Below are positions 1-62,536 of a stretch of DNA of 62,536 bases, in pieces. The stretch spans positions 1-62,536 of the forward strand of contig JALUXU010000029.1 of NCBI GenBank assembly GCA_027013225.1, read 5' to 3'. Position numbers and translations under genes: made by a program. The DNA comes from Acidihalobacter sp. GTDB taxonomy: Bacteria > Pseudomonadota > Gammaproteobacteria > DSM-5130 > Acidihalobacteraceae. Within the stretch, counting starts at the first letter, position 1. Every line of letters starts with the position of its first letter. A model generated the notes under the pieces. The model had not been told where the DNA came from. It made no database searches and was given only the letters and a program-made list of their open reading frames with translations.

Positions 1-79
1 CCGCTTTTCGGGTATAGCCTTGATCCAGTACTAGGCTGGCGGCTTCTTGTTTGAATTCTGCTGGGTATTGCTTTGACAT
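1..79 (-). CDS. IS3-family transposase OrfA, N-terminal part
   Basis: About 26 residues read from an ATG at 79-77, beginning MSKQYPAEFKQEAASLVLD. This is the typical start of IS3-group OrfA proteins, whose N-terminal half is a helix-turn-helix that binds the element ends. The gene runs off the left edge of the window, so the frameshift region and the OrfB integrase part are not visible. It is too short for subgroup assignment. Confidence 0.6.
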   Translation of the reverse strand, partial: MSKQYPAEFKQEAASLVLDQGYTRKA

Positions 80-152
80 TTGTCGTCTCTCTTACTCTCG
101 TTGATGGGAATATTACCCTCTTCAACTGGTGCGATATTACTTGACCACTACA
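1..152 (-). mobile_element. Terminal piece of an IS3-family insertion sequence
   Basis: The segment reads leftward as the start of an IS3-type element: a terminal sequence beginning TGTAGTGGTCAAG on the minus strand (right edge near base 152), a short leader, then the N-terminus of OrfA. The remainder lies outside the window. The edge is placed where the reading frame of a methylase remnant resumes and where IS3 elements are expected to end in TG...CA; the partner inverted repeat cannot be seen, so the boundary is inferred. Confidence 0.6.
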
Positions 153-271
153 GGGCCAGCCTCAACAGCGACACCTCCCGCCCCTTTCCGAAGAAGCCAA
201 AATCCGGCCGCATCGCCGTGAAGGTCATCAACCACCTGGGGGATGAGGTGATGAAGGTTTTCAAGGTGTAG
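153..271 (+). pseudogene. C-terminal remnant of a type III (Mod-like) DNA methyltransferase
   Basis: About 39 codons end in a tail containing GRIAVKVINHLGDEVMKVF and a TAG stop. This 'IAVKVIN..GDEVMKVF' ending is characteristic of the C-terminus of site-specific adenine methylases of type III restriction-modification systems (COG2189, Mod). There is no start codon of its own: the open frame runs back into the IS3 end, so the methylase was truncated by the insertion and only its tail remains. Family assignment rests on a short motif. Confidence 0.55.
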
Positions 272-603
272 GTGGATAGGGATGAACCGAGATTCGCAGA
301 GCCCATCTCCCTGCCATGAGGTTTTCTGATGGAATCGCTTTGCCTGTTAAAGCAAGCCGCGGAAGGCTTGCGCGCAGATCAAGCATGCCAAATGCTTGAT
401 CTGCAAAGGGCGCCGCGGGCGTGTACCGCGACGATCCGAGTTGAAAAAGGGCAGGAAAGCCCTTTTCAATATCCTGTTAGGATCAGTGCTGGCTGCAGAC
501 TTTACCGGGCTCTACGCATACGTCAGAATGAAGTGGAGCCTCCGTACATAGAATTCGAGAGTCGGTTTACCCGTGGAAGTCCATTAGGCTATGCTGGCTT
601 GAC
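272..603. other. 332-bp gap with no convincing gene
   Basis: This stretch separates the methylase remnant from exbB. It can be read as a 92-codon frame from a possible start at 329, but that translation has no recognisable motif and spans several perfect inverted repeats, so it is not called. The visible content is the row of hairpins annotated separately. No convincing sigma-70 promoter for exbB was found. Confidence 0.5.
352..482. repeat. Four consecutive hairpins
   Basis: Inverted repeats follow one another: 352-358/365-371 (7-bp arms, GCAAGCC); 374-386/392-404 (13-bp perfect arms, 5-base spacer); 441-452/459-469 (11-bp arms with one bulged A); and a small ATCCT/AGGAT pair at 470-482. The second is long enough to be an operator palindrome or a very stable RNA hairpin. 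The third has A-rich and T-rich flanks like an intrinsic terminator readable in either direction. Function unknown. Confidence 0.6.
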
Positions 604-627
604 TTGACCAGACTACTCCATGGCTTT

Positions 628-1275
628 ATGACTTTTTCTCTTTCTCAATCCCTGAGTCTGCTCGATCTGGGCGGCCCGCTGGTCTGGCCGTTGCTGGCGC
701 TTGCGCTGATTATGCTCGTCATACTTATAGACAAGACGTATGTGTTCTGGCGTTTCGTGCGCATGCCCACCCCTTTGAGGCACCTTTTAAGCGATGCCGA
801 GGTTGGCTGGAACGACCTGGAACGTTATGCCGCGGCGGCGGATCCTCAGCATCATTATGTGCGTTTTTTACGCGTGATCTTGAAAAATCGCGGCAAGCCG
901 GCCTGGTGGACCGAATCGCGGGCAGGCGACGAAGCAGTCAGAATCCAACACGATCTCGGACGCGGCTTATGGGTGCTGGAAACTATCGTCACCGCTGCGC
1001 CGTTGCTCGGCCTTCTGGGCACGATCTATGGAATGATGCATGCTTTCAGTTTGTTTGGCGCGCACGGATTGGTCGATCCGAAAGGAGTGACCGCCGGCGT
1101 GGCCACTGCACTGATCGCCACGGCAGTTGGTTTGGCGGTGGCTTTGGTCGCCCTGTTCGGCTTCAATTACTTTTCGCGCTTGCAGGCACAGACGCTCGAC
1201 GATCTCGAGCGGCTGGGAACGCGCTTGCTGGATCGCTCCCGCCTGGAGGCCGAAAGCGCGGAGGAGCGCGCATGA
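628..1275 (+). CDS. exbB: ExbB/TolQ/MotA-family proton channel protein
   Basis: A 215-residue inner-membrane protein of the MotA/TolQ/ExbB family, the ring subunit that uses proton-motive force to energise TonB. Three hydrophobic segments are visible (about 16-34, 117-140, 158-180), with a cytoplasmic loop between the first two and the family signature around APLLGLLGTIYGMM just before and in the second. The ATG at 628 is preferred; a TTG at 604 in frame would add eight residues, and neither has a clear ribosome binding site. The stop overlaps the exbD start (ATGA). A TolQ role is less likely because the partners are ExbD- and TonB-like and tolA/tolB/pal are absent. Confidence 0.85.
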   Translation: MTFSLSQSLSLLDLGGPLVWPLLALALIMLVILIDKTYVFWRFVRMPTPLRHLLSDAEVGWNDLERYAAAADPQHHYVRFLRVILKNRGKPAWWTESRAGDEAVRIQHDLGRGLWVLETIVTAAPLLGLLGTIYGMMHAFSLFGAHGLVDPKGVTAGVATALIATAVGLAVALVALFGFNYFSRLQAQTLDDLERLGTRLLDRSRLEAESAEERA

Positions 1276-1670
1276 AACTGCCGCGATCACGCGATGCAAA
1301 ACGGGGAAATATCCAAATCATCCCGATGATCGATGTGATGTTCTTTTTGCTCGCCACCTTCATGCTGGCCTCATTGTCGTTGCAGAATCTGCATTCGCTG
1401 CCGGTGAATCTGCCGCAAGGCAAGATCGCAACCACGCCACCTCAGGCCCCGGTAACGTTGACGGTCACCCATGATGACCGTCTCTATTTGGACAAGCGTG
1501 AAGTGAGGCTCGGCGATCTTGGCGCCGTTCTCAAAAAATTGCTCAAAGGCAGAGATACGATCATCGTGGCGGCGGATCAGGCATCGCGCAACGGCGTGCT
1601 GGTGAAAGCCATGCTAGTGGCCAGGCAAGCCGGAGTGCGCCATTTTCTGATCGCAGTGCGAAAGCCTTAG
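1272..1670 (+). CDS. exbD: ExbD/TolR-family biopolymer transport protein
   Basis: A 132-residue protein with a short cytoplasmic N-terminus, one transmembrane helix (about 17-37) and a periplasmic domain, the ExbD/TolR layout. The helix carries the conserved proton-binding aspartate in IPMIDVMFFLLATFM (Asp21). It starts four bases inside exbB, implying translational coupling, and ends directly against the tonB start. It should form the ExbB-ExbD motor in the inner membrane. Confidence 0.88.
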   Translation: MKLPRSRDAKRGNIQIIPMIDVMFFLLATFMLASLSLQNLHSLPVNLPQGKIATTPPQAPVTLTVTHDDRLYLDKREVRLGDLGAVLKKLLKGRDTIIVAADQASRNGVLVKAMLVARQAGVRHFLIAVRKP

Positions 1671-2492
1671 GTGAACATGCTAATCGGCACTTCATTGCCA
1701 CCGGATGATGTCAAACGGCGTCTTTGGTGGGAGTTGCCACTGGCAGCGGCGCTCCTCATCGCATTATGGCTACTTGTCTCGGTGTGGCTTGATCAACCTT
1801 CCAAATCGCCACCACCGGCTCCCATCGATGCACGTATCTATGAGTTGCCGCCCAAAGCGGCCAGCGCCCCCAAGCGCCCTACTGCCTCTGCCTCAACGCC
1901 AGCCCGCCCCACGCCACCGCTTCAAAAGCAGGCGCCGGCGAGCAAAGCTGCGCCTTCCCCTGTGCCGCGGAGGGTGGTTCCGCCAGCTGTTCAAACTGTG
2001 CCTGTGCCAGAATCGGCCCCCTCGTCCCGTCCTTCGCCTCATGCCGAAAAGTCCAAACCGCTCTCGCCAGCTGGCGATCGAGGACGTTCATCCAATTGGG
2101 CGGCGCTCAGTGCCCAGATGAATTCCGTTGCCTCTTCGGTGATCGGTCATTCGCAGTTCGCCCAGATCCATGATCCGAATACGCTGATCGCCCGATATTA
2201 TCTTGAATCCGTGCTTGAGAAGCTTCAGCGGGTAGGGGATATGATCTATACAGGCAGTCAAGTCGGGCGAGTGGATGTGCGCCTGATAATCGGACCGGAC
2301 GGTACCGTCAAGGTGCTTGAACTCAATCCCAAGGCGGGAGCGCTGGGATTAGAGGCGGTCGCCAGTCAAATCGTCAACCTTTCCGCACCCTTCGCGCCGT
2401 TTCCGAGCCAGTTGCTCCGCCATACGCAGCGGCTCAAGTTGACGATCCACATGGATTTTCTTGGTTATCGCGATGTAGCACCCAGGTACTGA
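1671..2492 (+). CDS. tonB: TonB-family energy transducer
   Basis: A 273-residue TonB/TolA-like protein starting with GTG directly after the exbD stop; an ATG two codons later is an alternative. One N-terminal transmembrane anchor (about 22-41) is followed by a long Pro/Ala/Ser/Lys-rich periplasmic spacer (about 46-140) and a C-terminal TonB-type domain (about 165-265, with GRVDVRLIIGPDGTVKVLELN split across its strands). It would carry energy from ExbB-ExbD to outer-membrane receptors. No TonB-dependent receptor is encoded in the window, so its substrates are unknown. A TolA-type role cannot be excluded from sequence alone. Confidence 0.8.
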   Translation: MNMLIGTSLPPDDVKRRLWWELPLAAALLIALWLLVSVWLDQPSKSPPPAPIDARIYELPPKAASAPKRPTASASTPARPTPPLQKQAPASKAAPSPVPRRVVPPAVQTVPVPESAPSSRPSPHAEKSKPLSPAGDRGRSSNWAALSAQMNSVASSVIGHSQFAQIHDPNTLIARYYLESVLEKLQRVGDMIYTGSQVGRVDVRLIIGPDGTVKVLELNPKAGALGLEAVASQIVNLSAPFAPFPSQLLRHTQRLKLTIHMDFLGYRDVAPRY

Positions 2493-2579
2493 TCGGTTAT
2501 TATTTGCTGTTCGCAAGAAACCTCACGGTCTCATGGAGACAAGACAAAAATCGGTTAGGGAAACAAGGGATTTTCTGCC

Positions 2580-3209
2580 ATGCATCGTACTCGCGTAAAA
2601 ATCTGCGGTCTGACACGTCCTTCTGACCTCGCCTTGGCCGTGGCGGCGGGCGCGGATGCCATCGGACTGATCTTTTATCCTCCCAGCCCGCGGTTTCTGT
2701 CCATTGAAAAGGCCGTTGAATTACTTCGTCCTCTGCCTGCTTTCGTCACTGCCGTGGGCCTTTTTCTGGATGCCGAGCCTGCGTGGGTACGCGCGGTATT
2801 GGACAGGGTACCCCTGGATCTTCTCCAGTTTCATGGCAAGGAATCACCTCAAGAATGCCGCAGCTTCGGCCGGCCTTACATGAAAGCCCTGGGGATGGGA
2901 GGTAAAGAGGATATTCATGCGCTGGCCAGAGAATATGGCGATGCCGCGGCGTTGTTGCTCGATAGTCATGCCCCGGGGGCAGCGGGCGGCACTGGGCTTG
3001 CTTTCGACTGGTCGAAAATACCTAACGATCTGCCGCGGCCGGTGGTGCTTGCAGGCGGCCTTGGACCTCAAAATGTGCGCCAGGCAGTGCGCGTTGTTCG
3101 CCCTTATGCTGTAGATGTCAGCAGTGGCGTAGAATTGGCGCCTGGAGTCAAGAATCCACGTTTGATCGAATCCTTCATACACGAGGTGAATTGTGGCGAT
3201 AGCGAATGA
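2580..3209 (+). CDS. trpF: Phosphoribosylanthranilate isomerase
   Basis: A 209-residue single-domain TIM barrel that isomerises phosphoribosylanthranilate to CdRP in tryptophan synthesis. The N-terminus VKICGLTR contains the catalytic cysteine, and the phosphate-binding end [13 protein letters not shown] and DVSSGVE near the C-terminus are typical. It is monofunctional, not fused to trpC. The end overlaps the trpB start by 17 bases, marking the trpFBA operon. Confidence 0.95.
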
Positions 3210-4425
3210 AACCTTGCCCAGGCGCTTGAGTTGGGCCGACTATCCTGACCCCGCAGGGCATTTTGGCCCGTATGGCGGCGTGTTCGTGGCCGAGACGCTC
3301 ATGGAGGCCATCGAAGAGTTAAAGCACACTTGGGCCCGCTTGCGCGCCGATGAGGCATTCTGGAAAGAATTCGACGCCGATCTCGCCCATTATGTTGGCC
3401 GGCCCAGCCCGCTCTATCACGCCGAACGCTGGAGCAGGGAACTGGGTGGCGCCAAGATCCATCTCAAGCGGGAGGATCTCAATCACACCGGCGCGCACAA
3501 GATCAATAACACCATCGGACAGGCGCTTTTGGCCAAACACATGGGCAAGACCCGAATCATCGCCGAAACAGGAGCGGGGCAGCACGGCGTAGCTTCGGCC
3601 ACGGTCGCGGCGCGTCTCGGACTGGAATGCGTAGTCTACATGGGAGAGGAAGACATTCAGCGGCAAGCGCCCAACGTCTACCGCATGAAACTGCTGGGCG
3701 CGCAAGTCGTACCGGTAACCAGCGGGTCGCGCACCCTCAAAGATGCCTTGAATGAGGCCATGCGTGACTGGGTGACGCATGTCGACGACACTTTCTACAT
3801 CATCGGCACGGTGGCCGGCCCACATCCTTACCCGCAGATGGTGCGCGATTTTCAGTCGATCATTGGCCGGGAAGCGCGCGCTCAGTCTCTAGAGCAAATC
3901 GGCCGCCTTCCGGATGCGTTGATCGCTTGCGTGGGCGGTGGATCTAATGCCATCGGCTTGTTTCATCCCTTCTTGGATGACGCCGAAGTGCGCCTGATCG
4001 GCGTCGAAGCCGGAGGTTTGGGCGTCGATACCGGCAAGCATGCCGCCCCTTTGACAGCGGGCCGCCCCGGCGTGTTGCACGGCAATCGCACTTACCTCAT
4101 GGAGGACGAGGAGGGCGAGATCTTGGCGACTCATTCGATATCGGCAGGACTCGATTATCCCGGCGTCGGTCCCGAACATGCCTGGCTTAAGGATACCGGC
4201 CGCGCCGAATACGTCGCGGTCAACGATGACGAAGCCTTGGCCGCATTTCATGCCCTGACCCGCACCGAAGGCATCATTCCCGCGCTAGAGTCCAGCCATG
4301 CACTGGCCTATGCGGCCAAACTCGCTGTGCAGTTACACCCGGACCAGCATCTCGTGGTCAATCTTTCCGGGCGAGGGGACAAAGATATCAACACCATTGC
4401 GCGCCTGGAGGGGATCTCGCTGTGA
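3193..4425 (+). CDS. trpB: Tryptophan synthase beta chain
   Basis: A 410-residue PLP enzyme joining indole and serine to make tryptophan. The PLP lysine is Lys103 in [13 protein letters not shown], and the phosphate-binding loop [10 protein letters not shown] and the C-terminal serine-rich turn NLSGRGDKD are present. The start is GTG at 3193, supported by GAGGTGA a few bases upstream; it lies inside the trpF tail. The stop overlaps the trpA GTG start, so the alpha and beta subunits are coupled in translation. Confidence 0.97.
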
Positions 4426-5264
4426 GCCGTATAGCCGATTGCTTTAAAAAACAAAAAGCGCGCAATCGCTGCGCTTTGGTGCCTTATATAACAGCGGGTG
4501 ATCCCCATCCCGACTACACCGTGGAATTCATGCATACGCTGGTAGAGGCGGGTGCGGATCTGATCGAGCTGGGCGTGCCCTTTTCAGATCCGATGGCCGA
4601 TGGCCCCGTGATTCAGAGCGCTCATGAGCGCGCCCTTTGTCATCGCGTGGGGCTTCATAAGACATTGGAAATGGTGATGGAGTTCAGGCGCAATGACCAG
4701 GATACGCCCATCGTGCTCATGGGCTATCTCAATCCGGTGGAACGTATGGGTTACGCCAGTTTTGCCGCGGCGGCGCGGGAGGCGGGTATCGATGGCGTGT
4801 TAACCGTCGATCAGCCTCCCGAGGAAGGAAAGGAACTTTTCCATTTGCTCGAGGAAGAAGCGCTCGATCCAATATTTCTATTGGCGCCGACGACCAAGCC
4901 GGCGCGGCTCGATCGCATTTGTGCGCACGCGCGGGGGTATGTTTACTACGTCTCTCTCAAGGGCGTGACTGGCGCCGACACGCTGGACATCCATGACGTC
5001 GCCGAACGCATGGGACTGATTCGTGAACATTGCAAATTGCCGGTTGGTGTGGGTTTTGGTATCAAGGACGCCGATACAGCCGCGAAGATGGCCCGTGTCG
5101 CCGATGCAGTGATCGTCGGTAGCGCCTTGGTGAAGCTGATAGAGAAAAATGTCGATGAGCCGCAACAAATTGCACCGGCTTTACGAGCCCGCCTGACAGC
5201 CATGCGATCCGCCATGGATGAGGCGCGTGCAACGGAATCCAAGATGGAGGGAATGATACGATGA
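4422..5264 (+). CDS. trpA: Tryptophan synthase alpha chain
   Basis: A 280-residue TIM-barrel subunit that cleaves indole-3-glycerol phosphate and channels indole to TrpB. Both catalytic acids are at the usual positions, Glu49 and Asp60, in [17 protein letters not shown]. The GTG start overlaps the trpB stop by four bases, and the stop overlaps accD in the same manner. The C-terminal tail (about 12 residues past the barrel) is slightly longer than average. Confidence 0.97.
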
Positions 5265-6148
5265 GTTGGTACGAAAAACTGTGGCCTTCGCGCATCCGCA
5301 CGGAAGCGCGGGGGAAACGCGGCGTCCCGGAAGGTTTGTGGCAAAAATGTCCAGCCTGCCAAAGCGTGCTCTATCGGCCCGAATTGGAGCGCAACCTTGA
5401 AGTCTGCTCCAAATGCGGTCATCACATGCGCATCGGAGCGCGCCGCCGCCTCGATATCTTTCTGGATGAAGGTGATCGAGTAGAGATCGGCGAGGAACTG
5501 GCCCCCGTAGACAAGCTGCGCTTTCGGGACATCAAGAAATACAAGGACCGTCTCGCTGCCGCCCAGAAAGAAACCGGTGAAAAAGACGCCATGGTGGTCG
5601 TGCGCGGGCATTTACTGGGCCGGCCTCTGGTGACAGCGGCCTTCGAATTTCGCTTCATGGGCGGTTCCATGGGGTCTGTCGTGGGAGAGCGTTTCGTCCG
5701 CGGCGTAGAAACAGCAATGAGCGAAGGTATCCCCCTGGTTTGCTTTTCCGCCAGCGGCGGCGCCAGGATGCAAGAAGCGCTCTTCTCCCTCATGCAAATG
5801 GCAAAAACCAGCGCCGCGCTGGCGCGCCTCTCCAAGGCTGGAATTCCCTTTATTTCCGTATTGACCGATCCCACTATGGGGGGCGTGTCCGCTAGCCTGG
5901 CCATGCTCGGCGATATCATTATCGCCGAGCCCAAGGCATTGATCGGTTTTGCCGGCCCTCGGGTCATCGAACAAACGGTACGAGAAACGCTTCCTGAAGG
6001 CTTTCAACGCAGCGAGTTCCTGCTCGAGCATGGGGCGATCGACATGATTGTAGATCGGCGGCAAATGCGCGATCGGATCGCTACCCTTTTGGGGATGCTA
6101 CACGAGCGGCCGCCAGCGGAAATCGCCAGCGAGGTAGAGGCGGTTTGA
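5261..6148 (+). CDS. accD: Acetyl-CoA carboxylase carboxyltransferase subunit beta
   Basis: A 295-residue subunit that with AccA transfers CO2 from carboxybiotin to acetyl-CoA, the committed step of fatty-acid synthesis. An N-terminal zinc ribbon with Cys30, Cys33, Cys49 and Cys52 precedes the crotonase-fold carboxyltransferase domain (oxyanion-forming glycines around SASGGARM and [10 protein letters not shown]). It is coupled to trpA by ATGA and to folC by TGATG. The partner accA lies far away at about 26 kb. Confidence 0.97.
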
Positions 6149-7407
6149 TGCCGGCGCGTTTCGCTACCCTTGGCGAATGGTTGGCCTGGCAACAGACTCT
6201 CTCACCTCGAACGATCGAACTCGGCCTGGAGCGCGTCATTTTCGTTGCTGAAAGACTGGGCCTGCAAAAACCCGCCTGTCCGGTGATTACGGTGGCCGGC
6301 ACCAATGGTAAAGGATCGGTGGTGGCCATGCTGGAGTCCATCCTTACTGCCGCAGGTTATCGCACCGGCACTTACACTTCGCCTCATTTGCTCGCCTACA
6401 ACGAGCGCATTCGCATTGCAGGCCATGCTGTAGAGGATGCGCCGCTCATGGAGGCATTCGCCGCCATCGACGAAGCGCGGGCGGATCGGGCGCTGACCTA
6501 TTTCGAATTCGGCACACTCGCCGCCTTGTACATTTTTCGTCAGGCTTCGGTCGATGCGTTGGTGCTGGAGGTCGGCCTAGGGGGGCGGCTGGATGCCGTA
6601 AATTGCGTTGATCCCGACGTGGCCGTGATCACCTCGATAGACATCGATCATAGCGAATGGCTGGGCAATGACCGGGAAGCCGTCGGTTTCGAAAAAGCAG
6701 GCATCATGCGCACCGGCCGTGTGGCTGTTTGTGGCGATTACTCGCCTCCCGGCAGCGTGGTGAGACATGCAGCGGCAATCGGCGCGGATTTACGTTGTAT
6801 TGGACGGGATTTTTTCAGCGAACGAAAAATAAATACATTTATATGGAGCCAAGGCGGGCGTCGGATCGAATTACCCAAGCCGAGTCTGGCGGGCGACCAT
6901 CAAACGGACAATGCTTCTACCGCATTGGCTGCGTTGACGGCGCTCGAGACACATCTGCCGGTGCACGAAAGCACGCTTGCTGCGGGGCTGCGTTCGGTCG
7001 AACTTCCCGGCAGATATCAACGCCTATCCACTTCGCCATCGATTATTCTCGATGTGGCTCATAATCCACAGGCTGCGCACGCTTTGGCTGCCACTTTGCA
7101 GGCGCAGCCGTTTCCGGGAAAAACGCTGGCGGTTTTTTCAGCCCTGGAAGACAAGGATATTCATGCCATGCTCGCCCCTATGCGCAAGGTGGTAGATCAG
7201 TGGTTTATCGGGGGGCTCGGCGCGCACCGTGGACTGAAGGCGGAAGCACTGGCTGAACGCCTGGAAATCGCGGGCATAAAAGCCAGCAAATATAAGCGCG
7301 TAATCCATGCAGTGAAAGCTGCGCGTGAACACGCTCGGCCTGACGACAGAATAATAGTGTTCGGATCGTTCCTGACCGTGGCAGAGGCCATGGAGTCCGG
7401 CCTATAA
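6148..7407 (+). CDS. folC: Dihydrofolate synthase / folylpolyglutamate synthase
   Basis: A 419-residue Mur-ligase-family enzyme that adds glutamate to dihydropteroate and to folates. The ATP-binding P-loop GTNGKGS lies at residues 51-57; FEFGTLAAL and the metal-site region VGLGGRLDAVN follow, and DVAHNPQAA marks the C-terminal domain. ATG 6148 is chosen because it overlaps the accD stop by one base (TGATG); a TTG one codon upstream is possible. Confidence 0.95.
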   Translation: MPARFATLGEWLAWQQTLSPRTIELGLERVIFVAERLGLQKPACPVITVAGTNGKGSVVAMLESILTAAGYRTGTYTSPHLLAYNERIRIAGHAVEDAPLMEAFAAIDEARADRALTYFEFGTLAALYIFRQASVDALVLEVGLGGRLDAVNCVDPDVAVITSIDIDHSEWLGNDREAVGFEKAGIMRTGRVAVCGDYSPPGSVVRHAAAIGADLRCIGRDFFSERKINTFIWSQGGRRIELPKPSLAGDHQTDNASTALAALTALETHLPVHESTLAAGLRSVELPGRYQRLSTSPSIILDVAHNPQAAHALAATLQAQPFPGKTLAVFSALEDKDIHAMLAPMRKVVDQWFIGGLGAHRGLKAEALAERLEIAGIKASKYKRVIHAVKAAREHARPDDRIIVFGSFLTVAEAMESGL

Positions 7408-7437
7408 TCGCATTTTCATCCTCAGTGGAAACAGCCA

Positions 7438-8172
7438 ATGAACAAACGCTTGCAGCAACGCCTGATTGGAGCGGCGGTGATCATCGCCCTGGCGGTGATT
7501 TTCGTGCCCATGCTGTTGAGCAACTCCGGAGGGAAGAAGACGATCTCTGTGAACATGAAGATCCCTCAAGAGCCGAATTACACGTTTAATGGGGCGTCTC
7601 AACCCCCCGCAGGCTCATCGACGGCGGTCGAAACTCTTAAGGTGATATCTCCCCCTTCGCCATCACCTACCCGAAAAACGAGTGCCGCCATCCCGCCCCC
7701 TGGCGTTGATAATGCGACCGCGCCAGGGGCGAAGCCGCCTGCCATTTCTTCAGGCGCGGCGACCGCCAAAGTCGTCGAACCCAAAGTGATCGCGCCGCCG
7801 CAGACGCATAAACCCCAAGCGACAAAGGCGCCGTCCATTCCTGTTCAGACGAAATCAGCCCTTCCGGCCAAGCCGCTTCCTACTGCTCCCGCCGCACCCG
7901 CCAGGCAAACTCCGCCGAACCCTGGCAAGCTCCATGGCTGGTCCGTGCAAGTCGCCGCATTCTACAAGGAAAGCCGTGCCAGGGCTTTACAATCGCGGCT
8001 TGAAAGAATGGGTTACAAGGCTTATGTGACACGCTTTGATGATAAAGCCCGCAAGAAAACTTTTTACCAGGTTCGCGTGGGGCCGGAATCGTCATCAGGC
8101 GCAGCCAAAAAGTTACTTTCCCGGATTTACGGTACCGTTGGACTCAAGGGTTATCTGGTGCATTACCCATGA
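7438..8172 (+). CDS. dedD: SPOR-domain cell-division protein (DedD-like)
   Basis: A 244-residue bitopic membrane protein: transmembrane helix at about 10-27, a Pro/Ala/Lys-rich periplasmic linker (about 50-160), and a C-terminal SPOR domain (about 167-243, including WSVQVAAFYKESRA and YQVRVG). SPOR domains bind denuded septal glycan. Position between folC and cvpA matches dedD in other gammaproteobacteria. The stop overlaps the cvpA start. Confidence 0.88.
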   Translation: MNKRLQQRLIGAAVIIALAVIFVPMLLSNSGGKKTISVNMKIPQEPNYTFNGASQPPAGSSTAVETLKVISPPSPSPTRKTSAAIPPPGVDNATAPGAKPPAISSGAATAKVVEPKVIAPPQTHKPQATKAPSIPVQTKSALPAKPLPTAPAAPARQTPPNPGKLHGWSVQVAAFYKESRARALQSRLERMGYKAYVTRFDDKARKKTFYQVRVGPESSSGAAKKLLSRIYGTVGLKGYLVHYP

Positions 8173-8660
8173 ACTGGGTGGATTTTCTGATTATCGGCAT
8201 TCTTGCCGTTTCGATGATCATTAGTTTGTTTCGTGGTTTCGTCCGCGAGGCGCTTACCTTGACAAGTTGGCTTCTGGCATTCTGGATTGGACTTTTATTT
8301 GCATCCCGCTTGGCGGCATTTCTACCTGCCAGCATCACCTCGGCGGACCTGCGCTACGGGATTGCCTTTGGCCTACTTTTCATCGTTTCCCTGGTTTTGG
8401 GCGCATTGTTCAACAATATGGTCGCCAGCTTGGTCAAACGCGTCGGCCTAAATGGTACGGATCGTGCTCTAGGGGTGATTTTCGGTTTTGCACGCGGCGT
8501 TGCAATCATTGTCCTCCTGGTTTTGGTCGCCGGTCTGACCGCGTTTCCTCAAGATCCTTGGTGGCACCACTCCCTTCTTATACCCTATTTTCAGGAATGG
8601 GCGATCTGGGTACGTGGTTATCTGCCGGCGCACCTGGCGGAACAAATTACCTATGGGTAA
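8169..8660 (+). CDS. cvpA: CvpA family membrane protein
   Basis: A 163-residue integral membrane protein with four hydrophobic segments (about 4-22, 28-47, 62-86, 99-122), the CvpA/colicin V production family. It begins MNWVDFLIIGIL and contains the family's FRGFVREAL loop. In Escherichia coli cvpA is cotranscribed with purF, and the same order is seen here. The biochemical role is not established. Confidence 0.9.
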   Translation: MNWVDFLIIGILAVSMIISLFRGFVREALTLTSWLLAFWIGLLFASRLAAFLPASITSADLRYGIAFGLLFIVSLVLGALFNNMVASLVKRVGLNGTDRALGVIFGFARGVAIIVLLVLVAGLTAFPQDPWWHHSLLIPYFQEWAIWVRGYLPAHLAEQITYG

Positions 8661-8715
8661 AGAGGAATCATCTGCGCCTTTCGTTTTTTCATGAGTTCAC
8701 AAGGAAGCAAGCCAA

Positions 8716-10221
8716 ATGTGCGGAATCATCGGCATCGTTGCCCATAGCCCCGTAAATCAGCCACTGTATGATGGCTTGACGGTGCTCCAACATCGTGGGC
8801 AGGATGCCGCAGGCATCGTGACTTTCGATCAGGGCCGGCTGTTTCTGCGCAAGGGCAATGGCCTTGTGCGTGACGTTTTTCATGCCCGCCACATGCAGGA
8901 ACTCGTCGGCAACGTCGGCATCGGCCATGTGCGGTATCCTACAGCTGGTTCGTCGTCATCGGCGGAAGCGCAGCCGTTCTATGTCAATTCCCCTTTTGGT
9001 ATCACCTTGGGTCACAACGGTAATTTAATAAATGCCGAGGCACTGAAACGCGAGCTTTTCCTCCAGGATCGAAGGCACATCAATACCGAATCTGATTCGG
9101 AAGTGCTGCTCAATGTCTTTGCCCAGGAATTGCTCAAACTGGACCCGCTCAAGCTTGAGCCAGAGCATATTTTCAAGGCGGTTTCAGCCGTTCATCGCCG
9201 TTGTCGTGGAGCCTATGCCGTGGTGGCCATGATCAATGATTACGGCATTGTGGCTTTCCGCGATCCTCATGGCATTCGTCCTGTAGTTTATGGCGTGCGC
9301 GAAACTCCGCAGGGCGTCGAATACATGGTCGCTTCGGAAAGCGTGGCCTTGACAGCCTTGGGCTACAAATTGATTCGCGATCTTGATCCAGGCGAAGCGA
9401 TCTATATCGATCTTCAGGGTAACTTGCATGCACGGCAATGCGCCGCCAACCCTGTACTCGCACCCTGCATGTTCGAGTATGTCTACTTTGCTCGTCCAGA
9501 CTCGGTTTTGAATAATGTTTTCGTACATCGCGCGCGCATGCGCATGGGTGAATATCTGGCGCGTAAAATACAGCGCGAATGGCCGGATCACGATATCGAT
9601 GTAATTATTCCCATTCCAGAGACCAGTCGCACATCGGCATTGGAACTGGCTTTACAGTTGGGCGTGAAATACCGAGAAGGCTTCATCAAAAATCGCTATA
9701 TCGCGCGCACTTTTATCATGCCGGGACAAACCCAGCGCAAAAAATCCGTTCGCCAGAAGCTTAACCCCATCGAAATGGAATTCAAGGGTAAAAACGTGCT
9801 GTTGGTTGACGATTCCATCGTGCGTGGAACGACATCGCGTGAAATCGTGATGATGGCCAGGGAAGCGGGCGCGCGGCGAGTGTATTTTGCCTCCGCCTCT
9901 CCGCCGGTACGTTATCCCAATATCTACGGAATCGACATGCCAGCGGCACATGAACTCATCGCGCATGGGCGGGATGTCGAAGAAATCGCGGCCGCCATCT
10001 GCGTCGATCGGCTCATTTATCAGGATCTCGATGACCTTATCAAGGCGGTGCGAAAAGGCAATCCTAGACTTCACCACTTCGACACCTCCGTGTTCGATGG
10101 CCATTACATCACAGGCGTCGATCCGCAGTATCTGGCCGCACTGGAACGCGCGCGCGGCGAAGGCAAGTATACGCAGAAAGTGCCAAAACAGGCGCAGATC
10201 GATTTGCATAACACAGTATGA
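8716..10221 (+). CDS. purF: Amidophosphoribosyltransferase
   Basis: A 501-residue enzyme for the first step of purine synthesis, making phosphoribosylamine from PRPP and glutamine. The start MCGIIGIV exposes the nucleophilic cysteine after Met removal; the glutaminase domain shows [10 protein letters not shown] and GHNGNLIN, and the PRPP loop is [18 protein letters not shown] upstream serves as ribosome binding site. The 3' end overlaps the next gene by ATGA, which ties an L,D-transpeptidase to purine synthesis in expression. Confidence 0.97.
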
Positions 10222-10823
10222 ATCTTGTTTCTCCTTTGTATTCAAGCGCGCTGGCCGAACTGAAAAAAAACATTCACCAGCATGATTTCGACTATTGCTA
10301 CGATATGCTGGCGATCGTGTCGATCACAGACCAACGTTTGTATTTTCTAAGCGAAGGCCGACTGCAAGAAAGCTATCCGGTATCCACCGCCTCCCGGGGT
10401 TCGGGAAATCGCATCAACAGCTTCAAGACGCCGCTCGGCCTGTTTGAGATAGTGGAGAAATACGGGGATAACGCCTCTCTCGGCACCGTTTTCAAGGGGC
10501 GCGAGCCCACCGGGGAAATCGCCGCTATCCTCAAAGATCCAAACGATGAAACCGAATCAGACCTGATAACCAGCCGAATCCTGCGCTTGAGTGGGCTTCA
10601 GTCCGGCTGGAATCGGGGCGGGGATGTAGACACATTCTCCCGTTACATCTACATCCATGGGACGCCTGAAGAAAACCGGATTGGCCGGCCAGCATCTCAG
10701 GGATGCATTCGCATGCGCAACAAAGATGTGGCGGAACTTTACGAATGCCTACCCTTAAATTCAGTCGTGTATATTGATGTTAACCCCTGGGAAACTGAAT
10801 TGCGCCCTGAAGCTCAGACATAA
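10218..10823 (+). CDS. L,D-transpeptidase (YkuD) family protein, no signal peptide
   Basis: A 201-residue YkuD-domain protein. The catalytic region shows His147 in IYIHGTP and Cys163 in ASQGCIRM, the His/Cys signature of enzymes that cross-link or attach proteins to peptidoglycan meso-DAP residues. There is no N-terminal hydrophobic segment; the first 30 residues are polar and acidic/aromatic, so export is not explained. It lacks LysM or peptidoglycan-binding modules. The ATG overlaps the purF stop. Small YkuD proteins of this type are annotated as 'L,D-transpeptidase', but their substrates are mostly untested. Confidence 0.82.
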
Positions 10824-10837
10824 GAGGGTAATAGTCA

Positions 10838-11716
10838 ATGTTTCATATCTACATCGAGCCGGAATCCGGCCCGGCGCCAGTGGTGCAAGTTATTGAGCAG
10901 GCTAGGCGCAGCATCGTGGTCAATGCGTACTATCTCGATGACCGGCAGGTTCTAAACGCGCTTGGCGCTGCCGTGAAACGGGGCGTGCAGGTGCAGGTGA
11001 TTCTCGACCGCAAGCCTTATGACATGCGGCCATGGCGACTGCGGCGCGAATTCCGTGAAGTCCGCGCTACTGGCGCGGGAGTTAAAGCATCGCCGCCACG
11101 ATTCGAGTTCGATCACGCCAAATATGTCTGTTCACTTTCGGCCTGCGAAATCGGCACCGCGAATTATTCCTGGAGCGCATTCCACAAAAACCGGGAATAC
11201 ATGGTGGTCACCGATAATCCGCACATCGTAAAGGCGGCTCGCCGAGTATTCGAGGCGGACTGGATGTCTGCTCGCGCCGGCAGCATGCCACGCCACTATC
11301 TGGTGCTCTCGCCAGGGGCTACATCATCGCTCATAAAAAAAGCGCTGGCACAGCCGGGGCCGATAGACATCGAGCAGGAGGAGCTGGGCGACGATTCTCA
11401 ATTGCTGCATGCGCTCCTCGTCAAGGGACGGATGGCGCGGTTGATCCTGCCGCTGCGAGCGGCGCGCCGCGACCGTGAGCGAGTGGCCCGCTTGCGCCGC
11501 GCCGGCGTGCAGATTAAGTTCATGTCCCCCAGGGTTGTCTATATGCATGCGAAGATGATCGTCGGCAATCATCTTGCTTTCATTGGCTCGCAGAACATGT
11601 CCTGGACAAGCTTGAACCGTAATCGCGAAATGGGGCTTGTGTTCAGCCACAAAGAGGCGCTGAAAACGCTGGAGAGCCAGTTCAACGCCGACTGGAAGCA
11701 GGCGCAGTCCGGCTAA
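10838..11716 (+). CDS. Phospholipase D-like protein with degenerate HKD motifs
   Basis: A 292-residue protein with two PLD-type half-domains. Each keeps the His-x-Lys pair (His93/Lys95 in FDHAKY, His237/Lys239 in MHAKMI) and the following Gly-x-x-Asn turn (GTANYSW, GSQNMSW), but the Asp of HxKx4D is replaced (Leu100, Asn244). There is no transmembrane segment or signal peptide, unlike cardiolipin synthases. It follows the Ldt gene by 14 bases with AGAGGG upstream and is probably the last gene of the purF transcript. It could be a phospholipase, a nuclease of the Nuc type, or a transferase. Confidence 0.75.
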   Translation: MFHIYIEPESGPAPVVQVIEQARRSIVVNAYYLDDRQVLNALGAAVKRGVQVQVILDRKPYDMRPWRLRREFREVRATGAGVKASPPRFEFDHAKYVCSLSACEIGTANYSWSAFHKNREYMVVTDNPHIVKAARRVFEADWMSARAGSMPRHYLVLSPGATSSLIKKALAQPGPIDIEQEELGDDSQLLHALLVKGRMARLILPLRAARRDRERVARLRRAGVQIKFMSPRVVYMHAKMIVGNHLAFIGSQNMSWTSLNRNREMGLVFSHKEALKTLESQFNADWKQAQSG

Positions 11717-11743
11717 TGATACGAACTATTGGAGGTTCTTCGA

Positions 11744-12589
11744 TCAGTCAGCCTTGACCGGCCATATTTCAAACAGAATGCCCAGCATCGGGTGATCGAT
11801 ATAGTTGAGGATCTTGGAGCGCGTGCGTTGCTGTTCATCGATCGGGATGGCGAGAAGACGACTTGCGGCTGAAGGAAGGGCGGCCCCCCTTAAAACCGGA
11901 AGATCCAAGCGCCATTGTAACGGTGTATGTCTTGCGGGACCGTTTGAGTCTGTACCCGCGTTTTGTTTCATTGCCGCACCTTGGAGACTTTTATTTGCCG
12001 AAGTGACATTGGTGGCGGCGGGGACGACAGGAATGCGCAGGATTAGATGGGTATAGACATGCAAATATCTTCCGAGAACAACCTCGATCGTACCCGACAA
12101 TTGAGATAACTGTTGTCCTGTATCCGCCTGCCGCGGATACAGAAGAGCGTAATTTTTACCCAGGTCGATATAAATCGGCTTCGATTGCCGGATACCAAGG
12201 CCCGGCTGAATCCATGCGATATGACCTATCACAGTATATCGACTGTTGGCCTCGAGGCGCCGGACGGCATCGTTTAAACGAAAGGACGATGAAGGCAGGG
12301 GGCGGTAACCCGGCGCTGATGCGCCGCCAAACAAATTCAGAGTGCCTTGCCTGTCTGGAGGCGTCACGCTCTGCGGCCATTGTTCCTCGGCCATATTTTT
12401 CGGATTATCATAGGTGAAAAAGACCATTTCCACCTGATATTCCTTCGCCAAAGGCGTCCCTGTGGCCGCGGCTTGCTGAAAAATAACGGCGAGGCCAAAA
12501 AAAATCGTAAGCAAAAAGAGTGGAAATCCGAGCGAAATCAAACGCGACATGCGCCAGATTTGAAACACCGGCTTGATGGAAGCCTTCAT
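11744..12589 (-). CDS. csiV: CsiV-family peptidoglycan-binding protein
   Basis: A 281-residue protein with an N-terminal hydrophobic segment (about 15-40) that may be a signal peptide or anchor. The mature part opens with KEYQVEMVFFTYDNP and ends with LNYIDHPMLGILFEIWPV, the two conserved ends of the CsiV family (PF10972). In Vibrio cholerae CsiV binds peptidoglycan and is needed for activation of a class A penicillin-binding protein. Unlike the usual location near mfd, here it overlaps the stop of the RND pump gene by ATGA and is the last gene of that operon. Confidence 0.75.
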   Translation of the reverse strand: MKASIKPVFQIWRMSRLISLGFPLFLLTIFFGLAVIFQQAAATGTPLAKEYQVEMVFFTYDNPKNMAEEQWPQSVTPPDRQGTLNLFGGASAPGYRPLPSSSFRLNDAVRRLEANSRYTVIGHIAWIQPGLGIRQSKPIYIDLGKNYALLYPRQADTGQQLSQLSGTIEVVLGRYLHVYTHLILRIPVVPAATNVTSANKSLQGAAMKQNAGTDSNGPARHTPLQWRLDLPVLRGAALPSAASRLLAIPIDEQQRTRSKILNYIDHPMLGILFEIWPVKAD

Positions 12590-15500
12590 TTATCTTCCTC
12601 CATCGCCAAGCGATCGAGATCGGCCTGTTGCGCTTGCTCGCGGGCGTGTATTTTTTCATGATTCTTGGCCAGATAAAGATAAATCAGCGGCACAATATAA
12701 AGACTGAAAAATGCGCCGATTCCCAGTCCGGCTGCGATGACGATACCGAGCTGGTTTCTGGGCGGCGCGCCGGAACCTGTGGCCAGGATCAGCGGAAACA
12801 CGCCGAACACCATGGAAAGCGTGGTCATCAGGATGGGGCGCAGGCGTATACTCGCGGCTTTTTTGACGGCCTCCAGCTTACCGAGGCCTTCGTTTCTCTG
12901 CAAATCGTTCGCGAATTGAACCACTAAAATACCCTGTTTGGTGATCAAGCCGATGAGGGTGATGAGTGCGATCTGCGTATAGATGTTCAGACTGGCCATG
13001 CCCAGGGTCATGAAAAGCAAGGCGCCTGCCGCCGACATGGGCACGGTAAACATGATGATGAGCGCATCGCGAAAGCTGTTGAACTGGGCGGAGAGCAGCA
13101 GGTAGATCAATAATAGCGCTAAGGCAACCGAGATCATGAAAGTATGGCCCTGCTTAATGAACTGCCGTGAGGAGCCGCCGTAATTGACCGATGCAGTAGG
13201 CGCGATTTCCTCGGTGATTTGCTTCAGATAGGCCAGCGCTTCCCCTTGGGACACCCCAGGAAATTGAAGTCCCTGGATGGAAACGCTGTTGAGGCGATCA
13301 AACTGAGGTAGGGACTCAGGTATTACTCGCGTCTTGAAACTCACTAGGGTGGACAGCGGCACCAATGCCCCGCTTGCCGTGCGGATATGGATCAGGTCGA
13401 GTTTGTGTAGCGTGGAGCGGTAATTGAGCGGCGCTTCAGGGATCACCTGATAGGCATACCCATTCATGATAAAGCGGTTGACATAACCGCCGGCCAGCAT
13501 GGTTTGCAGGCTACTGGCGATCTGCCGCATGCTGATGCCCAGGGCGGCCGCCATCTTGCGATTCACCACAAGCTCCTGCTGAGGCTGGTCGATTTTCAGG
13601 GTTTTCTGCAGAAACAGGAACTTGCCGCTCTCACGCGCCTTCATCATCACCTCCCTGGCGATTCGGTCCAGATTCCGATAAGAACCTGAGGAAGTAATTA
13701 CGAAATCGATGGGGAACAGGCCCGTCGCGCCGGGCAGGGGAGGGGGCGTGAAGGCCGCCGCCTTTAGCCCGGCGATGCCGGACAGGGCATGCTGGACTTC
13801 CGGCTTGAGTTGGGAAGCGGTCTTGTGGCGCTCGCTGAAAGGCTTGAGTTGCATGCCTGCCATCATGTTGTTGCTGCCGCCGCCAGTCATCAGGTTGGGA
13901 CCGATCATCATGAAGGTGCGTTGTTTCTGCGAAAAATGATCGAAAACATCGAGCACCTGCTGGCCGTAGATTTTCATATAACCTGTGGCGGCATCAGGCT
14001 GAGCGTGGCCGATACTGAAGATCACGCCGCTGTTCTGAGGCGGGGAAAGCTGTTGGCGCACGCCGGAAAACATGAAATAGACGGCCACCAATGTGGCGAT
14101 GACGAAGACCAGGCCGATGCTGGGAAATTCCAGGAAAGCACTCAAGGAGCGATCATACAGTCGCCGAAGCTTGTCGTAAGAGACATCGAGAAAGTGATTC
14201 AGGCCATGCGCCGGCGTCTTGCGCAGCACCTTGCCGCTGAGCACCGGCGACAGGGTCAGGGCAATCACCATGGAAACCAGCACCGCATAAACGATGGTGA
14301 AGGCGAATTCCGTGAACAGCGCGCCGGTGAGGCCACCGGTGAAGGCCACGGGAAGGAACACGGCGATCAACGTGGTTGACATGACGATGATGGGCAGGCT
14401 CAGCTCGCGGGCCGAGAGCACGGCGGCCTGAAAACCCGACCGACCTTCCTCGATGTGTCGATGGACGTTTTCTACCATCACGATGGCATCGTCCACCACC
14501 AGCCCGATCGCCAGAACGAATGCAAGCAATGTCAATAAGTTATAAGTGTAACCTGAAGCATACATCAAGATCCCAGCACCGGCCAGCGACAAGGGGATGG
14601 CCGCCGCGGGCACCAGCAGGGCACGCAGCGAACCGAGGAACAAAAAGATGACGAGCACCACCACGGCGAGGGTGATACCTATGGTCATGGCGACTTCGAC
14701 GATAGAGTTATGGATGAAGGTGGCTGCGTTGTAGGGCAGACCCAGGGCCAACCCGGGCGGCAGCCTTTTCTTCAGCCCTTCGAGTTTCTGACTCACGCCC
14801 AGGGCAGTATCAAGCGCATTGGCCGACGGTGTCGTAGTGATCCCGATGGCAACCGCCGGTTTGCCATTGTAGTAAAACTGAGAATTATAACTTTGTGATC
14901 CCAATTGAATTTTAGCAACTTGGTCGAGATAGATTGGTGTACCGTTGACAGTCTTTACGACCAGCTTGTCGAATTGACTTGCGGCATTCAAGCCTAGATT
15001 GTTGGTCAGTGGAATGGTGATGAGCCTGCCTTTGGTTTTGCCCGTTGCGGAGACCACGTTCTGAGTTGCCAGCGCGCTACCGATCTCTGCAGGGGTCACG
15101 CCGAGCGCCGCCATCTTGACCGGATCGAGCCATACTCTCAGCGCCAGATTGTTGCCGTTTCCACCCGAGGCGCCGGGGGGGAGAATCTGGGCCTCGGAGA
15201 CGCCCGGCACGGTTTGCAGCAGCGGCTGTACGTTACGCACCACGTAATCGACGATCTGGGAAGTCGTCATCTCGTGCTTGGGACTGTAAAAGGCAATATA
15301 CATCAATGCAGTAGAGCGCCCGGACGAGGTATTGACGACGGGCGGGAAGCTGTTTTTCGGCAGCAGGGCCTCGACCTGCTTGATCTTCACCAGGGCATTG
15401 GTCTGGGCCGTGTCGGGATTGGTGTTCAAGCGCATATAAAGAGTGATGGTGCTGCTGCCCTGGCTGGTGCTGGAGGTCATATAGTCCAGACCCGGCACGC

Positions 15501-15735
15501 TGCCGAGCACCCGGCTGAGCGGCTGGGTGATATAACTTTGTACTGTCTGAGGACTGGCCCCGGGATAGGATGTACTCACCGTGAGCACGGTCGAAGTCAG
15601 TTTGGGATATTCGCGTACCGTAAGCTTGCTCAGTCCATACAGACCGAGCACGGCGATAACCGTGGCGAGCGTGACCGCCAATACGGGCCGGCGTATGAAC
15701 AGATCGGTCCAGCGGCTGTTGCGAAGATTACTCAT
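12586..15735 (-). CDS. RND-type (HAE1) multidrug efflux permease
   Basis: A 1049-residue inner-membrane pump of normal RND length: transmembrane helix at about 13-30, a large periplasmic loop, helices around 340-490, a second periplasmic loop and a final helix block at about 870-1030. The proton-relay aspartates in the fourth helix are visible in GLVVDDAIVMVENVHRH. It resembles MexW/MdtB-like permeases that pair with a MexA-like adaptor. The adaptor gene is two bases upstream; no outer-membrane TolC-type channel is encoded nearby, so it would use one from elsewhere. Confidence 0.93.
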   Translation of the reverse strand: MSNLRNSRWTDLFIRRPVLAVTLATVIAVLGLYGLSKLTVREYPKLTSTVLTVSTSYPGASPQTVQSYITQPLSRVLGSVPGLDYMTSSTSQGSSTITLYMRLNTNPDTAQTNALVKIKQVEALLPKNSFPPVVNTSSGRSTALMYIAFYSPKHEMTTSQIVDYVVRNVQPLLQTVPGVSEAQILPPGASGGNGNNLALRVWLDPVKMAALGVTPAEIGSALATQNVVSATGKTKGRLITIPLTNNLGLNAASQFDKLVVKTVNGTPIYLDQVAKIQLGSQSYNSQFYYNGKPAVAIGITTTPSANALDTALGVSQKLEGLKKRLPPGLALGLPYNAATFIHNSIVEVAMTIGITLAVVVLVIFLFLGSLRALLVPAAAIPLSLAGAGILMYASGYTYNLLTLLAFVLAIGLVVDDAIVMVENVHRHIEEGRSGFQAAVLSARELSLPIIVMSTTLIAVFLPVAFTGGLTGALFTEFAFTIVYAVLVSMVIALTLSPVLSGKVLRKTPAHGLNHFLDVSYDKLRRLYDRSLSAFLEFPSIGLVFVIATLVAVYFMFSGVRQQLSPPQNSGVIFSIGHAQPDAATGYMKIYGQQVLDVFDHFSQKQRTFMMIGPNLMTGGGSNNMMAGMQLKPFSERHKTASQLKPEVQHALSGIAGLKAAAFTPPPLPGATGLFPIDFVITSSGSYRNLDRIAREVMMKARESGKFLFLQKTLKIDQPQQELVVNRKMAAALGISMRQIASSLQTMLAGGYVNRFIMNGYAYQVIPEAPLNYRSTLHKLDLIHIRTASGALVPLSTLVSFKTRVIPESLPQFDRLNSVSIQGLQFPGVSQGEALAYLKQITEEIAPTASVNYGGSSRQFIKQGHTFMISVALALLLIYLLLSAQFNSFRDALIIMFTVPMSAAGALLFMTLGMASLNIYTQIALITLIGLITKQGILVVQFANDLQRNEGLGKLEAVKKAASIRLRPILMTTLSMVFGVFPLILATGSGAPPRNQLGIVIAAGLGIGAFFSLYIVPLIYLYLAKNHEKIHAREQAQQADLDRLAMEEDK

Positions 15736-15737
15736 GA

Positions 15738-16871
15738 TCAGTTCTCCACTAGGCCGGCAGGAGAGTTGAGCAAGTCCTTTGGCACGGGCACGATCTTGAC
15801 ATGGGCGCCCGGATAGAGTTTGACCTGACCGGCGATCACTACGGTTTGTCCGGCTTTCAAGCCTTGATCAATGGCCACCCAGTTGCCTTTTTCCACCCCT
15901 GTTTTGACATTGATTTGCTTGGCGATGCGGCCTTTGGGCGTGGTTTCGACGATGTATATAAAATTGCCATAGGTGTTATAGGTAATGGCAATTTTCGGGA
16001 TCGCGATTACATGCCGCTTTTGCTTGAGTTGCAGACTCACCAGACCGAACATTCCGGGCCGCAGGCGTGCAGCGCTGTTATCTATCTTGGCTTCCACTGA
16101 AAACGTGCGGGTGGTGTTATTAATCGCTGCGCCAATAGCAGTGACCCGGCCGCTGAACTGCTGTCCTTTCATACCATCGATTCGAAACGTGACGCTATCA
16201 CCTCGGCGAACGCGGCCCAGATCGCCTTGAGGAAGCTGGAATTGTACTCTTAGGGGATTCCATTGCTGAATATCTACAATTGGACTGCCAGGGGCCACAT
16301 ACTCGCCCAAGTTGGCCTGGCGGAGACCAAGATGGCCGTCGAAGGGCGCACGGATCTGCAAATTGCTGAGAGTGGCCTGATCTGCTTGAACTGCGGCCTG
16401 GGCCTCGCGATAGGCCGCTTCGGTACCTTGCAAGGCTGCCAGACTGGTTGCCTGACGGGCGTACAATCGACGCTGACGTTCCAGATTCTGGCGCGCATTC
16501 GTCAATCTAGCTTTGTCTGCCGCAAGTTTTGCGCGTGCAACATTATCGTTGATCTGTACCAGCAGCGCTCCTTTTTTCACTGTTTCGCCTGACTTGAAAT
16601 ACAGGCCGGTGATAATGCCCGGCGCTTGTGCCGTCAACATAGTGCCTTGCTCGGCCTCCAGCGTGGCGGTGGCCTGTAAGCGGGCAGGCCAGATCTCTGA
16701 TTTGGCTTTAATAACCGATACAGTGACCGTCGGTGGCGGCATGTGTGCCAAAACCGCCAAAAACTTGCCTTTCATGACGGTGGTAAAACCAATGACTCCG
16801 CCATAAATGATCAGTACGAACAGGAGCATAAAGAACATGCGGCGGAAATAACGGACTTTGGGCGAGGCCAT
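15738..16871 (-). CDS. RND efflux periplasmic adaptor (membrane fusion protein)
   Basis: A 377-residue HlyD/AcrA-type adaptor that links the pump to an outer-membrane channel. An N-terminal membrane segment (about 11-31) precedes a lipoyl-type half (LTAQAPGIITGLYFKSGETVKKG), an alpha-hairpin (about 115-160), the returning lipoyl strand (IRAPFDGHLGLRQANLGEYV), and beta-barrel and membrane-proximal domains. It lacks the lipobox cysteine and so is probably membrane-anchored rather than a lipoprotein. It sits between tetR and the permease. Confidence 0.92.
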   Translation of the reverse strand: MASPKVRYFRRMFFMLLFVLIIYGGVIGFTTVMKGKFLAVLAHMPPPTVTVSVIKAKSEIWPARLQATATLEAEQGTMLTAQAPGIITGLYFKSGETVKKGALLVQINDNVARAKLAADKARLTNARQNLERQRRLYARQATSLAALQGTEAAYREAQAAVQADQATLSNLQIRAPFDGHLGLRQANLGEYVAPGSPIVDIQQWNPLRVQFQLPQGDLGRVRRGDSVTFRIDGMKGQQFSGRVTAIGAAINNTTRTFSVEAKIDNSAARLRPGMFGLVSLQLKQKRHVIAIPKIAITYNTYGNFIYIVETTPKGRIAKQINVKTGVEKGNWVAIDQGLKAGQTVVIAGQVKLYPGAHVKIVPVPKDLLNSPAGLVEN

Positions 16872-16921
16872 GGGAGGGGCTCCTCAAAGGTTGCCAGGGG
16901 TGATATGAAAATTAAAAAGGG

Positions 16922-17548
16922 TCATGGTTGACATCCGGCTTGCGCTTTGACAAGCGCCACCGCCTGATCACACAGGCGTTGCAGCGTCTGCTCGAGTGCC
17001 GCGTCGCTGTTCATTAGATCGGGAGCGTAGGCGCGAACGATATCGGGCTTGAGAAACAGGATCATACCCATGCCAATCAAGCTCAGCGCCAGCTGATTGA
17101 CCGCATTTGCAGCCGTTTGCGAACCGCAATGACGGATAAGAAATGCGCGTAACTGTTCGAATCTGGGGCGGAAAAAATCCTGACATTCTCCCCCGATCAG
17201 GCCGCTTGGCTGAATTTGTTCGCGCATGAATAACATGTACCTTAAAGGCATGTGCGGATCGCGGGCCATCGCAAGCAAAGGGCGGTAGTAAGCCTCGATT
17301 CCAGCGCGCAAATCGACGTCTTCGGCAAGCATTTCCTGAGGGATTTCAGTCAGAGCAGCAGCGGGTTTCAATACTTCTCGATACAAGGAGGCCTTGTCGC
17401 CGAAGTAATAATTAATGGCAGCACCATTGACGCCGGCGGCCTGGCAGATTTCGCGCACCGATGCACGATTGAATCCTTTGGCGGCGAATATTTCCTCGGC
17501 CGCGGAAAGCAGGCGCTGCCGGGCTGAGTTGTCGCTGGGGGAATTCAT
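16922..17548 (-). CDS. TetR-family repressor of the efflux operon
   Basis: A 208-residue one-component regulator. The N-terminal helix-turn-helix (RQRLLSAAEEIFAAKGFNR, then VREICQAAGVNGAAINYYF) is typical TetR; the C-terminal ligand domain looks like the CerR/YbiH (DUF1956) type. ATG 17548 is chosen because a candidate -10 box covers the alternative ATG at 17590. It is followed by the adaptor and pump genes in the same direction, so it probably represses itself and them through the palindrome just upstream. The inducing compound is unknown. Confidence 0.85.
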   Translation of the reverse strand: MNSPSDNSARQRLLSAAEEIFAAKGFNRASVREICQAAGVNGAAINYYFGDKASLYREVLKPAAALTEIPQEMLAEDVDLRAGIEAYYRPLLAMARDPHMPLRYMLFMREQIQPSGLIGGECQDFFRPRFEQLRAFLIRHCGSQTAANAVNQLALSLIGMGMILFLKPDIVRAYAPDLMNSDAALEQTLQRLCDQAVALVKAQAGCQP

Positions 17549-17585
17549 ATTCGTGAATCGGGTCCGGATTGGGTATCCGTATGTG

Positions 17586-17628
17586 AGCATACTGGAAGCA
17601 TGGATTGCGATTCAAGCAATTGTTTGAA
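17586..17628 (-). promoter_or_regulatory. tetR-efflux operon promoter with TetR-type operator
   Basis: On the minus strand TTGAAT (17615-17610) and TATGCT (17591-17586), 18 bases apart, form a plausible sigma-70 promoter. An 18-bp imperfect palindrome at 17611-17628 (TTCAARCAATTGYTTGAA pattern, one mismatched pair) overlaps the -35 box, as expected of an autorepressing TetR operator. Binding is inferred. Confidence 0.6.
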
Positions 17629-17721
17629 ACGAGCGTATGAGTGGGTGTGGTTATGCACTATTTAACATAATATAGATTATGCGAACTAAGATTGGGGTTT
17701 CAAAACCAAGGAATCTTAACC

Positions 17722-18417
17722 TCACGCCTTTTGCAGCAACCACTCGGCGTAACCCAGATCTTCCGGGCGCGTTATTTTGATGTTGTCCGCACTGCCTTCG
17801 ATAACGATTGGGGACAGTCCCATTAATTCCATGGCCGATGCTTCGTCGGTCACCGCCAGTCCATTGTCCGCCGCCTCGATCAATGCGCGTCTAAGCATAT
17901 TAAGACGAAACATCTGTGGGGTTTGTGCATGCCAGAGCGTAGAACGGTCTACAGTGGATTCGATCCTGTTCCCCTCACCGACACGTTTGATGGTGTCTCG
18001 AGCTGGAACCGCCAGGATGCCTCCAACGGGATGATTGCTCGCCTGCGTCATCAGGCGTGCGAGATCACTGTCGGAAAGCAATGGACGCGCTGCATCATGC
18101 ACTAGAACCCAGTCTTCATCGCTGGCGCGATGCGCTAGGAATTCAAGCGCGTTTCTGACGGAATCGGCGCGCTCTATACCTCCTTCAACCTGCATGACTC
18201 GAGGATCACGGGAACACTCTAGCGTTGGCCACCACGAATCGTTTTTCCCTATCGCTACTGCGATTCCACGGATTTCAGGATGGGAAGTGAAAAGATCAAT
18301 CGTACGTTCAAGAACGCTTCGACCGTGCAAACTAAGATATTGCTTTGGACGATCGGCACCCATACGTCTGCCTACGCCAGCAGCGGGGATCACCACCCAG
18401 TATGACGACTTATTCAC
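17722..18417 (-). CDS. ispD: 2-C-methyl-D-erythritol 4-phosphate cytidylyltransferase
   Basis: A 231-residue nucleotidyltransferase that makes CDP-ME in the MEP isoprenoid pathway. The CTP-binding loop PAAGVGRRMGADRPKQYL is at the N-terminus, VHDAARPLL carries the metal-binding Asp, and TVDRSTLWHAQTPQMF the conserved C-terminal core. It follows ftsB as in many gammaproteobacteria, but the usual next gene ispF is absent; the efflux operon follows instead. Confidence 0.95.
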   Translation of the reverse strand: MNKSSYWVVIPAAGVGRRMGADRPKQYLSLHGRSVLERTIDLFTSHPEIRGIAVAIGKNDSWWPTLECSRDPRVMQVEGGIERADSVRNALEFLAHRASDEDWVLVHDAARPLLSDSDLARLMTQASNHPVGGILAVPARDTIKRVGEGNRIESTVDRSTLWHAQTPQMFRLNMLRRALIEAADNGLAVTDEASAMELMGLSPIVIEGSADNIKITRPEDLGYAEWLLQKA

Positions 18418-18471
18418 GGCGAACTCTTCCTTGATCCACTCAGGGGAACGACATCGAAATACAGGACGGCG

Positions 18472-18765
18472 TCACTTTGCTGAGCCGTTCGTCTTTGTGG
18501 ATACATATTGATAGAAAGTATCGCCTTTTCTGATCATGCCAAGGCGACTACGGGCAAGTTCGTCTATCGCCGCCGTGCCGGTTTTAAGATCCTTTACTTG
18601 CGCGGCCAACGCTGAATCTCGATCCTCAAGCATGGCGTTTTGACGTTTCTGGATTGCAATTTCTTGACGTAAACGATAGACATTGCCCAGATTGCCTTGG
18701 CCAAACCATAGTTTGTACTGAAGCAGCACGAGAAGAGCAGTCAATATGAACGCGAGCCATTTCAT
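18472..18765 (-). CDS. ftsB: Cell division protein FtsB
   Basis: A 97-residue bitopic protein: transmembrane segment at about 3-20, then a heptad-patterned coiled coil (about 28-68, with RLRQEIAIQKRQNAMLEDR) and the family's DELARSRLGMIRKGDTFYQ region. It forms the FtsQLB complex that licenses septal peptidoglycan synthesis. The location between eno and ispD is the standard one. Confidence 0.92.
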   Translation of the reverse strand: MKWLAFILTALLVLLQYKLWFGQGNLGNVYRLRQEIAIQKRQNAMLEDRDSALAAQVKDLKTGTAAIDELARSRLGMIRKGDTFYQYVSTKTNGSAK

Positions 18766-18804
18766 TCGTTCAATGTTGCCAGGATGATACTCACAACGGT
18801 CATT

Positions 18805-20082
<1,278 letters not shown>

Positions 20083-20113
20083 TTAGTTATTACTCCTGAG
20101 ATATTTATTTAAA

Positions 20114-22662
<2,549 letters not shown>

Positions 22663-22693
22663 TCACAATTTGAATGGATCATTGAGGAGCTGT

Positions 22694-23281
22694 TCAAGAC
22701 TTGCTTCGCACGCGTTCATGAGAATCATCTCTGCCGGACGTTTCCGACGGTTTTGCCTTGTGGTCACCGGAATGGGTGAGATACAGCGCCAGACCGATCA
22801 AGGCGATGCCGCCGCCGAAGTAGAGCAAATCGAGCGCGTTGACGAATTTCATGTCCAGGGCGTACTCGAAAAATTTTACGATCAGGATCATCAACACTAC
22901 TTTCCCAAGGCGTGTTTTTAGGTCGTCCAGTGTTTTTATAAAAAGCACGCGCGAGCCCATTTCTGAGTGTTCTGCCTGATCGATTTTACTGATGAAGAGT
23001 TCATACAGTCCAAGAGCGAAGATCAGGAGCACCGTGGCCAGAAGATACCCATCGAGAATCCCAACCACATGGGCGATGGTTGTTGCGCGCAATTTCGCGC
23101 GCGTCGCCTCCACGATGTCAGGGGATGCGTAATTCATCAAATGCACGATCATGTACCAGGTATCTACGGTGGCCATGTAAAACATGGCCAAGGCCGAGGC
23201 CAGACTGGCAAGCACGGCCGCCAGGACAGCCAGCCGGCTATTCCAGAGAAAACCTTCGAACGTGGTTTCAATCCATTTCAT
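22694..23281 (-). CDS. UPF0114 (YqhA) family membrane protein
   Basis: A 195-residue integral membrane protein with hydrophobic segments at about 15-37, 75-95 and 125-165. The N-terminal WIETTFEGFLWNSRLAVL and central ILDGYLLATVLLIFALGLYELFISKID match the UPF0114/YqhA family, whose function is not established. The C-terminal tail is charged. It is downstream of tilS on the same strand with a 19-base gap. Confidence 0.8.
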   Translation of the reverse strand: MKWIETTFEGFLWNSRLAVLAAVLASLASALAMFYMATVDTWYMIVHLMNYASPDIVEATRAKLRATTIAHVVGILDGYLLATVLLIFALGLYELFISKIDQAEHSEMGSRVLFIKTLDDLKTRLGKVVLMILIVKFFEYALDMKFVNALDLLYFGGGIALIGLALYLTHSGDHKAKPSETSGRDDSHERVRSKS

Positions 23282-23300
23282 ATCTGCTCCAGGAGATTTT

Positions 23301-24593
23301 TCAGGCGCAGGTATAATAATCTATTACTTCGATCAATCGCTCCCCGATATAGAGCAAGGGAATCCGATCTCGCCTCCACGGCGGAATACTGGCTTCCTGA
23401 AAAAGTTTTTTGAGTTCGCGGCGTTGCTGGCTGCCAGCGGGCCGACAGCGTTCCCCGCCGGTGCGAAAACGCACTGAAACCGGCATCCCGTCCCGCCAAG
23501 CGGAATCCAGATCCGTTTTTATTTCATCCCGGCCCAACAGGCGGCCGTCGGGTGGCAGCGTGATTGCGGGCGCTCCGGCTCTCCATAAAATCTTCAAGGC
23601 GGGATCATGCGGCGGTAGAGGCGGCATGGCATACAGAGTATCGCGATAGCGTCTGATTTCGCCGCCAGCCCAACGCAGCGAGGGATTGGCGTCTTCACTG
23701 GCCAGTAGCACATCCTCCCGCAATCGCTGCAGACGCTTGGCGGGCGGCATGGGCAAACCTTTGTCAAGCAGCCAGGAGCGAATCGCATTGTGCAGGCGCA
23801 ACCGTTCCAGCCGCAGCAAAGCGCTCACTTGCAGAGTAGCAGGCTCAACTCCTGCGCATCTCAGCAAATCCATGCTTCCCAGGCTATGCAGCAGATGTTG
23901 GGTTTCCGCCTGCCTGTCAGCGGCGGCGGCAAGTTGCCTTTCCATCTGCGGCCAACGCGTTTGTAATACCGGCAAAATCTGGTGACGCAGAAAATTACGA
24001 CGAGGCTCCAATGAGCGATTGGAGGGGTCTTCGATCCATTCTATTCCTTGCTCTCGCAACCAGGAACGCAAGGATTCAGGGGCGCAATCCAGTAAGGGGC
24101 GCGCATGCCAACCTGGTCCGAATGGTGTATATCTGGACATCGAGGCCATGCCTGCCGGGCCTGCGCCACGCAGCAATTGAAGCAGCAATGTTTCCGCCTG
24201 ATCCCGCCGGTGATGTGCGGTCAAAAGCACGTCATGCGAGTGCATATGTTCCGCCAGAGCAGCATAACGTGCTTCTCGAGCGGCCGCTTCGAGCCCCTTC
24301 CCTGCCTTCTCGACCTGTACATGCGCGCAGACGAATTTCACTCCCAAACGGTTAGCGAAATCGGCGCAGGCCTTAGCCCATTGGGTGGCTTCGGCCTGAA
24401 GCGCGTGGTGGACATGTACGGCAAGAATCTCCCGACCGAGGCCATTGAGTTTTTTCAATGCCAGCAATAAGGCGGTCGAATCCGCGCCGCCACTGAAGCC
24501 GACCACCCAGCGTCCCTTGCCAGGACAACGCTTCAGCTCGGCTTCCAAGGTTTCGGGATAGAAGGTCGGCGCTTTTTCCGCACTTTTTACCAT
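23301..24593 (-). CDS. tilS: tRNA(Ile)-lysidine synthase
   Basis: A 430-residue enzyme that converts C34 of tRNA-Ile(CAU) to lysidine so that it reads AUA. The PP-loop FSGGADST is at residues 33-40, followed by HHRRDQAETLLLQLLRGAG and the C-terminal TilS domain (VRFRTGGERCRPAGS, KKLFQEASIPPWRRDRIPL). ATG 24593 is chosen because it overlaps the stop of the upstream GGDEF gene (TGATG) and gives a family-length N-terminus. Confidence 0.94.
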   Translation of the reverse strand: MVKSAEKAPTFYPETLEAELKRCPGKGRWVVGFSGGADSTALLLALKKLNGLGREILAVHVHHALQAEATQWAKACADFANRLGVKFVCAHVQVEKAGKGLEAAAREARYAALAEHMHSHDVLLTAHHRRDQAETLLLQLLRGAGPAGMASMSRYTPFGPGWHARPLLDCAPESLRSWLREQGIEWIEDPSNRSLEPRRNFLRHQILPVLQTRWPQMERQLAAAADRQAETQHLLHSLGSMDLLRCAGVEPATLQVSALLRLERLRLHNAIRSWLLDKGLPMPPAKRLQRLREDVLLASEDANPSLRWAGGEIRRYRDTLYAMPPLPPHDPALKILWRAGAPAITLPPDGRLLGRDEIKTDLDSAWRDGMPVSVRFRTGGERCRPAGSQQRRELKKLFQEASIPPWRRDRIPLLYIGERLIEVIDYYTCA

Positions 24594-25855
24594 CAAGCCC
24601 ATAAAACGCGGTTGCGGCCGCGCGCCTTGGCCTGATACAGGGCGCGGTCGGCACATTCGAGCAGTGAATTGCGGCAGTTGGCGCCATCGGACTTGCCGTC
24701 TGCGCAATGAACGGCACCAATACTCACAGAGAGCGGAAGGCTGCCATCCCCAAATGTCGTCTGGGGAATGGACTGTATCGAATAGCGTATGCGCTCCGCC
24801 GCTTCCTTACCTTCCTCAAGTGAAGTTTCTTTGAGCAAAACCAGGAACTCTTCTCCTCCCAAACGGCCGAAATCATCCCCTTCACGCAATTGTGCCCTCA
24901 CCGCAGAGGCAAAATGGCGCAGTACCTCATCACCCTCGGCATGCCCGTAATGATCATTGAAATATTTGAAATGATCGAGATCCAACAGCAACAGGACGAA
25001 GGGGCGCCGATAGCGCCGCACGTCGGCAAGCGCGCTGTCAAGACATTCAAGAATGGTGCGGCGATTACAGATGCCAGTCAATTCATCGATGGTCGCGAGG
25101 CGTTCGAGCTTGCGCTCTAAATTACGCCGCTTGGTAATGTCGCGCCAAATGCCTTCGACGCCGACGAATTCGCCATCTTCGTCATATAACGCGCGAGTAT
25201 TGATGGAAATATCGATCACACGACCGTCCTTGCGCACCATGCGTCCGGGAAAATCTTGCACGAATCCGTGCTTTAACACCGCCTCGCGTAAAGCTTCGCG
25301 TTCATCGGGGTGGGGGTAGAAATCCGCCGCCGGTCGGCCCACGATTTCTTCCGGTTCATAGCCAAGGATGTGGCGCACGGCCGGGCAGACCATGCGGGTG
25401 ATGCCATTGGCGTCCGCTCGATAAAACACATCTTGCATGTTCTCCAGCATGCTACGGAACATCTCATCGCTCTCGCGAAGGCGATCTTCCATTTTAGACC
25501 GCGCCGTCATGTCGAGAAACGTGGTGGCCAGCCCTTGTTCGTCTCCGAGATGAACAGGGGCGCTGGTTACGGCCAAAACCCGTAAATTGCCGCGACAGGT
25601 ATGGATGCGCAGCTCCGTGGTTGGATTGCCGCGTGAGTCCGCTTCGAGCTTGCGAATACGGGCATCGATACGGGGCTGATCTTGTACATGGATAAATTCC
25701 ATGACCGAATGACCGATAACTTGCTCCGCCGCCTCCGCCTCGAACAGGCGCATGGCCGCTGGATTGGCGTAGCGAATGATATTTCCGATGAAGATCACCA
25801 CGCCCGCGGAGAGCAGATCGAGAGTTGAAAGCTGGGGAGCGGGACAATCGGCCAT
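24593..25855 (-). CDS. PAS-PAS-GGDEF diguanylate cyclase
   Basis: A 420-residue cytosolic c-di-GMP synthase candidate. Two PAS domains (about 10-118 and 125-245, each ending in an associated C-terminal motif) precede a GGDEF domain (about 250-420). The active site is GGEEF at 333-337 and an inhibitory RxxD (REGD, 324-327) lies exactly five residues upstream, so product inhibition is likely. It has no transmembrane helix. The gene sits between accA and tilS, 11 bases after accA, which is unusual for a signalling gene. Confidence 0.9.
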   Translation of the reverse strand: MADCPAPQLSTLDLLSAGVVIFIGNIIRYANPAAMRLFEAEAAEQVIGHSVMEFIHVQDQPRIDARIRKLEADSRGNPTTELRIHTCRGNLRVLAVTSAPVHLGDEQGLATTFLDMTARSKMEDRLRESDEMFRSMLENMQDVFYRADANGITRMVCPAVRHILGYEPEEIVGRPAADFYPHPDEREALREAVLKHGFVQDFPGRMVRKDGRVIDISINTRALYDEDGEFVGVEGIWRDITKRRNLERKLERLATIDELTGICNRRTILECLDSALADVRRYRRPFVLLLLDLDHFKYFNDHYGHAEGDEVLRHFASAVRAQLREGDDFGRLGGEEFLVLLKETSLEEGKEAAERIRYSIQSIPQTTFGDGSLPLSVSIGAVHCADGKSDGANCRNSLLECADRALYQAKARGRNRVLWA

Positions 25856-25866
25856 GACTCAATGTC

Positions 25867-26820
25867 CTAATGGAGAGCACTGTAATCCATTAGTTTCTTA
25901 TAGCGCCTTTCGAGCAAATCGTCCAACGAAACAGCGCTCAACGTATCCAGCGCTTTGGAGAGGGATGCGCCCAGGCGCTCGGCCATAACTCGAGGGCTCC
26001 TATGCGCTCCGCCCGCAGGTTCCGGCACGACTTCGTCAATGAGACCCAAGGCCTGCAGGCGATCGGAAGTGATTCCAAGCGCCTCCGCCGCTTCGGGCGC
26101 CTTCTCGGCGCTTTTCCAGAGAATGGAAGCGCATCCTTCGGGTGAAATGACGGAATAGGTGCTGTATTGCAGCATCATTACATGGTCTCCCACGCCGATG
26201 GCCAATGCTCCGCCGGAACCGCCTTCGCCGATGACCATACACACGATGGGCACCCGCAATTTTGACATTTCGAGCAAATTTCTGGCGATGGCTTCACTCT
26301 GTCCACGCTCCTCGGCGCCAATCCCTGGATAAGCGCCGGGCGTGTCGATGAACGTCGCTACCGGCAGAGAGAAGCGTTCGGCCATTTTCATCAGACGCAG
26401 AGCCTTGCGATATCCTTCTGGCCTTGGCATCCCGAAATTACGGCGCACTTTCTCCTTGGTATCCCGCCCCTTCTGATGCCCAATAACCATCACTGGTCGA
26501 CCGCGAAAGCGCGCAAGTCCGCCAACGATGGCAGGATCATCGGCAAACGCGCGATCTCCGGCAAGTTCTTGGAAATCGCTGAACAGGTACCCTACGTAAT
26601 CAAGTGTGTAAGGGCGGCGAGGATGGCGTGCCAGTTGGGCGATCTGCCAAGGCGCGAGTTTCGAAAAGATGGATTGCGTCAACGCATCCACTTTTTTTTC
26701 TAGCTTTTCGATTTCTTCTCCGAGATTGATGTCGTTATCATTATCCACAAGCCGCAGCTCGTCAATCTTGACCTTTAATTCGGCAATGGGTTGTTCAAAA
26801 TCCAAAAATTCAGGGTTCAT
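25867..26820 (-). CDS. accA: Acetyl-CoA carboxylase carboxyltransferase subunit alpha
   Basis: A 317-residue subunit that pairs with AccD. The N-terminus [19 protein letters not shown] and the coiled region up to about 50 are family-typical; the carboxyltransferase core shows [19 protein letters not shown] and [21 protein letters not shown] 26820 is chosen by homology; a frame extension to 27006 has no family support. About 195 bases with no gene separate it from dnaE. Confidence 0.96.
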
Positions 26821-27015
26821 GAGACAAGTGATCCTTGCATGGGGAAACGCCACGATTCTACGTGACTTGACATGCGATTGAACAGTTGATGCAATCTCGC
26901 CATAACGCCAGGAAAGATGAAAATATGGCGTGCAGGCTACTCCGCCAAGTATAAATGAGCAGATTCCACTCTTCCGATTGGTTCCAAAAGGTGCGGAATC
27001 GCGCACTGCCGGTCG

Positions 27016-30000
27016 TCAGGGCGAATAGCGCAAATCCACATGGGTTTTGCCCAACAAGAGCCGCAGACGATGCAGCAGCTCGTCGGAGGGTCTCACTTGC
27101 CACTCATCGCCAAGCCGAAGGCGGGCATGCGCATGCCGATTGCGATAGCGGATTTCGATCGGGCAGCCGGTTTGCCGGAACGGCTTCAATACCTGTTCGA
27201 GCGTCGTGACGATTTCATCGCATGGACCCTCGTTATGGAGGATGAGCTCGAGCTTTTTCGCATATTTGGCTCGCGCCTGATCAATGTTATAGAGGCGGCG
27301 TGCTGTAACGCGTTGGCGGCCATTGAAGCTATCAATGCTCAAGGCCGCCTCGATTACCAGTAAAGTATCCATCACCAACAGGTCGGCGTAGGTCTGATAT
27401 TCCTCTCCGAACAACCCGATTTCTATGCGGCCGCTACGATCATCCAGAGTGACGAAGGCGAACTTACCCTTGTTGCCCGTGCGTGCGGATAAAGCCACAA
27501 CCAAACCGGCAATGACGATGTTTTTTTCCTTTCGATCCGACGGCCCGCTCGTGCCACCGTCCTGCTCTTGTAAATAGGTTTCGATGGGGGCTGTGACGAT
27601 GTGACGCAGTTCCTGTGCATAACGATCGATAGGATGGCCAGTGAGATAGATTCCCAAGGTTTCCTTTTCCAGACGCAAACGCTCTTCATCGGACCATTCA
27701 TCAACGGCTAGATTGCTATTGTCAAAACCCGATGGTTGTAACATCCCGAACAAGTCCTCTTGCCCAAGAGTGGCGTCACGCCGATACTGGTCGGCCGCCT
27801 GGAGAGCCTCTGGTAACTGCGCCATCAAGAGAGCTCGGCTGTTTGCCAGGGCATCGAGCGCCCCGGCCTTGATCAGCGCCTCCAACACTCTCTTGTTGAC
27901 CTTCTGCCCGGTCACTCTCCGGCAAAGATCGTTGAGGTCCGTATAGATCTCGCCTTGATCGCGTTCCTCCAGAATAGCGGAGATCGCCGATTCGCCCACT
28001 CCCTTGATCGCCCCCAATCCGTAGAGAATCGTACTTTGATCGCGCACCGTGAACCGATATTCGGAACGGTTGATGTCCGGCGGTTCGACCTTGAGTCCCA
28101 GTCGGCGGCATTCTTCGATCAATGTCACTACTTTGTCGGTATTGTCCATGTCCGCGGACAATACCGCCGCCATGAAAGCGGCCGGATAGTGTGCTTTGAG
28201 CCAGGCCGTCTGATAGGACAAAAGCGCATAGGCAGCCGAATGGGATTTGTTAAAGCCATACCCTGCGAATTTTTCCATGAGGTCGAAGATATGGGTGGCC
28301 ACCTTTGCATCGACGCCGTTGGCTATCGCCCCCTGGGTGAATATCTCGCGCTGCTTGGCCATCTCCTCCGGCTTCTTCTTGCCCATGGCGCGCCGCAGTA
28401 TATCGGCGCCTCCCAGCGTATAACCGGCCAATACCTGGGCGATTTGCATGACCTGCTCCTGATACAGAATCACCCCATAGGTCGGTTTGAGTATGGTCTC
28501 CAGCGCCGGATGCGGATATTCAACCTTCGCCAGACCATGTTTACGGTTGATGAAATCATCCACCATGCCCGATTGCAACGGGCCGGGACGATAGAGTGCG
28601 ACCAATGCAACGATGTCTTCAAAGTGATCCGGTTTCAGGCGTTTGATAAGCTCCTGCATGCCACTGGATTCCAACTGGAATACTGCAATGGTCTGATGCC
28701 GTTTGAGCAGTTCGTAAGTGGCCTCGTCGTCCAGAGGCAAGGCATTGATATCAAGAGGAGGCGTGTCTTTTGTCTGTAGTCGACGGATGTTCTGAACCGC
28801 CCAGTCGATGATGGTGAGGGTGCGTAGCCCAAGAAAATCGAACTTGACAAGGCCAATGGCCTCCACATCATCCTTGTCGAGTTGAGTGACCAGATTTTTA
28901 CCGCCTTCCTCACAATACAGAGGCGTGAAATCGGTCAATGCGCTCGGCGCGATGACGACGCCGCCGGCATGTTTTCCGGCATTGCGCGCCAATCCCTCCA
29001 GATGGCGAGCCAGATCGATCAGCGTCGCCACTTCTTCGTCTTCTTCGTAAGCGCGCCTTAGTTCCCCCTCGGACAACGCTTTATCCAAGGTCATGCCAAG
29101 CTCGAAAGGAATCAACTTGGCGATTCTGTCGACAAATCCGTAGGGATAGCCCAATACCCGACCGACATCACGAACCACCGCCTTGGCCGCCATGCTTCCA
29201 TAAGTGATGATTTGGGAGACTTGATCACGCCCGTAACGATCTGCCACGTATTCAATGACACGATCCCTGCCCTCCATGCAAAAATCGACATCGAAATCGG
29301 GCATGGAGATACGTTCAGGGTTAAGAAAACGCTCGAACAAGAGATCGTAACGGATTGGATCCAGATCAGTAATCCTCAATGAATAAGCGACCAGCGACCC
29401 AGCTCCAGAGCCACGTCCGGGGCCTACGGGAATGCCGTTTTGCTTGGACCAATGAATGAAATCGGCCACGATAAGAAAATAGCCGGGAAAGCCCATTTCG
29501 ATGATGACATCCAGTTCACGCTGCAAGCGTTCCCAATAAGGCGCGCAACGGGATTCATAACCCTTGGCATTCTGGTCGAAGGTGCTCGCCAGGCGCGTTT
29601 TGAGTCCTTCTTCTGCTTGTTGACGCAAATACGAAGCCGTATCCATGCCGGAAGGCACAGGAAATTCAGGCAACACCGTTTTACCGAAATTCAGGCGCAC
29701 ATTGCAGCGCTTGGCGATTTCAACGCTGTTGGCCAGGGCTTCAGGCACGTCCTCGAACAAAACCTGCATTTCTTCAGCAGAGCGCAGATATTGCTGTTCC
29801 GTGTACCGGCGCTTTCGTTTGGGATTGGCCAATACTTCGCCGTCATGAATACACACCCGCGCCTCATGTGCCTCGAATTCATCTTTGGCGAGAAAACGCA
29901 CGTCGTTGGTAGCCACCACCGGGGTTTCCGTAGACGCTGCAAGGGCTATGGCCGCATGGAGATGGGCTTCGTCCCCCTCGCGTCCCGTCCGTTGTATTTC

Positions 30001-30516
30001 GAGGTAGAAGCGGTCGGGAAACATCTGTTTCCATTGATCGAGCAGCGATTCCGCCGCATCTTCCCTGCCTTGCAATAGAGCGCGGCCGATATCACCTCGG
30101 GAAGCGCCTGATAAAGCGATCAATCCATCGCTGGCCAAAGATAGCCATTCATAGTCAATCATCGGCGTGCCTGCATGCTGACCTTCGAGGTAAGCGCGGG
30201 AAATCAGGCGGGTGAGATTGCGATAGCCATTTTCATCCTGGCATAGCAACAGCAATCTTGACGGCGGTTCATCCGAAGTCGAGGTGGAATCTGGCGAACG
30301 TCGGATGAGTGTGTCTACCCCGATAATCGGCTTGATTCCTTGACGCATGGCCGCTCGGTAGAATTTCACCATGGCGAACAGATTGCTCTGATCAGTCATG
30401 GCCACAGCCGGCAATCCCAACTCGACGAGGCGTTGCATGAGTTTTGGAATCCGGATCACGCTGTCGACAAGCGAATATTCCGTGTGCAAGGACAAATGAA
30501 CAAAACCTGGTTGCAT
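27016..30516 (-). CDS. dnaE: DNA polymerase III subunit alpha
   Basis: A 1166-residue replicative polymerase. An N-terminal PHP domain (FVHLSLHTEYSLVDS) is followed by the polymerase core with catalytic aspartates in PDFDVDF (about 406-412), the finger and tau-binding regions, and a C-terminal OB fold (NIVIAGLVVALSARTG). ATG 30516 is preferred over a TTG at 30534. It is the DnaE1 type by length. rnhB, common upstream in enterics, is not adjacent; a divergent cysZ is. Confidence 0.97.
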   Translation of the reverse strand: MQPGFVHLSLHTEYSLVDSVIRIPKLMQRLVELGLPAVAMTDQSNLFAMVKFYRAAMRQGIKPIIGVDTLIRRSPDSTSTSDEPPSRLLLLCQDENGYRNLTRLISRAYLEGQHAGTPMIDYEWLSLASDGLIALSGASRGDIGRALLQGREDAAESLLDQWKQMFPDRFYLEIQRTGREGDEAHLHAAIALAASTETPVVATNDVRFLAKDEFEAHEARVCIHDGEVLANPKRKRRYTEQQYLRSAEEMQVLFEDVPEALANSVEIAKRCNVRLNFGKTVLPEFPVPSGMDTASYLRQQAEEGLKTRLASTFDQNAKGYESRCAPYWERLQRELDVIIEMGFPGYFLIVADFIHWSKQNGIPVGPGRGSGAGSLVAYSLRITDLDPIRYDLLFERFLNPERISMPDFDVDFCMEGRDRVIEYVADRYGRDQVSQIITYGSMAAKAVVRDVGRVLGYPYGFVDRIAKLIPFELGMTLDKALSEGELRRAYEEDEEVATLIDLARHLEGLARNAGKHAGGVVIAPSALTDFTPLYCEEGGKNLVTQLDKDDVEAIGLVKFDFLGLRTLTIIDWAVQNIRRLQTKDTPPLDINALPLDDEATYELLKRHQTIAVFQLESSGMQELIKRLKPDHFEDIVALVALYRPGPLQSGMVDDFINRKHGLAKVEYPHPALETILKPTYGVILYQEQVMQIAQVLAGYTLGGADILRRAMGKKKPEEMAKQREIFTQGAIANGVDAKVATHIFDLMEKFAGYGFNKSHSAAYALLSYQTAWLKAHYPAAFMAAVLSADMDNTDKVVTLIEECRRLGLKVEPPDINRSEYRFTVRDQSTILYGLGAIKGVGESAISAILEERDQGEIYTDLNDLCRRVTGQKVNKRVLEALIKAGALDALANSRALLMAQLPEALQAADQYRRDATLGQEDLFGMLQPSGFDNSNLAVDEWSDEERLRLEKETLGIYLTGHPIDRYAQELRHIVTAPIETYLQEQDGGTSGPSDRKEKNIVIAGLVVALSARTGNKGKFAFVTLDDRSGRIEIGLFGEEYQTYADLLVMDTLLVIEAALSIDSFNGRQRVTARRLYNIDQARAKYAKKLELILHNEGPCDEIVTTLEQVLKPFRQTGCPIEIRYRNRHAHARLRLGDEWQVRPSDELLHRLRLLLGKTHVDLRYSP

Positions 30517-30720
30517 GCGGCTCTCTGGAAACAAATGGAATAAAAGCCTTGCAGCCCCGAGTACCTCACTGATGTGAGGAACAAGCCGTTAAAATATTAA
30601 GCAGGGTGCAGCGCATGCTGCCCCCCTGAAGTCCAAGGCGCAAGATTGGAAGCGTACTCGCGTCTGCGAAAAAGGCATTCGGGCTGCTGTTCCAATAGTT
30701 TACACAAAGGAGCGTTTCAG

Positions 30721-31464
30721 TTGATCAAGGATTACTTTCACGGTTTTATCGCCGTGCTGCGCGCTCTTGGCATGGTGTGGAAACCCCGCCTGAGGCGCTT
30801 CATCCTCATCCCCTTGTTACTGAACACGGTGATATTCGCCGTTGCCATCGGCGGGCTTTCGTATCTGATCGAGAAGCTGATGCTAAGCTATATTCCACAA
30901 GGGCTGCTGTGGCTACAATGGCTGCTGTGGCCCTTGCTACTCGCGGCATTCGCTCTTGCAGTTTTATTTACATTTTCATTGCTTGCAAACTTCATCGCCG
31001 GCCCGTTTACAGGGTTGTTGGCCGAACAGGTGGAAAAACAACTCACGGGTAGGCCGCTTCCTTCAGTTCAAGGTATCTCTGTAAATCTGCGCGGCGCTTT
31101 TGTGGGCCTGAAAACGCAGACGGCGACACTGCTTTATATTCTGATCTGCGCTATCCCATTGTTTTTGTTGAGTTTTATTCCATTTTCCGCTTTATGGTTG
31201 CCGTTTCTTTGGTTTCTTTTCTCGTCTTGGATGTTGGCGCTGGGATACCTGGCTATCCCCGCCGGCAATCATCAGCTGACGTTCTCACAAATACGTGCTC
31301 TAGCCAGAAAGCGTCGCGCCCTCGTGTTCGGCATGGGTACGGCAATGAGCCTGTTGACCTTTCTGCCCTTGTTCAATTTTTTCGCTTTAAATGTCGGTAC
31401 CATTGCGGCGACCCTGTTGTGGAGCGAACAACTCAAGAACCTTGCAGCTAAGAATGTTTTGTGA
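30721..31464 (+). CDS. cysZ: CysZ-like sulfate transporter (EI24 family)
   Basis: A 247-residue inner-membrane protein of the CysZ/EI24 family, which takes up sulfate for cysteine synthesis. It opens DYFHGFIAVLRALGMVWKPRLRRFILIPL split by a short loop and has hydrophobic blocks at about 25-47, 63-92, 136-165 and 200-225. The start is taken as TTG at 30721 because AAAGGAG lies eight bases upstream; no ATG fits. The 204 bases to dnaE hold two short hairpins (one CCTCAC/GTGAGG) and no gene. cysE at 49 kb would use the product pathway. Confidence 0.85.
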   Translation: MIKDYFHGFIAVLRALGMVWKPRLRRFILIPLLLNTVIFAVAIGGLSYLIEKLMLSYIPQGLLWLQWLLWPLLLAAFALAVLFTFSLLANFIAGPFTGLLAEQVEKQLTGRPLPSVQGISVNLRGAFVGLKTQTATLLYILICAIPLFLLSFIPFSALWLPFLWFLFSSWMLALGYLAIPAGNHQLTFSQIRALARKRRALVFGMGTAMSLLTFLPLFNFFALNVGTIAATLLWSEQLKNLAAKNVL

Positions 31465-31479
31465 TATTAGGACTCTTAA

Positions 31480-31981
31480 GGGGATCTCTAAAAATTCACC
31501 GCCGAACGTGGAGATCATAGGGTCACCGAAAGCGAACGAGAGCCAAGCGATGCAGCCCGGATTCTTCGACCTTGATGAACGCCACGAGCAACTGGAAAAG
31601 CTGGGTGACCCACTGCCGGAACTGGCCCGTGTGGTCGACTGGGAAAGTTTCCGCCCGGTGCTTGAAAAAGCGCATCAGAAAGAGCGCAAGAGCAATGCCG
31701 GTCGCAAACCGTTCGACGGGGTGCTGATGTTCAAGGTGTTGGTGTTGCAACACTTCTACACTCTGGCCGATGACCAGACGGAGTATCAAATCCGCGACCG
31801 TCACTCCTTCTGCCGCTTCCTGGGATTGCCGCCTGAAGGGAAAGTGCCGGACGTCAAGACCCTCTGGCTGTTCCGAGAGCGGCTGAAAGCGCTGGGGTTG
31901 GTCAAGGAGCTGTTCGCCGAACTGATGGTGCAAATCGAGATGGCCGGCTACATCCCGCGGCGCGGACAAATAGAGGTTCCC
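31480..31981 (+). mobile_element. Internally truncated IS5-family element with TTAA target duplication
   Basis: A 502-bp unit between cysZ and the next gene. The left end GGGGATCTCTA and the inverted right end GGGAACCTCTA match at 9 of 11 bases, and both ends are flanked by TTAA (31476-31479 and 31982-31985). TTAA fits the YTAR target duplicated by the IS5 subgroup. Inside is only the first third of the transposase followed almost at once by the right end, so the copy has lost its catalytic part and could move only if served in trans. Confidence 0.8.
31550..31981 (+). pseudogene. N-terminal fragment of an IS5-family transposase
   Basis: About 140 codons from ATG 31550 read MQPGFFDLDERHEQLEKLG, the usual IS5 start, through the DUF772 DNA-binding region (DGVLMFKVLVLQHFYTLAD, SFCRFLGL) up to MAGYIPRRGQI. 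There the frame meets the element's right end and runs on into unrelated sequence. The DDE catalytic domain is absent, so the protein cannot be active. Confidence 0.85.
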
Positions 31982-32046
31982 TTAATTCACAATCTTTTTC
32001 AATTCCTGGTTACCATAAGCCCCATCAGCGTAAGGAAAGTTCCAAC

Positions 32047-33282
32047 ATGAGCCAATCTTTAAATTTCGCCCGGCATGGCGACAAGCAAAATTCAGAATTT
32101 TTTGAAACCTATCTTCAACGCTTACTTGAAGAACGTGATCGTGTCGGATTGACGGATCTGATCCGCGAAATCGATGCATTGATGATTACGGTTGAACCGG
32201 GGCATTCTCTCGCCTATCTGGCCGAACTCTCGCTGATGACCCCTTATCATTATCTGGTTACGCTAGAAAGCGAAAGCCACTTCACTCATCTCATGCGCAT
32301 CGACTTGGAAAGTCCAGACCTGCTGGTGCGGGAAGTCAAGGATCCGACCACCCGTGGAATCTTTCGCAGTCTCAACGAGGTCTATCCGGTCGGCCACCAT
32401 AAACCTTACAGCCGCTACATGGGCGAAATCGTGCGTGTTCGCAATCTGCATGAGGTGGTCAAACTACAACGCGATCGCGAAATCCGTTTCTTTAACGCTG
32501 ACGAGGTGCGCAAGCTCGAACTGCCCGGTAATCTTGCCGTATGCAAGCCCTCGCCTTATACCCACAACATCGTCGCTTACATGGAACGCGAACCAGAGGA
32601 TATGCGGGTCTATGCCCTGGGCGTCAGCCGCATCGATATGGCGGCTCAAGAAGCATATGAAGCCGCCAAGGAGTTGCAATACAAGCTCGGCATCCATACC
32701 CTGCTGCAGCCTATCGACCATCTGGCGACACGCATCTACAGTCAGAACCGTGAAGTGGCCATCCTCGAATATCTTTCCTTGTCGAGCTATTACTATTGGG
32801 GCTCATACGACATCAAGGATCAGAACTCCTCGACCAATGTTACCAAAAGCATTCATTACGCGAAGGAAGCCAAGAGTCCTGCCAAGGTTTTCACAGCCAA
32901 CAATACCCCTTATTTTGTCAATCATCTGGACGGCCTGCCTTCTCCCACCGAGACATTCGTTCGCAACTATGGCCCACGTTTGCACCATATCGCTGTAAGC
33001 GTGAGTGATGGCGAGACCGCCGGTATGGAAAACATCGATTTTGTGGTCAAGTCCATCGCCGACCAAGGTAAAGATTTTCTTCTCGATGTCATCGGCTCCA
33101 AGGAAGAAGGCCTGAAACAGATTTTCTCGAGCGCTTCCGAGCATTCGTCGCTGATTATTGAATATGTACAACGCTTCGGAGAATTCGACGGCTTTTTTGC
33201 CCGCGACAATGTCGCGGAGCTCACGCGCGCAGCGGGCGTGGAAGAATCCTTGAAGGAGCTCGATGCCAAATCGCGGCGCTGA
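32047..33282 (+). CDS. VOC-superfamily protein resembling 4-hydroxyphenylpyruvate dioxygenase
   Basis: A 411-residue cytosolic protein. The C-terminal half (about 218-395) follows the order of the HPPD catalytic domain: PIDHLATRIYS (His225), a linker, SPTETFVRNYGPRLHHIAV (His314) and IIEYVQRFGEFDGFF (Glu372). These three correspond in order to the two-His-one-Glu iron ligands of HPPD, although the last spacing is shorter. The N-terminal half (1-215) is divergent and I do not recognise it. AAGGAAAG before the ATG is a good ribosome binding site. It could be a non-heme iron dioxygenase or a related VOC enzyme; homogentisate pathway genes are not nearby. Confidence 0.6.
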   Translation: MSQSLNFARHGDKQNSEFFETYLQRLLEERDRVGLTDLIREIDALMITVEPGHSLAYLAELSLMTPYHYLVTLESESHFTHLMRIDLESPDLLVREVKDPTTRGIFRSLNEVYPVGHHKPYSRYMGEIVRVRNLHEVVKLQRDREIRFFNADEVRKLELPGNLAVCKPSPYTHNIVAYMEREPEDMRVYALGVSRIDMAAQEAYEAAKELQYKLGIHTLLQPIDHLATRIYSQNREVAILEYLSLSSYYYWGSYDIKDQNSSTNVTKSIHYAKEAKSPAKVFTANNTPYFVNHLDGLPSPTETFVRNYGPRLHHIAVSVSDGETAGMENIDFVVKSIADQGKDFLLDVIGSKEEGLKQIFSSASEHSSLIIEYVQRFGEFDGFFARDNVAELTRAAGVEESLKELDAKSRR

Positions 33283-33297
33283 GAATTGGCCCGAAAT

Positions 33298-34476
33298 CTA
33301 GTCCTGCCCCAAGAACCTGGCAATCCGCTCAACACCTTCGTGCAATTGCTCCAAAGAAGTGGTATAGGCAAAGCGTACATGCTGGCTGGCGCCAAAACTG
33401 CCAAAATCAATCCCTGGAGTAATTGCCACGCCGGCTTCCTTGAGCAAGCGCCGCGACAATTCCATGCTATCGATGCCTAGACGTTCACAGTTGGCATAAA
33501 GATAGAAGGCACCTTCCGGCGTGACCGGGATATCGAACCCCAGCTCGCGCAAGGCAGGTAACAGAAAATCCTTTCTTTGCCCGAATGTTTCACGGCGTTT
33601 TTCGAAAATGGCCTCAGCTTCTGGGGTAAACGCCGCCAACGCAGCGTGCTGCGCAGGTGTTGGCGCACAGATAAAAATATTTTGTTGCAGTTTTTCCAGC
33701 ATTCTTACGTATGCCGGAGGGGCAACGATCCATCCCAGGCGCCATCCAGTCATACCAAAGTATTTTGAAAAACTATTGATTACGAAGACTTCGTCGGAAA
33801 AAGCGAGTGCCGTGCGCGCTTGTTTCCCGTAAACCAGACCGTGGTAGATTTCGTCGACGATCAAAAATCCCTTTTGACGACGCGCATATTCGATCATGGC
33901 CTCGAGCTCTTCTTCATCTATGATCGTGCCGGTGGGATTGGCCGGAGAGGCAACGAGTGCCGCGACGGTCGAACGGGTCCAATGGGCGCGCAGAATCTCG
34001 GCTGTGAGTTGGTATCGAGTGTCACGATGAACCGCCACATTGCGGCCATGGCCTTCGAATAAACGCACAAAATGCCGGTTGCATGGGTAGCCAGGATCGG
34101 TCATCAGCACTTCGTCGCCAATATCGACCAGTACGCCCAATACCAGTTGCAGCGCGCCTGAGGCGCCGCAAGTGACGATGATGCGGGAAGGATCGACATC
34201 GACCTCATAGCGTCTTCGATAATGACCCGCTATGGCTTCGCGCAGTGCCGGCAATCCCAATGCGGGGCTGTATCCTGTATAACCTTGTGCCAGCGCTTCC
34301 TGACCGGCACGGATAATGGGAGATGCCGTGGGGAAATCGGGTTCCCCGACTTCCATGTGGATGATCGTTTCCCCCATCGCTTCCAGTTGCTTGGCTTTTG
34401 CCAGCAACTCCATGACATGAAACGGCGCGATGTCTTCCGCGCGGCGCGCAAGATGCCAGGCGTCGGGTTTTTTCAT
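33298..34476 (-). CDS. Class I/II pyridoxal-phosphate aminotransferase
   Basis: A 392-residue fold-type I aminotransferase of the AspC/AlaT-like group. The PLP lysine is Lys238 in NSFSKYFGMTGWRLGW; MEVGEPDFPT, GASGALQLV and SPANPTGT supply other cofactor contacts, and VRFAYTTS holds the carboxylate-binding Arg near the C-terminus. Substrate cannot be read from sequence. It starts within the der stop (ATGA), so it is the last gene of the ndk-to-der run, and it is convergent with the HPPD-like gene, 15 bases apart. Confidence 0.88.
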   Translation of the reverse strand: MKKPDAWHLARRAEDIAPFHVMELLAKAKQLEAMGETIIHMEVGEPDFPTASPIIRAGQEALAQGYTGYSPALGLPALREAIAGHYRRRYEVDVDPSRIIVTCGASGALQLVLGVLVDIGDEVLMTDPGYPCNRHFVRLFEGHGRNVAVHRDTRYQLTAEILRAHWTRSTVAALVASPANPTGTIIDEEELEAMIEYARRQKGFLIVDEIYHGLVYGKQARTALAFSDEVFVINSFSKYFGMTGWRLGWIVAPPAYVRMLEKLQQNIFICAPTPAQHAALAAFTPEAEAIFEKRRETFGQRKDFLLPALRELGFDIPVTPEGAFYLYANCERLGIDSMELSRRLLKEAGVAITPGIDFGSFGASQHVRFAYTTSLEQLHEGVERIARFLGQD

Positions 34477-35876
34477 TTCCGGCGTTTCGCGTGGCGCATT
34501 ACGCGCGCACGGCTGCGTTCCTGCCTGGGCGTCAGCACGTTGCGCTTACCCGCATAGGGATTCTCACCGGTCTTGAACTCCAGTACGACGGGTGTACCGA
34601 CAAGTTTAAACGCGCGTCTGAAACCATTGGCCAAATAACGTTTGTAATCACCGGACAAGCGTTCAGTCTGATTGCCGTGAATAACGATGGTAAAGGGACG
34701 GTGGCCGCCAAGATGGGCATACCTCAATTTGATTCTCCGTCCTCTGGACATGGGCGGCTGATGCGCTTCCACCAAACCTTCGAGCACGCGGTTAAGCTGA
34801 GAAGTGCCGACTTCGCGATGCACGCTGGCATAAGCCTCGTGAATGGCGGGGAACAGATTGCCCACGCCGGTTCCATGCAAGGCCGAGATGAAATGCCGTT
34901 CCGCGAAATCCAGAAACGCAAGCTTGAGGTCAAGGCCGCGACGGACCGATGCGCGTTGTTCGGGACTCAAATGATCCCATTTGTTAATGGCCACGATCAG
35001 CGCCGCGCCCGCATCTACTATCAATCCCAGCAAATGGGCGTCCTGTTCGCTGATCCCTGTTTTTGCATCCAATACCAGAACGACCACATCGGCACGCCTT
35101 ATGGTATCGAGCGTTTTTACGACGCTGAATTTTTCCACCGTCTCATTGATTTTGGCCCTGCGTCTGACCCCCGCCGTATCGATTAGCGTATAGGCTTGCC
35201 CATCGCGCTCGAAAGGCACGTCTATGGTATCCCGGGTGGTTCCCGGATGATCGAAAACTACTACGCGTTCCTCGCCCAGTATCCGGTTTATCAGGGTGGA
35301 CTTGCCTACATTCGGACGGCCAACGAAAGCGATACGAATGCGCGCGTCTGCGCGGGTCTCTTCCATACCATCCACATTTTCGCCACTGCGCTCGGGCACG
35401 ATGGCATCGATCATCTCTTCGATGCCTGCCCCGCCCTGCCGGGCAGATATGAGCCGCGGCTCCCCTAAACCCAAACGGGCCGCTTCCGCCAATGCCATGT
35501 TGCGATCTGCACAATCGGATTTGTTTATTGCCAGCGTGACTGGTTTTCCCAGGATGCGCAGCTCATGGGCAAGCTCTTCATCCCCCGCCGTGATTCCGGC
35601 TTGGCCATCGAGCAAAAAAATGATGTGCGACGCCTCCTCCATGGCCAGACGGCTCTGTTTCCGCATGAGCGCATCCAGCGTATCGCTTTCCTCGCCCAGG
35701 CCGCCGGTATCCACCACCATATACCGACCCTGCCCTATCCGCCCCAATCCATATTTTCTGTCACGGGTAAGCCCTGGAATATCCGCTACCAGAGCATCTC
35801 GAGATCGAGTCAAGCGGTTGAACAGGGTCGACTTGCCGACGTTTGGCCGGCCAACAAGGGCGATAACCGTCTGCAT
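34473..35876 (-). CDS. der: Ribosome biogenesis GTPase Der (EngA)
   Basis: A 467-residue protein with two tandem GTPase domains: GRPNVGKSTLFNRL, DTGG and NKSD in the first; GRPNVGKSTLINRI, DTAGVRRR and NKWD in the second; then a KH-like C-terminal domain ending in basic residues. It acts in 50S subunit assembly. ATG 35876 is preferred because GGTGA lies just upstream and the family begins with a short lead to VIALVGRPN; an ATG four codons earlier is possible. Confidence 0.96.
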   Translation of the reverse strand: MQTVIALVGRPNVGKSTLFNRLTRSRDALVADIPGLTRDRKYGLGRIGQGRYMVVDTGGLGEESDTLDALMRKQSRLAMEEASHIIFLLDGQAGITAGDEELAHELRILGKPVTLAINKSDCADRNMALAEAARLGLGEPRLISARQGGAGIEEMIDAIVPERSGENVDGMEETRADARIRIAFVGRPNVGKSTLINRILGEERVVVFDHPGTTRDTIDVPFERDGQAYTLIDTAGVRRRAKINETVEKFSVVKTLDTIRRADVVVLVLDAKTGISEQDAHLLGLIVDAGAALIVAINKWDHLSPEQRASVRRGLDLKLAFLDFAERHFISALHGTGVGNLFPAIHEAYASVHREVGTSQLNRVLEGLVEAHQPPMSRGRRIKLRYAHLGGHRPFTIVIHGNQTERLSGDYKRYLANGFRRAFKLVGTPVVLEFKTGENPYAGKRNVLTPRQERSRARVMRHAKRRK

Positions 35877-35950
35877 TAATTCACCCATTCAACTCAGTTT
35901 TTATATCGAAGGTGCAAGCGTATGACTGTGGCATGGTTGCCGCACTGCAA

Positions 35951-37174
35951 TCATGGCAATCCAAACTGAAGAGAATTGGATTGAATACTCGCGTTAGGAT
36001 GGTTTTCCCCCGCGATACGATAGGCGGCCAGCGTGCCTCCAGCGGTTTGTACGAAAACCGAATCGCCGACAACGATCGGCGCGGCCTGAATACCGCCAGA
36101 ACCCACGTGTTCGCGGGCAACGATACGACCATCGCTGGCGGAGAGCCATTGCAGATAGCCTGCATAATCTCCTACAACGACATACCTCTCACCCACTACG
36201 CTGGGAGCGGTGACGACACGGTAATGCAAAGCGTCCTGTTTCCATAAAGACGCCCCATTAGCCCGATCCAGCGCCCAAATATCACTGTTGGAAGCGGCAA
36301 CGAAAACAGCCGAGGAATTGGCCGCCACACCTGCGTAAGAAGACATCGGATGCGACCATAAAATCTGACCATTGCTGGACTGCACGGCAATTGCCCGCCC
36401 ATGGTAACCCGCCGCATAGATTGTATCTCCACTGGCTGAAACGGCGATTTTTCCATCCACATCCACCAGTTGCTGCAAGGCTCCAACGCCGCTAGGCTCC
36501 CCAACGATTACCTGCCACAGCGGTGCTCCACTGGAAAGCGAATAAGCAGCGAGTTTGCCATTTGAGAATCCACTCAAAACGGTTGAACTGCCCACTACCA
36601 GGGGCTGGTTTTTGCCTCTCAGAATCAGGTTGGGAATTTGTCTGTGGTGGCTCCAGAGGATGTTGCCAGTCGAGACATCGATCGCGTACAGGCCGCCATC
36701 GTTGGTGTGAGCCAAGACCTCGCCAAGAGCCGCCTCGGAGACGGACATGACTTCACTTGAAAGCTGGGTCTTCCAGACGATGCTGCGCGACTTGAGCGAG
36801 ATGCCAAGAATTTTGCCGTCCTGAGCGCCCACGAAGAGCATGCCGCCACCTCCACTCACCCCTCCCACGAGCTTGTGCTTGGTGGCCATGCGCCAAATCT
36901 GCGAGCCGTTCGCAAGAGAATATGCCGCCACAATGCCTGCGTGATCGGCAGCATAGAGAGTCTTGCCGGAAACGTAGGGATGAAGATGGATGAAGTAACC
37001 GCCATTGCCGTCTCCGATATGGGTCGACCACAGTTGATGTACCTGCAAACTCGTTTTGATGGGCTGCAATGCAGCCGGTGGGCGTGTGTTTTGAGGGCCG
37101 CCACAAGCCGTCAACCCAAGGATGCCTAATAGCAAGCCAGCCAGTGATAATGTACGAACATTCGATAACTTCAT
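35951..37174 (-). CDS. bamB: Outer-membrane assembly lipoprotein BamB
   Basis: A 407-residue lipoprotein with signal peptide and lipobox LGLTACGG (Cys24), then a beta-propeller built from PQQ-like repeats with recurring Trp/Gly patterns (GSQIWRMAT, GNILWSHHR, GAPLWQVIV, GQILWSHP, GASLWKQDA). It is the scaffold of the BAM complex that inserts beta-barrel proteins. The ATG overlaps the yfgM stop. The order yfgM-bamB-der is the classical one. Confidence 0.94.
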   Translation of the reverse strand: MKLSNVRTLSLAGLLLGILGLTACGGPQNTRPPAALQPIKTSLQVHQLWSTHIGDGNGGYFIHLHPYVSGKTLYAADHAGIVAAYSLANGSQIWRMATKHKLVGGVSGGGGMLFVGAQDGKILGISLKSRSIVWKTQLSSEVMSVSEAALGEVLAHTNDGGLYAIDVSTGNILWSHHRQIPNLILRGKNQPLVVGSSTVLSGFSNGKLAAYSLSSGAPLWQVIVGEPSGVGALQQLVDVDGKIAVSASGDTIYAAGYHGRAIAVQSSNGQILWSHPMSSYAGVAANSSAVFVAASNSDIWALDRANGASLWKQDALHYRVVTAPSVVGERYVVVGDYAGYLQWLSASDGRIVAREHVGSGGIQAAPIVVGDSVFVQTAGGTLAAYRIAGENHPNASIQSNSLQFGLP

Positions 37175-37806
37175 GGTTTTCCCCCGGCAGAAACCGGCAA
37201 ATCAGCGATTTTCCATCGCAAAAGTTCGGTGGGTAAGCCATTCAGTTTTGATATGGCCATTGCATCTTCATAAGCAGTCCGTGCTTTTGCGGACTGCCCT
37301 TTCGCTTCCCAGGCATCGCCCTGCAATGTTTTAATCATGGGCAAATAGGCACTTGGTAGTTTGGCGTTCAACAAGGCCATGGCGGCATCTGGCCGATCCT
37401 GGGCAAGCCGCACCTGAGCAAGCCGCAAGATAGCAAGTTGTCTAAGAAGTGGTTCCGAGGCATGTTTCTTCACCCACAGTAATGCGCTCGCTGCCTCTTT
37501 GAGTCGGTTTCTCTCCACAAAGCGCTTCGCCATAAGCAACTGCCCCAGAGCCGCGTACGGCGTTTGAGCGTAGTCGTTCTTGAGCGATCGGGCATCCAGC
37601 TGAATGGCTTTGGCATCCTTACGATGCATCGCCTCGAGCAGGCGATTATATAAGTTCGAAGCCTTGTATTCCTGCTGAATACGATAATGGCTCCATATCT
37701 GCCACCCTCCCAGTCCCGAACCAAGGAGAATCAGCAACAGCAAGATCCATCGGCCATAGATAGAAAGCCAGTGCTTGATGCGTTCGAAATCTTCATCTTC
37801 CGTCAT
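37171..37806 (-). CDS. yfgM: YfgM-family tetratricopeptide membrane protein
   Basis: A 211-residue protein with a cytoplasmic start (MTEDEDFERIKHWLSIYGR), one transmembrane helix at about 19-38 and a periplasmic helical-repeat (TPR_21) domain. In Escherichia coli YfgM works with PpiD at the SecYEG translocon and affects periplasmic folding. Its location between hisS and bamB supports the assignment. Confidence 0.9.
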   Translation of the reverse strand: MTEDEDFERIKHWLSIYGRWILLLLILLGSGLGGWQIWSHYRIQQEYKASNLYNRLLEAMHRKDAKAIQLDARSLKNDYAQTPYAALGQLLMAKRFVERNRLKEAASALLWVKKHASEPLLRQLAILRLAQVRLAQDRPDAAMALLNAKLPSAYLPMIKTLQGDAWEAKGQSAKARTAYEDAMAISKLNGLPTELLRWKIADLPVSAGGKP

Positions 37807-37851
37807 GTAAGATTCAACCTTCAGAAAAGTAGAAAAACGGTACCGCCATTC

Positions 37852-39174
37852 TTACTTCACGCCCGCCTCGCCAGCCTTTCCTGGAGCCGAGAAATTCTCA
37901 GGCGATGGCCGATGGCGCGCCAATTCCAACAACAACTCGCTGCGGGGCACCTGTTTTTGCATGGATTCTCCCCGCAATCGGCGAACGGTAACGTAATCAC
38001 TGGCAAGCTCATCCACTCCAATGATCAATGCCACTTCAGCGCCGCTGCGATCGGCGCGTTTCATCTGGGCTTTCAATCCCCCTTCGCCACAATGGACGAG
38101 TATCCGCAGATCGGGCCGTGACTGGCGTATGCTCTCAGCTATATGTAATGCGTGCCGGCGTTCCGCGGTGCCCTGACTGAGCACATACACGTCTGGCGGG
38201 GGAATTTCCGGCAAAAGAGCTTGCGATTCCAATAGGGCCAACAGACGCTCCATGCCCATGGCGAATCCACAGGCCGGGGTGGGACGTCCACCCATTTGTT
38301 CTACCAAGCTGTCATAGCGCCCGCCTGCACAGACAGTGCCTTGCGCTCCCAGTTCATTGCTGATCCACTCGAACACGGTGCGGGAATAATAATCCAAGCC
38401 TCTCACCAGCCGGGGATTGATCGTATAATCAATCCCCGCCATATCCAATATTCCACAGACTCCTTCGAAATGTTCCCGCGACTCGGCGTCGAGTGCTGCA
38501 AGCAATTGCGGCGCCTCTTTCAAGACCTCGCGGGTTCCAGCATCTTTGCTATCCAGTACTCGCAAAGGGTTGGTCTTTAGTCTTCGCCTGCTATCTTCAT
38601 CTAAGCGATCGGCGTGACGATACAAATAATCCTGCAGCTGTTTCCGGTAGCGTTCCCGGGCTTCTTGACTGCCCAGCGAATTGATTTCCAGACGCAGGTT
38701 CTTTATGCCGAGCGCCTTCCATAGGCGAGCTGACATGAGTATTAGCTCGGCATCGATATCCGGCCCAGTCATGCCGAATGTTTCTACTCCTACCTGGTGG
38801 AACTGGCGATAGCGTCCTTTCTGTGGCCGTTCATGACGGAACATTGGCCCTGAATACCATAATCTGACCAATTGATTATGCAAGAAGCCATGCTCGATAC
38901 CGGAACGCACACAGCCAGCCGTGCCTTCGGGGCGTAATGTCAGGCTGTCGCCATTACGATCCTCGAAAGTGTACATCTCTTTTTCCACGATATCGGTTAC
39001 CGCACCGATGGAACGGGCGAACAGTTCTGTCTTTTCAACGATGGGCAAGCGAATCCTGCGATAGCCGTAACTTTCCACGAGCATGCGAATCTGGGCTTCA
39101 AGCCACGACCAATGAATCTCCGTTTCGGGCAAGATATCATGCATGCCGCGGATCGACTGAATGCGCTTTACCAT
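37852..39174 (-). CDS. hisS: Histidyl-tRNA synthetase
   Basis: A 440-residue class II synthetase. Motif 2 [20 protein letters not shown] is obvious, the histidine signatures [15 protein letters not shown] and [11 protein letters not shown] follow, and a C-terminal anticodon-binding domain occupies about 325-425. It begins [17 protein letters not shown]. The family's usual neighbour ispG is missing between it and rodZ. Confidence 0.97.
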
Positions 39175-39205
39175 ATGATTCCTTTGGGTTTTTCTGCCTG
39201 TAGGC

Positions 39206-40243
39206 TTAAGGTTGGATCTTGCCGTCTGGCAAAATGACGAATCGGGCCGTTCGATTGGGTTGTATATAAGCCGAGTCGTCGATTGAATTGCCGCTCAAAA
39301 ACAGACTAACGCCTCGTGCATTTCCCAATATTACCGAATAAGGAAGGGAACCGTTCAATTCCCGATGAGTGCCCGCATTGAACAGCCCCCGCATCAAGAC
39401 ATGGCCTTTTGCGTCAGTCACTTGAATCCAACTTTTTCTGGTAATTTTCACTTGCAAGGACGATGCAGCCTTCCCATTCTGTGCAGGAGCCTGATTGATG
39501 GAATTGGTATCAGATTGAGGAAGAAATGACGCCGAAGCATGCGCTTGCGACGAACTGTTTTCAGATTGGGCGGCCATCGCGCCCGATGGCGAGGCTTCTT
39601 TCAGAGGAGCGATTGGTGTCGCCGAATGCTGACCATTCACTATTCGCATTCGGCTAATGCCGGCATTGCTGGCGCTGGAAGACATTGCTGGGTTAACGCC
39701 AGACAAAGTGATTGTTGGGGCGGTTCTCGCTGTAGGAGTTGACGTACCCGCTATCCGGCTTGCTGATTTTTCAAGAACGCTTGCAGGTATGGCTTCGTGT
39801 TTTGGGCGCGTCAACCACCAAGCCGACAGACCAATAAGCAGGAGTATGATGAAACCCGCGAAAAGAGGAGCCCAGCGATTGCCTGGAGCTTGGTAGCTAA
39901 AATCACGTTTAGGGGTCGCAGATTCCCTGGCGGGGAATCCCCCGGAGCTTACCACGGATTCATCGTGAGGGGGTGCTAGTGTTTCAGGTTGTATGCCGAC
40001 AAGATGAGCGTAATGGCGTATATATCCCTTGACGAAAACAGGTTCTGGTAGATGTTCCCGGTCGCCATTTTCGAGGGCGATGACAAGGGATTTGTCCAGA
40101 TGTAGCGCTTGTGCCACCTCTTCAACGCTCATGGAGTTGGCTTCTCGCGCGGCCCGCAAACGGGCGCCTATGGACGGGCTGTTTTCAGTCTTTTCAGGCA
40201 CCTCCTCCGCCGATTCTTTATTGGCTTGTATTTTTTCACTCAT
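39206..40243 (-). CDS. rodZ: Cytoskeletal protein RodZ
   Basis: A 345-residue bitopic protein: cytoplasmic helix-turn-helix (about 25-95: [21 protein letters not shown] split, [21 protein letters not shown]), one transmembrane helix near 123-143, a Ser/Ala/Thr-rich linker, and a C-terminal beta domain (DUF4115, about 265-345). RodZ links MreB to the elongation machinery. ATG 40243 overlaps the pilF stop by four bases, which decides the start. Confidence 0.92.
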
Positions 40244-41010
40244 GCGCCACCGTCGAGCAATTTTTTGGCTTCCGGCGAATCCGGATATTGACGATACAGA
40301 GTGCGAGCGCATTGGGTGGCGCCACTGATGTCCCCCACATGACGTTTCACCTCGATGCAAAGCCCAAGCAAAGGCGGCCAATCGATAACCTGGCTGCTTG
40401 CCTGCTTAAGATAGCTATTGGCTTTCTTCCAGTCGCCTTCATCAGTGGCGAGCTTGATCAGGCCGTAGAGTGCGGGGCGAAAGTTTGGCGAGGCGACCAA
40501 AGCCTTGCGGAATGCCTTTTCGGCAGCGGTTTGGTTGCCTTGCTGCAGATAGCAGAATCCGGAGTTGGCATAAGCGACTTGCGGGGTTGCATAGAGGGGG
40601 TTGGTCACAGCGGCTTTGAATTGAGTCTGAGCCTCGGCATACTGCTTTTGTTGACATAGGAATACACCGAAATTGTTATGCGCATCGGAATTTTTCGGGT
40701 CGAGCTGCAATGCTTTTTCATAATACAGCTTGGCCTTCGCGTTTTCACCGAAGTTTTGCATCATCAGCGCATAGGCATAATTGACGGTTGATGAGTCAGG
40801 ATATTGGGAAAGGGCCAGCTTGAGTTTTTCATAAGCGCGTTGGCGATTTCCCGATCGCAAGTAATCGATGCCAAGCTGAGCGTTGATCAGGGCCGCCTTG
40901 TGTAAACGCTGTTGATCACTGTTGGGATGAGATATCGGTTGCGTAGCGCATCCTGCCAAGGACACAATGGCCCCCAGTATGATCAGTTTTAACAAGGTTC
41001 CACGCATCAT
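40240..41010 (-). CDS. pilF: Type IV pilus biogenesis lipoprotein PilF/PilW
   Basis: A 256-residue lipoprotein with signal and lipobox VSLAGCAT (Cys21), then about six tetratricopeptide repeats (for example [20 protein letters not shown]). PilF pilots the secretin PilQ into the outer membrane. Gene order rlmN-pilF-rodZ is conserved, which makes this more likely than another TPR lipoprotein. Other pilus genes are not in the window. Both ends overlap neighbours by ATGA. Confidence 0.9.
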
Positions 41011-42122
41011 CTCAGCCTCTCACCAAGGCGGTCAAAACGCTCTTTTCGGCGACTCCGATCTATTACCTTGCCAGCCAACTGACCACAAGCCGCGTCGATG
41101 TCTTCGCCTCGCGTCTTGCGGGTGATGGTATGCAGACCGCTCGCTATGAGAATTTCTCTGAAACGATCGATAGACCCTGGATCAGATCGCTGGAAACGGG
41201 TCTGGGGAAATGGATTGAACGGAATCAGATTGATTTTGGAGGGAATGTCGCGCAATAGACGAACGAGTTCGCGGGCATGCTCAGGATGATCGTTCACGTC
41301 TTTTATCATCACGTATTCGAAGGTGACGCTATTCTTTCGCGACTTGCTGGAAACAAATCGCTTGCAGGCAGGAAGTAATTGTTCCAAAGGGTATTTCTTG
41401 TTCAAAGGCACCAGTCGATCGCGTAATGGATTGTTGGGCGCATGTAATGAGACAGCGAGGCTTACATCCAAAGCGTCCTTAAGCCGGTCCATAGCGGGGA
41501 TGACACCGGACGTGCTCAATGTAACGCGGCGTTTCCCCAGCCCATAGGCCAAATCGTCAAGCATCAAAGACATGGCGCTGACAACCGCATCATAATTGAG
41601 TAAAGGTTCACCCATCCCCATGAAAACGACATTGCTTATACTACGTACAGAATCCTTGACGTCCTTGAGCCGTGATCTGGCGAGCCATAACTGGCCAACT
41701 ATTTCAGCGGATGACAAATTACGGTTGAATCCCTGGCGTGCAGTCGAGCAAAAGGTACAATCCAAGGCGCAACCCACCTGCGAAGAGACGCATAAGGTGC
41801 CTCGGTTTTCTTCAGGTATGAAAACCGTTTCGATGCAATTCCCGTCATCCAGCCGCAACAGCCATTTGAGAGTGCCATCCGCGGAAGCTTGTTCCAATAC
41901 GATTTCCGGGGCCTTGATTTCAGCCATGGCACTCAACCGCTCCCGCAGGGAGCGGGATAGGTCAGTCATTTTGGAGAAATCCGCCAGCCCGCGCTGATGA
42001 ACCCATTTCATTAATTGGCTGGCACGGAAAGCCGGCTCCGCGTTGGCAAGGAAAAATTCTTTTAGTTCAGAGCCAGAAAGTCCCAACAGATTGGTTCGTT
42101 CCAGCTCTGGAGATTCTCCCAT
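41007..42122 (-). CDS. rlmN: Dual-specificity rRNA/tRNA adenine C2-methyltransferase RlmN
   Basis: A 371-residue radical-SAM enzyme making m2A2503 in 23S rRNA and m2A37 in some tRNAs. The cluster cysteines are Cys118, Cys122 and Cys125 in [15 protein letters not shown]; the C-terminal [14 protein letters not shown] holds a second catalytic cysteine. ATG 42122 is used because it starts eight bases after the ndk stop and aligns with the family; upstream ATGs would overlap ndk. Confidence 0.95.
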
Positions 42123-42129
42123 TAAAGAA

Positions 42130-42561
42130 TCAGCGGGTGCGGGGACAGATTTCATCGGGCCCAAAAAAGAAATTGATTTCTTGCTCGGCTGTTTCCGGCC
42201 CATCAGAACCATGCACGGCATTTTCATCGATGGAATCGGCAAAATCAGCCCGAATCGTCCCCGGCGCCGCCTGTTTTGGATCGGTGGCTCCCATGATCTC
42301 TCGGTGCCGCGCAATCGCGTTTTCACCTTCCAGAACCTGAACCATAACCGGTCCAGAAGTCATAAACTTAACCAGCTCATTGAAAAACGGCCGTTCCTTG
42401 TGGACTGCATAAAAGGCTTCCGCACGTTCGCGTGACAAACACAGCATGCGTGCAGCCACGATCTTCAAATCAGCCTTTTCGAATCGGGTATAGATCTCGC
42501 CAATGACATTCTTGGCTACTGCATCGGGCTTGATGATAGAAAGAGTACGTTCGATTGCCAT
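42130..42561 (-). CDS. ndk: Nucleoside diphosphate kinase
   Basis: A 143-residue enzyme equilibrating nucleoside tri- and diphosphates. It begins [18 protein letters not shown] and carries the phosphorylated His117 in [22 protein letters not shown] precedes the ATG by about a dozen bases. It leads the long ndk-rlmN-pilF-rodZ-hisS-yfgM-bamB-der-aminotransferase run. Confidence 0.97.
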
Positions 42562-42950
42562 AGTGTTGAAAACTCCTCGAAAATTATTCATTGTTCGGGT
42601 AAATGTGAAGGCCTGTCTGCAGAAAATCTTGCCGGACAATATCTAATTCAAAAACATGCCCCAGCAAGATGAGATTGCATTGAATGCCTGACTCAATTTA
42701 TTCCTCGACAAGAAAGATGTTATATGTATGGCTTTATCAAGGGGGAACATTGCGCGTTGTTCAAGGATAATATAATTATCTCATCAACAGCTTGTCAGCC
42801 CTTTAACGCGTAAATTCTACTCGCACAGATCTCATGTTGACAAATCTGATTATCTCAAATAATCAATCGCATTTAGCAAAGAAAATGAACCGGCGTAGGG
42901 AAAACCGCAGCGGAAGCGTTGTCCGTGCGTTATCAAATGCCTCCCCTCTC
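42562..42950 (-). promoter_or_regulatory. 389-bp ndk leader region with promoter and two AT-rich palindromes
   Basis: No gene is seen. On the minus strand TTGTCA (42843-42838) and TAGAAT (42819-42814), 18 bases apart, make a good sigma-70 promoter for ndk, which would give a leader of about 245 nt. Two palindromes flank it: GATTAT-5-ATAATC at 42848-42864 and GATAAT-ATA-ATTATC at 42766-42780, the latter resembling a Fur half-site pair. No clear iscX terminator was found at the iscX side. Confidence 0.55.
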
Positions 42951-43151
42951 TCATTCATGTTCTTCTATCCACGCCATCTGGATCGCTTCAAGCAGTTTTT
43001 CATTGGATCGTTCAGGATCATCGTCGAATTCTTCCAGATTACATATCCAAGCATGGAGATCTGTAAAGCGGACATATTGAGGATCCACATCGGGGCGCGT
43101 TTCTTCGAGAGCAATGGCGATGTCTTGCGTATCAGTCCATTTCAAACTCAT
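42951..43151 (-). CDS. iscX: Fe-S assembly protein IscX
   Basis: A 66-residue acidic protein starting [17 protein letters not shown], with [19 protein letters not shown], the standard IscX (YfhJ) sequence. IscX binds IscS and modulates desulfurase activity and iron delivery. It is the last gene of the isc operon, 11 bases after fdx. Confidence 0.93.
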
Positions 43152-43162
43152 TGGTTCAATCC

Positions 43163-43501
43163 TCAGTGGTTTTCAGAAGCAAGATTGATGGTATATTTGG
43201 GTATCTCTACAACCAGATCCTCACTGTCAACCTTGGCCTGGCAACTTAGTCGCGAGTCAGGCTCCAGTCCCCACGCCTTGTCCAGCATATCCTCTTCTTG
43301 CTCGGATGGCTCCGGCAGAGAATCATATCCTTCCCTGACATAGACATGGCATGTCGTGCAAGCACAGGCTTTCTCGCAGGCATGCTCGATTTCTATGCCG
43401 TGAGACAAAGCCGCGTCCAACACACTGATGCCGGGAGCAGCATCTATTTCCACTCCTTCAGGACATAATATTTCATGAGGAAGAAAACGAATACGAGGCA
43501 T
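43163..43501 (-). CDS. fdx: ISC-type [2Fe-2S] ferredoxin
   Basis: A 112-residue ferredoxin supplying electrons to Fe-S cluster assembly. The cluster ligands are seen in [16 protein letters not shown] and [12 protein letters not shown] 43501 begins MPRIRFLPH as in the family, with AGGA upstream; an extension to 43570 lacks support. Between hscA and iscX as usual. Confidence 0.95.
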
Positions 43502-43532
43502 GGCGAATCCTAGAAGCAGGAAAAGGAATAGA

Positions 43533-45404
43533 TTATTTGAATTCTTCGACAGCGTGGCCGGCCATCGCATTTTTTATTGCATTGTCCATTCGTCTCGCCA
43601 CAAATTCAGATGCAGTTTCTTCGAGTTTTTTGATTGCTGCATCAATTGCCTGCGGATCGTCCGAATGCATGGTTTCCACCAAGTGGGCCTTCGCGGTTTC
43701 TATTGAAGAACGTTCTTGGGGTGTCAAAAGGCGGTCGCCATCTGCCTTCAAAGCCGAATCAACAGCCTCGACGACACGCTGGGCTTCAACTTGAGATTCC
43801 CTGAGGCGGCGGGCCGCCACATCATCGTGAGCATGCTCCATTGAAGTTCGCAGCATGGCCGCGATCTCTTCATCGGTCAGACCGTATGATGGCTTGATTT
43901 GCACAGTGGCTTCAACACCACTTGTCGTTTCACGTGCTGATACGTTGACAAGGCCATCCGCATCCACCTGGAAGGTCACGCGGATACGTGCCGCACCCGC
44001 GACCATGGGGGGAATGCCGCTCAATGTGAAATGGGCCAACGAGCGGCAATCTTCGACCAATTCACGCTCGCCCTGCACCACATGAATCAACATGCTTGTC
44101 TGACCATCTTTGAAGGTGGTGAATTCTTGAGCCTTGGAAACCGGAATCGTGGTATTTCTTGGCACTATTTTTTCAACCAGTCCCCCCATGGTCTCGATCC
44201 CTAGAGAGAGCGGGATCACATCGAGCAGAAGCATTTCTTCATCGGCTTTGTTGCCGGCCAGAACATCGGCTTGCAATGCAGCCCCCATGGCGACGACTTT
44301 ATCTGGATCAATGCTTGCCAGAGGAACTTTCCCAAAAAAATCAGCGACGCGCTCGCGCACTCGCAAAGCACGTGTAGAACCACCTACCAGGATCACATTA
44401 TCTATCTGTTCAGGTGTCACATTTGCATCACGCAAAGCCCGCCGGCAAGATGCCAATGATCTCTGGATCAAAGGATCGATCAAGCTATTCAAGATGTCTC
44501 GGTCAAGTGCTCCTTCCCAGCGTCTTCCATGCTGCAATTCTATGCATAGGGAAACTTCCTCTTCCTCGCTCAAGGCCTCCTTCGCCCGAGTGGCTTCGTG
44601 CATGATGCTCCGCATCAAATGAGGATCGCTGGTGTTATCTATTCTCGCTTGAGCGATCATCCAGGTGGCGATTGCGCGATCAAAATCGTCGCCACCCAAT
44701 GCGCTGTCCCCTCCTGTAGCGAGGACCTCGAACACGCCGCGGCTAAGCCTGAGTATGGAGATATCGAATGTACCGCCGCCAAGGTCATAGACTGCGATCA
44801 GCCCTTCACCCTTCTGATCAAGGCCATAGGCCACCGCAGCGGCTGTTGGTTCGTTAAGCAAACGAAATACGTTCAAGCCGGCTAGTGTCGCCGCATCCTT
44901 GGTGGCTTGTCGTTGCGCATCATCGAAATAAGCCGGGACGGTAATTACCACGCCACTCAATTCCCCTCCCAAAGAAACTTCGGCGCGATGCTTCAATACT
45001 CTGAGGATTTCTGCGGATACTTCAACCGGCGTAACTTCCCCCGCGCGGGTCATGATGCGCGGAACGCCTTCTGTCGACGAAAACTCATAGGGAACGTGAT
45101 TGGCCACGGTTTTGATGTCAGCTGCGCTACGCCCCATCAATCTCTTTATCGAAGCGATCGTATTGTATGGGTCTTCTGTCGCATGCGATAACGCAGCGTA
45201 GCCCACCAATGGTGGTTCGCCGGCGCCATAATAGACGACAGAAGGCAGCAAGTGACGGCCTTGTTCGTCCGGCAAGGTGGCCACTACCCCACTTCGGACG
45301 GTGGCCACCAGTGAATTTGTGGTTCCAAGATCGATGCCGGCCGCAAGTCTATGTTCATGCGGATTAGTGGATTGACCAGGTTCCGCGATTTGTAATAGCG
45401 CCAT
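43533..45404 (-). CDS. hscA: Fe-S protein assembly chaperone HscA
   Basis: A 623-residue specialised Hsp70 that with HscB promotes cluster release from IscU. The ATPase domain shows [14 protein letters not shown], the phosphate loop [17 protein letters not shown] and [11 protein letters not shown]; the substrate domain has [15 protein letters not shown] and a helical lid. Length fits HscA rather than DnaK. About 91 bases lie between hscB and hscA. Confidence 0.96.
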
Positions 45405-45495
45405 AATTGAGTTCGATTGTTTATCCGCGATGGTTGAATGTAGACAATTGCACTTCGTGAAAAAACGAGGACCAACTGAATGAAAATACTGGCGT

Positions 45496-46053
45496 TCAGG
45501 TCAAGAGATTGTCTTCAATCGCTGACAAGCGCTCACTGATTTGATCGATAAGACGGTCATAAAAGCTTAGACGCATCACATCATTTTTTGCTGCGATCAA
45601 TGCTTTTTTTTCGAAATGTTCCTCAAGACGATCGATTATTCCTGCGCGTTCATGCAACAGTTTTTGGCGCAATGCATCCAGAGCGTTCAGCGGATCCGGG
45701 GCATGTTCGGCATCCTCCTGGGCTTCACGCCATTCCATCTGCTTGATGAGAAAATCAGGATCATTCAACGTTTCCCGTTCAGAGTCCAGCGAGGTGTTGT
45801 TCAAAGACAATAAATACTCGGCCCGCAAACGCGGATCGCGAAGGGTTTGGTAAGCCTCATTGAGGCGACTCGCGATCTGCATGGCAGTTCGCTGGGCCGA
45901 AGGATCGGCCGCAACGAACTTGTCGGGATGAAACCTCGCTTGCAGCTCTCGATAACGTGACTGCAACACAGTTTGATCGAGGGCAAATCGCTCAGGCAAT
46001 CCGAATAAGGAAAAATGACTTTGACTGAGGTCGAAACGTTCTAGTTCGGACAT
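45496..46053 (-). CDS. hscB: J-domain co-chaperone HscB
   Basis: A 185-residue J-protein that delivers IscU to HscA. The J-domain occupies about 12-80 with the HPD triad at residues 42-44 in RFHPDKFV, and a C-terminal three-helix IscU-binding domain follows. It starts six bases after iscA. Confidence 0.95.
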
Positions 46054-46058
46054 CGGTC

Positions 46059-46382
46059 TTAGACGTTGAAGCTTTCACCGCAACCACAGCGCGATTTTTC
46101 ATTCGGGTTGATGAACTTGAATCCTTCATTTAATCCTTCTCGCACATAGTCCAATTCGGTTCCATCGAGATAGATCAAGCTTTTTGGATCCACCAGAATT
46201 TTTACACCCTTGTCCTCAAAGACAGTGTCGTCAGCATCCATTTCATCGGCGAATTCCATGGTATAGGCCATGCCGGAACATCCAGTCGTTTTTACCCCAA
46301 GGCGAACGCCAATCCCTTTCTCACGCTTGGCAAGAAAGGTACGCATCCGTTCGGCAGCCGAATCACTTAATGTGATTGCCAT
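46059..46382 (-). CDS. iscA: A-type Fe-S carrier IscA
   Basis: A 107-residue A-type carrier with the three conserved cysteines (TTGCSGM and the C-terminal RCGCGESF). ATG 46382 is preferred over upstream in-frame ATGs at 46388 and 46400 because AGGGG is spaced correctly and MAITLSD is the family start. It is 15 bases after iscU. Confidence 0.95.
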
Positions 46383-46396
46383 ACCCATACCCCTAC

Positions 46397-46801
46397 TCAA
46401 GCGCTCTGTTTGATCTCATCAACCGAGTGTTTGCGCTGATAATCCTCGATGGCCGCCTTGATAGCATCCTCCGCCAGCACGGAGCAGTGAATCTTTACTG
46501 GAGGCAAGGCGAGTTCTTCTGCGATCTGCGTGTTTTTGATCTCTTTGGCCTGCTCAAGCGTCTTACCCTTGACCCACTCCGTAAGCAGGCTGGAACTGGC
46601 AATAGCCGAGCCGCAACCATAAGTCTTGAATTTGGCGTCTTCTATGATGCCAGCCTCGTTGACCTTGATCTGCAGTTTCATCACGTCACCACAGGCAGGC
46701 GCACCCACCATGCCCGTACCCACATCCGGAGCATCTTTGTCTAGCGAACCGACATTCCGTGGATTTTCATAATGATCGATCACTTTTTCACTGTAAGCCA
46801 T
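46397..46801 (-). CDS. iscU: Fe-S cluster scaffold IscU
   Basis: A 134-residue scaffold with the three cluster cysteines in [20 protein letters not shown] and [10 protein letters not shown], and the HscA recognition motif LPPVK directly before the last cysteine. It receives sulfur from IscS and passes clusters on with HscBA. Confidence 0.97.
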
Positions 46802-46839
46802 GAAGTTATCCTCCTTCGTACAACTATAAAATCACTAAA

Positions 46840-48063
46840 TTAATGTGCCGCCCATTCGATGCTTTTCAAGTCGATGCCTTGCTGGTGCATTTCCCACAAG
46901 GGGGACAGATCGCGCAATTTATCCACTGCCGCGTGGATGCGTTGAACGGCATAATCGATCTCCTCTTCTGTCGTATAACGACCGATGGAGAAACGTATCG
47001 AACTGTGCGCCAACTCATCGTCCCGCCCCAAGGCGCGAAGAACATAACTCGGCTCCAGACTAGCCGAAGTACATGCAGAGCCTGATGAAACCGCCAATTC
47101 CTTGAGCGACATAAGCAGGCTTTCCCCTTCTACGAAAGCGAAACTGACGTTAAGAATGCCAGGGTAACCATGCTCAAGATCGCCATTGACATAAACCTCT
47201 TCCATGTCTTGAATGCCGGTCAACAATCGATCCCGCAACCGCCTGATGCGCTCCAGATCGGCGCCCATTTCTTCAAGAGCGATACGCGCGGCTTCGCCCA
47301 TGCCGACGATCTGGTGCGTCGCCAAGGTACCTGAGCGCATGCCGCGTTCATGCCCACCTCCATGCATTTGAGCCTCGATGCGCACGCGTGGCTTGCGCCT
47401 CACATAAAGGGCGCCAATCCCCTTGGGACCATACATCTTGTGACCAGACAAACTGACAAGATCGACCTTGACCTCCCGCACGTCCAAAGGCACTTTTCCA
47501 GCTCCCTGGGCAGCATCCACATGGAACAACACACCGCGACTGCGAGTAAGTTCCCCGATAGCCTTAAGATCCTGGATAACTCCGATCTCATTGTTGACGT
47601 GCATGATAGAAACCAGTGTCGTGTCATCACGGATGGCCGCTTCAATCCTTTCCAGAGGAATCATGCCGTTGGCATCGGGATCCAGATATGTAACCTCATA
47701 CCCTTCCCGTTCCAGTTGGCGGCAGGTATCCAGCACCGCCTTATGCTCGGTTTTGCTGGTGATAACATGCTTCCCTTTACGCTGATAAAAATGCGCCGCG
47801 CCTTTGATTGCCAAATTGTCAGATTCGGTCGCCCCACTCGTCCATACGATCTCTTTGGGGTCAGCATTGATCAATCGAGCGACGTTTTTCCGCGCTTCTT
47901 CGACCAGTTTCTCTGCTTCCCATCCAAAATAGTGGCTTCGTGAGGCCGGATTTCCAAAGACACCGTCACGGGTCAGGCAAGCACACATACGTTCGGCAAC
48001 CCGCTCATCCACCGGCGTGGTCGCCGCATAATCCAGATAAATCGGTGTCTTCAATTCGCTCAT
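46840..48063 (-). CDS. iscS: Cysteine desulfurase IscS
   Basis: A 407-residue PLP enzyme mobilising sulfur from cysteine for Fe-S clusters and tRNA thiolation. The PLP lysine lies in [12 protein letters not shown] and the persulfide cysteine in [20 protein letters not shown] 48063 is used: AGGAG precedes it and [18 protein letters not shown] is the family start; an open frame continues upstream to 48210 without homology. Confidence 0.97.
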
Positions 48064-48130
48064 TGCTTTGTACTCCTGTACTCCGTGCTTTATTTGGTGG
48101 GGGAATCGACCCGCGCCCTCGGGTATCGGC

Positions 48131-48604
48131 CTAGCGCGAGATCGCCTCAAATGGCTGATCATTGGTTTCGACCTTGTTTTGACGTATAGAGACCGAGCGC
48201 ACGCCTTCACGTTTTATCAAGTCTCCAAGCGTTATCCGCATCAGATAACGGCGTATTTCCTCGCTTAGCTCCGTCCAAAGCCCGTGTGTCAGACATTGCT
48301 GATGATTCTGGCAGTTTCCAGCACCACCGCAGCGAGTGGCGTCCACGGGTTCATCCACCGCATCGATGACTTCTCCTACCGCTATATCGAGGGCTTCTTT
48401 TGCAAGATTGTAGCCGCCTCCAGGCCCACGTGTGCTCGAAACCAATCCGCGCTTTCTCAACTTCGAGAACAGCTGCTCGAGGTAAGAAAGTGAGATATTC
48501 TGTCTGGCCGAAATATCCGCCAGCGTGACCGGACCGGAAGAATCATGCAGAGCCAAGTCAAGCATGGCCGTAACGGCGTAACGTCCTTTGGTTGTGAGTT
48601 TCAT
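48131..48604 (-). CDS. iscR: Fe-S cluster regulator IscR
   Basis: A 157-residue Rrf2-family repressor of the isc operon. The winged helix is at about 1-60 ([19 protein letters not shown]), and the [2Fe-2S] ligands Cys92, Cys98, Cys104 and His107 are all at the Escherichia coli positions. GGAG upstream of ATG 48604 decides the start over one eight codons earlier. It leads iscRSUA-hscBA-fdx-iscX. Confidence 0.96.
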
Positions 48605-48627
48605 CGCCTTACTCCAATTTGGCTGCA

Positions 48628-48660
48628 AATCTAGAATAGCTTACTAAAAAAGTCAAGTAT
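48628..48660 (-). promoter_or_regulatory. isc operon promoter with type 1 IscR box
   Basis: On the minus strand TTGACT (48656-48651) and TAGATT (48633-48628) are 17 bases apart. A 25-bp site at 48660-48636 starting ATACTTGACT and ending AGCTAT fits the Escherichia coli type 1 IscR consensus at 23 of 25 positions as I recall it. Holo-IscR binding here would block the promoter. The -35 contains the TGA stop codon of cysE. Confidence 0.8.
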
Positions 48661-49444
48661 TGGAGTCGGTTTTTTCTTTGAATTCGTGTATTTCCTCGGA
48701 CATTGCAGAATCAAGCTCACACGCTTGTACTTCTGGCAAGCGGGAAGAATCGATTTTTCCGCCCATTTCTCGTACAGCAGCACAAAGTTGTGCAAGCTTC
48801 TCATCAACAAGGTGGGTGTGATCAAGCAAACAACCAATGGCATGTGCCACTGGATCGGGCGCGTCACGAGTCACACCATATGCGTCGAAACCGAGCTTGC
48901 TGGCCTGAGAACGACGTTTCTCATCGATTTCAGCTTTGCGCACGATATGGGCGGGAATGCCAACAGCCGTTGCGCCTTCGGGCACATCCTTGAGCACCAC
49001 TGCATTGGAGCCTATTCTGGCATTGTTACCGATCTTGATCGGGCCGAGCACTTTGGCGCCCGCACCGATAACAACGTTATTTCCCAGCGTTGGGTGGCGC
49101 TTCCCCTTCTCCCACGAGGTCCCGCCCAGCGTCACCCCATGATAGATGGTGCAATCATCACCGATTTCAGCAGTCTCGCCTATCACCACTCCCATGCCAT
49201 GATCGATAAAAAAACGTCGGCCGATGGTGGCTCCCGGATGAATCTCGATCCCCGTCCCCCAGCGAGCAAACAGCGACACGGTGCGGGCAAGCCAAAGCAG
49301 CCCAGCTCGCCACATTACATGGGCTACTCGATGCAGCATGACAGCATGCAGACCGGGATAAGTCGTCAATACTTCGAAAGGAGTGCGTGCTGCTGGATCT
49401 CGCTCGAATACGCAACGAATGTCCTCGCGTAATCTATCGAACAT
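48653..49444 (-). CDS. cysE: Serine O-acetyltransferase
   Basis: A 263-residue left-handed beta-helix enzyme making O-acetylserine, the carbon skeleton for cysteine. Core motifs: [19 protein letters not shown] split, [14 protein letters not shown] and [10 protein letters not shown]. The C-terminal tail is longer than the epsilon-type enzymes and polar. Its last codons form part of the isc promoter, so cysteine synthesis and cysteine use for clusters are adjacent. It lies 32 bases after trmJ. Confidence 0.95.
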
Positions 49445-49476
49445 GGATTCCCCTGTATCAATTGAAGAATATTGCT

Positions 49477-50295
49477 TTAACGCTTGGCCGCCAAGCGGGC
49501 CTGGCGCTGAGCAGCGGTAAGGATACCACGCAAAATGTTGACTTCTGTACTCAACAATCGAGTACGCGCAAAAAGCCGGCGCAGGCGTCGCATCAAGTGG
49601 CGAGGATTTCTTTGGTCAAGAAATTCAACATCAATCAAGGTCTCTTCCAAGTGCCTGAAAAAGCGTTCAATCTCGACGGGCGGAGCAAATTCCTCGCAAT
49701 TTTCCTCAAGTTTCATTGTTTGTTGTGGCTGGGAGGCCAGGTGGATTTCATAGGCGACGATCTGCACCGCTGCGGCCAGATTGAGAGAGCTGAATTGCGG
49801 ATTGGCCGGTATATGCATGCGGTAGTGACATTGTTCGAGTTCTTTGTTGGTAAGCCCGCTGCGCTCCCTGCCGAAAATCACGGCCACGGAGCCTCCTTTT
49901 GCTTGCTCAGTCACTATTCGTTCCGCGCATTGTCTGGGGGTGATCGTCGGCCACTCCAGATTGCGCGCACGGGCACTGGCTCCTATCACTAAACTACACC
50001 CGTCCAGAGCCTCCTTGAGATCTTTTAACACCACTGCATGCCCCAAGATATCATCCGCCCCGGAAGCTCTTGCCGTGGATTCGGTGCTTGGGAAATCGCA
50101 GACAGGATTGACCAGATAAAGCTGGGTCAGCCCCATCGTTTTCATGGCGCGTGCAGCCGCACCGATATTTCCAGGATGGCTGGTCTCGACGAGCACAACG
50201 CAGACCCGATGCGGATCGACCTGGAATGCGTCCTCCTTCGAAGGCAGATTCTGGTATTCTTTCGCCCCCGTATTGTCATCCTGTTGTTGCATCAT
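49477..50295 (-). CDS. trmJ: tRNA (cytidine/uridine-2'-O-)-methyltransferase TrmJ
   Basis: A 272-residue SPOUT methyltransferase acting on ribose 32 of tRNAs. The SPOUT domain opens [22 protein letters not shown] split and shows [14 protein letters not shown] and the knot [13 protein letters not shown]. The first 25-28 residues precede the usual family start; ATG 50295 or 50292 are the only start codons upstream of the core. The next genes cysE and isc match the order seen in other gammaproteobacteria. Confidence 0.9.
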
Positions 50296-51082
50296 GCACC
50301 CTTACTTGAATACCGCCATCAAGGCCGCGCGCGCTGCCGGTTCAGTCATGCTTCGCAATGTCAACCGTCTTGATGCTCTGCACATCGAAAACAAACAGCG
50401 CAATGATTACGTCAGCGAGGTTGACCGACTGGCAGAAGCGAAGATTATACAAATCCTGCGCAAAGCCTATCCTTCTCACTCTATTCTTGCCGAAGAAAGC
50501 GGCCGCAATGGGGAAGACGAATTCCAATGGATTATCGATCCGCTTGACGGTACTACAAACTATCTTCACGGCATACCGCATTATGCGGTTTCCATCGCCT
50601 TGCGTCATCGAGATCGAATCGAGCACGCTGTCGTCTACGATCCCGCCAAAGACGAGATGTTTACGGCATCCCGGGGTGCCGGCGCCATGCTGAATAACCG
50701 CCGTATCCGCGTCAGCCAGAGCGCTTCGCTTGAGGGGGCGCTCCTTGGTACAGGCATTCCGTTTCGCGAAAACCAGGATATCGATGCTTATATGCGCTCG
50801 CTGCGCGCCTTCATCGGGCCGATAGCCGGGATTCGTCGCCCCGGCTCCGCTGCACTCGATCTGGCTTATGTCGCCGCTGGCCGTTACGACGGTTACTGGG
50901 AAGCCAGCCTGAAAATCTGGGACATCGCCGCCGGTGTTTTATTAGTCCGAGAGGCAGGCGGCTTGGTCAGTGATTTCGGAGATGGAAACGATTATCTTGA
51001 AAGCGGCAACATTATTGCCGCCACCCCCAAACTGCTCAAACCGATGCTCTCAATCATTCATCCCATATTGGGCAAGAAATAG
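50294..51082 (+). CDS. suhB: Inositol-1-monophosphatase family protein SuhB
   Basis: A 262-residue Mg-dependent phosphatase; SuhB also acts with Nus factors in rRNA antitermination in Escherichia coli. Metal-binding motifs are ILAEESG, DPLDGTTNYLHG and IWDIAAG. The start [16 protein letters not shown] is family-typical, which fixes ATG 50294, two bases of which overlap the divergent trmJ ATG. No clear Shine-Dalgarno sequence precedes it. Confidence 0.94.
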   Translation: MHPYLNTAIKAARAAGSVMLRNVNRLDALHIENKQRNDYVSEVDRLAEAKIIQILRKAYPSHSILAEESGRNGEDEFQWIIDPLDGTTNYLHGIPHYAVSIALRHRDRIEHAVVYDPAKDEMFTASRGAGAMLNNRRIRVSQSASLEGALLGTGIPFRENQDIDAYMRSLRAFIGPIAGIRRPGSAALDLAYVAAGRYDGYWEASLKIWDIAAGVLLVREAGGLVSDFGDGNDYLESGNIIAATPKLLKPMLSIIHPILGKK

Positions 51083-51084
51083 CC

Positions 51085-51116
51085 AGACGATCACCCAGGA
51101 TCAAGGGCGATCGTCT
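51085..51116. terminator. Inverted repeat between convergent suhB and secF
   Basis: AGACGATC at 51085-51092 and GATCGTCT at 51109-51116 form an 8-bp perfect stem with a 16-base loop, followed on the plus strand by a T-rich stretch. It overlaps the last codons of secF and could terminate suhB transcription; the wide loop makes it only moderately convincing. Confidence 0.4.
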
Positions 51117-52027
51117 ATTTCGGTTTTCTTTGCAGGCATCAGGTCAGCCTTGCTGACACCCAGTGTCAAGGCAAGCGCGCTAGCCACATACACAGATGAA
51201 TACGTTCCAAATGTCACACCGATCAGCATCGCCAGGGAAAAATTATGAATGACCGGGCCGCCGAAAAAGAACATAGCCAACAACACCAACACTACGGTGA
51301 ATGAGGTAATGATGGTGCGCGATAGCGTCTGGGTGACAGCCGCATTAATAATTTCGGCCGGCGTTCCTTTCCTCATCTTGCGGAAATTCTCACGAACTCG
51401 ATCGAATACCACGATAGTGTCATTGAGGGAATATCCCAACAAAGCGAGGAGCGCCGCAAGCACTGTCATATTGAATTCTAAATGCGTGATAGCGAATACA
51501 CCCACCGTGATAAGGATGTCGTGAACCAGCGCTATCACCGCCCCCAGCGCAAAGCGCCATTCGAAGCGCATAGTGACGTAGATGAGAATGGCAATGACGG
51601 TGTACAAAAGCGCAAGCGCTCCGTCCTGGCTTAGTTCTTTGCCAACGGTAGGACCCACGAAATCAACCTTGCGCAAGGTGATTTTTATATTGCTATTGGT
51701 GCTCAACAACTGAACTATGTGATCCCCGATCTTGGACAGGTTTTTTTGTCCTCTCGGCGCTACACGGATCATCACATCCTCAGCCGTTCCAATGTTGCTG
51801 ACCTGTGCATCGGCGTAGCCTGCCTTGTGCAAGGTGGCGCGTATCTTACTCAGTGGGACTGGTTTGTCGTAATGAACCTCGATTACCGTTCCGCCAGTGA
51901 AATCGATGCCAAAATTCAACCCCCGGACACCAATGGCCACGGCCGAGATAATCACCAAAATTGCGGACATCGTCATAAAAATCCAGCGAGGCCGCATAAA
52001 ATCGATGGTATTTTTCACATAAAACAT
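51101..52027 (-). CDS. secF: Protein translocase subunit SecF
   Basis: A 308-residue SecDF half with six transmembrane segments (about 15-35, 137-157, 162-182, 190-210, 240-262, 270-292). Signatures: LNFGIDFTGGTVIEV, VHDILITVG and LGYSLNDTIVVFDRVREN. SecDF uses proton flow to drive late export. It follows secD by ten bases. Confidence 0.96.
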   Translation of the reverse strand: MFYVKNTIDFMRPRWIFMTMSAILVIISAVAIGVRGLNFGIDFTGGTVIEVHYDKPVPLSKIRATLHKAGYADAQVSNIGTAEDVMIRVAPRGQKNLSKIGDHIVQLLSTNSNIKITLRKVDFVGPTVGKELSQDGALALLYTVIAILIYVTMRFEWRFALGAVIALVHDILITVGVFAITHLEFNMTVLAALLALLGYSLNDTIVVFDRVRENFRKMRKGTPAEIINAAVTQTLSRTIITSFTVVLVLLAMFFFGGPVIHNFSLAMLIGVTFGTYSSVYVASALALTLGVSKADLMPAKKTEIDDRP

Positions 52028-52037
52028 AGCGGCTTCC

Positions 52038-53894
52038 TCACACGGCGAGCTTTTTGATGCGACGGCGACTGCCGTAGATCAAGTTGACGACCGCCCGTGT
52101 ACCCATGATGGCGGTGAACATCGATGTCACGATACCTATGGACAAGGTGACCGCAAAGCCCTTGACGGCACCGCTGCCGAAAGCAAACAAGATCAAGGCG
52201 GCGATAAGCGTGGTCACATTTGAATCGATGATGGTCGCCATTGCCCGGTCATAGCCGGCATGAATGCTGGCCTGCGGAGAATTCCCGTTGCGGAGTTCTT
52301 CGCGTATGCGCTCGAAAATCAGCACATTGGCATCTACCGCCATGCCCACGGTAAGCGTAATACCCGCAATACCGGGAAGCGTAAGCGTAGCCTGCAGCAG
52401 GGACATGATGGCCACCACCAGAATGACATTGGCGAACAATGCCAAATCGGCGATCAATCCAAACACGCGGTAATAGATCGCCATAAAGATCACTACGAGG
52501 AAGAAACCGATAAGCGCGGAATTGAATCCTTGCTGGATGTTTTCCTTCCCGAGAGTGGGGCCGATCGTGCGTTCCTCGATGATGTTCATAGGCGCCGCCA
52601 AGGATCCCGATCTAAGCAACAGAGCAAGGTTCTTTGCAGCCTTGATTGATCCCAGACCTGTGATCTGGAAGCGCTGTCCAAGTTGTTCCTGGATTCGGGC
52701 CACGTTGATCACCGTCTCCTGTTTCACGAAAACGGTTTTTTTCTTTCCATCCACTGACTTAGTTTCTGGGATCGTATTGATATAGACAACGGCCATCAGT
52801 TTGCCTACGTTGTTGCGCGTCGCCTGAGCCATCAATCTGGCCCCCTGCCCATCTAGGGTAATGAATACTGCAGGCGTGTTGTTTTGCTGCTCGAATCCGG
52901 CTGAGGCATTGGTGATGTAATCACCGGTGATGATGACCTGTCTGTCCAGAAGGATCGGCTGACCGTTGCGCTCGTAAAACAATTGCGCTCCGGGAGGTAC
53001 GATGCCAGTCTTGGCTGCTTCCAGCGGATTGCCTTTTTGATAGACCAATCTGAACTGCAAGCCGGCGGTTGCGCCGAGGATTGCTTTTGCGCGGGCCGTA
53101 TTCTGCACGCCAGGAAGCTCGACCACGATACGGTCTTTTCCTTGCCGTTGGATGATGGGTTCGGCGACACCCAGCTCATTCACCCGGTTACGCAGAGTAG
53201 TGATGTTCTGCTCCAGCGCGTATTCCTGCGTTTGCTTCAATGCTTCTCTGGTCAATTCGGCACGCAGAGCCGGCCCTCCATCGAAATTCACCGATTTAAA
53301 GCTCAGGCTACGGTATTCAGCGGCCAGAACGCTTTCCGCCTGGGCGCGGGATGACGCGCTGGGGAAGCGAATGAACAATGCTTCTTTTTCACGGCGCACC
53401 ATCAGATACGGAATTTGTTTGTTCAGCAAAAAATGGCGTATGCCCGTAGCGTCCCGATCCAATACTTGAGCAATCGCCGCGGGCATGTCGATCTGGAGCA
53501 GGAAATGCACTCCCCCGCGCAAATCGAGACCGAGATACATCGGTTTTGCGCCAATGGCGCGCAACCAATCCGGAGTGGCAGGCGCCAGATTGACGGCAAC
53601 CACATATTGCCTGCCAAGCGCCTGCTTCAGCGGCTGAATGGCCTTGAGTTGCGTTTCTGTATCATGGAAACGGATCAGAAGATTATCGCCCTGGCGTTCA
53701 ATCCGTATGTAGCGCAAGTGATCCTTTTGCAATACAGATTCGACCATCGTCCGCACACCTGGAGCAACGCTGCCATCGGTTTTCGATATCTGAATGGCCG
53801 GATTTTCGCCATAAAGATTGGGTAGCGCATAGAGAATACCAGCTATGAGTACCACGACGAGCAAAAGGTATTTCCACAACGGATATCGGTTCAT
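52038..53894 (-). CDS. secD: Protein translocase subunit SecD
   Basis: A 618-residue partner of SecF with an N-terminal transmembrane helix (about 7-25), a large periplasmic P1 head, and five C-terminal helices. Visible motifs: LGLDLRGGVHFLLQID, RVNELGVAEPIIQRQG, and VGMAVDANVLIFERIREE. The yajC-secD-secF order is intact. Confidence 0.97.
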   Translation of the reverse strand: MNRYPLWKYLLLVVVLIAGILYALPNLYGENPAIQISKTDGSVAPGVRTMVESVLQKDHLRYIRIERQGDNLLIRFHDTETQLKAIQPLKQALGRQYVVAVNLAPATPDWLRAIGAKPMYLGLDLRGGVHFLLQIDMPAAIAQVLDRDATGIRHFLLNKQIPYLMVRREKEALFIRFPSASSRAQAESVLAAEYRSLSFKSVNFDGGPALRAELTREALKQTQEYALEQNITTLRNRVNELGVAEPIIQRQGKDRIVVELPGVQNTARAKAILGATAGLQFRLVYQKGNPLEAAKTGIVPPGAQLFYERNGQPILLDRQVIITGDYITNASAGFEQQNNTPAVFITLDGQGARLMAQATRNNVGKLMAVVYINTIPETKSVDGKKKTVFVKQETVINVARIQEQLGQRFQITGLGSIKAAKNLALLLRSGSLAAPMNIIEERTIGPTLGKENIQQGFNSALIGFFLVVIFMAIYYRVFGLIADLALFANVILVVAIMSLLQATLTLPGIAGITLTVGMAVDANVLIFERIREELRNGNSPQASIHAGYDRAMATIIDSNVTTLIAALILFAFGSGAVKGFAVTLSIGIVTSMFTAIMGTRAVVNLIYGSRRRIKKLAV

Positions 53895-53913
53895 CGCCAG
53901 TCAAGCCTCGATC

Positions 53914-54255
53914 TTAAAGATCCTTTATGGTTCCTTTCGGTAGCACGGCGGTCACAGCCTGCTTTTGGATTTTCAATACCGGCCCGCCTTCCGTGGTTTC
54001 GATTTCAACGAAATTCTCACCCACGGCGCGAACCTTGCCTACCACTCCGCCCGAAGTGACCACTTCGTCACCCTTGGACAAAGCCTCCAAAAGCTGACGA
54101 TGCTCTTTAGCGCGCTTGCTTTGCGGGCGAATAATCATGAAATACATGAGCGCGAAGAAAATCGCGATCATGATGATAAATTCGATGCCTCCGGTGGCGG
54201 ATGCCTGTTGCGCCCCTGCCTCCGCGGCGTAGGCGTTATTAATCAAAAAACTCAT
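53914..54255 (-). CDS. yajC: Preprotein translocase accessory protein YajC
   Basis: A 113-residue single-span membrane protein: hydrophobic helix at about 24-43 (FIIMIAIFFALMYFMIIRPQ) then a cytoplasmic SH3-like domain (GDEVVTSGGVVGKVRAVGEN). It associates with SecDF. The N-terminal 20 residues are Ala/Gln-rich and periplasmic. Confidence 0.93.
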   Translation of the reverse strand: MSFLINNAYAAEAGAQQASATGGIEFIIMIAIFFALMYFMIIRPQSKRAKEHRQLLEALSKGDEVVTSGGVVGKVRAVGENFVEIETTEGGPVLKIQKQAVTAVLPKGTIKDL

Positions 54256-54340
54256 GGTAACTTTACCTTGCAGATTAAAGTGAAAGTGGATTGGACTTTC
54301 CCGACCCCTAGATCGGCAAAGTTCGGCATTATGTCACAGC

Positions 54341-56471
<2,131 letters not shown>

Positions 56472-56529
56472 GGGAGCGCAATCTTACCATGCCAGAGGTG
56501 TGTAACAGGAAAATCAGCCTAAAGGCCGC

Positions 56530-56558
56530 TTGGTGAAAGCCGGCCAATGAGTTAAACT
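56530..56558 (+). promoter_or_regulatory. tRNA-Leu promoter
   Basis: TTGGTG (56530-56535) and TAAACT (56553-56558), 17 bases apart, are followed by a GC-rich discriminator (AGCCGCCCG) directly before the tRNA 5' end, the pattern of a growth-rate-controlled stable RNA promoter. Confidence 0.65.
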
Positions 56559-56568
56559 AGCCGCCCGT

Positions 56569-56655
56569 GCCGGGATGGCGGAACTGGTAGACGCGCCAGA
56601 CTCAAAATCTGGTTTCCGCAAGGAAGTGCGAGTTCGATTCTCGCTCCCGGCACCA
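56569..56655 (+). tRNA. leuX: tRNA-Leu (anticodon CAA)
   Basis: An 87-nt class II tRNA. The acceptor GCCGGGA pairs with TCCCGGC, followed by discriminator A and an encoded CCA. The anticodon stem CCAGA/TCTGG encloses the loop CTCAAAA with CAA, reading UUG. The variable arm is long, as required for leucine, and the T loop GTTCGATTC is standard. The 3' end marks the left border of a region of gene debris, a common integration site type, but no repeated copy of the tRNA end was found downstream. The symbol is used by analogy only. Confidence 0.95.
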
Positions 56656-56704
56656 TTCCGTATTTAACTATCAATAAATTATATAATTTTGGCGTAAATT
56701 TAGA

Positions 56705-57117
56705 TTAAACCCCCACCAGCACGCCGTCAAAGTGCCGGCACTGCAGATAGCGGCACCCGATCTTTCGCACGTAGGCCACGTGCGCGTCGTTCTCCACCCC
56801 TCGGCTACCACCACGGCGCCCAGATTGCGCGCGATCTCGATAATACCGCGGCAGACGATGTCTGCGGCACTCCGGTAGCCCGTCGCCCCGGCCTGAAACA
56901 GCGCGCCAGCGATCTTGATTCAGTCGTGTCCGGCTCTCTCATCGTCGATGGCGACGCCTGCGCCCTCCGACCTCAACGCATGCAAGCGTTTCGTGGCTTT
57001 CTCAAGCTTCGCTGGCAAGGCCGGCGTTTCCACCCACTCGACGACAATGCGCCCATGCGGCTGCAGGTGCTGGATTTCACGATAGATGCGATCGTCCGGG
57101 GTATAGGAAGAATAAAC
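56705..57117 (-). pseudogene. EAL-domain (c-di-GMP phosphodiesterase) pseudogene
   Basis: The minus strand reads as an EAL domain: HGRIVVEWVETPALPAKLEK, GAGVAIDDERAGHD, KIAGALFQAGATGYRSAADI and IIEIARNLGAVVVAEG, then after a shift VENDAHVAYVRKIG and the C-terminal stop at 56705. Two lesions are visible: an in-frame TGA at 56922-56920 inside the domain, and loss of one G in the G-run after AEG that moves the frame. The N-terminal sensory part is missing, replaced by an IS91-like fragment in the same frame. Confidence 0.8.
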
Positions 57118-57250
57118 GCCGCCGCCGCATTACCGACAGGTCTCGATATCGATATTGAAAACGCGTTTCAGGCGTTGCACCCAGGTCATCGACGATCGCG
57201 GTTCGGCTGGCGTTGGCGGTTCGCCAGCTACCCGGATCTTGTGCCCCCCC
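57118..57250 (-). pseudogene. IS91-family transposase C-terminal remnant
   Basis: The minus-strand frame gives MTWVQRLKRVFNIDIETCR, stop, CGG, matching the conserved C-terminal stretch of IS91-type Y2 transposases (...MTWAQRLKRVF.IDIETC..CGG). The TAA at 57132-57130 replaces a codon between the two zinc cysteines, probably CAA in the ancestor. Only about 40 residues remain; upstream and downstream parts are lost. Confidence 0.65.
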
Positions 57251-57283
57251 TGCCCAACTTCGCCTTGCCCCATGCGGGGAAAC

Positions 57284-57436
57284 TCATGCGCAGTCGCCGC
57301 CCGCCTCGGACAGACGCCGGCGCCAGCGGTACAGGGTGGCCCGGCTCACGCCCAGAATCTCCGCCGCCTGATCCGCGGTCAGGCCATGCGCCTTGCGCAG
57401 CTTCTCGAACCGCTCCAGACGATAAAGACCCTGGAT
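57284..57436 (-). pseudogene. Helix-turn-helix fragment, probably from a transposase or recombinase
   Basis: Fifty codons read LERFEKLRKAHGLTADQAA, then EILGVSRATLYRWRRRLSE to a TGA at 57284. This is a homeodomain-like helix-turn-helix as found at the N-terminus of several transposase families. It is closed upstream by a stop codon and has no start, so it is a fragment whose parent family cannot be settled. Confidence 0.45.
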
Positions 57437-57495
57437 TCAACTCGTAAGTGCGACTCGATCTGGAGCGGGAGGGTAAGCCGCGGTAGCATCACGGC

Positions 57496-58350
57496 TGCGG
57501 TTCCGGTGGCATGTTCGTGCAGAGCGAGAAGTTCGTCGAGGAACACGGCGGCCGGCTGGGCGATATCGCCGTCTATGGCTAGGAGTCCACCCCCACCACC
57601 TGGAAGCTGGCCCGGATGAACTTCGCCATCCGCGGCATCGACGCCGACCTCGGCCCCCACCAGGCCGACAGCTTCCACAACGATCTACACAAGGATCTGA
57701 AGGCCGACACCATCCTCGCCAATCCGCCCTTCAAGATGTCCGATTGGGGCGGCGAGCGCCTCAAGGAGGACGTGCGCTGGAAATACGACGTGCCGCCGAC
57801 GAACAACGCCAACTACGCCTGGATCCAGCACTTTATTTACCACCTCTCACCCAACGGTACCGCTGGCTTCGTCATGGCCAACGGCTCCATGTTCACCTCC
57901 ACCACCGCGGAGATGGCCATCCGCAAGGGGATTATCGAGGACGACCTGGTGGACTGCATCATCGCCCTGCCGGGCCAGCTCTTCTACACCACCCAGATCC
58001 CGGTGTGCCTCTGGTTCCTCACCCGCAACAAGAAAGCCGACCTCAAACGCGGATTTCGCGACCGCGGCGGCGAGACGCTCTTCATCGACGCCCGCCGCAT
58101 GGGAAAACTGGTGGACCGGGTGCACCGGGAACTGACCCCGGAAGACATCGACCTGCCCCTCTACGGCGACGATCTCTCCCTCGACGATCTGGCCAAACTC
58201 AGGGCCCGGATCGAGGAGACCACCATCCCCCACCAAGTGGACCGGGTGCTGGTGAAGGAGACCGACAACCCGAAGCTGCTGGCGCATATTCGGGAGCATG
58301 GAGTGGAATGGTTTCGGAGAGAGGGTAAAAGCAGGTCTGGGAATGATTGA
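57496..58350 (+). pseudogene. Type I restriction-modification methylase subunit (HsdM) remnant
   Basis: From CGSGGMFVQSEKFVEEHGG (SAM-binding motif I) the frame continues through [14 protein letters not shown] (catalytic NPPF motif) and [19 protein letters not shown] to a stop at 58348. The N-terminal third is missing: the residues expected before CGSGG are replaced and broken by a TAG. A second TAG at 57580-57582 interrupts the motif I region (expected Gln before ESTPTTWKL). The downstream part is long and uninterrupted, so decay is fairly recent. Confidence 0.85.
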
Positions 58351-58484
58351 GGTATGGGGGGTGGTCAGATCATCGGCTTTCGGATGTGATCGAACTCATT
58401 GGTGGCGGAACGCCCAAGCGCTCTCACTCAGATTATTGGGGTGGAGACATCCCATGGATCATGCGGATATACGTGGATTGGTGA
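58347..58484 (+). pseudogene. Type I specificity subunit (HsdS) N-terminal remnant
   Basis: Directly overlapping the hsdM stop, a frame opening at TTG 58347 gives HRLSDVIELIGGGTPKRSH and YWGGDIPWI, the typical start of an HsdS target-recognition domain. It departs from the family after PWI and hits TGA at 58482-58484. The rest of hsdS and hsdR are absent; IS110 debris follows. Confidence 0.7.
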
Positions 58485-58685
58485 CCACCGGACTTTACTG
58501 CGTCGCGGAGCTGGCCTTTCTTTAGCGTCAGGGATCATCGGCCGGGAGGCTCGTGTGAGATCGTCCCGTCATGGCCGATGCCGGTATAACCCAAACAAGG
58601 ATTCTCCACACCGGCCGTGCAGACCCTGAGTCAAGGCGCCTGTCGTGCCTCCTCTACGGTAGTGCGTGTCTCGTGCGCCACAGGC

Positions 58686-59122
58686 TCATCGTGCCGCCAT
58701 GGCGTTCCTGGCCCTGAGGCGGGACATCTCCTGGCGCACGATGTTCCAGATGAAGCCGACCAGCTCACGGGCGATCGCCACGCACACCAGTTTGACGTTC
58801 TTGCCCGCCTGGGTCAGGGTGCGGTATCGGCCACAAAGCCTTTTCTGTGCCCGCCGGGCGATCGCCTTGGCCTGTTCCGGGGCCACCTTGGCCTTGCGTT
58901 TGAGATGCATCGTCTGACGCGCCGGGATCCGATAGCTCCAGGCGCACTCCACCAGCATGCGGCGCGCGTGGGCATTGCCGGTCAGGGTGATCGCGCCCGC
59001 ACCACATCCCGCATCGCTTCCTGCTCGGCGTCCGGCACCCACACCGGCGTCAGTTCGCCAACCCGCAACAGCCGCGCCAGCTTCAGCGCATCACGCCGGT
59101 CGATCTTGACCCGCTTGAGTTG
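58686..59122 (-). pseudogene. IS110-family transposase, internally deleted
   Basis: Two IS110 pieces lie head to tail on the minus strand. The upstream piece (59122-58992) reads [19 protein letters not shown] and [18 protein letters not shown] from the RuvC-like catalytic half. The downstream piece (58991-58686) reads [20 protein letters not shown] and IARELVGFIWNIVRQE from the C-terminal transposase_20 domain. The middle is deleted and the frame changes at the join near 58991; the true N-terminus is also gone. Confidence 0.75.
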
Positions 59123-59180
59123 CCTCTCGAATATTCTGGACACACATTTGGTCGTAGAGTGAGAGCGACAGGAGGTGTCC

Positions 59181-59515
59181 ATGAGCAGGAAATCATCGGT
59201 GCAGGCGCAACGCCGGGGTCGCAGGCCAGCGCTTTCGGACGAGGTGCTGCTCATCCGGATCCGCGAGGTGCTGAGCGAGGCCGAGGCCCTGGGGTTCCGG
59301 GGCGAGGGCTACCGCAAGGTCTGGGCGCGGCTCAGACACCGGGGTGTCCCGGTGTCGAAGGAGCGGGTGCGGCGCCTGATGCGCGAGCACGGCCTGCGCA
59401 CTGGATGGGTAGCGAGCGAGGACCGCGGGTCCATGACGGGACGATCATCCCGGAGGGTCCGAACCGGATGTGGGGCACCGACGCCACCCATCTGCCTGTG
59501 GCGGAGGCGGCGTGA
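59181..59515 (+). pseudogene. IS3-family transposase OrfB remnant with frameshift
   Basis: ATG 59181 follows AGGAGG and starts a protein reading [19 protein letters not shown], then [19 protein letters not shown] and RVRRLMREHGLRTG, the HTH_21 region of an IS3-type OrfB. Near 59405 the frame is lost; the continuation HDGTIIPEGPNRMWGTDAT, which holds the first catalytic Asp region, is in another frame and stops at 59515. The remaining integrase core is absent. Confidence 0.75.
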
Positions 59516-59565
59516 ATTTTATGCAGAACAGTGTCCAGGCATTCGGGGGTTTTACACTGTCCGAT

Positions 59566-59954
59566 GATCCATGGCTGCGCGAACTGCCCTGACCGACAAG
59601 CCTGCGGATCGATATCGGCGCTGCGGGGCCGGATCACCTGGCCGGTCTGACGCGCGCCTACGCCGGCATCGCCGAGACCGGTTCTCTGGCGCTGTTATCG
59701 GCTCTGACTACTCCGACGGGGGTCAATTTCCTGCCCGATCACTATTTGTGTCGGTTGCGCACCGAGGACATCTTGCGTCACCTCGAAGATCTCTGGACGC
59801 GGCTGCGCACCGATGGTATCGCGATGCCGCGCGCGCTGAATTTGATCACGGGACCCTCGCGCAGGGCGATGTCGAGCAGACCATCCAACTCGGCGCGCAT
59901 GGCCCGCGTAGCGTGAAGATCATCCTGCTGGATGAGGGCGATCGGTTCGCTTGA
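59566..59954 (+). pseudogene. LUD-domain (LutC/YkgG-like) pseudogene
   Basis: The plus strand gives DPWLRELP, a TGA at 59590-59592, then RIDIGAAGPDHLAGLTRAY, AGIAETGSLALLSALTTPT, VNFLPDHYLCRLRTEDIL and ALNLITGPSR; one missing base near 59861 shifts the frame to GDVEQTIQLGAHGPRSVKI and a stop at 59954. This is the C-terminal LUD domain of lactate-utilisation protein C. No lutA or lutB is nearby, and the N-terminus is lost. Confidence 0.75.
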
Positions 59955-60066
59955 CCTCGAACGTGCATCGATCATTCGGGATGCCAGGCGCTGCGTCGTT
60001 TGTTTAGAAATTGAACATTCAAACCAAGTGCCTGAATCTTCACGCCGTGTGCGTTCTACTCAAGAC

Positions 60067-60101
60067 TTGTCCACGCCCTTGTCCACAGCCTCTGTGGATA
60101 T
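60067..60101. other. Cluster of three DnaA-box-like 9-mers
   Basis: TTGTCCACG (60067-60075), TTGTCCACA (60079-60087) and, inverted, TGTGGATAT (60093-60101) lie within 35 bases. Against TTATNCACA they carry two, one and one mismatches by eye. They sit in non-coding debris between the LUD and dehydrogenase remnants. They might be a trace of a plasmid or chromosomal origin-like region, or chance. Confidence 0.3.
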
Positions 60102-60200
60102 TTTCGAGGCCGGTGAAGAAGAACGCGGGGCCGGGCACTATAATCTTGCCCACTGGCAGAAGCAGGTGTTCGAAAAACGAAGATCCGACCTGTTGCAGCG

Positions 60201-60306
60201 ACTCAGGATGGACAAAGCCCTGCCAATGTGGATACGACCAGCCGGCAGCACCTAGATACAGGCGTCCGGCCGTTCGGTCCTGGGGCGGCGAAACGACAGC
60301 ACTCAT
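60201..60306 (-). pseudogene. DUF72 (YecE-like) N-terminal remnant
   Basis: From ATG 60306 the minus strand reads MSAVVSPPQDRTAGRLYLG then AAGWSYPHWQGFVHPES, the N-terminal beta-strand and loop of DUF72 TIM-barrel proteins (LYxGxxGWSYxHWxGxFYP). Beyond that the sequence no longer resembles the family, so only about 35 residues survive. Function of DUF72 proteins is unknown. Confidence 0.5.
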
Positions 60307-60332
60307 CCTTTCACCTGCTCGTGAGGGATTTC

Positions 60333-60600
60333 ATGCACAGCGTATTTTTGGACGTCGGTACCCTGAATCGCGGCGATCTGGATCTGTCGCCCCTGCAAAA
60401 CCGGCTTCCCGGCCTGCAAACATATCCCTATTCCAGCGCCGCGCAACTGGAGGCAAGGCTCAAGGATGCGGATATCGTGCTGTTGAATAAGGTGCCGCTC
60501 AATGCCGAAACACTGGCCCACGCACCGGCATCTGCGTTGTGTCTGGCTGGCGGCTCTCGGCATAGACCAGCGCGCTGGCCAGCCAGAGGGCGGTGTTGGC
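60333..60600 (+). pseudogene. D-isomer 2-hydroxyacid (glycerate) dehydrogenase N-terminal remnant
   Basis: ATG 60333, preceded by GAGGG, begins MHSVFLDVGTLNRGDLDLS and continues to ADIVLLNKVPLNAETLAHA, the start of hydroxypyruvate reductase/glycerate dehydrogenase proteins. A frameshift near 60525 separates it from LRCVWLAALGID, which matches the next conserved block (L.LIC.AATG.D). The NAD-binding domain and catalytic residues are absent. Confidence 0.6.
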
Positions 60601-60668
60601 TAAGTCAATGCGCTAGGGTTGTGCAAGACATCAGGCGAAGAAGGTGTCTGCGATAAGATAATGGGCGC

Positions 60669-61307
60669 TCAGCTGGGACGAAGGGCTCTGACAAGGCAAT
60701 CCCGGGCCGTGCGCGCGCCTTCCGGAGTTTCCACTTGCCTCTCGACAACGACTGCCTTTTCAACTTCGAGATGGCTGGCCAATACCGCAGCGACCCATTC
60801 CGGAGAATACAGCACTGCAGGATTCTGCGGTCCGCCATGCCCGTGCAACGGATTCGAGGCATCATGCCCCACCAGCAGGAAGGTGCCGCCTGGCGCCACC
60901 GCCTTGGCAGCGTGGGAGATGATCTGTTCCATCTCGGCAGCGGGCAGATGAAGATACAAAAGCACGACCAAATCGAAGGATGCTGCGGGCGGGGTGTAGC
61001 TGCGCAGGTCAGCCACCTCGAATTCGATGCGATCGGCCACGTGACAATGTTCGGCCAGGCGGCGCGCTTTTTCAATCGCGACATCGGAAAAATCCACTGC
61101 AAGCACATGCCAACCTTGATCGGCCAACCATACCGCATTCCGGCCTTCACCCACAGCCAAATCCAGTGCTCGGCCCGGGGTTAGGTCGCGCGTTTCTTCG
61201 ACAAGAAAGCGATTCGGCGTCACAGTCCACAAAAATTCCTTTTCAGAGTAACGGGCGTTCCAATGCGCCCGCTCTGGATTCGTGTCATCGGCTGTTGGTG
61301 AATTCAT
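60669..61307 (-). CDS. Class I SAM-dependent methyltransferase
   Basis: A 212-residue methyltransferase with the Rossmann motif I ALDLAVGEGRNAVWLADQG, the acidic end of strand 2 (VLAVDFSD), VADLRSYTPPAASFDLVV for motif II/post-motif and APGGTFLLVGHD for motif III. The layout and N-terminal HWNARYSEKEFLWTVTPN resemble TehB-like or thiol/metalloid methyltransferases, but the substrate cannot be assigned. It looks intact. It lies 78 bases downstream of the pirin gene on the same strand. Confidence 0.8.
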   Translation of the reverse strand: MNSPTADDTNPERAHWNARYSEKEFLWTVTPNRFLVEETRDLTPGRALDLAVGEGRNAVWLADQGWHVLAVDFSDVAIEKARRLAEHCHVADRIEFEVADLRSYTPPAASFDLVVLLYLHLPAAEMEQIISHAAKAVAPGGTFLLVGHDASNPLHGHGGPQNPAVLYSPEWVAAVLASHLEVEKAVVVERQVETPEGARTARDCLVRALRPS

Positions 61308-61385
61308 TGGTGGAAGCTTCCTTTGTTATTGCAAATAATATGTTTGCAAAAATAATAAGTTACAAAAATAACTTAAATGAATAGA

Positions 61386-62210
61386 TCAACCCATGACGTC
61401 TGTTTGATAGTCGTTAATGGCTTGCTCGATCTCTTCTATAGTATTCATCACGAATGGGCCATGATGTACAATCGGTTCACGCAAGGGGCGTCCTGCCATG
61501 AGCAGAATGCCTGTGTCTGTCTCAGCATGCAGGTTAATGGTGGACTGCTCCGGAACAAACACCGCGAGCTCGCCGATGGCTGCATGATTTTTCAGTTCGC
61601 CTTCATAGACATAGGCGAGTAGGCGGTACCCTTCAGGGAGGGTGATATCGACGTCTGCATGTGCATTTACCGTAAGATCTGCGATCCCTGCCCCGTCTCC
61701 AAGAACTGCCAGGGCTCCCGCACCCTGGACGTCATTCAGTTGCCATTTGCCGGCAATCAATCGGGCGTGGCCACCGTTAATATCCATCTCGGGGATGTCA
61801 TCGCTCTGAATATCTCGGTAGGCTGGCTCAGACATCTTCTTTTCAGCCGGCAGATTGATCCAGATTTGGAAACCATGAAGGCCGTTGCCATCTTTCAATG
61901 GCATTTCCGAATGAATTACGCCTCTGCCCGCCCTCATCCATTGCGCCCCTCCACGAGTCACTTCGCCACGGTGTCCACGGGAATCCTCGTGCTGGAGGCC
62001 GCCTTTCAGGAGATAGGTCAGGGTTTCGAAACCACGATGCGGATGCGGCGGGAAACCTCCGACATAATCTTCCTGCACCTCGCTCTTGAGTTCATCGATT
62101 AACAGGAATGGATCGAGTCTGCCGTTGAAGTCACTGATCCGACGAATCTTGACTCCGGCACCATCTTGGGTGGGAATTGCCTTCAGACGAAGAGGCGTGT
62201 CGTTTGGCAT
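61386..62210 (-). CDS. Pirin family protein (bicupin)
   Basis: A 274-residue bicupin. The N-terminal cupin has the metal site in GGFPPHPHRGFETLTYLL and WMRAGRGVIHSEM, as in pirins, some of which are quercetinases. The C-terminal cupin is less conserved. ATG 62210 is selected for its GAGGAG ribosome binding site; the open frame extends to 62255. It may be cotranscribed with the methyltransferase. The role in this organism is unknown. Confidence 0.88.
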   Translation of the reverse strand: MPNDTPLRLKAIPTQDGAGVKIRRISDFNGRLDPFLLIDELKSEVQEDYVGGFPPHPHRGFETLTYLLKGGLQHEDSRGHRGEVTRGGAQWMRAGRGVIHSEMPLKDGNGLHGFQIWINLPAEKKMSEPAYRDIQSDDIPEMDINGGHARLIAGKWQLNDVQGAGALAVLGDGAGIADLTVNAHADVDITLPEGYRLLAYVYEGELKNHAAIGELAVFVPEQSTINLHAETDTGILLMAGRPLREPIVHHGPFVMNTIEEIEQAINDYQTDVMG

Positions 62211-62389
62211 GGCTAAGTCTCCTCTGCTTGAGGTTAAAAATATAGCAATTTTCAAACGCTAGGTGACACCGGCCAGGCGGAGCAGAACAGCGCGATTAAG
62301 CGATTGACAGCCTATTATTTTTTACTCTCATTCCTAATAGAGTAGCCGTAGAACCAAGAGAGGTTATCTAGACATGATGTTTTGACCTG

Positions 62390-62427
62390 CCCATCCTCAA
62401 CGATCGTGTGTTACCGTTGAGGATGGG
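62390..62427. repeat. Strong hairpin upstream of the last gene
   Basis: A 13-bp perfect inverted repeat (CCCATCCTCAACG / CGTTGAGGATGGG) with a 12-base loop. A second pair, GACCTGCCC at 62384-62392 and GGGCAGGTC at 62459-62467, brackets it, so the region could fold in two mutually exclusive ways. It may be a terminator, a leader structure, or an end of a mobile element. Bases 62211-62383 hold nothing else recognisable. Confidence 0.6.
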
Positions 62428-62467
62428 TATACACCCTTAAGCAGAGCCACATTGAGGAGGGCAGGTC

Positions 62468-62536
62468 ATGAACGAGTTTAACGCTGAATCCGTGTTTCTG
62501 AACACCGTCGCGGCTCCGGTCGAGCCAAGGGAGCCC
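62468..62536 (+). CDS. 5' end of an unidentified gene
   Basis: ATG 62468 after AGGAGG (spacing somewhat long) opens a frame beginning MNEFNAESVFLNTVAAPVE that runs off the window. Twenty-three codons are too few to identify a family. The upstream nested inverted repeats make a mobile-element gene possible. Confidence 0.35.
   Translation, partial: MNEFNAESVFLNTVAAPVEPREP

Follow-up and report, generated by a model that had tools for sequence, protein, structure and literature searches.

What does this locus encode, and which pathway does its product belong to? In the window that we analyzed (the whole 62,536-nucleotide stretch of DNA from Acidihalobacter sp.), one gene encodes a VOC protein whose C-terminal half resembles the catalytic domain of 4-hydroxyphenylpyruvate dioxygenase (HPPD). 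The first-pass annotation, which was made from the letters alone, suggested that this might be an uncharacterized family of non-heme iron dioxygenases, with an N-terminal half of unknown nature and with a neighboring aminotransferase that could supply a 2-oxo acid. Direct reading of the sequence confirms that the open reading frame is genuine: it begins with ATG, a stretch resembling a ribosome binding site (AGGAAAG) lies directly 5' of the start, and the three proposed metal ligands are found as H225 (in PIDHLAT), H314 (in RLHHIAV), and E372 (in LIIEYVQ). Table 1 lists the features.

Table 1. Locations of the VOC gene, its predicted functional residues, and the adjacent gene, numbered along the window.
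Feature	Position	Strand	Evidence and remarks
HPPD-like VOC protein, 411 aa	32047..33282	+	Open reading frame; relatives aligned
N-terminal half, about residues 39-196	32161..32634	+	AF2 model and fold matches; two VOC-like beta-alpha-beta-beta-beta units
C-terminal domain, residues 221-394	32707..33228	+	hhalign to HPPD catalytic domain
His225, predicted first metal ligand	32719..32721	+	Aligned with the His of HPPD's DHL; invariant
His314, predicted second metal ligand	32986..32988	+	Aligned with the His of HPPD's QHIA; invariant in intact copies
Gln358	33118..33120	+	Aligned with the Gln of HPPD's LLQIF motif; invariant
Glu372, predicted third metal ligand	33160..33162	+	Aligned with the Glu of HPPD's FFEIIQRKG; invariant
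Class I/II aminotransferase	33298..34476	-	Aminotran_1_2 (Pfam); a neighbor, not a conserved partner

Searches with the protein as a single sequence gave no convincing match in Pfam, NCBIfam, or the sequences in PDB, and a profile built from 55 members of the family gave no convincing match to any sequence family in these databases. Even up to E = 1, NCBIfam had no match, including TIGR01263 (HPPD), and Pfam had no match to PF07063 (DUF1338/HglS). We rejected a match to Rotavirus_VP1 (E = 0.041), which is far below that family's cut-off.

A scan of GTDB genomes showed that relatives of the protein are encoded at 182 or more places in public genomes. The best 80 of these (at least 182) relatives are 70-77% identical over essentially their full length. 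Nearly all of these 80 are labelled Proteobacteria, and many are chemolithoautotrophs or methylotrophs, judging by their names. The gene is present in 7 of 398 Pseudomonadota genomes (a fixed draw) and in 26 of 369 genomes from the window's class, a count that leaves out short or broken copies. No distant homologs were found among those 369 genomes: matches were strong, or fragments, or due to chance, and the family has a sharp boundary. (Of two weak matches that shared the same range of the profile, we checked one, and it was GroEL, not a relative.) The plasmid and viral collections that we searched contained no relatives.

If the three proposed ligands varied freely among homologs, this would argue against a metal site, as the first-pass annotation had pointed out. 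H225, H314, and E372 do not vary across the alignment of 81 sequences and are also kept in about 30 further copies from the genome scans that cover them, so every intact copy that covers these positions has all three. The sole exception is H314Q in L123 (G580:C16:216485-217605). The frame of this copy is broken at codon 222 (the coding sequence changes frame between codons 222 and 223), which probably reflects either gene decay or a mistake in the assembly. By itself, the invariance of the ligands carries little weight, since 37% of the columns in the alignment of 81 sequences are invariant. Just 5 of the 16 histidines are fully invariant, and both ligand histidines are among these 5.

We used hhalign to align the VOC family with 25 HPPDs, and the alignment spans residues 221-394. 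H225, H314, and E372 fall on the three iron ligands of HPPD. The Gln of the LLQIF motif, the QR-x-G motif, and the GF...N motif of the C-terminal helix are likewise in register; these motifs and the His-His-Glu order are what the VOC protein shares with HPPD and hydroxymandelate synthase (HMS). The score of 31.6 (E = 0.0023, or 0.00097 with the C-terminal half alone) is higher than for all 200 column-shuffled profiles (mean 17.3) and for the reversed profile (15.0). The best shuffle, at 30.8, is near the real score, and because the HHsearch probability is low (12-22%), we consider the alignment to be good but not overwhelming. The same alignment bears out another proposal from the annotation, that the spacing before the Glu is shorter than in HPPD: the second His and the Glu are 58 residues apart, which is about 25 fewer than in the aligned HPPDs. 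Also, the Gln that precedes the second ligand His in HPPD is replaced by His313. The missing residues and the replacement of this Gln suggest a substrate other than 4-hydroxyphenylpyruvate.

In sequence, the N-terminal half has no meaningful match to HPPD. In the AF2 model of the full-length protein (mean pLDDT of 63), most of the N-terminal half has pLDDT values of 70-94, except for a loop at about residues 100-122, and it contains the two repeated units listed in Table 1; most of the C-terminal half is below 50. The top fold matches for the full-length model are HPPD and HMS, and the best two have VIA Z scores of 12.0 across 235-237 residues at 4.2-4.3 Å. The match rests mainly on the N-terminal half. 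Because HPPD and HMS come first, this half is probably a diverged VOC domain, that is, a pair of VOC units like the N-domain of HPPD, and is no longer well described as unknown. If the model is correct, then the protein would have the two-domain VOC fold of HPPD and HMS. Methylmalonyl-CoA epimerases are also among the fold matches. HglS is absent from the fold matches listed, which is uninformative either way. A separate model of the C-terminal domain, with low confidence (pLDDT of 48), has H225 and H314 in first strands and E372 in the final one, an arrangement of predicted strands that agrees with VOC enzymes; its best fold match (VIA Z of 5.0) is not a VOC protein, and no VOC family is clearly ahead.

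HPPD, HMS, and HglS all use Fe(II), bound by His-His-Glu, to decarboxylate a 2-oxo acid and to hydroxylate it with O2 (PMC7286885). HglS, the 2-oxoadipate dioxygenase-decarboxylase of the DUF1338 family, shares this chemistry and the VOC fold, and its sequence has no significant identity to that of HPPD (PMC7286885). The VOC protein differs from HglS in lacking a match to PF07063, and its alignment and fold matches go to HPPD. By the curated models, it lies outside of both HPPD and DUF1338, yet it probably works like both. The proposal of an uncharacterized HPPD-like iron family is supported by the alignment of the ligands in the C-terminal half, the fold matches led by HPPD and HMS, and the lack of any named family; the parts about the N-terminal half and the aminotransferase (see below) are not supported.

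The genes near the relatives suggest what the protein might work with. Among the best 80 of at least 182 relatives, 62 loci have genes for a circularly permuted ATP-grasp protein and an alpha-E protein within 6 kb, 39 have transglutaminase/DUF2126, and 17 have a protease that matches solved structures of Anbu and is therefore assigned to it. In 38 of the same 80 loci, the gene immediately upstream of the VOC gene, no more than 300 bp away and in the same orientation, encodes alpha-E; in 14, the gene immediately downstream, again in the same orientation, encodes a transglutaminase. By chance, we would expect alpha-E that close to the VOC gene at about 0.6 of the 80 loci (a rough estimate that assumes a 3 Mb genome with two genes for alpha-E). 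A ParA/CobQ-like ATPase is encoded nearby in 9 of the 80 loci (at L069:12536-13225 and eight others), and sometimes its gene is directly downstream of the VOC gene (L022, L025, L041, and L079). In L003, two similar Anbu genes (3192-4031 and 5135-5956) flank a transglutaminase-like gene on the minus strand, just upstream of the VOC gene. The VOC gene of Methylomonas sp. LW13 (L062) is one of those linked to the cluster.

These genes also co-occur with the VOC gene across genomes. In the fixed draw of 398 Pseudomonadota genomes, alpha-E is present in 212 (53%) and Anbu is present in 144 (36%). All 7 of the genomes in this draw that carry the VOC gene have alpha-E (0.012, hypergeometric test), and 6 of the 7 have Anbu (0.010). 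Furthermore, alpha-E is present in 35 of 36 other carriers, most of which were picked because adjacency was not obvious, and Anbu is present in 35 of the 38 carriers checked; all of these counts ignore kinship, and small binomial values for co-occurrence overstate the case because the carriers are related to one another.

The families that surround and co-occur with the VOC gene (Anbu, ATP-grasp, alpha-E, and transglutaminase) are those of the Anbu operon. In the available excerpts of the papers that describe it, this operon has four genes and no experimentally confirmed role, a role in peptide synthesis or protein tagging is proposed, and the VOC protein is not mentioned (PMC5666114, PMC6376114). 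Genes of the operon respond to nitrogen limitation (PMC5666114, PMC5491218) and are targets of NtrC/sigma54 (PMC5491218). We looked for a sigma54 site upstream of the VOC gene in the window and found none, and at loci with a divergent ATP-grasp gene, the best sites scored only slightly higher than shuffles did. In the literature searched, no paper turned up that treats HPPD along with transglutaminase and ATP-grasp, within a scope that did not take in the neighborhood survey of Iyer et al. 2009. (The rlo operon of P. aeruginosa is a different ATP-grasp system; PMC12239564.) Overall, the VOC protein is likely to be a newly recognized partner of the Anbu/ATP-grasp system.

The explanation that we favor, and which we consider moderately probable, is that the protein belongs to the HPPD type of Fe(II)/O2 enzymes and modifies a molecule bearing a 2-oxo acid that the Anbu/ATP-grasp peptide system either uses as a substrate or makes as a product. 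Our computations show homology, the alignment and invariance of the ligands, the linkage of the genes, and their co-occurrence; the iron, the O2 chemistry, the 2-oxo acid substrate, and the pathway step are what we infer. A two-domain VOC enzyme of the HPPD/HMS type would bind Fe(II) via H225, H314, and E372, and would chelate a 2-oxo acid and O2, leading to oxidative decarboxylation and hydroxylation. The 2-oxo acid might enter the product of the ATP-grasp system or might form from it. Because the VOC gene is encoded with this system in most lineages, the enzyme most likely modifies one of the system's substrates or products. A bolder and more tentative version of this idea is that the family forms a new branch among the iron oxygenases of the HPPD type and that its members oxidize a peptide which the system of circularly permuted ATP-grasp and alpha-E produces; this modification would be the first known redox step in the Anbu pathway. 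The genes for ATP-grasp, alpha-E, transglutaminase, and Anbu are widespread, and a conserved oxygenase-like partner, if true, would narrow the possible chemistry of the system and would give a single-protein entry point to the pathway. The HPPD/HMS class would also gain a new sequence family.

Enzymes of the VOC superfamily have diverse mechanisms, and the protein might belong to the Anbu/ATP-grasp system but perform non-oxidative chemistry with a divalent metal (as an epimerase, lyase, or hydrolase) instead of using iron and O2. The epimerases among the fold matches and the His next to the second ligand, where HPPD has Gln, would fit with this. We consider it unlikely, because the ligands in HPPD's order, the Gln of LLQIF, the QR-x-G motif, and the GF...N tail align specifically with HPPD. 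Another idea, which seems less plausible still, is that the protein has no catalytic activity and instead serves the ATP-grasp/Anbu machinery as a scaffold or regulator, with its metal site kept for stability. Conservation is very high along the full length, which could reflect protein contacts beyond the active site alone, but the ligands and the Gln of LLQIF are present in every intact copy, and the lone change to a ligand, H314Q, comes from L123, where the frame is disrupted.

Returning to the favored partnership with the Anbu/ATP-grasp system, the genes are not linked in the window's own genome. The VOC gene is on contig C29, the genes for ATP-grasp, alpha-E, and transglutaminases are on C5, and Anbu is on C42. 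Nor is the VOC gene adjacent to the cluster in the window's own taxonomic family; physical linkage is typical of members of the system but is not required of every one. The simplest reading is that the VOC gene became unlinked from the cluster in the window's lineage. The cluster on C5 (L093, 6149-15471) has two ATP-grasp/alpha-E units in one place: a transglutaminase, an ATP-grasp/alpha-E fusion, and a transglutaminase-DUF2126 gene on the minus strand, and a stand-alone ATP-grasp gene and alpha-E on the divergent plus strand.

Within the window, the gene order is cysZ, a transposase remnant, the VOC gene, and the convergent aminotransferase gene, which does end 15 bp from the VOC gene on the opposite strand, as annotated. 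The remnant is an open reading frame with a DUF772 transposase domain (31391-32050, plus strand) that overlaps the start of the VOC gene by 4 bases; apparently, it is a truncated IS5-type transposase. We considered a recent displacement of the VOC gene by this insertion sequence and rejected it, because members of the window's family have the gene in the same place with no match to the remnant. The order cysZ, VOC gene, aminotransferase, der, bamB recurs in two genomes from another genus of the same family, and in a genome from the same genus, all of these genes except cysZ were found.

Could the aminotransferase supply a 2-oxo acid to the dioxygenase, as originally suggested? The 15 bp between the gene ends and the recurrence of the order within the family are what one would expect, but this seems improbable: the two genes are convergent and not co-transcribed, they are about 2.7 kb apart in two members of the family, and none of the window's neighbors, including the aminotransferase, is near the VOC gene in any of the best 80 of at least 182 relatives (L001-L080). 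The neighboring aminotransferase is local synteny only.

Finally, although its fold and ligands are HPPD-like, it is very improbable that the protein is a true HPPD of tyrosine or homogentisate metabolism, given the lack of a match to any curated model, the shorter stretch that leads up to the Glu, the replacement of Gln by His313, and a gene context with no relation to tyrosine. The first-pass annotation had also reported that no homogentisate pathway genes are present; for HPPD, which is the part of the pathway that our search covered, this extends to the host genome, where TIGR01263 has no match at E = 0.001. Elsewhere in the window, an open reading frame at 57616-58350 (plus strand), amid short open reading frames, resembles part of the methyltransferase subunit of a type I restriction-modification system, and this region is possibly a degraded restriction-modification system.
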